Origin: Crocinitomicaceae bacterium
GTDB lineage: Bacteria > Bacteroidota > Bacteroidia > Flavobacteriales_G > Salibacteraceae
Length of the DNA: 42,084 nucleotides
Assembly (NCBI GenBank): GCA_002705995.1
Contig: PAJI01000001.1
Coordinates: forward strand, 151,805 to 193,888
Reading direction: 5' to 3'
The notes beneath the pieces were generated by a model that saw nothing but the letters and a program-made list of their open reading frames with translations, was not told where the DNA came from and did not search any database. The position numbers and the translations under genes were made by a program. Shown one piece after another: positions 1 to 42,084 of this stretch (positions within the stretch are counted from its first letter, which is position 1; each line of letters begins with the position of its first letter).

Positions 1-828
1 ACCGCCTATGATCAAATGTTGCAATTTATGCACAACAACATAGGCGTAATGAACGATGCCGCTTTTTACGAAGCGATGCAAACATACATCGACATGCCAC
101 GGTTTATCGATTACCACATTCTACAACTGTTTGTTGCCAATGAAGACTGGCTAAATGCCAATACCAAATATTGGCGTCAACAAAGCGATACAGCTCAATG
201 GCGATGGTTGTTTTTTGATTGCGACCGTTGTTTTAACGACATTGATAATGAACGTTTAAAAGTCTTAACCGGAGATGTAATCAGCACAGGTTGGGCAGAG
301 TGGGGAACAGAATTGCAACGCATCATTTTTCAAAATCAATCGTTTAGAAATGCATTTGCAGCACGTTTTTATGCATTGCTATCCGGGCCATTGAGTGCCG
401 GTAATCTATTGCACCACATCGAAACAATGGAAGCGCAATATGCACCTTTAGCTTCAGAACAGATTAGGCGTTGGCGTGTGCCTGAAAGCGTTTATGAATG
501 GCAAGACAATGTAGATGCACTCAAAACATTTGCCGTGTATCGTCCGGTTGAAATGCGTGCACAATTAGAAGAAGTATTGGGCATTCCGTTCAAAGTCTAT
601 CCTAATCCGGCCACCGATGTAGTGCAGATCAATACCGAAGTCGCTACCGATGATTTTCAAGCCGTTCAACTTGAAGTGTTCGACTTGAAAGGAGCACAAC
701 ACATGACCAAGCAAAGCTATCAGTTGGGCAATTCGATCAACATTTCAAACTTGCCCAATGGCGTTTATTTCTTTCGCCTAACCGATGGCGAGTTGCTATA
801 TACTTTGCCTTTTGTGGTAACAAAATGA
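1..828 (+). CDS. CotH-like protein with T9SS type A sorting domain (5' partial)
   Basis: The frame is open from base 1, so the true start lies upstream and only the C-terminal 275 or so residues are visible. The motif NEDWLNANTKYWR followed by LFFDCDRCFND resembles the conserved core of CotH-type kinases (an N-x-D-W block, then a D-x-D block). From about base 595 to the stop the protein has the pattern of a T9SS type A tail: VYPNPATD, a central VFDLKG block, then LPNGVYFFRL. The product is therefore expected to be exported by the type IX secretion system and anchored at or released from the cell surface. Phosphotransfer activity is inferred from the family, because the N-terminal catalytic part is outside the window. 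Confidence 0.85.
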   Translation, partial: TAYDQMLQFMHNNIGVMNDAAFYEAMQTYIDMPRFIDYHILQLFVANEDWLNANTKYWRQQSDTAQWRWLFFDCDRCFNDIDNERLKVLTGDVISTGWAEWGTELQRIIFQNQSFRNAFAARFYALLSGPLSAGNLLHHIETMEAQYAPLASEQIRRWRVPESVYEWQDNVDALKTFAVYRPVEMRAQLEEVLGIPFKVYPNPATDVVQINTEVATDDFQAVQLEVFDLKGAQHMTKQSYQLGNSINISNLPNGVYFFRLTDGELLYTLPFVVTK

Positions 829-837
829 GTTCAATAA

Positions 838-867
838 AAAATCCCGAAGAAATTTCTCCGGGATTTT
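838..867. terminator. Bidirectional hairpin terminator between convergent genes
   Basis: AAAATCCCG at 838-846 pairs perfectly with CGGGATTTT at 859-867 (9 bp, 12-base loop). A-rich sequence precedes it and T-rich sequence follows. It sits between the convergent CotH-like gene and the lipoprotein gene, so it could serve both strands. Confidence 0.75.
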
Positions 868-895
868 CAGGGTTTAAAATAAGATATTGAAAGGA

Positions 896-1363
896 TTATT
901 CTTCTTCATCGCAATCATCATCAGCACTGTACGCTTCACTTTCTGAAGAGTATGAAATGGTAAGGCAATCATCAGGATGAGCGTCAAACCAGTTTTTACA
1001 GCACAACACAAATGAATAACCGGTTCCTGAACAGACAACCTGGTATAGAGGTTGCGGATCTCCATCAGGGTTAGGTGTTATTGTTAGGCTGTACGAAACA
1101 TCAGAAGAAGCAACTATGCTTAACGTAGCATTGGGGTAGTCTTCCAAAAAATCAGCATTAAACGACTCGTCAAGCAGCACGGTTAATTCCTCTTCCAAAT
1201 CCTCTTTTGCGATGTTGTAGCTCATGGGCTCGTCTGAGTTATCCAGATCATATGTCGCTTCGGTTTTTGTTTCAGGTGTTTGTGCATCGTCTCCCTTTTG
1301 ACACCCGATCATAACTGTACCGACCATGAAAAAGAAAATTGCGCTTTTAATTTGTTTGTTCAT
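896..1363 (-). CDS. Putative lipoprotein with cysteine-rich acidic C terminus
   Basis: The 155-residue product begins with a short basic N terminus, a hydrophobic segment and a lipobox ending MIGC at residue 21, so it should be a lipid-anchored envelope protein. The middle is acidic and low in complexity. The last third holds several cysteines (one CC pair) and ends in a very acidic tail, YSADDDCDEEE. I do not recognise a family. The start ATG at 1361-1363 places the signal peptide correctly. It stands alone, with its own terminator and 468 bases of upstream DNA. A role as a structural or metal-binding lipoprotein would be speculation. Confidence 0.75.
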   Translation of the reverse strand: MNKQIKSAIFFFMVGTVMIGCQKGDDAQTPETKTEATYDLDNSDEPMSYNIAKEDLEEELTVLLDESFNADFLEDYPNATLSIVASSDVSYSLTITPNPDGDPQPLYQVVCSGTGYSFVLCCKNWFDAHPDDCLTISYSSESEAYSADDDCDEEE

Positions 1364-1762
1364 TGATTTTCATTGTAATTCAGCCTACTTCGTTTTAAGG
1401 TCGCTTCGGCATAGTCAGACCTTTTGAGTAGAAGCCGTACGTTCATCACATTGGTTTAAGTTCAGTGCTGTTTCCGGTACTTCTTCTTTCGCTCAGTTTG
1501 TTCATTAGCTAATGCTTTCCAAAAGTAAAGACTTGATCATTGAATTACTATAGCTGAAAACAGCTACACATATGGGGAAATTTTCTTTCGTAACAAGTAA
1601 CTAGAAAGTTACGAGAGGGTGTTGGTGATTTGTGTCTAATGTGATTAGGATGTTTGCTTCATACAAAACGAGTAGATGCATCATTTGAACAAGCACTTTG
1701 TGGCTTTTGTGGTTGAAAAGAATGTTTGCTAGCCCATCCCAACCTTACTCTTTTGTTAAAAA
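1364..1762. other. Gene-free stretch upstream of the efflux operon
   Basis: No convincing gene is visible. Two small inverted repeats are present: TAGCTG-AAAA-CAGCTA at 1551-1566, and TCGTAAC at 1588-1594 with GTTACGA at 1608-1614. Their role is unknown. The region must hold the promoter of the lipoprotein gene on the minus strand. Confidence 0.5.
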
Positions 1763-1803
1763 TTAAACGATTGTTTAAAAAAGTTAATTAAACGTTTGTT
1801 TAA
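1763..1803. promoter_or_regulatory. Twin palindromic TetR-type operators
   Basis: Two 16-base sites, TTAAACGATTGTTTAA at 1763-1778 and TTAAACGTTTGTTTAA at 1788-1803, have identical perfect 6-bp inverted arms (TTAAAC/GTTTAA) around four bases. Their centres are 25 bp apart, so a dimer pair could bind side by side. The second site covers the likely -33 element of the promoter just upstream of the TetR gene, which fits autorepression of the whole pump operon. Confidence 0.8.
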
Positions 1804-1827
1804 CTCATGAAAAAATGCTCAACTTTG
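1795..1827 (+). promoter_or_regulatory. Bacteroidota-type promoter of the efflux operon
   Basis: CAACTTTG at 1820-1827 is close to the -7 consensus TAnnTTTG (first base differs). TTTG at 1795-1798 lies 21 bases upstream as the -33 element. The -7 box ends four bases before the ATG at 1832, so the transcript would have almost no leader. The -33 element lies inside the downstream operator. Confidence 0.6.
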
Positions 1828-1831
1828 CAGC

Positions 1832-2455
1832 ATGGAAACAAAAGATAAGAAACTGAAAATACTTGAAGAGGCAGAGCAACTCTTTGCCAGTCAGGGTTTT
1901 TCGGGGACTTCAGTGCGGGAAATTGCGAAGGCTGCTGATGTAAATGTAGCCATGATTTCCTACTACTTCGGGAGCAAGGAACAGTTGCTTATGGAGATTT
2001 TTCGCTACCGAAGTGACTATTTAAAAACACAGGTTGACGATTTATTGAACAACACCAGTCTCAGTAGTTGGGACAAGCTAGACATTCTGGTCGATCATTA
2101 TGTCAACAAATTTTCAGATAACCAGCACTTGCACCGCATCATTTTGCGCGAAGCCAACATGAATTGCAATACTGAGATCTGCGCATTTATCATGGAGCGT
2201 AAAAAAACGCATTACGGCATGATTCGTCAGTTTTTTGAACAAGGGCAAGAAAGAGGAGAATTCAATAAAGAAGTGAATGTATTGTGGCTATATACACTCT
2301 TGCCAGGCATGACCAAACATACCTTGTTTAATCAGGATTTTATGGCCGTAATTCTTGAAGAGGAAACTGGTAAAGCTCCTGATAATGCTGAACTGATGCA
2401 GCAAACCAAAGACCACCTCAAGCAATTTTATCGAAAAATTTTAGAGATTAAATAA
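1832..2455 (+). CDS. TetR/AcrR family transcriptional regulator
   Basis: A 207-residue protein of normal TetR length. The N-terminal helix-turn-helix spans about residues 26-48 (TSVREIAKAADVNVAMISYYF, then GSKEQLL), which is the classic TetR DNA-binding signature. The C-terminal part is helical and variable, as expected for a ligand-binding and dimerisation domain. It is the first gene of an operon: two bases separate its stop from the next ATG, and TolC, HlyD and MFS genes follow. It probably represses the operon through the paired palindromes at 1763-1803 and is released by a pump substrate. The inducer cannot be read from the sequence. Confidence 0.93.
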   Translation: METKDKKLKILEEAEQLFASQGFSGTSVREIAKAADVNVAMISYYFGSKEQLLMEIFRYRSDYLKTQVDDLLNNTSLSSWDKLDILVDHYVNKFSDNQHLHRIILREANMNCNTEICAFIMERKKTHYGMIRQFFEQGQERGEFNKEVNVLWLYTLLPGMTKHTLFNQDFMAVILEEETGKAPDNAELMQQTKDHLKQFYRKILEIK

Positions 2456-2457
2456 AA

Positions 2458-3819
2458 ATGGGAACACTACGCAATGGCACACTGGCCATAGCTTTAACAT
2501 TAGGTTCAATCACTTTCCTACAAGCACAGGAAAACAAAACACTCACCTTGGGCGAGACCATTGAACTGGGACTTGAAAACAGTAAACAATTAAAAGTAGC
2601 GCTTTCAAAAAGCAAAGAGGCTGGTTATGCCACACGCGAAATGAAAGAGAACTTTATTCCGGATGTAGATTTATCCGGACAATACATGCGCATTAATGAA
2701 CCTACCATTAAAATAGGATCAGCATTATCCGGAGGAAGTTCGTCTGAAGAAGAATCAGGAGGCATGAGCGCAACTCCAAGCTATGTAATGTTTGGAACAG
2801 CAACGGCTTCAATGCCTTTGTTTTCAGGCTTCAAAATCCGTAACGGTATTCGTTCTGCTCAGTATTTGGAAAAAGCGGCACTATTAGACGTAGAAGCACA
2901 ACGCAGCGAAGTAGTGCTGAATTTGGTGAATGCCTATGTGAACCTTTACAAAGCGCAAGAAGCTGTAAAACTGGTTGAAGAAAACCTGGAGCAGTCGAAA
3001 CAACGTGTAAAGGACTTTACCAACATGGAAAAAAACGGCATTCTTGCCCTCAACGATTTGCTGAAAGCACAACTGCAAGAATCGAACACATCGTTAGCAT
3101 TATTAGATGCGCAGAACAACCAGCGTGTAGCCAATTTCAACATGAACTTGTTGCTCGGGCTCGATGAGTCAACTCAATTGCTACTGGATAGTATCAACAT
3201 TGATCAGTTACCGGAAATGCTTACAGTAGGTGACTTGCGCGAGAAAGCAATCACAGAACGCGAAGATTTGCAAGCAGTAGAAGAGCGCGAAAAAGCCAGT
3301 GAAACAGCGGTGAAAATGGCCAAAGGCGATTATTGGCCTTCTATTGGATTATCAGGCGGATACATTGCCGCTGATATCGATCAGGTGATGACCATTACCA
3401 ATGCCTGGAACATTGGAGTAGGTGTTTCTTTCAACCTAGCGCAACTGTATAAGAATGGTGCAAATGTGCATCAAGCTAAAGAGCAATACATGCAAACACA
3501 ATTGATGCATGAGCAATTGACCGATCAGGTAAAAAGCGAAGTTTTTCAATCGTTTAGTGATTACCTGGAAAGCTTGCAACGCATGGAAGTGTATGCAAAA
3601 GCAGAACAACAAGCGAAAGAAAATTACCGCATAACCAAGAACAAACACGATAACAGTTTAGCCACCACAACCGATTTGCTCGATGCAGATGTAGATCAAT
3701 TTCAGGCAGAACTCAACCTCCGTTTTTCAAAAGTAGATGCTTTGTTGGCTTATTGTCGCTTGTTAGAAGTAAGCGGTCAGCTCGAAGCAACATCTGTACA
3801 ATCTTTTACCGCTCAATAA
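2458..3819 (+). CDS. TolC family outer membrane efflux protein
   Basis: The 453-residue protein has a signal peptide ending near FLQAQ (residue 23) and the duplicated long-helix pattern of the TolC/OEP family, with two related halves rich in A, E, Q and L heptads and short beta-strand segments. It would form the trimeric outer-membrane channel of a tripartite efflux pump. A low-complexity insert rich in G, S and E (around residues 91-105) may be an exposed loop. It starts two bases after the TetR stop and is followed 18 bases later by the HlyD-type adaptor, so the complex is encoded in one transcript. Confidence 0.93.
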   Translation: MGTLRNGTLAIALTLGSITFLQAQENKTLTLGETIELGLENSKQLKVALSKSKEAGYATREMKENFIPDVDLSGQYMRINEPTIKIGSALSGGSSSEEESGGMSATPSYVMFGTATASMPLFSGFKIRNGIRSAQYLEKAALLDVEAQRSEVVLNLVNAYVNLYKAQEAVKLVEENLEQSKQRVKDFTNMEKNGILALNDLLKAQLQESNTSLALLDAQNNQRVANFNMNLLLGLDESTQLLLDSINIDQLPEMLTVGDLREKAITEREDLQAVEEREKASETAVKMAKGDYWPSIGLSGGYIAADIDQVMTITNAWNIGVGVSFNLAQLYKNGANVHQAKEQYMQTQLMHEQLTDQVKSEVFQSFSDYLESLQRMEVYAKAEQQAKENYRITKNKHDNSLATTTDLLDADVDQFQAELNLRFSKVDALLAYCRLLEVSGQLEATSVQSFTAQ

Positions 3820-3837
3820 CCCCTACAGACAATTATC

Positions 3838-4986
3838 ATGGAAACAGCAGAAAAAAATAGAACAGCGCAAGAAAATCAAGCAGCAATGAACGCAAGTGAA
3901 AACACAACTACAACCAAAAAGAAGAAAAACAAAAACTTCGGATTGGTATTGGCCATCATTCTTATTGTAGGAGGTGGAGGAGGATACTTCTTTTACGAGC
4001 ATGGTTTGCACCACGAAGAAACAGAAAACGCACAGGTGAAAGCAGATGTAAGCCCTGTAATTTCAAGAGTTTCGGGGTATGTAGAGCGTGTTTTGGTAGA
4101 AGATAACCAACAGGTAAAAGCAGGCGATACACTTTTGATTATTGACGATCGCGATTATGTGGTACGCGTAAAAGAAGCTGAAGCGGCTTTAGCCATTGCT
4201 AAAAGTAATTTGGAAGTAGCACAGCAAGGTGTAAACGTAGGGCGCAATCAGGTAGACGCTGCAAATGCCAGCGTATTGGCAGCAGAAGCAAGTATAGAAG
4301 AAGCCAAAGTGCGCCAGTGGAGAGCCCAAAAAGACTTTGAACGTTACGAGAACTTGTGGAAAGACCATACCGTAACCGAGCAACAATACGAAGAAGCATT
4401 GGCCGAAAAACAAGCAGCTGATCGTCAGTTAGAATTGTTACAAAAACAACGCGAAATAGCACAGCGTCAAAGCAGAACAAGTAATTCTGAAAGTACCGTA
4501 ACCAATTCTAGAGTTGCCGTTGCCGAAGCTTCTGTAAAACAAAGCGAAGCAGCGCTAGAAGCGGCAAAATTGAACCTGTCTTATACAGCCATCGTAGCCA
4601 AATTTGACGGACAGCTTTCTGCAATAGATATTGAGCCCGGACAAATGGTTCAAGCTGGTCAATCGTTGTTCAACATTGTAAATACTGCAAACTATTGGGT
4701 AGTGGCCAACTTTAAAGAAACCCAGTTAGAGAATATGCAAATCGGGCAAGAAGTAGAAGTGGTGTTAGATGCTTATCCTGGCCATGAGTTTATGGCTAAA
4801 GTAAGCTCATTTTCTCCTGCAACAGGAAACACATTTGCTTTATTGCCAGCGGATAATGCAACAGGAAACTTTGTGAAAGTAGTCCAAAAAGTACCGGTTA
4901 AAATTGTGTTTGAAGATCAAAACGATCCGTTCATGAAAAAAGTAAGAGCGGGAATGAATGCCGAAGTTGACGTTCACATTAACTAA
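3838..4986 (+). CDS. HlyD/EmrA family membrane fusion protein
   Basis: The 382-residue protein has a charged, K-rich cytoplasmic N terminus, one transmembrane segment (about residues 37-57, with a run of glycines), a biotinyl-lipoyl-like domain with the typical VSPVISRVSGYVERVLV start, a long alpha-helical hairpin (about residues 100-235, rich in A, E, Q and R), then the second lipoyl half (AKFDGQLSAIDIEPGQMV) and a beta-barrel domain. This is the EmrA layout. It bridges the inner-membrane MFS pump and the TolC channel in the periplasm. It lies between those two genes in the operon. Confidence 0.93.
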   Translation: METAEKNRTAQENQAAMNASENTTTTKKKKNKNFGLVLAIILIVGGGGGYFFYEHGLHHEETENAQVKADVSPVISRVSGYVERVLVEDNQQVKAGDTLLIIDDRDYVVRVKEAEAALAIAKSNLEVAQQGVNVGRNQVDAANASVLAAEASIEEAKVRQWRAQKDFERYENLWKDHTVTEQQYEEALAEKQAADRQLELLQKQREIAQRQSRTSNSESTVTNSRVAVAEASVKQSEAALEAAKLNLSYTAIVAKFDGQLSAIDIEPGQMVQAGQSLFNIVNTANYWVVANFKETQLENMQIGQEVEVVLDAYPGHEFMAKVSSFSPATGNTFALLPADNATGNFVKVVQKVPVKIVFEDQNDPFMKKVRAGMNAEVDVHIN

Positions 4987-5010
4987 TCAACAGAACGGAA
5001 ATAAAAGTTT

Positions 5011-6588
5011 ATGACTGATACAGGTTCTCTGGTAGAATACGGTTGGAAACGCGTTATCATTACGGTAACGGCCATCCTCTGTGCGCTACTGGAAATTATA
5101 GATACTACAATTGTTAACGTTGCCCTTAACGACATGTCGGGGAACCTTGGCGCCACCATGAGTGAGCTGGGGTGGGTCATTACGGCTTATGCCATTGCCA
5201 ACGTTATCATTGTACCCATGACAAGCTGGTTATCGCAGCAGTTTGGACGTAGAAATTATTTTGCGGCTTCCATTCTGATCTTTACCCTGTCTTCGTTTAT
5301 GTGTGGAAATTCGACCAACATTTGGGAGTTGGTGGCTTTTCGCTTTATACAAGGATTGGGTGGGGGAGCCTTGCTGGTAACTGCTCAAACGATTATTACT
5401 GAAACTTATCCGCCAGAAAAACGCGGAATGGCGCAAGCACTCTACGGAATGGGAGTTATTGTTGGACCAACGTTAGGGCCTCCGTTGGGCGGTTATTTTA
5501 TCGACAATTATTCTTGGCCTTACATCTTTTACATCAACATTCCTGTTGGAATTCTAGCGTTCTTTTTAACGCTACAGTTTGTTAAAAGTCCAAAATACAG
5601 TGCCAAAAAATCAGCCAAACAAGTCGATTGGTGGGGAATTATCTTTCTCGCCATGGCTGTAGGTTCGTTGCAGTTTGTATTGGAAAAAGGACAAGAAGAA
5701 GATTGGTTTCAAAGCGAAGCCATTGTAGTGTGTAGCATTACCGCATTTTTGGGAGCCTATTTATTCATTTGGCGAGAGCTTACCTACGACTATCCGATTG
5801 TAAACCTTCGGGTATTGAGGAACAAAAACTTGTTGGTTGGAACGCTCTTGACTTTCGTACTAGGATTTGGATTGTTTGGTTCTACGTTCATTATTCCATT
5901 GTATACGCAATCGATTATGGGATGGACAGCCTTGCAGGCAGGTTTGTTGTTGATTCCGAGTTCATTAACAACAGGACTGATGATGCCGATTATCGGGCAA
6001 TTGCTGCAACGTGGCGTTCCTCAAAAATACTTGGTAGCACTGGGTTTTACCATTTTCTTCGTCTACAGTTTATGGACGTATGAAATGCTAACGCCCAGTA
6101 CTGGGGAAGAGCACTTTTTCTGGTTGCTGATTTTGCGTGGAGTAGGATTGGGACTCTTGTTTGTGCCCATTACTACACTTTCGCTTTCTACACTGAAAGG
6201 ACCTGAAATTGGTGATGGTGCAGCATTTACAGGAATGATGCGTCAGTTGGGTGGTTCATTCGGTATTGCGTTGATTACAACATACATCGCACGCCACAAC
6301 ATGTTACACCGTGCAGATTTAGTGTCGCATTTAGATCCTACAAAACCAGAAGTACAACAGCGCTTAAATGGTTTAACGCAACTATTCATGGGAAAAGGCT
6401 CAGCCTTTAACGTAGCCCGTGAACAAGCCTTAAAAATGTTGGACTTGTCCGTTACAAAACAAGCAGCCGTATTGTCTTATATGGATGTGTTTTTAGGCAT
6501 CGGAATCGTGTTCTTAGTGTGTGTGCCTTTTGTGTTGTTAATTAAGAAAAAAGCAGGAAAAATAGATGCTGATGTAACAGTGCATTAA
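5011..6588 (+). CDS. DHA2 family MFS multidrug efflux permease (EmrB-like)
   Basis: The 525-residue protein has about 14 hydrophobic segments, as in the DHA2 (14-TM) drug:H+ antiporters. Visible signatures include the acidic residue in TM1 (LLEIIDTTIVNVAL), motif A after TM2 (SQQFGRRNYF), the antiporter-type motif with repeated glycines in TM5 (YGMGVIVGPTLGPPLGG), and the family motif WPYIFYINIPVG. It is the inner-membrane motor of the tripartite pump encoded by the three preceding genes. Substrates are not predictable. A strong hairpin follows the stop, closing the operon. Confidence 0.95.
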   Translation: MTDTGSLVEYGWKRVIITVTAILCALLEIIDTTIVNVALNDMSGNLGATMSELGWVITAYAIANVIIVPMTSWLSQQFGRRNYFAASILIFTLSSFMCGNSTNIWELVAFRFIQGLGGGALLVTAQTIITETYPPEKRGMAQALYGMGVIVGPTLGPPLGGYFIDNYSWPYIFYINIPVGILAFFLTLQFVKSPKYSAKKSAKQVDWWGIIFLAMAVGSLQFVLEKGQEEDWFQSEAIVVCSITAFLGAYLFIWRELTYDYPIVNLRVLRNKNLLVGTLLTFVLGFGLFGSTFIIPLYTQSIMGWTALQAGLLLIPSSLTTGLMMPIIGQLLQRGVPQKYLVALGFTIFFVYSLWTYEMLTPSTGEEHFFWLLILRGVGLGLLFVPITTLSLSTLKGPEIGDGAAFTGMMRQLGGSFGIALITTYIARHNMLHRADLVSHLDPTKPEVQQRLNGLTQLFMGKGSAFNVAREQALKMLDLSVTKQAAVLSYMDVFLGIGIVFLVCVPFVLLIKKKAGKIDADVTVH

Positions 6589-6617
6589 AACGTCTTCGTT
6601 TGGTTTATGTTTTCCGA

Positions 6618-6650
6618 AAACCGGAGTCTGCAGGGGCTTCGGTTTTTTTT
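6618..6650 (+). terminator. Rho-independent terminator of the efflux operon
   Basis: AAACCGGAG at 6618-6626 pairs with CTTCGGTTT at 6637-6645 (one G-T pair), followed by T residues to 6650. It lies 30 bases after the MFS stop codon. Confidence 0.8.
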
Positions 6651-6684
6651 GTGGGATGGTGGATTAATAGTATTTATGGAAACC

Positions 6685-7488
6685 TCAACCACAATATCCA
6701 CTGCCGTAGGAGAAGATACACTCCGGTTTCCAGTTGTTGGGTTTTCCTAATAGCATTTTACAACTGTTAGGGCCTTGTGTTAATCCCATTTTTTGAAGCA
6801 ATGTTGCTCCTTCATGGTTGTCAACGGGCAACAAAGTACGCTTACCTTGTTGTGTGTGTTTGTATTGGAGCAATTCCAACCCGGCTTTTGGGTCTTTCGA
6901 TAAAACCAAACCTCTTCCAAAATGAGGTAAATAGAAGCCTAACAAGGTATTTGTAGCATCAAAATAACCAACCCCTGAAGTGTAAAACTTATGGATAAGA
7001 TGCGTTCTGTTTTCACCATTAATATCAGCATCGAGCAGGGTTACTGCTTTTTGGTCAGCTGCTTGTAACGGTCGAATAGAGGGATGAGGAGCGTAATCCA
7101 AATCGGATACAGAATCAAAACACAGGTAATCGGTTATTTTCTGAAAACCAATTTTTCGGTAAATGGGTTCACCCAATTCAGTGGCAATTAACACGAGCGT
7201 TTCGCAGCCTTTGTCGGAGAGGAAATCAACTAAAAACTGAGTGATTTTTGTCCCCAATCCTTGCCCTCTGGAATTTTGATCTACAATAATATTACCCAAC
7301 CAACCGGTTTTTTCTTGCAGTAAAACATTCCCGGTTCCAACAATTTTTCCCTCTTTCAAGAGTACAAAAGCATAGAAAAAATCTTCGTGCATAAATTGAT
7401 GCAAAAAGTCTTCATAATCGAATTTCCAATCTGCTGGGGGAAGCTGATTTAAACCGGGTATATCTGTAAAAGTGAGGGCTCGAATCAC
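6685..7488 (-). CDS. GNAT family N-acetyltransferase with C-terminal Acetyltransf_18-like domain
   Basis: The 267-residue protein has an N-terminal GNAT fold (about residues 1-125) with the acetyl-CoA pyrophosphate loop RGQGLGTK near residue 94 and the usual YRKIGFQ segment near the domain end. The second half (about 130-260) resembles the domain that often follows this type of GNAT: GFYLPHFGRGLVL, then LLPVDNHEGATLLQKMGL. It ends with an unusual tail, FSYGSGYCG. It acetylates an unidentified small molecule or peptide. It is the last gene of a four-gene overlapping chain: its ATG overlaps the stop of the preceding membrane-protein gene by four bases (7485-7488). Confidence 0.85.
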   Translation of the reverse strand: MIRALTFTDIPGLNQLPPADWKFDYEDFLHQFMHEDFFYAFVLLKEGKIVGTGNVLLQEKTGWLGNIIVDQNSRGQGLGTKITQFLVDFLSDKGCETLVLIATELGEPIYRKIGFQKITDYLCFDSVSDLDYAPHPSIRPLQAADQKAVTLLDADINGENRTHLIHKFYTSGVGYFDATNTLLGFYLPHFGRGLVLSKDPKAGLELLQYKHTQQGKRTLLPVDNHEGATLLQKMGLTQGPNSCKMLLGKPNNWKPECIFSYGSGYCG

Positions 7489-7859
7489 TTGATAAATTTA
7501 ATGTTTTCAAGTGAGAATTTAGCATTGAAAATGGCAATGAATGCTGCAAATGAGAAGGCAAATACAGCTTCCCAAGGAATGTCAAATGAAAAATGGGAGT
7601 TCCAGGTGAAAACAGCGGAGAACAGTACAATAGAAATGTTGGTGAGCAATAACATAGAGACCTGTAGAATCCAAAAAGCATGTTTCTTTTTGTGCTTTTG
7701 TAACCATCGAAAAATGAGGTTCATCGGCAAAATAATCCATACGGAACCAATGAATGAAAAAAATAGGACAAATAAAATCTCCTCATAATTATGAAGCGTT
7801 AAAAGCAAAATAAGGTTGCCCAAAATGTAGGTTTTGAGCCAAATGCTAAATCCTTTCAT
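7485..7859 (-). CDS. Four-helix integral membrane protein, unknown
   Basis: The 124-residue product is almost wholly hydrophobic, with about four membrane spans separated by a short basic loop (RWLQKHKKKH, about residues 51-60). I do not recognise a family. Its ATG shares one base with the stop of the upstream lipoprotein gene (TAATG-type junction at 7857-7861), and its own stop overlaps the acetyltransferase start by four bases. Translation is therefore probably coupled across the chain. Confidence 0.75.
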   Translation of the reverse strand: MKGFSIWLKTYILGNLILLLTLHNYEEILFVLFFSFIGSVWIILPMNLIFRWLQKHKKKHAFWILQVSMLLLTNISIVLFSAVFTWNSHFSFDIPWEAVFAFSFAAFIAIFNAKFSLENIKFIK

Positions 7860-8290
7860 TACTGAGTACTTTTCTTTTGTTTAGGGTCAGCATTCAGTAT
7901 CGTTTCATTGATAGATTGATTACGTTCTTTGGTGTTTTTAATGATTTCCTGCACACTCAATATACGGGCTCTTAATTTTTGTAGTAGTAGAGTATTGCTA
8001 GTGTCATGGCTTTGCGCGATAAGACGATCAATATGACCTATCATGTTTTGGTTTGAAACAAATAATGAATCGAGTTTAAGGGAGTCTTTTCTCATTTGCT
8101 TAGCATCCACGATTCGGGATGAAAAATCAGCGAAAGAGCTATCGTTATATATAGAGTCATAAGCGTATTTATGGTGTGCCGAAGGATTATTAATGGGATT
8201 GGTTTCTTGTGCATTACAGCTCTGGAAAATACTAAACAGACCTATGATTGAGATAAGCGTTATCTTATAAATAGCAGGTGACTTAATCAT
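7859..8290 (-). CDS. Putative lipoprotein, helical, unknown
   Basis: I take the ATG at 8288-8290. An upstream ATG at 8311 would add seven residues before the signal peptide. From 8290 the protein is 143 residues with a signal peptide and a lipobox LFSIFQSC at about residue 25, so it should be membrane-anchored. The rest is polar and largely helical, with S-, D- and K-rich stretches and a K/Q-rich end. No family is recognised. It overlaps the end of the M50/TPR gene by eight bases and shares one base with the next gene. Confidence 0.75.
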   Translation of the reverse strand: MIKSPAIYKITLISIIGLFSIFQSCNAQETNPINNPSAHHKYAYDSIYNDSSFADFSSRIVDAKQMRKDSLKLDSLFVSNQNMIGHIDRLIAQSHDTSNTLLLQKLRARILSVQEIIKNTKERNQSINETILNADPKQKKSTQ

Positions 8291-9494
8291 TAACCGAAGT
8301 GTTGGATTCATTAGAATGAAGTTTTTTGTGGGTTTGTTTGAGGTGGAAATCGATTAAGTGTGTGCCAGGGGCTATTTCATGAGCTTTTTCAAACAGTTCT
8401 AACGCTTTGGTATAATCACTTTTGCTGTAGTAATATATTCCCAAATTCTTATATGCATATGCATTGTTATTATCCAACTCAAGTGCAGTGTAAATGTCTT
8501 TCAGGCCTTTGTCTTCTAACCCCGTTTTGAACTTAGCCAAGCCTCTATTGGCAAAAGCATAAGCGTCTTCTGGGTTATCGTTGATAAGAACATTAAAGTC
8601 TTCAATGGCTTTATCATATTCTTCTAACTGAATATACGTGTATCCACGATTACCAATAGCCTGATAATCTTTAGGACTTAAAGCAATGGCTTTTGTGAAA
8701 TCTTCAACTCCTTCAAGGTAGTAGCCATTAGAAGATTTGATTAATCCTATAAAAGCATATTCTATGGAGTTTAATCTAAAATGCTTTTCAAATTCTTCTT
8801 GAGTAGTAAAAGCAGCATTAAAGTCTTTCAGGTAAGCATAAGATGATATGATATAGAGGTACAAAGTTCTATTGTGTATTCCTTTGTCAATAATAGTTTG
8901 GAAAGTTGAAATGGTACATTGAAAATCTTCTTTGAAATAACAAGCCATTCCAATACGGTAATCTTGCGGTAAAATATTGTACTTAATGAGTTGTATCAAT
9001 TGTTGGCCATCGTTAAAATAAACGCTTCCATCTTGGAGTACAATTGAATTTTTAGAAGGTAGCAGGTTCATTACAAAATCAAAAAGTGCAATGATGCTGA
9101 TGAACATACTTAACGTAATAATCCTGCCATGCATGTGGTTCAAAATGGCCAAAGCAGGAAACACAATACCAATGATAAACGAAGCTATTGGTCCGGCTAG
9201 TGTAATAAAGAACTGGTTACTTCTGGTAATTGTAGTACTATGTGGAAGGGTAATACTGGTTGTCCACAAACGAATATCTCGAGTAATGTAAAACGCTAAC
9301 CGGCCAATACTAAAAGTAAAGCTGCCTGTAGGGGTTCCCAATGATCCTATGTAAATAGAAACCTTATCACGAGAAAGAATTAGAGCTGTTATTCCGTGTG
9401 CAAATTCATGGAGTAGAAGCGATAAAAAACGAGCAATAACAAAAGTTAAGACAAAAAATAAAAGAAAAAGCAGAACGGCTAGTAGTGTAGACAT
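8283..9494 (-). CDS. M50-like site-2 protease domain fused to TPR repeats
   Basis: The 403-residue protein begins with a membrane segment holding the zinc motif H29-E30-x-x-H33 (LLHEFAHG). Further spans follow, then NLLP at 143-146 and a DG pair at 162-163 (YFNDGQQL). Together these match the zinc ligands of site-2 (M50) proteases: HExxH plus a distal N-x-x-P...DG motif. From about residue 170 to 390 the protein is a series of TPR-like helix pairs (for example NPEDAYAFANRGLAKFKTG and NNAYAYKNLGIYYYSK). The TPRs would lie on one side of the membrane and could recruit or gate substrates. Intramembrane proteolysis is inferred from the motifs. It is the first gene of a four-gene overlapping chain. 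Confidence 0.85.
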   Translation of the reverse strand: MSTLLAVLLFLLFFVLTFVIARFLSLLLHEFAHGITALILSRDKVSIYIGSLGTPTGSFTFSIGRLAFYITRDIRLWTTSITLPHSTTITRSNQFFITLAGPIASFIIGIVFPALAILNHMHGRIITLSMFISIIALFDFVMNLLPSKNSIVLQDGSVYFNDGQQLIQLIKYNILPQDYRIGMACYFKEDFQCTISTFQTIIDKGIHNRTLYLYIISSYAYLKDFNAAFTTQEEFEKHFRLNSIEYAFIGLIKSSNGYYLEGVEDFTKAIALSPKDYQAIGNRGYTYIQLEEYDKAIEDFNVLINDNPEDAYAFANRGLAKFKTGLEDKGLKDIYTALELDNNNAYAYKNLGIYYYSKSDYTKALELFEKAHEIAPGTHLIDFHLKQTHKKLHSNESNTSVND

Positions 9495-9605
9495 TTTAAC
9501 AAAGTTGAGTTGTCCAAATCATTTATCAAGGCTACAAAATTAAAGAAAACGGCTCGGCTTATCGGTTGTGAATAGTTGGTTGAATAGAGTAAAATAAGCT
9601 CATTT

Positions 9606-10469
9606 TTATTCCTTTTTATTGTGAAGGTTACAATAGTCTATTAACTCTTGTATTTCAGCTTGTCCCCATTCTTTAATGAATCCTTTTTTAAGCGATGCTT
9701 TCAGGTGCTGGCAAGCTTTATCTGCATCTCCCATTTCTTTATAGGTTAGGCCTAAATTTCTATCACACCAAGTGTTTTTAGGAAACATTTCTTGTGACAA
9801 ATTCAAATAATGTAATGCATTTTCAAATTGCCCCAATTTCATATAGGCATAACCCAGGTTGTTGTAGTGCGGAGCAATGGGTTTTTGTTTGTCAATAACA
9901 TGTTTACCATAGGCTACCGCCTCATCCCATTGTTCATTATTAATGTAAGCAAATATGAGGTTGTTGTAAGCTTCAATAAAGTTAGGATTGTGTAAGATAG
10001 AAAGCTTGTTGTAGTGGATGGTACTGTCATATTGGTGTTCCCACTTTGAGAAAAGAATAGCCATGTTGTAATAAAGTAAATCAAGCCGGGTACCTTTTAA
10101 TTTTTCAGCTTTCAGGTAGCTTTTATAGGCATTCTCATATTGCTGCAAATTGGCTAAAGTCATGGCTTTGTTAAGGTAGATGAGTCCTTGTGTAGAATCC
10201 AGTTGCATTAAATGGTCATACCCGGCTATTGCCTTATCATATTTTCCGAGGGTGTTATAACACAAAGACCGGTTGTTAATGGCTAAAAAGTGATTAGGGT
10301 ATTTTTTTAGAATTTTTGAATAAATGGAAATTGCTTTTTTAGGATTGCTATGGTTTTGTTCCCAATTCGCTTCTTTATACAAAGAATCAATCTTTAGAGG
10401 GTATTGAGCCTTGGTTGTATGGATTATAGAGAATATGAAGAGGAACAGTAAGGGGAAGATGCTTTTCAT
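9606..10469 (-). CDS. Secreted/periplasmic TPR repeat protein
   Basis: The ATG at 10467-10469 is preferred, because it places a signal peptide (MKSIFPLLFLFIFSIIHTTKAQ) exactly at the N terminus. A TTG at 10496 would only add nine residues. The mature part is made almost entirely of TPR units with the usual A/G/Y pattern (YLNKAMTLANLQQYENAYKSYLKA, LGYAYMKLGQFENALHYL, LGLTYKEMGDADKACQHLKASL). It is probably a periplasmic scaffold for protein contacts. It lies 111 bases upstream of the M50/TPR gene on the same strand and may share a regulatory theme with it, but no direct link is visible. Confidence 0.85.
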   Translation of the reverse strand: MKSIFPLLFLFIFSIIHTTKAQYPLKIDSLYKEANWEQNHSNPKKAISIYSKILKKYPNHFLAINNRSLCYNTLGKYDKAIAGYDHLMQLDSTQGLIYLNKAMTLANLQQYENAYKSYLKAEKLKGTRLDLLYYNMAILFSKWEHQYDSTIHYNKLSILHNPNFIEAYNNLIFAYINNEQWDEAVAYGKHVIDKQKPIAPHYNNLGYAYMKLGQFENALHYLNLSQEMFPKNTWCDRNLGLTYKEMGDADKACQHLKASLKKGFIKEWGQAEIQELIDYCNLHNKKE

Positions 10470-10745
10470 GTTAAAATTGTGCGCCAGTGTTAGCAATTAT
10501 TGGGATTGAAATTTTGCTAAAAGTAAATTTTTCTAGCCGTTAATGTTCGTTTAGAGCAAACGAAGTGGATGTGTTCTTACAGGATTGTAAAATAATGTTT
10601 AAGCTCAAGAATAGGAGTGACATTATTCAAGATGAATGCATTAAGAAACTTTATGCCTTACACCTGCGTCTTCTTTTTTGTATATTGGACAACATTGTTT
10701 GTTTGATTAGAAACAGTGCAATTACCGAAATAAAGAAAGCTCTCC

Positions 10746-13700
10746 TTGAACGCAAATACCCAACACCAAAACCAATTTTGGCTTGAAAAGCGGCCGCATA
10801 GCATTACCCTTTTTTTATTGTTGGTATCAATATGTATTTCTCAATTGTCTTTTGCCCAATATTGGATGCAAAAGGGAGGTAGCCCCACAGTAGACGAAGC
10901 CTATGCCATAGCAACAGATGGTTCAGGAAACACTTACACCACGGGCTATTTTACAAGTAATGCAACCTTTGGAGCAACCACATTATCTTCATCCGGATCT
11001 ACTGATATTTTTCTGGCCAAAACCAACAATCAAGGAAATTACGTTTGGGCAGTAAAAGCCGGAGGAAGCGGAACAGACAGAGGCGTAAACATCACCACAG
11101 ATACACAAGGCAACAGCTACATTACCGGATACTTTTACGGAACAGCCAATTTTGGAAGTACAACGTTAACCTCATCCGGAAACCAAGACATTTTTATTGC
11201 GAAATACAACAACGCTGGAACATTGCAATGGGCGGTTAAAGCCGGAGGCTCAGGGGCTGATGTAGGAAATGGAATTAGCCTAGACAATTCAGGGAACGTA
11301 TTGGTCACCGGAGAGTTTAAAAACAGTGCAACTTTTGGCACAACAACATTAGCAGCATCAGGAACCAATTCAGATGCATTTACCTCAAAGCTTAGCGTAT
11401 CATCGGGGGCTTTCCAATGGACAGAACAAGGCAGCAGCACTTTGGCTGTTAAAGGGATGGATGTAACAAGCGATAACCAAGACAATGTATACATCACCGG
11501 GCAGTTTAGTGGCAATGTTACTTTTGATGTTACCCATGCAAACACCATGTATAATGTTATCTATTTGGTGAAATACAACAGTCAGGGGCAAGAGCAATGG
11601 TTTCGTGTAATCGGAGGAGGAACTTCCTGTATTTCAAATGCAATGACTTCAGATGCATCTGGGAACGTATACCTTACCGGAAATTTTACCGGAAACCTCA
11701 CTTTTTTCGGTAGTTCAAATTATACACTCACCAATACCTACACGAACCGCATCTTTCTAGCAAAATACAACAGTTCAGGTACGCTAAGTTGGGCAAAGTC
11801 AGAGGGCTCAGAAAACACTGTTACTTCAAACGATATAGCCATTGACGGTAGCGGAAATGCCGGGATAGTGGGTTCGTTTACCTGTAAGTTTAACGAACAT
11901 GCCGCTACCTATGGGCAAGGAACCTTTAACGCGGTAGGGTATAGCGATATTTTCATGAGTAAATATTCATCTGCGGGAACACATCAATACAGTAAAAACC
12001 TTGGGGGGCGCAAAAACGATTACGGCTATGGTATCGCCATGAATTCATCCGGACAAATTCACTTTGCAGGAAGCTTTACCGGGAATTTGTTTGTGCCGGT
12101 ATCTTCTAATTTTGTGCCAGCAAACCTTGCATTGTGGACACCATATCCTTGCACAGGAAATTCACCGTATTGTTCTGATGCTGATTACGGTAACTTTTAC
12201 GGAATGCCCGGTTCCGGAAATTCAGATGTAGCAATGGGTAATTGTTTTGATCCGGCAAGAGAACCCTATGACTATTATTTGAGAAATGGCTCAGGTTGCT
12301 CACGTCCACAAGAAGTAGTATGTATAGAGCCCAATTGTCCCAACTCAATTACAACCTGTACTGCTGAATTAATTACCGCCTATTCGCACATTTGTCCATC
12401 TGTAGGCCCAAAAATTAGTTATCAATGGAGCACGCCTTCTCCCTATGATACCACTGAAATAGTAAGTGTTTTTAGCTCAGGTACTTATACGGTAACCATA
12501 ACATCAGAAGATGGTTGTTTTTCATCTACAGATGACATTTCTGTAAATGTACTTCCAACAACATCAACCCCAACCATTAGCGATGACAAAGGCTTTAACA
12601 CCAATGCCATATCTCCGGTTGCTGTAGAATTATGTGAACCAGATAGTGCATTGCTAACGGCAGGAGTGGCTGTTGGCAATAGTTTTTATTGGACTGGCCC
12701 GGGATTGCCTGCCGGAGGAGCTTCAACAATTGATATCATGGCAAGTTTATCAGGAACCTATACATTAACAGTTGTAGAGTCTAATGGCTGTTCAAATCAG
12801 GTAGATGTAGATGTGATTATATACCCTCCGTTAGATTCCTTTTTGTTAGGAATTGTTGACGATTCAATTTCCTTTTGCCAAGGATACAGTTCGCCCGTTC
12901 AACTTTACGATAGTATCAGCAATCCCAATGCAAACTGGATGTGTTTGGGCGGTAACTATTCTGTTAACACCCAATGGACAGTCACCCCTTCGGTAAGTTC
13001 TTTGTCTTACTGCAACACCTTTTTATACCTTTCAGCAGTAACCACAGGCTGGTATAACATTCAAGCAACAGTTATTCGGAGCAACTTTTGTGAAACAGAT
13101 ACTCATTACGTCAGTAAAGACGTATACATTGAAGTATATCCTTCTCCTGTGATAAATCCATTTACCGTTAGCATTGTTGGGAGCCAATACATCTGTCCGG
13201 GAGATAGCGCTTTGTTAGTTGCTACCGGAGGGCCTAATTATACATGGAATGGTCCGGGAGTGGGAGGCATAACCAATGATAGCATTTACATTACACAACC
13301 CGGAGTATACATTGTTGGTTCAAACGCGGCAGATACCAACATTTACGGATGTAGCAGCTATTATACCTCTTATGATCAGATAATGATAGAGATCAAGCCT
13401 CAACCTACGGTAACAGCAAGTTCGGAGTTGATTTGTCCAAATGACTCTGTGTTGCTTTTGTGCGATCCGGTAGGTACAAACTACCATTGGGAAGGCCCTA
13501 GCGGATACATACCAGGAGGCACTTCCATTTATGCTACCGAACCCGGAGAATACTATAGCATCGTTAACGATAGTGATAGTTGTGGGTTGGTTTCCAATAC
13601 AATACAATTGGCACAATATGCCACACCACAACTTTTAGCCAATGGCGATTTGTTCATTTGTGAAGATGATTCGGTTGTAATTTCCGTAGCCTCAAACGAT

Positions 13701-15023
13701 AGTAGTATCATAGAATGGCAACCTCCATTGTCTGGTAGCGGATTGAGTCAAACTGTTTATACTGCAGGAACCTATACTTGTATGATTTCTTCGTGTGGCA
13801 TTGTCACTTATGCGAGCATAGAAGTATTGGCTTCTGAACCTGTTGCAACCATAGACAGAGATAGAGAGTTGTGTGAAAACGATTCGGTTATTTTATCCGG
13901 TACAGCCGGAATGGGTGATTATTACTGGTTTCCAAATGGTGAAACTACCAGTTCTATTGTTGTAGATGAGCCCGGAACATATGTGCTTTCAGTAGTTGAT
14001 ACCAATGGGTGTGAAGCCGTTTCAGATTCCGTTGAGGTCGAAATTGTGACTATTAATGCACTCATTGCACATACGGGAGATACTGTAATTTGTAACGGAG
14101 AATCATTGGTGTTAAATGCTCCAGCCGGTTATGACCAGTATTTATGGACTCCGGCCAATGTTACAACTCCGGCTTATACCGTTAATGCAGCGGGAACATA
14201 TTACTTGTCGATTATTGACACCAACGGTTGTAAAGATACTTCAGCTCCTTTTGAAGTGTTTATGCCCGATACGGTAACGGACTTTGAAATAGATGGAGAA
14301 CTCCATTTCTGCGAAGGCGATTCGGTGATTTTAACAGCTTCTGAAAATGACAAGGTAGATTATAGCTGGAGTCCGACAGGTTACCAAGGAAAGGTCTATG
14401 TGGTAGATACCTCCGGAACATATGCACTGGCAACGGTTGATGCCTACGGATGTATGGCTTATTCAGATTCCATTACTGTTTTGGTAGAAGAAAATGAGTT
14501 GACCACACCAGAAACCGATGATACGCTAATTTGCGCCCATTTACCCATTTACCTTGTAGCCACAACTCCTATGGGAACTATAGAATGGTATGATCAAATC
14601 GGAGGGAATGTGGTCAATACAGGAGAAGATTATTACATCTACGATCCTGCGGTAACAACAACTTATTATGTGAAATCTGTACTATCGGTGTGTTCCAGTG
14701 AATATACTCCCGTTTTACTTGAAGTTGAAGATTGCGATAACCTCAATGCTCCCAATGTTTTTACGCCCAATGGAGACGGGGTAAATGATGTGCTTTATTT
14801 CTACCTCCACGAAGCAACTTGTTTTGAAGTGAAAGTTTACGACCGTTGGGGACTACTGATGTATGAAAGCGAGGATATGGAAGAAGGCTGGGATGGTACA
14901 AGCCTGCAAAGTGGAAATATTGTACCAGATGGAACGTATTACTACATCGTAGCGTATTGCAAATACAACGGCAAACCCGGGGCTGAAACCGGCTATATAA
15001 CCGTGTTCAGTGATGAGAATTAA
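10746..15023 (+). CDS. Large surface protein: SBBP-type propeller, Ig-like repeats, T9SS type B tail
   Basis: The 1425-residue protein has a signal peptide ending LSFAQ at about residue 37. No ATG precedes it in frame after the stop at 10731; the only reasonable start is the TTG at 10746. Residues about 45-470 hold seven SBBP-like repeats with the pattern D-G-x-G-N-x-Y-x-T-G-x-F, a likely seven-bladed propeller. A cysteine-rich linker follows, then about eight Ig/PKD-like repeats (each with a motif such as CxxDSVxL and GTYxLxVxDxxGC). The last 90 residues match the gliding-associated CHU_C domain (NVFTPNGDGVND, VYDRWGLLMYES, PDGTYYYIV), the type B T9SS signal. It is therefore secreted to the cell surface, probably in adhesion or gliding. 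Confidence 0.9.
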   Translation: MNANTQHQNQFWLEKRPHSITLFLLLVSICISQLSFAQYWMQKGGSPTVDEAYAIATDGSGNTYTTGYFTSNATFGATTLSSSGSTDIFLAKTNNQGNYVWAVKAGGSGTDRGVNITTDTQGNSYITGYFYGTANFGSTTLTSSGNQDIFIAKYNNAGTLQWAVKAGGSGADVGNGISLDNSGNVLVTGEFKNSATFGTTTLAASGTNSDAFTSKLSVSSGAFQWTEQGSSTLAVKGMDVTSDNQDNVYITGQFSGNVTFDVTHANTMYNVIYLVKYNSQGQEQWFRVIGGGTSCISNAMTSDASGNVYLTGNFTGNLTFFGSSNYTLTNTYTNRIFLAKYNSSGTLSWAKSEGSENTVTSNDIAIDGSGNAGIVGSFTCKFNEHAATYGQGTFNAVGYSDIFMSKYSSAGTHQYSKNLGGRKNDYGYGIAMNSSGQIHFAGSFTGNLFVPVSSNFVPANLALWTPYPCTGNSPYCSDADYGNFYGMPGSGNSDVAMGNCFDPAREPYDYYLRNGSGCSRPQEVVCIEPNCPNSITTCTAELITAYSHICPSVGPKISYQWSTPSPYDTTEIVSVFSSGTYTVTITSEDGCFSSTDDISVNVLPTTSTPTISDDKGFNTNAISPVAVELCEPDSALLTAGVAVGNSFYWTGPGLPAGGASTIDIMASLSGTYTLTVVESNGCSNQVDVDVIIYPPLDSFLLGIVDDSISFCQGYSSPVQLYDSISNPNANWMCLGGNYSVNTQWTVTPSVSSLSYCNTFLYLSAVTTGWYNIQATVIRSNFCETDTHYVSKDVYIEVYPSPVINPFTVSIVGSQYICPGDSALLVATGGPNYTWNGPGVGGITNDSIYITQPGVYIVGSNAADTNIYGCSSYYTSYDQIMIEIKPQPTVTASSELICPNDSVLLLCDPVGTNYHWEGPSGYIPGGTSIYATEPGEYYSIVNDSDSCGLVSNTIQLAQYATPQLLANGDLFICEDDSVVISVASNDSSIIEWQPPLSGSGLSQTVYTAGTYTCMISSCGIVTYASIEVLASEPVATIDRDRELCENDSVILSGTAGMGDYYWFPNGETTSSIVVDEPGTYVLSVVDTNGCEAVSDSVEVEIVTINALIAHTGDTVICNGESLVLNAPAGYDQYLWTPANVTTPAYTVNAAGTYYLSIIDTNGCKDTSAPFEVFMPDTVTDFEIDGELHFCEGDSVILTASENDKVDYSWSPTGYQGKVYVVDTSGTYALATVDAYGCMAYSDSITVLVEENELTTPETDDTLICAHLPIYLVATTPMGTIEWYDQIGGNVVNTGEDYYIYDPAVTTTYYVKSVLSVCSSEYTPVLLEVEDCDNLNAPNVFTPNGDGVNDVLYFYLHEATCFEVKVYDRWGLLMYESEDMEEGWDGTSLQSGNIVPDGTYYYIVAYCKYNGKPGAETGYITVFSDEN

Positions 15024-15032
15024 GAGGGATTA

Positions 15033-15482
15033 TTAATCTTCTGGAGACTTTAAAACTTCTGGATCAACTTTTCCAAAGTGAGATTGGCCGATAGCGATAA
15101 AGTGAAAATAACCATCGTTTGAAAATTCGATAATGTGGGTAACAGCTTCGTTCTCATCTAGGCAATAAAGAACTCGTGTATTGTATTCAAAAGAAAAAGG
15201 TGTTGAGAAAACCGTAGAATCATTAAAAACAGAAAGTAAATGATGTACTTCTTCAGTATTGAAATGTGTACCGAAAGCCCAAAAACCATTGTAAATGTAA
15301 CCTTCTACAGGAGGTTCGGTACTGTCATCTATTGTGATGTTGGTTGAATAGCGACTAGAAATTCCTGACGAAGCTATCTGATGTTGAATAATTTCCGGTA
15401 AACACTCAAAACGGATAACCAATCCTGTAAGTATAACCAGTGCGAGAAGCAGTAAGAATAAAATAGGTCTTGGAAATTTCAT
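15033..15482 (-). CDS. Membrane-anchored hypothetical protein
   Basis: The 149-residue product has one N-terminal hydrophobic segment (about residues 8-24, leucine-rich) and a soluble, probably extracytoplasmic domain of mixed strands. No family is recognised. It is convergent with the large T9SS protein (nine bases apart) and follows the barstar-like gene with a ten-base gap, so the two are likely co-transcribed. Confidence 0.7.
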   Translation of the reverse strand: MKFPRPILFLLLLALVILTGLVIRFECLPEIIQHQIASSGISSRYSTNITIDDSTEPPVEGYIYNGFWAFGTHFNTEEVHHLLSVFNDSTVFSTPFSFEYNTRVLYCLDENEAVTHIIEFSNDGYFHFIAIGQSHFGKVDPEVLKSPED

Positions 15483-15492
15483 CAGACTTGAT

Positions 15493-15783
15493 TTATAAGA
15501 TTGAAACGATAAGAAATGTACTTGAACCAGTATTTAATCTCCTATAGTTGATAAAAGCAGAGCATTCCAATATGGCAGTTATAATTTCAGGAGCTTTTTT
15601 CCTGAGTTCGCGGCAATCTCCCATATTGATAACAGTTGTTTCGTCTGTGAACTCATCTATGCAATCGATCCACGCGTCCATGTTTCTTCCATAGTATTCA
15701 GGAAAGTTGAATGCTTCTGCAAAAACAGTGTGCAGTGAATCCCAGTCGGTGATATTTTGAGAACGAATGGTTATTGTTTTCAT
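15493..15783 (-). CDS. Barstar-like ribonuclease inhibitor
   Basis: The 96-residue product matches the barstar fold in length and motif: W-x-x-L-H-x-x-F near residues 14-21, then FNFPEYYGRNMDAWIDCIDE, which corresponds to the barnase-contacting helix and its conserved aromatic, Gly, Asn and Asp-Cys residues. Barstars bind and neutralise secreted guanyl-specific RNases in the cytoplasm. No ribonuclease gene is seen in the window, so this may be an orphan immunity protein. Upstream, the 74 bases after the stop of the 15858-16274 gene stay open in that gene's frame and end in a stop overlapping this ATG (ATGA); this may be chance. Confidence 0.85.
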   Translation of the reverse strand: MKTITIRSQNITDWDSLHTVFAEAFNFPEYYGRNMDAWIDCIDEFTDETTVINMGDCRELRKKAPEIITAILECSAFINYRRLNTGSSTFLIVSIL

Positions 15784-15857
15784 CGGAGCAGGTAATTTCT
15801 TTCAATGGCTTTTAACAGCTCTTTTCGGTATTTGTAAACTACTTTAGAAAGTAAAGA

Positions 15858-16274
15858 TCATCTCCATTCTACATTCAATTGTTGCAATTCATTTTTCAAC
15901 ATTGAGAGAGAATCCGGAGCGATGATGTGTGTGTTGATCACAAACTGCCCTTTATCGCTGTTGAGTACATAGTTTCCGGCAACGTACCGGATAGACTTGA
16001 TCTTAGAAAGGTCGATCCTTTTGGGAAACAATTTGTTTTTGGTTAAAATGCCATTTTGAAGCGTTAAATAGTGCTTTTTGAACTCAAAATAATAAATGCC
16101 CAGTAGCGTAATTCCAGCACCAATTTGTCCAACGCCAAGAGACTCTAAAGAGAACAGTTCAACATTTTTGAAAACAAAAGAAAGTCCAACAATTACACAC
16201 CCCACTGCAATGAAGAATAACCCCATGTAGAGGTTGTTGTTGAGTCTTTTTGAAGCGTACTTGATGCGTAGCAT
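15858..16274 (-). CDS. Two-span membrane protein with PH-like C-terminal domain
   Basis: The 138-residue product has two membrane spans (about residues 16-33 and 47-63) followed by a compact, strand-rich domain of about 70 residues (LTLQNGILTKNKLFPKRIDLSKIKSIRYV). This layout recalls bacterial membrane proteins with a PH-like domain, where LSKIKSI is a typical strand. The assignment is by pattern only. It lies upstream of the barstar-like gene on the same strand. Confidence 0.65.
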   Translation of the reverse strand: MLRIKYASKRLNNNLYMGLFFIAVGCVIVGLSFVFKNVELFSLESLGVGQIGAGITLLGIYYFEFKKHYLTLQNGILTKNKLFPKRIDLSKIKSIRYVAGNYVLNSDKGQFVINTHIIAPDSLSMLKNELQQLNVEWR

Positions 16275-16397
16275 AGTTGTTGAAATTATGAGTAATGATA
16301 AGCGCTTGCTAATTTATTGAAATTTGAATGGAATGTTGAAAACGTGATCTTTTTGACCTAATCTACAGTGCCCTTATTTATATACTGGTAGTGATAA

Positions 16398-17158
16398 TCA
16401 GTTATTAAAATTAAACTTGTGAGAAACCTTTTGGGAATCTTCCCACCGGTATACACATCCTGAACAATAAAAGATGCTACCTCTTTTTTTAAGTACATTG
16501 TTAATGTAAAATAGTTCCTGTTCAGTATATTCTATCCCCTTGTTTTTCAATTGCCAAAGGCCATTAATAGCGTACAGTTGTGTCTCAAAATTGGTAGAAT
16601 GGAGTAGTTGCATTAATTGTGATGTGTCTCTCTGAGCTACAAGTTGGTCAATAAGTATCATTCCTTCGGTAGGATCACTCATAAATCCACAAGAATTACC
16701 ATATACATTATCATTAATAAATAGTTCGCGGCATTCAATTCACCACCAAAATCAGTAATAAAAATTGTTTTCAATTGAAAGTACAAACTATCGTTTGTAT
16801 AGCTAGCCAAGGTGTCGAGATAAGGTTCCCATTTTTTGCGTTTAACCTTTTTATGCTTTTTCTCTATGATTTCGTAGTAAACAATAGTAGAATCTTTTGT
16901 GATTAAATTGATTTTGAAATCATATGTTAATGGGCTAAGCTCTTGATACATGTAATGTATTGACTCTCTAAAATTGCTAGCTAAATCTCTTTCAGTAGTG
17001 AGGTAATGTTTGTGCTTTCTCATCGATTTTGCCTTGAGAATAAATTGATTGTAATTCAATGTCTCCAAAGCGTTCCGAATAGTGTCGTAATGATTGATTT
17101 CTTGCGCATTACAAAATGAAAAGCCCAGTAAAAAGAGTAGAACTAGTGATTTTTTCAT
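16398..17158 (-). pseudogene. Signal-peptide protein gene split by a one-base frameshift
   Basis: Two adjacent frames look like one gene. The first (17158-16679) encodes a signal peptide (MKKSLVLLFLLGFSFCNAQ) and a soluble domain ending TDFGGELNAA. It then runs into an out-of-character hydrophobic end. The other frame reads ELFINDNVYGNSCGF just before the internal ATG at 16682 and continues with a helical, HEAT-like segment ending in a small cysteine motif (FYCSGCVYRWED). Adding one base near 16726-16732 joins them in frame. The full product would be about 250 residues. It could be a true pseudogene, a sequencing error or a programmed shift. I do not recognise the family. Confidence 0.7.
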
Positions 17159-17216
17159 CGTGTGGAATCTGGTAATAGTGTTTCCGTTAGAACGGATAGA
17201 TATGTTGTAAATTACA

Positions 17217-18137
17217 TCAATTGAAAGACTTTCTAAATTCTAACGGAGAAAGCTGTGTCTTGCTTTTGAACAACTTGCTAAACGTTTGCGGATAATCAAA
17301 CCCCAAAGCATAGGCAATTTGACCAATGGGCATGTCAGAAGTTGAAAGTTTCTCTTTGGCTGTATCAATCAGTTTTTGTTGAATGTGTTGGCGAGTGCTT
17401 TGTCCGGTTAAGGTTTTGAGCAAATTGCTCAAGTAATTAGGAGAGAGGTTTAGTCGATCTGAGACCTCTTGAACAGAAGGCATACCTTGCTGTGCTAAAT
17501 CTTCACTGTTGAAATACGCGTTCAGTAAGTCTTCCAATCGGTCCAACACCTCATGATTGCTGATTTTTCGGGTAATGAACTGTCGGTGGTAAAAGCGGTT
17601 AGAATAGTTGAGCAGCGTTTCTATCAGCGAAATAATAATCGGTTGACTAAACTGATCGATGTTCGCATGGTATTCGCGTTTAATTATATCGATAATGCAC
17701 TGAATGGTATTTTCTTCTTTTTTCGATAAGAACAGTGCTTCGTTAACCGTGTAATCAAAATACTCGTATTGCTTTAAGTTTTTGGCCAATGGCGTATTCC
17801 ACAGGAAATCAGGGTGAATCAATAACATCCAACCCGATTTATTACGCGAAGCAGTTACGTCTAATTCAATGGTAAACGACTGTCCGGGAGCAAAGAAAAA
17901 CAACACACCTTCGTCAAAATCATATTGCTGTTGTCCATACTGAATTTTTCCGACCATATCGCGCTTGAGCGAAATGCAGTAAAAGTCAAAAATCCAACGC
18001 TTTTCTGTCGCCATTTCAGTAAGCTGAACATCTTCATAATTCACCACACTAATGAGCGGATGTTCTGGTTCTGTCAACCCTCTGTAGCGGTGAAACTCAT
18101 GAATGCTTCGTATTCTCGTAACAGGCATTTGCGCCAT
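17217..18137 (-). CDS. AraC family transcriptional regulator
   Basis: The 306-residue protein has an N-terminal cupin-like sensing domain (about residues 30-180, with DEGVLFFFAPGQSF) and a C-terminal double helix-turn-helix (about 205-306). The second HTH is typical: DMPIGQIAYALGFDYPQTFSKLFKSKTQLSPLEFR, the last part being the AraC signature. It starts 20 bases after the stop of the 71-residue membrane-protein gene and is probably in one operon with it. The upstream palindrome at 18490-18509 may be a binding site. Confidence 0.92.
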   Translation of the reverse strand: MAQMPVTRIRSIHEFHRYRGLTEPEHPLISVVNYEDVQLTEMATEKRWIFDFYCISLKRDMVGKIQYGQQQYDFDEGVLFFFAPGQSFTIELDVTASRNKSGWMLLIHPDFLWNTPLAKNLKQYEYFDYTVNEALFLSKKEENTIQCIIDIIKREYHANIDQFSQPIIISLIETLLNYSNRFYHRQFITRKISNHEVLDRLEDLLNAYFNSEDLAQQGMPSVQEVSDRLNLSPNYLSNLLKTLTGQSTRQHIQQKLIDTAKEKLSTSDMPIGQIAYALGFDYPQTFSKLFKSKTQLSPLEFRKSFN

Positions 18138-18157
18138 AAAATGTGTAATAATTGATG

Positions 18158-18373
18158 TTACTTATTCAGCCATTTGGCGAACACCTTGTTCATGGCAGGC
18201 GAGACCACATACGAAAGTAGTGGAACTACAATTAAAGTAAGAATCAAAGTGCGCACCGGTAAAGGGAAGTCTACCAGAAAATCGCCCAATAACCAAAACA
18301 GCAGAGTGATTTTAGGATAAATGGCCAACCAGGTTAAGAAAGTTCTTTTGTGTAGGGTTGCGTTCTTCTTCAT
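18158..18373 (-). CDS. Small two-span membrane protein (like the C-terminal part of ABM-type monooxygenase proteins)
   Basis: The 71-residue product has a basic N terminus and two membrane spans joined by a conserved-looking loop: a WLAIYP segment, then LPVRTLILTLIVVPLLSYVV, then a basic end with AKWL. This resembles the membrane half of larger proteins whose N-terminal half is an antibiotic-biosynthesis monooxygenase (ABM) domain. Here that half is absent, so this is either a stand-alone version or a remnant. It precedes the AraC gene in a probable operon. The resemblance is from memory of the pattern. Confidence 0.7.
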   Translation of the reverse strand: MKKNATLHKRTFLTWLAIYPKITLLFWLLGDFLVDFPLPVRTLILTLIVVPLLSYVVSPAMNKVFAKWLNK

Positions 18374-18489
18374 GTTGATTGATTAAGTTGAATTGAAAGT
18401 GTGCAAATGTGCAGAGAACGCATCAAAAACACTTAACCAAAACTAAGGTAGTTGTGTTCAAAACGGAGATGTATGAGGCTATGGTAAGG

Positions 18490-18509
18490 AATTGAGATTA
18501 ATCTCAATT
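18490..18509. promoter_or_regulatory. Perfect 20-bp palindrome upstream of the AraC operon
   Basis: AATTGAGATTAATCTCAATT is a perfect palindrome with no spacer. It lies about 117 bases upstream of the first gene of the small membrane protein/AraC operon and about 108 bases from the end of the 18617-19000 gene. It is a good candidate operator, for a dimeric regulator rather than necessarily the AraC protein. Confidence 0.6.
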
Positions 18510-18616
18510 ATTGAACAAATAAAATTTGATGCACAGATGGGCGATTCCTCATTTTTTCGAAACATAGCGTTTGTGTGCGAACCTCACAAAATCATTCAAT
18601 TTAAAATAATCAGAAA

Positions 18617-19000
18617 TCAAGGTTCAAACCGATACTCTGCAGTTCCATTTTTTAAGGTGTAATAATGATCTCCATCACAGTTGTAGCAATCAAAAAGAGG
18701 AGCAGAAAGAAGTAGGGCTTCTCCGTTTCTGTATACCCGAATGGTTACCCGGTGTGGATACCCGTTTTGAGGTACGTTAGCATTTCCATTGGTAGCAAGT
18801 GAACCATCAGCCGAAAAGTAATAACGGTTGTGTTTCCCGCCAATGTCTAAATCCAAACTATCAATGGAATAACCCAATTCATTTTCAAACGTAAAATGAT
18901 GTCCCCAATGAAAAGCTGAGGCGTTTTTCCATTTCATGAAAATAAAGAGCACAGCTAAAAACAAGGTGCTGAAGATGAGTATAACGGGTTTTAACTTCAT
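18617..19000 (-). CDS. Membrane-anchored hypothetical protein
   Basis: The 127-residue product has one N-terminal membrane segment (about residues 5-22) and an extracytoplasmic strand-rich domain with a CYNCDGDHYY motif near the C terminus. The two close cysteines and the acidic residue could bind metal or form a disulfide. No family is recognised. It is monocistronic, with 243 bases downstream before the next minus-strand gene. Confidence 0.65.
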   Translation of the reverse strand: MKLKPVILIFSTLFLAVLFIFMKWKNASAFHWGHHFTFENELGYSIDSLDLDIGGKHNRYYFSADGSLATNGNANVPQNGYPHRVTIRVYRNGEALLLSAPLFDCYNCDGDHYYTLKNGTAEYRFEP

Positions 19001-19161
19001 GGTTTAGAAACTGAAATTTAAAGGAAAATTTCCAAATTCATGCATCTTGCTGTCATGTGATAAGAGTTCTGTGAGTCCATTGTAAAACAGTGAAGCATTA
19101 AACGCTTCAACTAAAGTGAGCCATTCCTGAGTTTTACTTAATTTTTATACTTATTTAGATA

Positions 19162-19184
19162 ATAATCCTACCCAATAGGATAAT
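19162..19184. promoter_or_regulatory. Inverted repeat upstream of the pyc operon
   Basis: ATAATCCTA at 19162-19170 and TAGGATAAT at 19176-19184 form an inverted repeat with eight of nine positions matching and a five-base spacer. It lies 92 bases upstream of the start of the unknown gene that leads the pyruvate carboxylase operon, so it may be an operator. No strong promoter motif is evident next to it. Confidence 0.4.
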
Positions 19185-19276
19185 TCTACAAAGAATTTGA
19201 TAATTCAATTATTATAGACACTTTAGTGTGCAAACCAATTCGCTTTCTAAATGAAGCGTTATAAGATGAGCAACGG

Positions 19277-20338
19277 ATGGGTAAGGATTTTGTGAAATAC
19301 AAAAAGGAAGTTTTCCCAATTGATACGTCACTTTTTAACTATTTAAAGAAGTACAACAGAGGTGTTCAGTTGCCTTTGGAGTATGAAGATTTACTGCGTT
19401 TTAGAGACGGTATTCCCATTTACGATGAGAACGATGAAGATACGTTGTGGCTCAGTACTTTTTTTCCCAATGAAGAAAGAACTGAAATAGACCTTGGACT
19501 CAAAAAGATCTATACCATTCTGCACGTGGATGGAAGTGAAGATGTGTTGCCTTACCTCAATGTAGATTCCATCGATTTTTGCACCTATGGAAATACCAAG
19601 CCGTTTCGGGTAAAAGTCAGAAATATCCTGAACGATAACTACGTGTTTTTCTACATCAAAAAAGCAGATGCATCAAGGGTTTACGGATTAGAGTTGGAGC
19701 ATTTGTTGTCTCCGAATCCTACCAACTTTTTGGTGACTGAAAATACCTTGGTAGTCGATCACATTTCAGGAATTCCGGGAGATGTGTTTTCCAAGAGTTA
19801 CCTCGAAAAATGCAGTAGGTTTGAAAAGGCCTCCATTGCCAAAGACTTTGTAAAGTTCAACGAAAGGTGTTTTGTACGCTTGCTTGGCGACATGCGCGAT
19901 TACAATTACGTTTTGGTACTGATGCACGATTTCGATCGGATTCAATACCGTTTCAGAGCCATCGATTTTGATCAGCAGTCATACGAGGGAGAAATGAACG
20001 CCTATTTTCCACACTTCTATGAAGAGAATAAGGTCTATCAAGATTTGGTAGACGAATACCTTTCCGAAGGCTCCATTCAACAGTATAAATTGGAAGAACG
20101 ATCGCTGATGGCCAAACGTGCCACCAGTGAATGGGTGCGTCTTGGAGATTTGCTAGAATGTATGAAAAACAACACCCTTTCTTCCGAAGAAAACATCAAC
20201 ACTTTGAAAACGCAGTTGTTCAATTATGTGAATGATGTTGAATTCAAAAAATCCACCAGCATGGGAGAAATCATCCAGGCAGCCATCAACTTTGTAGTCA
20301 GAAATTATAAAAGCATAAACCCATACATCATAAAATGA
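19277..20338 (+). CDS. Conserved-looking protein of unknown function, coupled to pyruvate carboxylase
   Basis: The 353-residue product is soluble, has no signal peptide or membrane span, and is rich in charged and aromatic residues. I do not recognise any domain. Its stop overlaps the pyruvate carboxylase start by four bases (ATGA at 20335-20338), which implies translational coupling and a common transcript. Such tight linkage suggests a product made in step with pyruvate carboxylase, but the function is open. The sequence mixes short strands and helices. Start chosen at the ATG at 19277; a nearby ATG at 19266 is in another frame. Confidence 0.8.
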   Translation: MGKDFVKYKKEVFPIDTSLFNYLKKYNRGVQLPLEYEDLLRFRDGIPIYDENDEDTLWLSTFFPNEERTEIDLGLKKIYTILHVDGSEDVLPYLNVDSIDFCTYGNTKPFRVKVRNILNDNYVFFYIKKADASRVYGLELEHLLSPNPTNFLVTENTLVVDHISGIPGDVFSKSYLEKCSRFEKASIAKDFVKFNERCFVRLLGDMRDYNYVLVLMHDFDRIQYRFRAIDFDQQSYEGEMNAYFPHFYEENKVYQDLVDEYLSEGSIQQYKLEERSLMAKRATSEWVRLGDLLECMKNNTLSSEENINTLKTQLFNYVNDVEFKKSTSMGEIIQAAINFVVRNYKSINPYIIK

Positions 20339-23300
20339 AAATTAAAAAGGTTCTTGTCGCTAACCGTGGCGAAATCGCTATCCGCGTACTAAGATCATGT
20401 ACAGAATTAAACCTTGATACGGTGGCTATCTATACCTATGAAGACAGGTATTCGCAGCACCGCTATAAAGCAGACGAGTCGTATCAGATTGGAGAAGATG
20501 ATGATCCTTTAAAACCCTATTTGAACATTGAAGAGATCATCGCTATTGCCAAAGAAAAATCGGTAGATGCTATCCATCCCGGTTATGGTTTTTTGTCTGA
20601 AAACAAGGAGTTTGCCAGACAGTGTGAGCAAAATGGTATTGTGTTCATTGGTCCCCGTTCAGAAGTAATTGAAGGGCTTGGAGACAAAATTACAGCTAAA
20701 GAAATTGCTACAGCGTGTGAAGTTCCTACCATCAATAGTAACGAGGAAAAACTAACGACCAACGCTGTGGTGAAAACCGAAGCCAATCGCATTGGTTACC
20801 CCGTAATGTTGAAAGCAGCTTCCGGAGGTGGAGGTAGAGGAATGCGCATTTTACGCTCAGACGAAGACGTTGATGTGTTGTTTCAAGCAGCCAAAAGTGA
20901 AGCACTCAAAGGTTTTGGTGATGATACCATGTTTGTTGAAAAATACGTGGAAAACCCTAAGCACATTGAGGTGCAGATTGTAGCCGATAACCACGGAAAC
21001 ATTCGCCATTTGTACGAAAGAGATTGCTCTACGCAAAGACGCCATCAAAAAGTAGTAGAAGTAGCTCCGGCTTATAATTTAGATCAGGAAGTAAAAGAAA
21101 AACTCTACGATTATGCTTTGCGCATTGCCGAAAAAGTAAAGTACAACAACGTTGGTACGGTTGAGTTCTTGGTGAGTCAAACCAATGAGATTTTCTTCTT
21201 AGAGGTAAATCCTAGAATTCAGGTAGAACACACCGTAACCGAAATGGTAACGGGTATCGATTTGATTAAAACACAAATCTTTATCGCTGGTGGTTATCGC
21301 TTGGAAGACGAACAGATCAAAATTTATGGTCAGGATGAAATTAAGTGCAATGGTTTTGCCATTCAGTGTAGAATCACCACCGAAAATCCTGAAAACAATT
21401 TTACCCCCGATTATGGTACCGTAACAACCTATAGAAATGCAGGTGGAAACGGCATCCGTTTAGATGAAGGTTCGGTTTATCAAGGCGTGACGATTAGTCC
21501 GTTTTTCGATTCGATGTTGGTAAAAGTTTCGGCAACCAGTAGAACGTTAGACGGTGCGGTGCGTAAGATGACAAGAGCGTTGAAAGAATTTAGAATTCGT
21601 GGGGTAAAAACCAACATTCAGTTCTTGCAAAATGTCATCAACCACCCACAATTTAAGGGGGGTGAAGTTCATGTGAACTTTATTCAGCAAACCAAAGAAC
21701 TGTTTGACTTCAATCAGTCGAAAGATCGTGCTACCAAAATCATCAATTTCTTAGGCGAGATCATTGTAAATGGTCACCCCGATGTGAAGTTTATAGATGA
21801 ACGCAAAGAGTTCAGAAAACCAGTGGTTCCGGCTTTTGATGATACAGTTCCGTATCCCAAAGGAACTAAAGATCTGTTGACAGAACTTGGTCCAGAAGCA
21901 TTTAGCAAATGGTTAAAAGACGAGAAAAAGATTCATTACACAGATACTACATTTAGAGATGCGCATCAGTCGTTGTTGGCAACGCGCATGAGAAGTTACG
22001 ACATGCTGAAAGTGGCCGAAAGCTTTGCACGCAACCATCCCAATACCTTCAGTATGGAAGTGTGGGGTGGGGCAACTTTTGATGTTTGTTTGCGCTTTTT
22101 GCACGAAAACCCCTGGAAACGTTTAAGAGATATTCGCGCAGCAGTGCCCAACATTTTGCTGCAAATGTTACTGAGAAGTTCCAATGCGGTGGGGTATACT
22201 TCGTATCCTGACAATGTGATTGAAAAATTTGTAATCAAATCGGCAGAAAACGGGATTGACATTTTCAGAATTTTCGATTCGTTGAACTGGGTGCAGTCAA
22301 TGGAACCAAGCATCAAATACGTACGCGAGAAAACAGGCTCATTGGCAGAAGCAGCCATTAGTTATACAGGCGATATTCTCGATCCTTCCAAAACCAAATA
22401 CGATTTGAACTACTACGTTCAATTGGCCAAAGATTTGGAAAATGCAGGAGCGCATATCATTGCTATAAAAGACATGGCTGGTTTATTGAAACCCTATGCC
22501 GCAGAGCAATTGGTATTGGCGTTAAAAGACGCTGTTGATTTGCCCATTCACTTGCATACGCACGATACGTCTTCGGCTCAGATTGCTTCGTATTTGAAAG
22601 CCGTTGAGGCGGGTGTAGATGTGATGGATGTTGCCTTGGGTGGACTTTCAGGATTAACGTCACAGCCGAATTTCAACGCTGCTGTTGAGATGACGAAATT
22701 CCAAGAGCGTTACCACGATTTTGACATGGATAAGCTCAACCAATTCTCAGACTATTGGCAAGATGTTCGCGAGTACTATTATCCGTTTGAATCGGGCTTG
22801 AAAGCGGGAACGGCAGAAGTGTATAAGCACGAAATTCCGGGCGGACAGTTTTCGAACCTTAGACCGCAGGTGAATGCCGTGGGATTGGGAGATCGTTTTA
22901 CGGAAGTGACCAGAATGTATGGCGAAGTAAACCGCATGTTTGGAGACATTGTAAAAGTAACTCCGAGTTCTAAGGTGGTAGGCGACATGGCTATTTTTAT
23001 GGTAGCTAATAACCTAACGCCAGATGATGTGATGAAAAGGGGACAGGATATTTCTTTCCCTGAATCGGTGATCAACTTCTTTAAAGGTGATTTGGGACAA
23101 CCTGTTGGTGGATTCCCGGAGCAATTGCAAAAGATCATTTTGAAAGAGGTGAAGCCTTATACCAACAGACCGAATGCACACTTGCAACCGGTTGATTTTG
23201 AAAAAGAGTTTAAAGCCTTTGATGAGAAATACAGTCCCGGATTTACCCGTGCGTTAGAAGAAGAAGATTTCTTGTCGTATGTATTGTATCCAAAAGTGTT

Positions 23301-23787
23301 TGAAACGGCTTTGGATGGGTTTAAAAAGTATGGTGATGTTTCTAAAATTCCGACCAAGAACTATTTCTATGGAATGGATTTGCATGAGGAAATCATGGTG
23401 AACATTGCACCCGGTAAAACCATATTGATCAAGTTGTTGTCTGTAGGAATTCCGAACTACGAAGGTTACAGAACAATTTTCTTTAAAGTCAACGGGCAAA
23501 ACCGCTCTACGCAGATTTTGGATCAATCGTTGAACATTCAGGTGAAAGAAAACAAAAAAGCGGATGCCAACAATCCGAATGAAGTAGCAGCACCATTGCC
23601 CGGTAAATTGGTACAACTCAACATTGCTGTTGGCGATGAGGTAAAGAAAAACGATCCGCTTTTTGTGGTAGAAGCCATGAAAATGGAAAACACTGTGTTA
23701 GCACTGAATTCTGGAAAAGTCAAAAGCATTATTCTTGGCGAAGGCGAAATGGTGAGTCAAGATGATTTGGTACTGATTCTGGAATAA
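20335..23787 (+). CDS. pyc: Pyruvate carboxylase
   Basis: The 1150-residue protein has the complete single-chain pyruvate carboxylase layout. It starts with the biotin carboxylase domain (VLVANRGEIAIRV at the N terminus, the ATP-grasp glycine loop SGGGGRGMR near residue 165, and EVNPRIQVEHTVTE near 290). The carboxyltransferase domain starts near residue 533 (DTTFRDAHQSLLATRMR) and includes HLHTHDT (zinc/metal site). The C-terminal biotinyl domain has EAMKMEN, with the biotinylated lysine at about residue 1116. It converts pyruvate and bicarbonate to oxaloacetate with ATP, feeding the TCA cycle and gluconeogenesis. It is co-translated with the preceding unknown gene and followed by a strong terminator. 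Confidence 0.97.
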   Translation: MKIKKVLVANRGEIAIRVLRSCTELNLDTVAIYTYEDRYSQHRYKADESYQIGEDDDPLKPYLNIEEIIAIAKEKSVDAIHPGYGFLSENKEFARQCEQNGIVFIGPRSEVIEGLGDKITAKEIATACEVPTINSNEEKLTTNAVVKTEANRIGYPVMLKAASGGGGRGMRILRSDEDVDVLFQAAKSEALKGFGDDTMFVEKYVENPKHIEVQIVADNHGNIRHLYERDCSTQRRHQKVVEVAPAYNLDQEVKEKLYDYALRIAEKVKYNNVGTVEFLVSQTNEIFFLEVNPRIQVEHTVTEMVTGIDLIKTQIFIAGGYRLEDEQIKIYGQDEIKCNGFAIQCRITTENPENNFTPDYGTVTTYRNAGGNGIRLDEGSVYQGVTISPFFDSMLVKVSATSRTLDGAVRKMTRALKEFRIRGVKTNIQFLQNVINHPQFKGGEVHVNFIQQTKELFDFNQSKDRATKIINFLGEIIVNGHPDVKFIDERKEFRKPVVPAFDDTVPYPKGTKDLLTELGPEAFSKWLKDEKKIHYTDTTFRDAHQSLLATRMRSYDMLKVAESFARNHPNTFSMEVWGGATFDVCLRFLHENPWKRLRDIRAAVPNILLQMLLRSSNAVGYTSYPDNVIEKFVIKSAENGIDIFRIFDSLNWVQSMEPSIKYVREKTGSLAEAAISYTGDILDPSKTKYDLNYYVQLAKDLENAGAHIIAIKDMAGLLKPYAAEQLVLALKDAVDLPIHLHTHDTSSAQIASYLKAVEAGVDVMDVALGGLSGLTSQPNFNAAVEMTKFQERYHDFDMDKLNQFSDYWQDVREYYYPFESGLKAGTAEVYKHEIPGGQFSNLRPQVNAVGLGDRFTEVTRMYGEVNRMFGDIVKVTPSSKVVGDMAIFMVANNLTPDDVMKRGQDISFPESVINFFKGDLGQPVGGFPEQLQKIILKEVKPYTNRPNAHLQPVDFEKEFKAFDEKYSPGFTRALEEEDFLSYVLYPKVFETALDGFKKYGDVSKIPTKNYFYGMDLHEEIMVNIAPGKTILIKLLSVGIPNYEGYRTIFFKVNGQNRSTQILDQSLNIQVKENKKADANNPNEVAAPLPGKLVQLNIAVGDEVKKNDPLFVVEAMKMENTVLALNSGKVKSIILGEGEMVSQDDLVLILE

Positions 23788-23821
23788 AGAGACCGTTTAA
23801 ATTCAATGACAGATACATGTG

Positions 23822-23846
23822 AAAAAGCTCCATAAGGAGCTTTTTT
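23822..23846 (+). terminator. Rho-independent terminator of the pyc operon
   Basis: AAAAAGCTCC at 23822-23831 pairs perfectly with GGAGCTTTTT at 23836-23845 (10 bp, loop ATAA), ending in a T tract, 35 bases after the pyc stop. Confidence 0.9.
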
Positions 23847-23875
23847 GCTTTTGGAACAATTGGATTGAGTATACT

Positions 23876-23913
23876 CAAAAAAAACAGGCTCTAACTTTCG
23901 CCAGAGCCTGTTT
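23876..23913 (-). terminator. Rho-independent terminator of nrdJ
   Basis: AAACAGGCTCT at 23882-23892 pairs perfectly with AGAGCCTGTTT at 23903-23913 (11 bp). The A run at 23877-23884 gives a T tract on the minus strand. It lies 26 bases after the nrdJ stop. Confidence 0.88.
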
Positions 23914-23938
23914 CTATTTTTTCGGTCAATAACCGTTC

Positions 23939-26518
23939 TTATCCGCATTTGCTGTTACCACAGCTTTTACACTTCAAACATCCTTCTTCGTAAATCAACC
24001 CATCAGGATCTCCACAGTTGTCGCACACCTTATCTGCGGCACGCGTACCATCAGGAATAAAGGTTTTTAATGCACGTGCTACACCATTTTTCCAAGTGTT
24101 GATATAGTCTTTATCTAAGTTAAGGTTGTCAACCAAATCAACCACATATGGCAATGGCATGTTGTGTCTCAATACGCCAGAAATCAGTTTCGCGTAATTC
24201 CAGTATTCTTTGTTGAACGATCTTGATAATCCTTCAATGGTTACTTTATAACCTTGACTATCGGTGTATCTGAAATCGTAACGTGATTCGTCATTTTCCT
24301 GATCTTTAGAGCGCATAATCCAACCACGACTTACGTAGCTAGGCAATGCAAAAGCATCTTCTGCTTTACCGGTAAAGATCTCGTAAGGACGATCGTTTAA
24401 TATTCCCACAACAGCTAACCAGTCTTCTTTTTCATTTTTGAAACGGATAACACGGGCATCCAATACATCCGGACGTTTTGGAGCTGCTGTAATGCCTTCT
24501 GCCGCTGCAGTTTCTTCTTTTTCCTCTTTCTTGTCAGCAACCAATACTCCGCTGCGCGATCCATCGCGGTAAACCGTAATTCCTTTCAAGCCGTGTCTCC
24601 ACGATTCAAGGTAAATGTCGCCTACTTTTTCTACCGACACATCCGTTGGAAGGTTGATGGTAGAACTGATCGAGTGCGTAATGTATTTCTGTACTACACC
24701 TTGAATTTCAACGCGTTTGATCCAATCGATTTCACTGGCTGTAGAACCAGCATATGGACTTTTCTCAATGTCTGTTTCACCGGTAATGTCCATCCATTGT
24801 TTCAATTTCGGATGGTAAACCGTGAACTCTTCCCAAGCATCGCCCAACTCATCGATGAAAGTCACTTTCGCTTTCTGATCGCGGTTGTTTACTTTTCTTC
24901 TACGCTTGTAAGAAAGCATAAATACAGGCTCAATTCCGCTTGAAGTTTGTGCCAACATTGAAAGTGTTCCCGTAGGAGCAACCGTACTCAACGAAATGTT
25001 TCTACGGCCGTTTTCCATCATGCGTTTATACAATTCCGGAAATTCGGTTTCCAACATCTGAACAAACTCAGAAGTATTTTCAATATCAGGGTTAAAGCCA
25101 TCGAAAGAACCTCTTTCAATACTCATATCGATAGAGCTATCGAACTCAGCTTTACATTTTTCGCGCATAATGGCTTCAATGGTTCCTACTGCTTCGTCAG
25201 AGTCAAAAGACAAGCCTAACGCTGCCATAGTATCTCCCAATGCCGTGAAACCTAAACCTGTTCTGCGGCCTTTTTTACCGGTGTTGTACAACAACTTCCA
25301 GGTTTCTTTTTCTACCATTTTAATCTCATCCGGCTCAGGATCGTTTTCCATTTTGCCTAAAATGCGTTCAATGGCTTCCAATTCAAGATCTACCAAGTCA
25401 TCGTTCAAGCGTTGCGATTCATACGTTACTTCGTAAAATTTGTCAAAGTCGAATGACGCTTTTGCCGTAAACGGATTTTTCACAAAGCTGAACAGGTTAA
25501 TCGCAATCAAACGACAGCTGTCGCCACCTTGCATGGCAATCTCAGAACAAGGATTGGTAGAAAGGTTTTCAAATCCCGGGTAAACCGAAGAAGTTGAATA
25601 TTTATGCTGACGATCCCAGAAAATTAAACCGGGCTCGGCAGTGTTGTGTGCACATTCAATAATGGTATTCCACAAATCACGAGCGCGAACCGTTTTCGTA
25701 ATTTCAGGTTCTTTCGCATCGATAGGGAAGCGGTGGGTGAAGTCTGTATCATCAGCAACAGCTTGCATAAATTCATCGCTCAAGCGTACTGAAATATTAG
25801 CACCAGTTACTTTAGTTAAATCTTGTTTGATGGTAACAAAATCTTCCACATCAGGGTGAGCAATGTCCATGGTTAACATCAGCGCACCTCTACGTCCGTT
25901 TTGAGAAACCTCACGTGTAGTTTGGCTAAAACGGTGCATGAAAGAAACCGCTCCGCTGGTAGAACCTGCAGCATTGTTTACAGGCAATCCGGAAGGACGC
26001 AACGAACTAATGTCAACACCAACACCACATCTTCTTTTAAAAAGCTGTGCCAATTGTTGATCGGTCCACATAATTCCACCGTAAGAGTCAAACGGAGAAG
26101 GCATTACCACACAATTAGAAAGAGAAGCAATCATGTGTTGGTTGCCCAAAGCCGCCATTACGCTCCCTTGTGGTACAACGTATTGAAATTCATCAAACAG
26201 TTCAAAAATGCGTTCTTCAGTCAAGGGTTCACGGGTTTTTCCGTAGCTCGAAAGTGCATCAGAGAAAAGTGCTCCGTTCTCTTTATTGTAACGGGCTTCA
26301 ATGCGACCAAATTCACGCGCCATACGCTCGTGCATTTGTTTCGGTGAAAGTTCGGTAAACTCTCCGGCTTGATTTTTCACCGCATATTTATTCATCCAGG
26401 TGGTAGCCGCCAGTTCATCTCCGTTAAAATATTCCAGAGATGCGTTGTAAACTTGATCATATGTATATACATCTGATTGCATGAAATCTGCTTCGCTCTT
26501 CGTTGTCACTTTCTCCAC
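23939..26518 (-). CDS. nrdJ: Adenosylcobalamin-dependent (class II) ribonucleotide reductase
   Basis: The 859-residue protein reduces ribonucleotides to deoxyribonucleotides with a B12-derived radical, so it needs no oxygen-dependent cofactor. Features seen: the N-terminal substrate-loop region SNCVVMPSPFDSYGG, RRCGVGVDISSLRPSG, the active-site block NPCSEIAMQGG (the N-x-C-x-E catalytic triad) near residue 322, and LSTVAPTGTLSMLAQTSSGIEP. The C terminus is a cysteine-rich zinc-ribbon-like tail (CDNCGDPDG, CLKCKSCGNSKCG) that in this family re-reduces the active site. The longest frame starts with GTG at 26518; an in-frame ATG at 26482 (MQSDVYTYDQ) is an alternative start. No cobalamin riboswitch is evident upstream. 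Confidence 0.96.
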   Translation of the reverse strand: MEKVTTKSEADFMQSDVYTYDQVYNASLEYFNGDELAATTWMNKYAVKNQAGEFTELSPKQMHERMAREFGRIEARYNKENGALFSDALSSYGKTREPLTEERIFELFDEFQYVVPQGSVMAALGNQHMIASLSNCVVMPSPFDSYGGIMWTDQQLAQLFKRRCGVGVDISSLRPSGLPVNNAAGSTSGAVSFMHRFSQTTREVSQNGRRGALMLTMDIAHPDVEDFVTIKQDLTKVTGANISVRLSDEFMQAVADDTDFTHRFPIDAKEPEITKTVRARDLWNTIIECAHNTAEPGLIFWDRQHKYSTSSVYPGFENLSTNPCSEIAMQGGDSCRLIAINLFSFVKNPFTAKASFDFDKFYEVTYESQRLNDDLVDLELEAIERILGKMENDPEPDEIKMVEKETWKLLYNTGKKGRRTGLGFTALGDTMAALGLSFDSDEAVGTIEAIMREKCKAEFDSSIDMSIERGSFDGFNPDIENTSEFVQMLETEFPELYKRMMENGRRNISLSTVAPTGTLSMLAQTSSGIEPVFMLSYKRRRKVNNRDQKAKVTFIDELGDAWEEFTVYHPKLKQWMDITGETDIEKSPYAGSTASEIDWIKRVEIQGVVQKYITHSISSTINLPTDVSVEKVGDIYLESWRHGLKGITVYRDGSRSGVLVADKKEEKEETAAAEGITAAPKRPDVLDARVIRFKNEKEDWLAVVGILNDRPYEIFTGKAEDAFALPSYVSRGWIMRSKDQENDESRYDFRYTDSQGYKVTIEGLSRSFNKEYWNYAKLISGVLRHNMPLPYVVDLVDNLNLDKDYINTWKNGVARALKTFIPDGTRAADKVCDNCGDPDGLIYEEGCLKCKSCGNSKCG

Positions 26519-27120
26519 AATGTAGCTTTTTTGGTGTTTAAAAAATTGAGGCGGGATTAATGCCTGCTTTTCCTGTAAATCAAAAATGTGTCTTTTTTAT
26601 ACAGTTTGTAACGCGTAAAACGAGAGGTTATTCACGTGACTAACGTGGAAAAAAAGGGAATATTACGAAAGGTTAGAAACGGTGCGCGATTGCGGAGTTA
26701 TTAACAACAAAAATGCATTTAGGACAAAAATACCTATTGACTTTTTGAGGATTATTTCGTTTATTATCAATGACTTTAACTCTGTGTGAACTGTAATTTA
26801 ATTAATCAGAAGAGGTTAGCGTATTTCTTACAATTCATTTCCTATTTTGATACAAGTGTCAGTTTTTACCCGTTCAAAATCTTTTTCAAACTCTACATTT
26901 AAAAAACTCAGCTTTTACAACGGTTTGGGACATTGTTGAAAACTATTTTGCTGTTTGAGGCAGGTATCTTTCTCCTCGAATGTAAGTAGCTTGTTTTCTG
27001 AAATTGAAAAAGAGAGCAATACGAAACTACTCTCTTTCTCTATCGGGTGACAGGTTTAGTTTGCAAATGTTTAGCCATAGGAAATAGCAGAGGCAATTTC
27101 AAATTTGAAGAGATTAAACG
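26519..27120. other. Gene-free stretch upstream of nrdJ
   Basis: No gene is supported in these 600 bases. The nrdJ promoter must lie here on the minus strand. Visible structure includes the inverted repeat CACGT-GACTA-ACGTG at 26633-26647 and an 8-bp stem (AAAGAGAG at 27009-27016, CTCTCTTT at 27030-27037). I found no B12-box-like sequence and no obvious NrdR box pair. Confidence 0.5.
26633..26647. promoter_or_regulatory. Candidate regulatory inverted repeat upstream of nrdJ
   Basis: CACGT at 26633-26637 and ACGTG at 26643-26647 form a perfect 5-bp inverted repeat around GACTA, 115 bases upstream of the longest nrdJ start. The arms are short, so chance is possible. Confidence 0.35.
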
Positions 27121-27160
27121 ATTCCCTAATGGGGAGAAATCCCCTTTTGATAAAGGGAAT
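27121..27160. repeat. Nested inverted repeat downstream of the epimerase gene
   Basis: An outer pair (ATTCCCT at 27121-27127, AGGGAAT at 27154-27160) encloses an inner hairpin (GGGGA-GAAA-TCCCC at 27131-27144) followed by TTTT. It lies 22 bases downstream of the stop of the minus-strand epimerase gene and could act as a transcript-end structure, although its T run is on the plus strand. Confidence 0.5.
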
Positions 27161-27181
27161 TTCCTCTAAAAGCAAGTGATC

Positions 27182-28195
27182 TTATTTCAACAACTGCTTG
27201 TTTTCCAATAAATAAGCTAAAGCTTCTTTTACAGCCTGTTCAGGGCTTTTGGGGGAGTAACCCAATGCTGTTCTAGCTTTCGAAATGTCAAAGTTTTGTT
27301 GCAAGCCAGAAAACATGGCAATGTCTTTTCGGGTAAGTACCGGAGCCTGCTTTTTCATTTTAGCGGTAAATTCCATCATGCCGGCAATGGCAAAAAGGAT
27401 AGGTTTGGGCACTTTTCCGGGCACTTTCAATCCTAAATCGGGGTAGAGTTTAGCAGCCAATTCTGTAGTAGCAGTAATGGTCATGCACTGCTCGTTGGCG
27501 AGAATGTAACGTTCACCGTTTTTTCCTTTTTTTGCGGCAAGGTAGCACCCTTCTGCAACGTCTTTTACATCTACCCAGTTGAGTGTAATTTGGGTGTCTA
27601 CCGGAATCTCTTTGTTCAAGATGAGTTTGAGAATGTTGTAGGAAACATTGAGTGGAGCAAATGCTTCACTGCCAATCATAGCAGAAGGCATAACCGCTAC
27701 TAACTCAATGCCCAATTCTTTAGACAGTTGAAAGGCCAGTTTTTCGCCATCGTTTTTAGAGTTGTAATACATGTCTCTCCGGTCGGGATTGTAACCATTA
27801 GCCTCTTTGGTGGGAAGCTGGGCATAGTTTAAAGCGGCAATGGAACTTACGTAAACAATGCGTTTAACTCCGGCTTCTGCCGCAGCTTCAATAGTGTTGC
27901 GCACACCTTGCATGTTGACATCGTAAATTTCTTTTTTAGGGTCTGGCGCCCAGAGTTTAAAGGCAGCAGCTACAGCATAAAAAGTTTCTACACCTTGTAA
28001 TGCTTTTACAAATGATGCCTTGTCGGTAATATCGGCTTGAACCACTTCACAGTTCACTCCGGCAAAAGGAGTTTTGTTGTTGATGTTTCTTACGGTTGCT
28101 CTAACCGGAATGCCTTGTTGAGCTAAAAAGCGTACTAAGTTGTTGCCCAAGTGTCCGTTGGCACCCGATACCAATGCTAAGTTTTTTGTTTCCAT
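27182..28195 (-). CDS. NAD-dependent epimerase/dihydroflavonol-4-reductase-like protein
   Basis: Extended short-chain dehydrogenase of about 337 residues. I take the ATG at 28195 (METKNLALVSG), because the longer frame begins with a TTG. The nucleotide-binding motif is SGANGHLGNNLV near the start. The catalytic pair is the Y-x-x-x-K in MYYNSKN, preceded by the serine-rich VYVSSIAAL. The substrate is unknown; the closest well-known groups are dihydroflavonol-4-reductase-like and 3-beta-HSD-like enzymes. The gene follows the Crp/Fnr gene on the same strand, with an 89-base gap. Confidence 0.88.
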   Translation of the reverse strand: METKNLALVSGANGHLGNNLVRFLAQQGIPVRATVRNINNKTPFAGVNCEVVQADITDKASFVKALQGVETFYAVAAAFKLWAPDPKKEIYDVNMQGVRNTIEAAAEAGVKRIVYVSSIAALNYAQLPTKEANGYNPDRRDMYYNSKNDGEKLAFQLSKELGIELVAVMPSAMIGSEAFAPLNVSYNILKLILNKEIPVDTQITLNWVDVKDVAEGCYLAAKKGKNGERYILANEQCMTITATTELAAKLYPDLGLKVPGKVPKPILFAIAGMMEFTAKMKKQAPVLTRKDIAMFSGLQQNFDISKARTALGYSPKSPEQAVKEALAYLLENKQLLK

Positions 28196-28284
28196 AACGG
28201 TTGTTATTTTTTGATGGAACAAAACTCAGAAACGCCTTACCGAATCTACTTGACATTTGTTAGTTAATGGTTTGGGATGAAAAA

Positions 28285-28863
28285 TTACCCGTTCAATATT
28301 TTTCTGCGAATGCGACTTAGGCTTTCGGGTTTCATGCCCAGAAAAGAGGCAATGTATTGTACGGGAACATTGTGCAGAATATCCGGATAATTGGCAATGA
28401 GTTTACGGTAGCGTTCTTCGGCAGAGAGGATGGCCAGTTCATTGGCTCTCTTCTCATTGTAGAGCATCGATTCTTGAAAAACACTCAAACTAAAGGTTTT
28501 CATGGCTTCGCTTTCGGTTTGAAGCTTTTCTAAATCTGCTTGCGTAATGCGCAACAATTCGCAAGCGGTAATGCATTCAATATTTTCGTGCGAAGGCGTT
28601 TGGTTAACGAAGTGCGTATAGGCTGAGAAAAATCCGTGTGGACAATTGATGTGTGTGGTGTACTCATCGCCCTTGTCGTCATAATGAAATAACCGCAAAT
28701 AGCCGGAAACAATGAAGTAGAGGTATTTTGGAATATCTCCTTCAGCTTCAATAATGCGGTTTTTAGGATAAAGCACCGGTTCAAAATAACGCTTAATTAG
28801 TACTTGGTCATTCTCGTTGAGTGCTGTTTTTTCTGTTATGCTATTAAGCAAAGCTTCGTACAT
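28285..28863 (-). CDS. Crp/Fnr family transcriptional regulator
   Basis: The 192-residue protein has a cyclic-nucleotide-binding-like beta-roll (about residues 20-120: IIEAEGDIPKYLYFIVSGYLRLFHYDDKG) and a C-terminal winged helix with QYIASFLGMKPESLSRIRRKI. There is no FNR-type cysteine cluster at the N terminus, so oxygen sensing through Fe-S is unlikely. It precedes the epimerase/reductase gene and may control it. The recognition helix closely resembles that of the second Crp/Fnr protein at 37209-37790. Confidence 0.9.
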   Translation of the reverse strand: MYEALLNSITEKTALNENDQVLIKRYFEPVLYPKNRIIEAEGDIPKYLYFIVSGYLRLFHYDDKGDEYTTHINCPHGFFSAYTHFVNQTPSHENIECITACELLRITQADLEKLQTESEAMKTFSLSVFQESMLYNEKRANELAILSAEERYRKLIANYPDILHNVPVQYIASFLGMKPESLSRIRRKILNG

Positions 28864-28933
28864 GATGATCTACCTTGTTTTGAAGCGATGAAATTAGCGA
28901 TTTCTATCGTTCAACTCTTTTATTCAGTGCCAT

Positions 28934-28971
28934 AAAAAAAGAGGATACCCGTTGGCTACAGGTACCCTCTT
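28934..28971 (-). terminator. Rho-independent terminator of the cupin gene
   Basis: AAGAGGATACC at 28939-28949 pairs with GGTACCCTCTT at 28961-28971 with one mismatch. The A run at 28934-28940 gives a T tract on the minus strand, 31 bases after the stop of the 29003-30265 gene. Confidence 0.8.
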
Positions 28972-29002
28972 GACACTCACCGTTAAACAAATTTGCTGTT
29001 GC

Positions 29003-30265
29003 TTATAAAGCAGGTTGAATCCTTCTCTCGTTCCATTCTTTCAGCATGGTTGCTTTAAACGAAACAAAATCAGCATCGCTGTTAGGGGTAAATTGATCAA
29101 TTTGACCATCTTCTCCAATAAAGTCAAAATACTTGTAGTGAGCAGTATTGTCGGCTCCATACATGTAGCATTGGATGGTAATACACGTTGGACCTTGTTT
29201 ATTGACATTGATTAATTGATGCGTTTGGTTGTAACGCGGTGTAATCCATGTTACTTGGTCTTTGTGAAAAACCACTTCTTTAAAAGGCTCTTCGTGGTAC
29301 TTCGAAAGCATAGGGAAGAGCTTAACGTTAATGTCTCCGTGCAAAACGCGAATGATGGCATTGGCTTGCGCATGGTTATGAATAGGCGAGAAGTGTCCCG
29401 GAGGCCAAATCTCAATTACGTATGGAATTCCAGGTGATTCTCCCATAAAATCGCCCAGTGTAATGCGTAAATATGTTTCTTCCGGATTGTCCTCTCCAAA
29501 CTCATCGGCTTTATCCTTAAGTGTTTCGTAACACCAAGCTCCGGGTGTTTTAATACTGGCTTCGATAGCGTCTACAAAATGAGGAAACTCGGGCGTATTC
29601 AATTGAAAATTCTTTCCCGAAATGTTTTTGTACAAAATCTGGCAGGCAGCTGTAAGGTTAGCAGGAACAACACCGCGATTAAGTGCAATGTCATCAATAT
29701 TGATCTCATCGGTTGGAATTACAGCCAAAGGAGGATCGAGAACCACAGGATCTCTGTACACTTCAATAGGAAGTACATTTTCAGGAATGGTAAAGCTGCT
29801 TAATTGGTTTAACCAAGCGTAGTCGGTCAACGTGATGTTAAATTGCACTAGGGCTTCCCTTACTTCTCCAATTCCAAATTTGATGATTTGAACTTGTTCT
29901 TCGGTGTCGTGCGGATTTACCGTGCATTCAAGACTTAGCCAATAAGCAGCTTCTTTGTCTTTATCGATGCTGATTTGTGTAATGGGGGAACGGTTTGTAC
30001 GAAGCTCAGGAGAAGGAGCAATAATGGTTTCTTCTCCATTTTCTACAACCACTAACTGTCCTCCGTCTTTAGTCAGTCTAAAAGACATAGTGTTGTCTTC
30101 AACCGTCATATCGATGTAAAAACCTCCTTGATCGGGGTCTTTTAGAACAAGTACTCCTTGTCCTTTTACAACGAGTTGAACATTTTCAATGGCTTGTTCT
30201 TGCTCTTCAGGACTAAAGGTCAGAATCCGTGGAGCGGTCATAAATTTTTCACTGTGGTGTGACAT
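29003..30265 (-). CDS. Cysteine dioxygenase-like cupin with extra N-terminal domain
   Basis: The 420-residue protein is twice the usual length of a thiol dioxygenase. Residues about 200-400 form a CDO-like cupin: WPPGHFSPIHNHAQANAIIRVLHG gives the iron ligands H296 and H298, and H349 (NQTHQLINV) fits the third. Mammalian CDO has a cysteine five residues after the second histidine, crosslinked to tyrosine; here that position is alanine. The protein may oxidise cysteine or another small thiol, such as 3-mercaptopropionate. Residues 1-200 are a separate, strand-rich domain that I do not recognise. The gene stands alone and ends in a strong terminator. Confidence 0.85.
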   Translation of the reverse strand: MSHHSEKFMTAPRILTFSPEEQEQAIENVQLVVKGQGVLVLKDPDQGGFYIDMTVEDNTMSFRLTKDGGQLVVVENGEETIIAPSPELRTNRSPITQISIDKDKEAAYWLSLECTVNPHDTEEQVQIIKFGIGEVREALVQFNITLTDYAWLNQLSSFTIPENVLPIEVYRDPVVLDPPLAVIPTDEINIDDIALNRGVVPANLTAACQILYKNISGKNFQLNTPEFPHFVDAIEASIKTPGAWCYETLKDKADEFGEDNPEETYLRITLGDFMGESPGIPYVIEIWPPGHFSPIHNHAQANAIIRVLHGDINVKLFPMLSKYHEEPFKEVVFHKDQVTWITPRYNQTHQLINVNKQGPTCITIQCYMYGADNTAHYKYFDFIGEDGQIDQFTPNSDADFVSFKATMLKEWNERRIQPAL

Positions 30266-30504
30266 AATGTTTAGGTTTTAATTGAAGTTTAAAAAGGGTT
30301 GAATTGTGTGAATGTGTTAAGGTGCAAAAGGTTGGGTGGAGTGGAATAGTCTTGGTTTAATTTAATGAGATACGTGCTTAGGCTATACGCATACCTTATC
30401 AGGAAATAAATTCCATACTAAGAATGAAGAATAGCAGTGTTAAAAATAGAGTGTGCGAAGTGAAGTACATTACCAACGTTTTTCTGTTCGCAGCTAATGC
30501 ATAG

Positions 30505-30553
30505 TTGTTTGTTTGTTTGTTTGTTTGTTTGTTTGTTTGTTTGTTTGTTTGTT
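30505..30553. repeat. GTTT tetranucleotide microsatellite
   Basis: Eleven perfect consecutive GTTT units (30507-30550) with partial units on both sides, 49 bases of period four. Such tracts slip during replication. The reverse strand reads AAAC repeats, giving a T-N-K-Q peptide in any open frame. It lies about 240 bases upstream of the cupin gene's start. Confidence 0.95.
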
Positions 30554-30729
30554 CTTGGAGAACAAGGTATGCGATTCTTGAGCAATGAGATAAGGGGAAA
30601 ACCCTTAAAACCAATAAGGTTTTTTCCTATTTGCAATGTGTGTTAAATGGCAAAATAGGCATAGAAGAGTCAGGCTATGCTACGAGATGCAGATTGCTAG
30701 AGAAAACAGGAGTTAAGCGTAGGTGATGG

Positions 30730-30813
30730 TCAATTGGTGTTATAAGACCAAATTGTAGCAACTAGTACCAACAAAATAGTTAGTACCAGCAAGAAGTAAA
30801 AGAGCTTTTTCAT
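30730..30813 (-). CDS. Small single-span membrane peptide (27 residues)
   Basis: An ATG at 30811-30813 opens a 27-codon frame encoding a basic start (MKKLF), one continuous hydrophobic segment of about 17 residues (LVLTILLVLVATIW) and a short polar end (SYNTN). This is the typical build of bacterial small membrane proteins. It is monocistronic in a gene-poor stretch. No strong ribosome-binding site is visible, which is common in Bacteroidota. Function is unknown; it could be a toxin-like or regulatory peptide, or a chance frame. Confidence 0.45.
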   Translation of the reverse strand: MKKLFYFLLVLTILLVLVATIWSYNTN

Positions 30814-30924
30814 GATAGGAGAGAGAGTTTGAGTGTCTTTGCCAGTAAGTCACATAGGTTTTCGTTTTATTTATATCGGGTAATCGTTTATTCAAAGCTA
30901 TTGTTTTCTTGTGAATAAAGAAGC

Positions 30925-30962
30925 TTTAATTCAGTGATTTATGCACATAAATTTGAATTAAA
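30925..30962. repeat. Large AT-rich nested hairpin
   Basis: TTTAATTCA at 30925-30933 pairs with TGAATTAAA at 30954-30962 (9 bp), and inside it ATTTATG at 30937-30943 pairs with CATAAAT at 30946-30952 (7 bp, two-base loop). The 16 pairs are interrupted only by a small asymmetric bulge. It could be an operator, a transcript-end structure or part of a mobile-element border. Confidence 0.6.
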
Positions 30963-31067
30963 AGATCTTGTTAAGAAGCAGGAAAAACTCCTATTTGTAA
31001 GAGGGGAAATGCCTGTTTTTGAGAAGGGGGAAGTAATCGTGTTAATAAGGTTGTCCTTAATTTTCGT

Positions 31068-32021
31068 TTAAGGCTGGTTTGATTCAATCACATTGTTGAG
31101 TATTCTAGATAGTTTTTCAGCACCCTTAGGGTTAAGGTGTCCGGCATCGAAAAAGTCTTCGGTATTGAAATGTTGGTCTGAAAAAAAATTCAAATACATG
31201 CAGTTTTCATATTCAGAAGCAAAGTCATTAGCTGTTTGAACAGTAATTTCAAATTGTTCGGGATTTGTATGTTCGCGATACGATTGATGTGCAGGGAGTG
31301 TAATTAAAATAATATTTACATGGTGAGCTTTTGCCCATATAAGTATATCCTCTATAATCAGTTTATTTTTTTGAAAACATTTTTGATTGCCTTCAGCATG
31401 TAAATTGGGAATGTTATGCCATTTAGTTTGAGTTTTACCAGAGAGAGTTAGATCTTGGTTATTTGTGCCTTTTTTAGTAAGCTTGGGCATCCACCCGAGT
31501 GACGTACATTTGATTGTGTTCTTATTGTTTTTCAAGTAATAACTGAATATTTTTTTTAAATTTTTTCTAGAATTAAAGGATGTGACTAAAAAATAATCAG
31601 CTATATGTTTATTCGGTAGTTCAAACTCATAATAATGATGGAATTTTTTTGCAATATCGGGTGATCTAAGTTGTATTCTTTCAATGCTTCCCCACAGTGA
31701 AGGGTATGAGATAGTAAGCACAATTGTTCTTAAGTTTCTAAACTTAGTTTTATAACGATGAAATATTTTAGAGTCAATGTCAAGTGTTTGTAATTCTTTT
31801 CCGGCATTAAAAGTATTGGATGAAAATAATTCAGGGTTAATTCCCGTAAAAGCATGAGAACTTCCAAGTATCAATGTTTCTACCTTTGATGAATGAGTGT
31901 CTAAATAATGTTTTTTATAGCTGTAATCATTAGGAATATTATGAAGTAAAAATTCCATGATTATTGCTAGAATGAAAATAGGAAATATAAATAAAGCTAT
32001 TTTTTGAATTATTGTTTTCAT
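31068..32021 (-). CDS. SGNH-type protein, partner of MBOAT acyltransferase
   Basis: The 317-residue protein has an N-terminal membrane anchor (about residues 8-26) and a periplasmic domain with the SGNH-like blocks LILGSSHAFTG (serine near residue 54-55, histidine 56) and a C-terminal DAGHLNPKGAEK (D292, H295). This is the layout of DltD/AlgJ-like proteins that work with an MBOAT channel to put acyl groups on cell-surface polymers. It begins three bases after the stop of the MBOAT gene. The substrate is unknown. Both genes are noticeably more AT-rich than their neighbours. Confidence 0.82.
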   Translation of the reverse strand: MKTIIQKIALFIFPIFILAIIMEFLLHNIPNDYSYKKHYLDTHSSKVETLILGSSHAFTGINPELFSSNTFNAGKELQTLDIDSKIFHRYKTKFRNLRTIVLTISYPSLWGSIERIQLRSPDIAKKFHHYYEFELPNKHIADYFLVTSFNSRKNLKKIFSYYLKNNKNTIKCTSLGWMPKLTKKGTNNQDLTLSGKTQTKWHNIPNLHAEGNQKCFQKNKLIIEDILIWAKAHHVNIILITLPAHQSYREHTNPEQFEITVQTANDFASEYENCMYLNFFSDQHFNTEDFFDAGHLNPKGAEKLSRILNNVIESNQP

Positions 32022-32024
32022 TGT

Positions 32025-33482
32025 TTAGAACTGAAAGTAGATGTATTCCTGTGAAATTCCGTTGAAGCAAAAAATCAAAGCTATAATGGAATAATAGAAG
32101 AGTAGTCTGAAAGAACGTTTCCATCCTAGACCAAACTTTTCAATAGCATACTGATTTTCTCTTCCAATCCATTCCATGATAAAAAAGAAGCCGATTAAAA
32201 CTAGAGTTATAATAAATTCAATTTTAGTGGTCGCTGTAATTATCGGGCTTTCAAATATAGAGAACGAAAAGATGTCTTTTATATAGTTAAAAGCATGATT
32301 AATACTCGTGGCTCGAAAGAAAATCATAGAAAGAACAATTAAGAAAAAAACCCGCATCATCTTAGCCGTTTCAACTAAGCTCGGAAACATGCTCCCTTGG
32401 GCAATTACACTCGTGTTTGATTTTTTATTTTTCCGAAGTACTGTAGGCATAAAATAAGCAGCTTGAATTAATCCCCAAGCGATAAAAGTCCAGTTAGCGC
32501 CATGCCAAAAACCGATAACCATAAATTGAAAAATAATAACCGGAATTTTAACCCATTTGTGCTTTTTCCAAAGCCTCACAATGGGAATGAATAAATAGTC
32601 TCTGAACCACGTGGTTAACGAAATGTGCCAACGTCTCCAAACTTCTGCAAAGTCTCTTGAAAAATAGGGATATGCAAAATTTTGCCTCAAATTGAAATTG
32701 AATAACCGAGCACAGCCAATTGCAATGTCAGAGTAACCTGAGAAATCTGCATAAATCTGAAAAGTAAAAAACAATGCTCCAATAACTAATGTACTACCGT
32801 TTAAGTGAGTAGAATTCTCAAAAATAGGGTTAGCGATTTGTGCACAATTATCAGCTATAACAACTTTTTTGAACAGCCCCCACAACATTTGTCTTAATCC
32901 ATCAACTGCTTTAGAATAATCAAAAGTTCTTTTTTTATAGAACTGAGGCAATAAGCTCGATGCCCTTTCAATAGGGCCAGCTACGAGTTGAGGGAAAAAA
33001 CTTATAAAAGCAGCAAAAGCAACAAAATCTGTTGTAGGTTTTAGTCTCCCTTTATAAATATCTATGGTATAGCTCAATGATTGAAAAGTATAAAAACTTA
33101 TTCCTACAGGTAATATTAATTGTAATGTTGAGAGGTTTGATTTTATACCTAAAATTGAAAAGGCCTGAATGAAATTCTCAATAAAAAAGTTATAATATTT
33201 AAAGAATCCAAGCAGTCCTATATTAACACCAATACTGATCCATAGCAAAGTTTTTTTTCGTCTTTCTTTCTGCTCATTATAAATTTTGTAGCCTACAAGA
33301 AAATCAACTAGGGTGCTAAATAGAATTAGGAATAAAAATTTCCAATCCCACCAACCATAGAATAAATAGCTGGCAACCAATATTAAAAGATTTTGAGAGT
33401 TTATTGTTTTATTAACAACAAACCAATAAAGAAAGAAAATTATAGGTAGAAAAATTGCAAAATCGATAGAATGAAAAAGCAT
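32025..33482 (-). CDS. MBOAT family O-acyltransferase (AlgI/DltB-like)
   Basis: The 485-residue polytopic protein carries the MBOAT signatures: FFPQLVAGPIER, the conserved RDFAEVWRRWHISLTTWFRDYLFIP (H286), and the catalytic histidine in MVIGFWHGANWTFIAWG (H327). It moves activated acyl groups, usually acetyl, across the inner membrane for transfer to a polysaccharide or similar acceptor, together with the SGNH partner encoded immediately downstream. No polysaccharide genes are seen beside it, so the acceptor is not identified. The pair may be a small horizontally acquired unit, given its AT-rich composition. Confidence 0.93.
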   Translation of the reverse strand: MLFHSIDFAIFLPIIFFLYWFVVNKTINSQNLLILVASYLFYGWWDWKFLFLILFSTLVDFLVGYKIYNEQKERRKKTLLWISIGVNIGLLGFFKYYNFFIENFIQAFSILGIKSNLSTLQLILPVGISFYTFQSLSYTIDIYKGRLKPTTDFVAFAAFISFFPQLVAGPIERASSLLPQFYKKRTFDYSKAVDGLRQMLWGLFKKVVIADNCAQIANPIFENSTHLNGSTLVIGALFFTFQIYADFSGYSDIAIGCARLFNFNLRQNFAYPYFSRDFAEVWRRWHISLTTWFRDYLFIPIVRLWKKHKWVKIPVIIFQFMVIGFWHGANWTFIAWGLIQAAYFMPTVLRKNKKSNTSVIAQGSMFPSLVETAKMMRVFFLIVLSMIFFRATSINHAFNYIKDIFSFSIFESPIITATTKIEFIITLVLIGFFFIMEWIGRENQYAIEKFGLGWKRSFRLLFYYSIIALIFCFNGISQEYIYFQF

Positions 33483-33671
33483 CTGTTAGTTTTAATATCG
33501 GGTACTTTAGTTCTTTTTAGGGATGAACAGAATAAATACAATACAACTAATTTTTTAGCTGTTTTTTTACTCATTTCAAAAGTATAGATATTCATATGTA
33601 AAATAAAAGGTGCTAAAGAAAATTTATAGAAGTTTTATAGCCTGTAAATAGAGAGAAGAGTAGAAGTGATT

Positions 33672-34820
33672 TTATAATTTAGAATTCTTTGTTAGGAATA
33701 TTGTCAATAGAATACTTAAAACCGCTATTAATAATAAAACAATGCTCGATAGTGGAAGAGCCTCTAATCCGAAATGTGTAATCCAGAGACCTCCGGTAAA
33801 AGAACCTAACGTAACAGCCAGGTTACCGCAAGAGGTGAAAATACTGTTGATGAATTCTTGGTGTTCCAGTGCAGAAGAGGTGACTGTAATATTGCTGATT
33901 AAAAATCCTGCGGTGTGAATAAATCCCCAAAAAATGAGCAGTATAACCATTGCGACAGCAACGTTTCCCCATCCATAAATCAAGACATGAATAAGTGCTA
34001 AAAGCAAAATAAACACCAATGTTGTGGTTCTTTTGTGGTGACTCATGGCCATTCCGGCTACCCAATTGCCGAGCATTCCGGTTAAGCCAAAAACCAATAA
34101 CAATAGGCTAATTTGAGTGTCATTCAGTAAAGTAACTTCTTCTAGAAAAGCGGCACTGTAGCCATAGGTAGAAAACATGGCCGCAATCATAAAAAGTGCT
34201 GTTACAAGGTTGATCCATAATGTTTTCTTTCTGAAAAGTGTAAGCGGAGACTGCTTTGAAACCGCAATGGTATTTTGAAAGTCAGGTAACCATTTCCATA
34301 ACCCGATGAGGGGAATGGCATTAAAAAGAGCAAACAATAAGAAAGCAGCCTGCCAATTGATGCTTCCGGCTATGAATGTAGCCAGTGGTACACTTACAAC
34401 ACTGGCTAGGGTAAAACCTCCGAAAACAATACTTACTCCTCGGGCAGCTTTTCCGGGTTGAGCTGTTGCCGAAGCAAAGGACAGTCCGATAGACCAAAAA
34501 ACCGGATGGAAAAAAGCAGGAATGACCCGAATAATTAACAAGGTGTAAAAGTTGGTAGCAAAGGCAGACAACACATTGGCTAACGTGAATACAACCATGA
34601 CCAGCAAGAGCAATTTTCTACGGTTATACTGTTTGATAAGAAATACTACAAATGGAGCAAAAAAGGCAATAACCAAGGCAAAAGCACTCAATAACCATCC
34701 TGCTTTGGCTATGCTAATGGCGTAATGTGCAGCAATGTGCGGAAGCAATCCAATGACTCCAATTTCTGTGGTAACAATGCCAAAAATTCCTGCTGCAATA
34801 AGGTACAATACACGTTTCAT
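33672..34820 (-). CDS. DHA1 family MFS efflux transporter (AraJ-like)
   Basis: I take the ATG at 34820 (MKRVLYLIAAGIFGIVTTEIG). An upstream ATG at 34856 would add a 12-residue hydrophilic leader, which is unlikely. The protein has about 12 membrane spans in two sets. The start with GxxTTE and the basic loop IKQYNRRKLLL are typical of the DHA1 drug/sugar efflux group. It is divergent from the propeller/HxlR operon, with a short intergenic region containing inverted repeats, suggesting control by the HxlR regulator. Substrate unknown. Confidence 0.9.
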   Translation of the reverse strand: MKRVLYLIAAGIFGIVTTEIGVIGLLPHIAAHYAISIAKAGWLLSAFALVIAFFAPFVVFLIKQYNRRKLLLLVMVVFTLANVLSAFATNFYTLLIIRVIPAFFHPVFWSIGLSFASATAQPGKAARGVSIVFGGFTLASVVSVPLATFIAGSINWQAAFLLFALFNAIPLIGLWKWLPDFQNTIAVSKQSPLTLFRKKTLWINLVTALFMIAAMFSTYGYSAAFLEEVTLLNDTQISLLLLVFGLTGMLGNWVAGMAMSHHKRTTTLVFILLLALIHVLIYGWGNVAVAMVILLIFWGFIHTAGFLISNITVTSSALEHQEFINSIFTSCGNLAVTLGSFTGGLWITHFGLEALPLSSIVLLLIAVLSILLTIFLTKNSKL

Positions 34821-34891
34821 GTTGCTTGATTTTGAGTGCGAATGTAAGCGCAGCATTGTGCTTAAAACAGTGGCTTACACCTTGGTGAGTT

Positions 34892-34913
34892 CCTTACTTT
34901 TTTGAAAGTACGG
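34892..34913. promoter_or_regulatory. Candidate operator between divergent genes
   Basis: CCTTACTTT at 34892-34900 and AAAGTACGG at 34905-34913 form an inverted repeat with one mismatch and a four-base spacer. Nearby, CACCTTGGTG (34878-34887) is a perfect palindrome. Both lie in the short region between the divergent MFS and propeller/HxlR genes, where an HxlR dimer could bind. Confidence 0.5.
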
Positions 34914-34988
34914 GAGGTTATTCATCCTTACCTAAAAGTGTGTTGCTTCCGCTTTGGTAAGTCATGAAAAAGACAGGGGAAGTTGCGC

Positions 34989-34996
34989 TAGGTTTG
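34989..34996 (+). promoter_or_regulatory. Possible -7 promoter element (TAnnTTTG)
   Basis: TAGGTTTG matches the Bacteroidota -7 consensus exactly and lies 18 bases before the ATG at 35015. A well-spaced -33 element is not clear. Confidence 0.4.
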
Positions 34997-35014
34997 CCAT
35001 CTAAACAGCAATAG

Positions 35015-36019
35015 ATGAAATTGATTCAAAGGCAATTTACGTGGTTTTTAGGATGTGTTTTTTCCTTCATTTCTTTTCAGGTAACAGCGCAAGCATATAC
35101 CTTCTCGCATTACATTGCGGGGATTCATAAACCCGAAGATTTAGTGAAAATTCCCGGTACGCAATGGGTATTGGTAAGTGCCATGACAACAGATGAAACC
35201 AGTTCAGGCAGCATATATGTTGTAGATACTGTAACTCAAAACTACCGGAAACTTTTCCCTCTTTCAGCTGCGTTAAACTTTAGGTTTGCTCCTCATGGGA
35301 TATCGCTTCACCATACTCAAAGCGGAGGATTGGAATTGTTGGTAGTGAATCATGGAAGTAGAGAGGCCATTGAGTTTTTTCAGGTAGAAATACTAGCAGG
35401 TAAACCTGTGTTGACTTGGAAAAACTACCTCGAATTTCCCAAAGAAGTGTGGGCAAATGGAGTTGTAACAGCCCAAGACGGAAAAATATATGCTACGGCC
35501 ATGTACGATCCTAACGATGCAGCTTTTCTCGAAAAATTTGAACAGGCTCAACCTACCGGAAAGGTGTGGGTTTATGAAGCGGCAACAGGGTGGAAGCCTT
35601 TTGAAAATTATGCGTTCTCAGGAGCCAATGGCATTAATCTTTCGGCAGACGAACGTTTTTTGTACGTGTCTGAGTGGGCTCATCGTCAACTTTGGAAGTT
35701 TGACCTTAAAAAGGAACAACTGCCTCAATCGGTTCAATTAAATTTCTTGCCCGATAACATTCGCTGGACAACAGACGGAACGCTGTTGGTTAGTGGACAA
35801 AATGGAGCATCTTATGATGTCTTTACATGTCCCGAAATTTCTGAGCGATGCAAAAATTACACGGTGGTGCGCGTAGCTCCCAAAACAATGGAGTTTGAAG
35901 AGCTTATTCGTTCAGGAAACACACAATTTGGTAACGGAACGGTGGCTCTTGAAGTAGGCGAAACCATTTGGGTAGGAAATGTATTAACCGATAAAGTCGC
36001 TATTTTTAAGCGAGATTAA
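35015..36019 (+). CDS. Secreted six-bladed propeller protein (SMP-30/strictosidine-synthase-like)
   Basis: The 334-residue protein has a signal peptide ending VTAQA near residue 27. The mature part repeats the strand pattern of SMP-30/gluconolactonase or strictosidine-synthase-type propellers: LVKIPGTQWVLVSAM, FAPHGISL, FSGANGINLSADERFLYVSEW (the typical metal-coordinating N in NGINLS) and DGTLLVSGQ. An enzyme such as a lactonase or arylesterase is possible; the substrate is unknown. It is co-transcribed with the HxlR gene (11-base gap). Confidence 0.82.
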   Translation: MKLIQRQFTWFLGCVFSFISFQVTAQAYTFSHYIAGIHKPEDLVKIPGTQWVLVSAMTTDETSSGSIYVVDTVTQNYRKLFPLSAALNFRFAPHGISLHHTQSGGLELLVVNHGSREAIEFFQVEILAGKPVLTWKNYLEFPKEVWANGVVTAQDGKIYATAMYDPNDAAFLEKFEQAQPTGKVWVYEAATGWKPFENYAFSGANGINLSADERFLYVSEWAHRQLWKFDLKKEQLPQSVQLNFLPDNIRWTTDGTLLVSGQNGASYDVFTCPEISERCKNYTVVRVAPKTMEFEELIRSGNTQFGNGTVALEVGETIWVGNVLTDKVAIFKRD

Positions 36020-36030
36020 ACCTTACAACA

Positions 36031-36393
36031 ATGCCAGGATTTTTTCACGATAAAAAGCTGTATTATACCCCCATAGAGTTTGCAATTAGTCACATAGGCG
36101 GAACTTGGAAAATGCCCATTTTGTGGCGTTTGCAAAACGGGCCGTTGAGGTATGGCGAACTGAAAGAAGACATTCCACGGATTAGCGATAAAATGCTTAC
36201 TTCTCAATTGAAAGAATTGGAAACCAAAGGCATGGTGCACCGCAAAGCTTATGCAGAAGTGCCTCTTCGGGTGGAGTATACCCTCACCGAAAAAGGGAAA
36301 AACGCTCTACCAGTCATTGAAACCATTATGAAATATGGCTATGCTTTAATTCAGGATGAAGGCATTGAATATCCGCCTAAAAAAGAGCAGTAA
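36031..36393 (+). CDS. HxlR family transcriptional regulator
   Basis: The 120-residue protein has the HxlR winged-helix signature: ISHIGGTWKMPILWRL, GPLRYGELKEDIPRISDKMLTSQLKELE, then the wing VEYTLTEKGKNALPVI. These regulators usually control a divergent or downstream reductase or transporter gene in response to reactive electrophiles or other small molecules. Here it sits directly after the propeller gene, and the divergent MFS transporter is a plausible target. It lacks the cysteine near the N terminus that is redox-active in some members. Confidence 0.92.
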   Translation: MPGFFHDKKLYYTPIEFAISHIGGTWKMPILWRLQNGPLRYGELKEDIPRISDKMLTSQLKELETKGMVHRKAYAEVPLRVEYTLTEKGKNALPVIETIMKYGYALIQDEGIEYPPKKEQ

Positions 36394-36407
36394 GGTTTTG
36401 TTTCTTT

Positions 36408-36436
36408 TTAACAATCCGTTTCCGTCCTATTGTTAA
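36408..36436. terminator. Inverted repeat after the HxlR gene, possible terminator
   Basis: TTAACAAT at 36408-36415 pairs perfectly with ATTGTTAA at 36429-36436 with a 13-base loop, 15 bases after the HxlR stop. The stem is AT-rich and there is no clear T tract after it, so an operator role is also possible. Confidence 0.4.
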
Positions 36437-36540
36437 GTAGAGGATAGAGCCAATAAAGCTCCATTCATTTCTTAACCCAAGTCAATGAAATTGAAACGTG
36501 GTGTCAACAGTTTTGCGGCAGTAATTTAAAAACTAAAATT

Positions 36541-37206
36541 ATGAAAGCACAAAAAACAATTGCCCGCACTTTTGGAATCTTTTTTCTACTGGCTTTTCTT
36601 TCTTATGGAATTGGAAATGGTTTGGCAGGTTCTGTAACAAATACAGCAGAGTCTTTGAGTCATTTAAGTACGCATAAAACAACGCTGGTAGTTGGTGTTC
36701 TCCTTATGGCTTTGGTTCACTCAGTTGTAAACATTGGCTTACCCGTTCTTATGGTTCCCGTTCTTAAACCGTATAATAAAATGGTGAGTTACGGTTATTT
36801 AAGTGCGGGTATTGTAGCGACTATTGTACTTATTGTTGGAGCACTCTTTTTATTACTCCATCTTCCATTAAGTTCAATGTACAGTACAGCAAATGCTGCT
36901 GAGATACATCACCTCGAAACTCTTGGAGTATTGCTTACAAAAGGAAATTTTTATGCTTACCAGATAGGAATGGCCATTTGGGGAATAGGCGGACTAATGT
37001 TTTGTTATTTGTTGTTGGTTTCGAAGCTTGTTCCTCAGTGGATAACCATTTGGGGTTTTGTAGGATACCTGGTGTTTATTGCCGGTACAATCTTAGAATT
37101 GTTCGGAATTTCAATTGGAGTTCAACTATCGTTGCCCGGAGGTTTGTTTGAAATTACACTTAGCATTTGTTTGATTGTGAGAGGATTTAGAGGTGTCAAA
37201 ATTTAA
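36541..37206 (+). CDS. DUF4386 family membrane protein
   Basis: The 221-residue protein has about six membrane spans, with the typical start of the DUF4386 family (ARTFGIFFLLAFLSYGIGNGLAG) and a conserved middle segment (LGVLLTKGNFYAYQIGMAIWGIGGLMFCYLLL). The function of the family is unknown. It is convergent with the second Crp/Fnr gene, with two bases between the stops. Confidence 0.85.
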   Translation: MKAQKTIARTFGIFFLLAFLSYGIGNGLAGSVTNTAESLSHLSTHKTTLVVGVLLMALVHSVVNIGLPVLMVPVLKPYNKMVSYGYLSAGIVATIVLIVGALFLLLHLPLSSMYSTANAAEIHHLETLGVLLTKGNFYAYQIGMAIWGIGGLMFCYLLLVSKLVPQWITIWGFVGYLVFIAGTILELFGISIGVQLSLPGGLFEITLSICLIVRGFRGVKI

Positions 37207-37208
37207 AA

Positions 37209-37790
37209 TTAACCCTTTCCTGATGCAATGCGTTTTCGGATACGACTTAAAGATTCTGGCTTTACCCCAATGTAACTTGCAAGGTGATATTGGGGAATGC
37301 GTTGGAACAAGTCAGGTCTAGCTTTTTGTAGTTTCAAATAGCGTTGTTCTGGCGAATCTGTATAGTAAGAAGCCAAAGCTTCTCTTTGTTCTGCAAAAGC
37401 GGCTTCCATGATGGTTCGTGATAGCGTTTCAAACCGAGTAAAGCGTTTGAACAGTTCTTGAGCGCGTTGTTCGTTTCCTACCACCACAGTGGTGTCTTCT
37501 ACACAAATCCAATTGTGCTTTGCAGCATTCTGAGGATTAAAACTATTCAGTGAAATAGCCCATTGTTCCTCGGTGAAGAAATTGGTTGTTTTTTCCTCTT
37601 CATCTGTTAAAATGTATTCTCTTACACAGCCCTCAAGAATAAAATAAGTGTTGATGGATGTTTGTCCTTCTTTAAGCAGAAAATCACCCTTTTTGAATGT
37701 TTTGGTAAGCATGCTTTCAGCAATACCCTCAGCCTCTTCTTGTGTTAAAGGTGATATTTTTGAAAAATAGGCTACAAATTTGTTTTCCAT
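37209..37790 (-). CDS. Crp/Fnr family transcriptional regulator
   Basis: The 193-residue protein has a cNMP-binding-like beta-roll (FKKGDFLLKEGQTSINTYFILEGCVREYIL) and a C-terminal winged helix, HLASYIGVKPESLSRIRKRI. No FNR-type cysteine cluster is present. Its convergent partner is a DUF4386 gene, a neighbourhood I associate with this regulator type, so it may control that gene. Its recognition helix resembles that of the regulator at 28285-28863. Confidence 0.9.
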   Translation of the reverse strand: MENKFVAYFSKISPLTQEEAEGIAESMLTKTFKKGDFLLKEGQTSINTYFILEGCVREYILTDEEEKTTNFFTEEQWAISLNSFNPQNAAKHNWICVEDTTVVVGNEQRAQELFKRFTRFETLSRTIMEAAFAEQREALASYYTDSPEQRYLKLQKARPDLFQRIPQYHLASYIGVKPESLSRIRKRIASGKG

Positions 37791-38032
37791 GCAGTTGTGC
37801 TAAAAGAGTAGCGTGCAAGATACCGTATTTCTTGTATAAAGTAGGCTTTAGTTGACGATCTGAAAAGAACTCTTGTACGTTGTTTCGCCATTCACTATTG
37901 TAAGAGCTTAGAGTTTCATATTCGTCTGAAGTTAAAAAAACAGGTGTTGCATTCTTGCATTTCGGTTTTAATGTTCGAAATGTCATACGTTTTTTCAGAT
38001 GTCAGCAACACGAATCTGTTAATTTCTTTGGG

Positions 38033-38800
38033 TTATTTTATGACTTTCCAATTTTGATCAATGGCTTTTAGCTCTTTTACCAAACCTTTGAAATGCATGG
38101 CTCCGTAAATAACGAAAATCTTATCTGCACTGTTGTGGGTAATGCATTCTGCCAAATTCTCATTGCGCATGCCTAACACGAAATTTTGCTTAAAGTCTTT
38201 TTTCAATTGTTTCCTTAATGGTTCACAAGTATATGCGGCATCTAAGCTAGTGTTGATGTCACATTCACTCAATGTAATTGTTCCATTTTTTTCTTCGAAA
38301 GCACCGATAAGCTCTTCTAATTTTACATCTGCATTCAGTGCTGTTGTTGAATCAATACCCATGTCAAAAAAATCTGGTTGGTTAACAAGCGTGTACTTTT
38401 TATCGTACTCAATACTTCCATAAATCTTATTGTTGATGGTATCGAGGTAACCGTTGCCAGCTTCAAAGTTGCCCTGAATTTTTCGGAACTTTTTAGATAA
38501 GGTTATAAGTTCAGCATTGTCAACAATAGCAGAGGTAATTTCTTCATAAAAAACTACATAGTTCAGTTGTTGTAGAGAGTCTACTTTTTGAGTGAGGTCA
38601 GCATAATATTCTTTTCTGCCAATGTGGTGTAGCGCTAAATAGACCACATTTTTTTGTCCGTTAGAAATGGTCTTTAATGTTGGTTTAGCTTCTAAAACAC
38701 CAGAATATTTTAGCCACAGAGCATGGCATGATGTAGCTGTGAAAACGAGTAATGCACTGAAAATGAAAAAAGAAAGTCTACTTGTTGGGTGATTGTTCAT
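38033..38800 (-). CDS. Lipoprotein, TraB/GumN-like
   Basis: The 255-residue protein has a signal peptide with lipobox VFTATSC (residue 25), so it is lipid-anchored. The pattern VYLALHHIGRKEYY, a distant glutamate in VVFYEEI, RNENLAECI, and a late GAMHFKGLVKEL matches the conserved GxxH and R-N blocks of the TraB/GumN/Tiki-like fold. Tiki members are metalloproteases, but activity is not assured here. It is the last of three consecutive minus-strand lipoprotein genes; the upstream gene ends 26 bases away. Confidence 0.68.
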   Translation of the reverse strand: MNNHPTSRLSFFIFSALLVFTATSCHALWLKYSGVLEAKPTLKTISNGQKNVVYLALHHIGRKEYYADLTQKVDSLQQLNYVVFYEEITSAIVDNAELITLSKKFRKIQGNFEAGNGYLDTINNKIYGSIEYDKKYTLVNQPDFFDMGIDSTTALNADVKLEELIGAFEEKNGTITLSECDINTSLDAAYTCEPLRKQLKKDFKQNFVLGMRNENLAECITHNSADKIFVIYGAMHFKGLVKELKAIDQNWKVIK

Positions 38801-38826
38801 TTAAGTTTGTTTGGGGTATTGAGTGC

Positions 38827-39471
38827 TTAGCTATTAAGCTTGACAAATTGATAAATCTTTTCGGAATACAAACACGTTTGACCGCCATTTGGATAAGCGT
38901 AGAGGTGTTGAACCCAAAGGGTATTTCTGTCAATTAAAATAACGTTCCATTGATCCACTCTGCCAACTGTAATTGGGGTTTGGTTGAGTAATTTCTGTTC
39001 AGGATTAAGGTCAAATATTTCATAAATATCTTGCCCAGTGAGGGTATATTTTTTCTCCTTAACAACAAAGTAGCTCTTCTTGCCTTCAATAGGATCATAA
39101 CATCCTTTTGCCGATAGGTTTGTAGCAGCAGTGAACACCCATCGATCATTGAAATCAAATGGTATATCTTCCTTTTTTTCATTCAGAAGCTTCACCTGTT
39201 GAGAAAGGAGTAGGCTATCGAAAGTTTGTTGGCTGCTGATCGCTAACGTAGAGTCGGTAACCTCTGTAAGCCAGGCATCCGGATTCTTTTTTAGCAGTTC
39301 TTTTTCACTTTCCGTTAGGATGGGGAATGCATCGTTTAGCGGTACAATCTGAGCAGTACCTTCTTGCTCTTCTTTGGAAGCTTCAATGTTAGCTTTTTCA
39401 GTTTTGGGAGAACAGTTTGTCAACAGGGTTACTGCTACAAAAGCCAACAAAAGGGGGATTGTTTTTTTCAT
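38827..39471 (-). CDS. Lipoprotein of unknown function
   Basis: The 214-residue protein has a signal peptide and lipobox TLLTNC (about residue 20). An acidic, E/K-rich linker follows, then a strand-rich domain with two cysteines (SAKGCYDP, GGQTCLYSEK). No family is recognised. It is followed 26 bases later by the TraB/GumN-like gene and is likely co-transcribed. Confidence 0.75.
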   Translation of the reverse strand: MKKTIPLLLAFVAVTLLTNCSPKTEKANIEASKEEQEGTAQIVPLNDAFPILTESEKELLKKNPDAWLTEVTDSTLAISSQQTFDSLLLSQQVKLLNEKKEDIPFDFNDRWVFTAATNLSAKGCYDPIEGKKSYFVVKEKKYTLTGQDIYEIFDLNPEQKLLNQTPITVGRVDQWNVILIDRNTLWVQHLYAYPNGGQTCLYSEKIYQFVKLNS

Positions 39472-39547
39472 GTTTAGGGTTGTACTCGTGTTATATATTG
39501 AGATTTATTCCCGCCTGATTTTAAGATGGTGTTGGCAGCTGCTTTTT

Positions 39548-39952
39548 TTAATTAATTGTTAGGTTAACAGTTATAAATTCAGTTGGGCTGGATTTAAAAT
39601 TTAATTCATATTCCCCTTTATTTTTTGCTGTAAATACATAATGAGTAGTTCGAATAGGTACGTCTTGAGTACAAATGCAACCTTTATATTTTGCTTCTAT
39701 CTCAATAGTTTTAACATTACCATTTTCGGTTTCAATAAATTTTCCAAATCCACCACAACCGTTAAAAACTCCGAAATTTACTTCAATATCAATGGCTTCA
39801 TTAATAGTACCTATAGTCGGTGCATTTACAGAAGTCACATATGCAATTTCATATTCAACACATTCGCTGTTTTTGTCATCATCATTTTCACAGCTAATTA
39901 TTAAACTGGAGATGAAAATTAAAACCAATAAATTCAGGACTTTTAGTCTCAT
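39548..39952 (-). CDS. Lipoprotein of unknown function, Ig-like pattern
   Basis: The 134-residue protein has a lipobox SLIISC (about residue 21) followed by an acidic spacer (ENDDDKN) that is common after the lipid anchor in Bacteroidota and may favour surface export. The rest is a small beta-sandwich-like domain with cysteines (ECVEY, FNGCGGF, KGCICTQD) and ends with the strand FITVNLTIN. No family is recognised. It lies 76 bases upstream of the next lipoprotein gene on the same strand. Confidence 0.75.
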   Translation of the reverse strand: MRLKVLNLLVLIFISSLIISCENDDDKNSECVEYEIAYVTSVNAPTIGTINEAIDIEVNFGVFNGCGGFGKFIETENGNVKTIEIEAKYKGCICTQDVPIRTTHYVFTAKNKGEYELNFKSSPTEFITVNLTIN

Positions 39953-40050
39953 AATTCTTTTTTTATAGATGATGAAATCTCTGTTTGGGTGCGTTAAATT
40001 GTTAACGGTTTGTATATGATGCGTGTCCCGAAGGGTATGTACTATAGCTG

Positions 40051-40061
40051 TTGTTGGCGTG
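40051..40061. repeat. Left arm of 11-bp inverted repeat flanking the nuclease cassette
   Basis: TTGTTGGCGTG at 40051-40061 is the exact reverse complement of CACGCCAACAA at 41536-41546. The two copies lie 8 bases beyond the stop of the GIY-YIG gene and 15 bases before the start of the HEPN gene, bracketing exactly the two-gene unit. Confidence 0.8.
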
Positions 40062-40068
40062 TCGTTTT

Positions 40069-40926
40069 TTATTCTGTTGTTTCGTACTCTTTCAATGTTT
40101 TTCCATCTTTAAGTTTCCATTCCTTTAGTCCATTAGCGTTTCTACCCATAACAATAGCTGCTGCTGTAGAGGGACTGGAAAATTCATAATCTTTATCGAA
40201 AACTAGCTTCTTTTCTTTCTCTATTATGGTTTTATTTTCAATCAATTTTGCTCGAATATTAAGTAGTGAGTTTTGCATTGAGTCGACTGTACTTGTTGCT
40301 ATTTCACTATTCTTTAACACGATAAAGCCTTTAGAGCTTGGTATTCCAAAGCCGTTTGCTCCACGTGCTGCATTAATATAGAAAGTATTGGATTTCTTCG
40401 TCTTTGCTGTTTCAGAACTAATTAAAGTTTCAAAAACTCTATGACCAAGTGTATTCGTAAGGAGTTTAATATTTTCAATGAACTCTTCCATTTCGGCTAT
40501 TTCTGACTCAGAAATCGAAGATTTTGAAGGAATGGAGTTGTTAGCTAAGTCATAGCTATTTACCTTTTTTGTAATCTCATATAAGCGACTTTCTAAATAC
40601 TTTATATGAGCTTTATTTAAATTCTCATCTTTGCTTATGAACAAGATTACTTCAGTCCAAAACTCCTTCTGTGCAACATGTTGTTTTAGTCTGTCAATGA
40701 TTGTTTCTGCTTCGCCAATGTAAATCTGGCCTTTACCATCTTCATTCTCACCAAACAACAAATAGATTCCTGGACTTATTAAGTCTTTTCTTGAATACGA
40801 GTCCTTAATCATTATTCGTGGAATCTTGTATGCTTTACCTGTCCAATTGGAGAGTTCACATGTCATTCTTCCATTTGGTTCACCGTCAATTAAGAATAGC
40901 TTTATCGTTTTACCAAATTTTCTCAT
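40069..40926 (-). CDS. GIY-YIG nuclease with C-terminal DUF4357 domain
   Basis: The 285-residue protein has an N-terminal leader block (LFLIDGEPNGRMTCELSNWTG) typical of this subgroup, then the nuclease domain with GIY at 53-55 and YIG at 69-71, the catalytic arginine R79 (GEAETIIDRL) and a candidate metal-binding glutamate E112 (YLESRLYE). A helical linker follows, and the C terminus is a DUF4357 domain (SPSTAAAIVMGRNANGLKEWKLKDG). It should be a DNA endonuclease; its target is unknown. The family is often found near restriction or mobile elements. It follows the HEPN gene with a 16-base gap and is in one operon with it. Confidence 0.9.
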   Translation of the reverse strand: MRKFGKTIKLFLIDGEPNGRMTCELSNWTGKAYKIPRIMIKDSYSRKDLISPGIYLLFGENEDGKGQIYIGEAETIIDRLKQHVAQKEFWTEVILFISKDENLNKAHIKYLESRLYEITKKVNSYDLANNSIPSKSSISESEIAEMEEFIENIKLLTNTLGHRVFETLISSETAKTKKSNTFYINAARGANGFGIPSSKGFIVLKNSEIATSTVDSMQNSLLNIRAKLIENKTIIEKEKKLVFDKDYEFSSPSTAAAIVMGRNANGLKEWKLKDGKTLKEYETTE

Positions 40927-40942
40927 TTAATACCGCTTGTTT

Positions 40943-41521
40943 TTAAACAAATTCTTTTTGTCCGTTTAGGTCTGTTTTTAGTTCTTCAAAAATCTCTCGA
41001 AAATTCAATATTCCTTCATAGGTGCCAAGCTTAAATCGGTACTCTATTTTTTCTCCCCAAAGTTTATCGCCTATATTATTCGCTTCGATTATGAGTGGTT
41101 TAATGAGATTATCAAAATTCAAGAACTCGTCAATATTTAAATCCGTAGAATAGTTTAAATGTGCTATTCTATTATTTCTGTGTTGAACTTTTAGATAGTT
41201 GATGTTTTTTCGAAACGAATCAAAATCTTTTTTAAGCTCTTTTATCAATTTCTGATCTGTAATTGTCTTATTTGTAGCTTTCAATATTTTTCGGAATGAG
41301 AACGTTGAACTATCATCATCAAGATTTGTCAAATGAAGTATTAGACCGTTTTCCATGTATCTTAAAGCAGTGAATTCTTCAAGAATGTAATGTCTGGTAG
41401 TTTCTTGAAATAGATAACCTAGTCTGTTCAATTTTCGTATGTAAAAACACGCTAGAATATTGAGGTCAATCAATTCAACTCTTAAACTGGAAAACTGGTC
41501 TTTTTGCTCTTTACTTAGCAT
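40943..41521 (-). CDS. HEPN-domain protein, AbiU2-like
   Basis: The 192-residue protein is almost entirely helical. It contains RNNRIAH at residues 115-121, which fits the R-X4-6-H RNase signature of HEPN domains, including a polar residue right after the arginine. The layout, with a preceding helical bundle and an AH dipeptide, recalls AbiU2-type HEPN proteins from abortive infection. RNA cleavage is inferred from the motif only. It is the first gene of a two-gene unit with a GIY-YIG nuclease. Base composition is AT-rich. An inverted repeat (41548-41573) lies in its leader. Confidence 0.75.
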   Translation of the reverse strand: MLSKEQKDQFSSLRVELIDLNILACFYIRKLNRLGYLFQETTRHYILEEFTALRYMENGLILHLTNLDDDSSTFSFRKILKATNKTITDQKLIKELKKDFDSFRKNINYLKVQHRNNRIAHLNYSTDLNIDEFLNFDNLIKPLIIEANNIGDKLWGEKIEYRFKLGTYEGILNFREIFEELKTDLNGQKEFV

Positions 41522-41535
41522 TTTTTTTTCTAATG

Positions 41536-41546
41536 CACGCCAACAA
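41536..41546. repeat. Right arm of 11-bp inverted repeat flanking the nuclease cassette
   Basis: CACGCCAACAA, the exact reverse complement of 40051-40061, lies just upstream of the HEPN gene start, directly followed by the hairpin at 41548-41573. Confidence 0.8.
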
Positions 41547-41547
41547 G

Positions 41548-41573
41548 GGATAACAATAGCGTTACTGTTATCC
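41548..41573. repeat. Hairpin in the leader of the HEPN gene
   Basis: GGATAACA at 41548-41555 pairs perfectly with TGTTATCC at 41566-41573; inner TA/TA pairs leave a GCGT loop. It may be an operator for the two-gene unit, or part of a cassette-border structure next to the 11-bp repeat. Confidence 0.65.
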
Positions 41574-41870
41574 TGTCAAAGTTGTAATTGATTTATTTCA
41601 TTGATCATGAGTTGGTAAGTGTTGGTTTTGCGTCTTGAAAAGCATTTTTCTTTTGGCAAGAAAAAATTGATGAAAAGTGTTTTATAGTGTTTAGCATCGA
41701 TGTTTTATTTGTTCTTCTTCAAAACTAACACATTCGAAAGGAAAAAGTAAGGTAGAGAAAAGGCTTTCCTGCCTTTAGGGACTTATTTGTTCGCTCAATG
41801 TTAGTGTCATCGGGAGTGTCTTTTGTGCCCTGAGCGGGGTTTTACTACGTAGGTTGAGCGGAGTCGAAAC

Positions 41871-41913
41871 CGAAGTGTAGAAGGAGACTCAATTAACTCC
41901 TATCTACACTTCG
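41871..41913. repeat. Imperfect long hairpin
   Basis: CGAAGTGTAG at 41871-41880 pairs with CTACACTTCG at 41904-41913, and inside it AGGAG at 41882-41886 pairs with CTCCT at 41897-41901, giving 15 pairs with a small internal loop. This is REP-like in appearance. Confidence 0.7.
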
Positions 41914-41964
41914 ATACGAGTTAGTTATTCACTCAATAAGGAAAGTCTCTTTCTTTTTTCTATT

Positions 41965-41988
41965 CCTTTTTGTCTTGACACAAAAAGG
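41965..41988. repeat. Hairpin of the Bacteroidota intergenic type
   Basis: CCTTTTTGT at 41965-41973 pairs perfectly with ACAAAAAGG at 41980-41988. The unit TTTTTGTCTTGACACAAAAAG resembles a dispersed intergenic sequence I have seen in this phylum (from memory). Confidence 0.65.
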
Positions 41989-42084
41989 AGTAAAAGTCAA
42001 GTTGATTCGAAGGTGATTTTCTCCGCTATGCTCCGAAATCGGAGGATTCGCTTAGCCTACATGCTTGTGTTTTGCAAACACGCA

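Follow-up and report, generated by a model that had tools for sequence, protein, structure and literature searches.

A PDC-S14-type GIY-YIG/DUF4357 nuclease gene and a probable AbiU2-like HEPN gene in one putative integron-cassette-like unit of a Crocinitomicaceae bacterium

GIY-YIG domains are found in homing endonucleases and UvrC as well as in candidate defence proteins such as PDC-S14, and chromosomal integrons store anti-phage genes, such gathering being found in Vibrio. PDC-S14 was described as a single-gene phage defence candidate overlapping GAO_29, and its distribution in Pseudomonas did not track phage resistance; of 14 strains, 57% were susceptible (PMC10855318). A modification-dependent (type IV) endonuclease activity has been suggested as possible for fusions of GIY-YIG with RAMA (PMC11037411). 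HEPN domains make up many toxin families and are known to partner restriction-modification (R-M) systems, and AbiU2 was described in R-M operons (PMC3710099).

In the window, that is, the whole analysed stretch of 42,084 nucleotides, two genes resembling these families lie next to each other on the minus strand, separated by 16 bases (40927-40942). Their positions and spacing in the initial annotation were correct, and so were the residues it named, namely R79 in the 285-aa protein and R115-N-N-R-I-A-H121 (R-X5-H) in the 192-aa protein, while its description of the unit as bounded by repeats holds for one inverted pair, exact over 11 bases and located just outside both genes. Both reading frames are intact, and the two-gene unit is AT-rich, with a GC content of 0.32 compared to 0.39 for the whole window. 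No Rfam family or terminator-like site was found in the region searched. The features of the unit are as follows:

40069..40926, minus strand: GIY-YIG nuclease gene with a C-terminal DUF4357/RAMA-like domain, 285 aa, ATG start, PADLOC PDC-S14 family
40943..41521, minus strand: probable AbiU2-like HEPN gene, 192 aa, ATG start, R-X5-H motif R115...H121
41536..41546, minus strand: 5' boundary arm, gene strand TTGTTGGCGTG, exactly complementary to the 3' arm over 11 nt
40051..40061, minus strand: 3' boundary arm, gene strand CACGCCAACAA, exactly complementary to the 5' arm over 11 nt
40003..40050, no strand assigned: 3' cassette element in an attC-like position, core TCCCGAAGGGTA
41547..41575, no strand assigned: palindrome immediately upstream of the 5' arm, GGATAACAGTAACGCTATTGTTATCC on the gene strand, 8-bp hairpin, z -1.6

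The 285-aa protein matches the PADLOC profile PDC-S14 over its full length (E 1.2e-113, residues 1-282 on profile positions 13-295 of 301) and possesses DUF4357 at its C-terminus (Pfam E 3.1e-23), where a weak Pfam match to RAMA was detected as well (E 0.0048). The Pfam GIY-YIG match (E 0.0018) is below the family cut-off, and there is a weak match to UvrC. In the alignment of homologues, Y55, Y69, G71, R79 and E112 are invariant in all 23 sequences and H83 is kept in 21 of them, a pattern such as would be expected of a working GIY-YIG nuclease. The GIY-YIG plus DUF4357 assignment made earlier is thus borne out by the profile match, the DUF4357 match and the conserved catalytic residues, and the protein most likely acts as a restriction-type enzyme that cuts DNA. 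It resembles PDC-S14 in the full-length match and in the combination of GIY-YIG with DUF4357, but that candidate is listed as a single gene, whereas here a HEPN gene lies in one cassette with it. It is likewise similar to GIY-YIG-RAMA and wH-GIY-YIG type IV enzymes in having a GIY-YIG domain joined to a likely DNA-reading domain, although the characterised wH-GIY-YIG modification-dependent endonucleases have a winged-helix reader and the 285-aa protein has DUF4357. Adenine methyltransferases adjoin its homologues, which argues against simple 6mA cutting and makes a modification-dependent specificity uncertain.

A profile search found PDC-S14 in 26 of the 395 phylum genomes, including the genome of the window, and 27 plasmid records carry homologues of the 285-aa protein. 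In seven of the nine plasmid records that were read, which are the best matches and no random sample, the homologue is located within or next to a type I R-M operon; these are the records from Prosthecochloris, Parabacteroides, Acinetobacter, Salinibacter, Bacteroides, Rhodococcus and Alteromonas. In one phage record a DNA methyltransferase gene lies upstream of the GIY-YIG homologue, and on the viral contig IMGVR_UViG_3300015370_001134 (L053:2983-6849) a GIY-YIG/DUF4357 gene with 54% identity is immediately followed by one for a Drt1a reverse transcriptase. GIY-YIG homologues are thus embedded in defence loci, as seen from these type I R-M genes and the Drt1a neighbour. The same gene of the viral contig sits after a gene coding for a sigma-54 RtcR-like regulator. 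On the Desulforapulum plasmid NC_012109.1 (L072:5995-12858), a 279-aa hypothetical protein is encoded twice under one accession, once after the GIY-YIG/DUF4357 gene and once after another gene with DUF4357, which suggests a duplicated unit.

No family match to the 192-aa protein itself was obtained with Pfam, PADLOC and other libraries. Its homologues match HEPN_AbiU2 (PF18734), three of the five members doing so at E <= 0.1, with the best match belonging to the Acetobacter homologue (E 6.1e-6) and another to that of Pelobium (E 0.024), both below the Pfam cut-off; the best homologue reaches 26.3 bits, the gathering score being 26.8. The motif HRNxxIAH is invariant across the five HEPN homologues, and its R115-N116...H121 corresponds to R-X4-6-H with a polar residue after the arginine, which fits the HEPN RNase motif of Anantharaman et al. 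2013 (PMC3710099). Structure prediction, proposed in the initial annotation for each of the two proteins, gave an all-helical AlphaFold model of the 192-aa protein (pLDDT 72, three sequences in the alignment), for which the PDB search returned generic helical bundles, none of them significant. For the 285-aa protein a strand-strand-helix-strand-helix order was predicted with low confidence (pLDDT 53), the model being so poor that a PDB search is meaningless.

Because there is no direct match, the relatives are below the cut-off, the motif is invariant and the model is modest, the HEPN identity is considered no more than probable: what stands of the earlier HEPN call is the similarity of the relatives to HEPN_AbiU2 and the motif shared by all five, and the window protein does not match any family by itself. 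It is like AbiU2 in that its homologues match the profile, in the R-X5-H motif and in its predicted helical structure, whereas it lies below detection itself and represents a rare subfamily with the motif HRNxxIAH. Most likely it acts as an HEPN RNase that needs no metal and resembles AbiU2 in kind. Used as a query against phages and plasmids, it found one plasmid record. The closest relative is the 81%-identical homologue from Pelobium manganitolerans; on an Acetobacter plasmid the HEPN homologue stands alone, with a type I R-M operon about 2.5 kb before it, and in two viral contigs, which may be fragments, lone HEPN homologues are located among tail-type genes. These solo AbiU2-like HEPN genes of the viral contigs (L052:2857-3435 and L069:2501-3079) are on the opposite strand and are possibly superinfection-exclusion genes.

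The initial annotation suggested that the two genes make up one defence or toxin system, a proposal which by its own terms depended on the pair being conserved in other genomes. The HEPN profile matches only the window's own genome among the 395 phylum genomes, and the same is true of the 395 class genomes; a weak second match in the own genome (contig C32, E 8.7e-4) was gone at E <= 1e-4 with a better profile. PDC-S14 is present in 25 further genomes of this phylum sample, none of which matched the HEPN profile. In Pelobium manganitolerans the HEPN gene is preceded, with a one-base overlap, by an unrelated 223-aa gene, and no PDC-S14 match was found in a search of that genome, nor is there PDC-S14 in the records of the three more distant HEPN homologues (the Acetobacter plasmid and the two viral contigs). 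Since no other genome or record searched holds both genes, the pairing in the window is unique in what could be searched, and since relatives carry the genes apart, the two are most likely accidental neighbours and no new defence machine. A conserved HEPN plus GIY-YIG system is accordingly rejected, no second genome with the pair having been found in the phylum and class samples. What survives of the earlier proposal is the defence flavour of each gene: both belong to known kinds of candidate defence genes, the 285-aa protein being the listed candidate PDC-S14 and the 192-aa protein being AbiU2-like, and a system made up of the two is unsupported.

GIY-YIG as a fixed partner of some HEPN gene was also considered and rejected. 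A Parabacteroides plasmid encodes an MNT/HEPN-type protein about 570 nt after the GIY-YIG homologue, but this HEPN protein belongs to another family and has no similarity to the window HEPN, and an Alteromonas protein annotated as HEPN has no Pfam match.

Read on the forward strand, the arms of the unit are TTGTTGGCGTG at 40051-40061 and CACGCCAACAA at 41536-41546. In gene orientation the 5' side is ...CCCTTGTTGGCGTGC, followed by 17 nt and the ATG, and the 3' side is ACACGCCAACAACAGCTATAGTACATACCCTTCGGGACACGC.... An exact arm of at least 11 bases between two 60-nt flanks was obtained in 16 of 20,000 shuffles and in 26 of 20,000 random window placements (about 1 in 1000). The tip of the 3' element has the sequence TCCCGAAGGGTA, of which the 4.49-Mb genome contains exactly three copies, all of them located 3' of a gene; the other two are at C24:85531-85574 and C25:162491-162544. 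The C24 copy gives a hairpin of 18 bp (z -4.5) and the window copy folds poorly. GTTR-type boundary arms are absent around the PDC-S14 homologues examined elsewhere, so the arms belong to the cassette context and not to the gene.

On the same contig, 6-9 kb further along and 5 kb past the end of the window, there is an array (C1:198954-202915, or L002:13150-17111) of minus-strand units with complementary arms and with hairpin elements between them, which encodes PDC-M48A (E 6.9e-66) and PDC-M48B (E 1.9e-166), corresponding to a unit of MBL plus a 165-aa protein, and a PD-(D/E)XK protein with a weak PDC-S26 match. Given the arms of these neighbouring units and their PDC-M48A/B and PDC-S26-like content, the neighbourhood is taken to be a small defence-flavoured cassette array. 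Further cassette-like places are located on C24 at about 83.7-85.6 kb (L063) and on C25 at about 162.5-164.6 kb (L064), both having the TCCCGAAGGGTA hairpin in common with the window unit. One neighbour on C25 is a nitrilase-type protein weakly resembling the Drt1a C-terminus. Outside the cassette regions, a near-identical dispersed repeat, gattcgaaggtgattttctcc...ggaggattcgcttagcctacatgct, is found at window positions 41990-42066 and at L002:17590-17665.

Arms matching across the unit were found in four cases, namely the window cassette, the MBL plus 165-aa unit (GTTGTAGCCA), a 179-aa gene on C25 (GTTGTAGCCA) and the Pelobium unit (GTTAGCAGTA). A gene-anchored test covered 1,569 candidate gene units in 1.23 Mb of the genome. 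Six of them possess arms that contain GTTR and are 10 bases or longer, compared to a mean of 1.25 (maximum 4) with mismatched flanks, and five of these six fall at the three cassette places. An untargeted inverted-repeat scan of the same length (1.23 Mb) gave 32 GTT arms versus 40 in the control, which is no excess; of the two tests only the gene-anchored one is informative, and since there is no genome-wide excess the cassettes are few. The array is not a classical integron, as no integron integrase was found in the genome (no TIGR02249 match over the cut-off) and the arms GTTGGCG, GTTGTAG and GTTAGCA depart from the classical core GTTRRRY / RYYYAAC. With integron cassettes and CALIN arrays it shares complementary boundary arms, a hairpin 3' of the gene and defence-candidate neighbours, and it differs from them in the lack of an integrase over the cut-off, in a core other than GTTRRRY and in the small number of units. 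It may tentatively be proposed that this genome and Pelobium carry non-classical integron-like cassettes with GTTG/GTTA arms and species-specific hairpins, which lack IntI and gather anti-phage genes. If the cassette reading is true, PDC-S14 with the HEPN gene, PDC-M48A/B and the PDC-S26-like gene would have been gathered in a way comparable to that of the Vibrio chromosomal integrons.

The two genes of the window thus probably constitute one integron-cassette-like mobile unit of two functionally independent defence-type genes transcribed together, with an anti-phage role suggested for both by their families and context. The GIY-YIG domain would cut incoming DNA that the C-terminal DUF4357/RAMA-like domain probably recognises, perhaps by its modification state, making the 285-aa enzyme type IV-like or an accessory to restriction-modification. 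The predicted HEPN RNase would stop or slow the infected cell, so that the unit might provide two independent layers, a DNA-cutting enzyme and an RNase shutting the cell down. The same parts could be read as a dedicated two-component defence, in which the GIY-YIG protein would sense or cut invading DNA and the HEPN RNase would serve as a second-line suicidal effector. Such a reading draws on the 16-base gap and the common boundaries, on the partnership and proposed coupling of HEPN domains with R-M systems and the listing of AbiU2 in R-M operons (PMC3710099), as well as on the MNT/HEPN-type protein about 570 nt after the Parabacteroides homologue. It is nevertheless unlikely, as the pair is absent from every other genome in the phylum samples, Pelobium has the HEPN gene with no PDC-S14 found, and the Parabacteroides protein is of another family, dissimilar to the window HEPN. 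Tight spacing in both Bacteroidota loci (the 16-base gap and the one-base overlap) and the many toxins among HEPN families (PMC3710099) would also suit a HEPN toxin with its cassette partner, the GIY-YIG protein, as antitoxin or regulator. This is very improbable, however, with the partner differing between the loci, lone HEPN homologues existing and the GIY-YIG protein keeping a full active site, which an antitoxin does not need.

A selfish or housekeeping role for the GIY-YIG protein, as a DNA enzyme of the homing or repair type and not of defence, appears quite unlikely. The occurrence of GIY-YIG domains in homing endonucleases and UvrC, the weak UvrC match seen here and the failure of PDC-S14 to follow phage resistance in Pseudomonas (57% of 14 strains susceptible, PMC10855318) are in line with it, but the patchy presence in 26 of 395 genomes, the repeated location inside type I R-M operons and the position beside Drt1a on a viral contig speak for defence. 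It is very improbable that both genes are passengers in a decaying region and currently functionless, as the AT-rich sequence and the poorly folding 3' element might imply, for the reading frames are intact and all the conserved active-site residues are kept.

With the tempting interpretation as a new two-gene system removed, two leads remain. The first, a GIY-YIG/DUF4357 defence candidate, is widespread and found in operons of type I restriction systems; the second is an array of cassettes with no recognised integrase and several candidate defence genes, the layout of which merits separate study. To our knowledge, classical integrons have scarcely been reported in Bacteroidota, and if the cassette reading is true, such arrays would represent a route by which Bacteroidota collect and shuffle defence genes, missed by standard integron finders.
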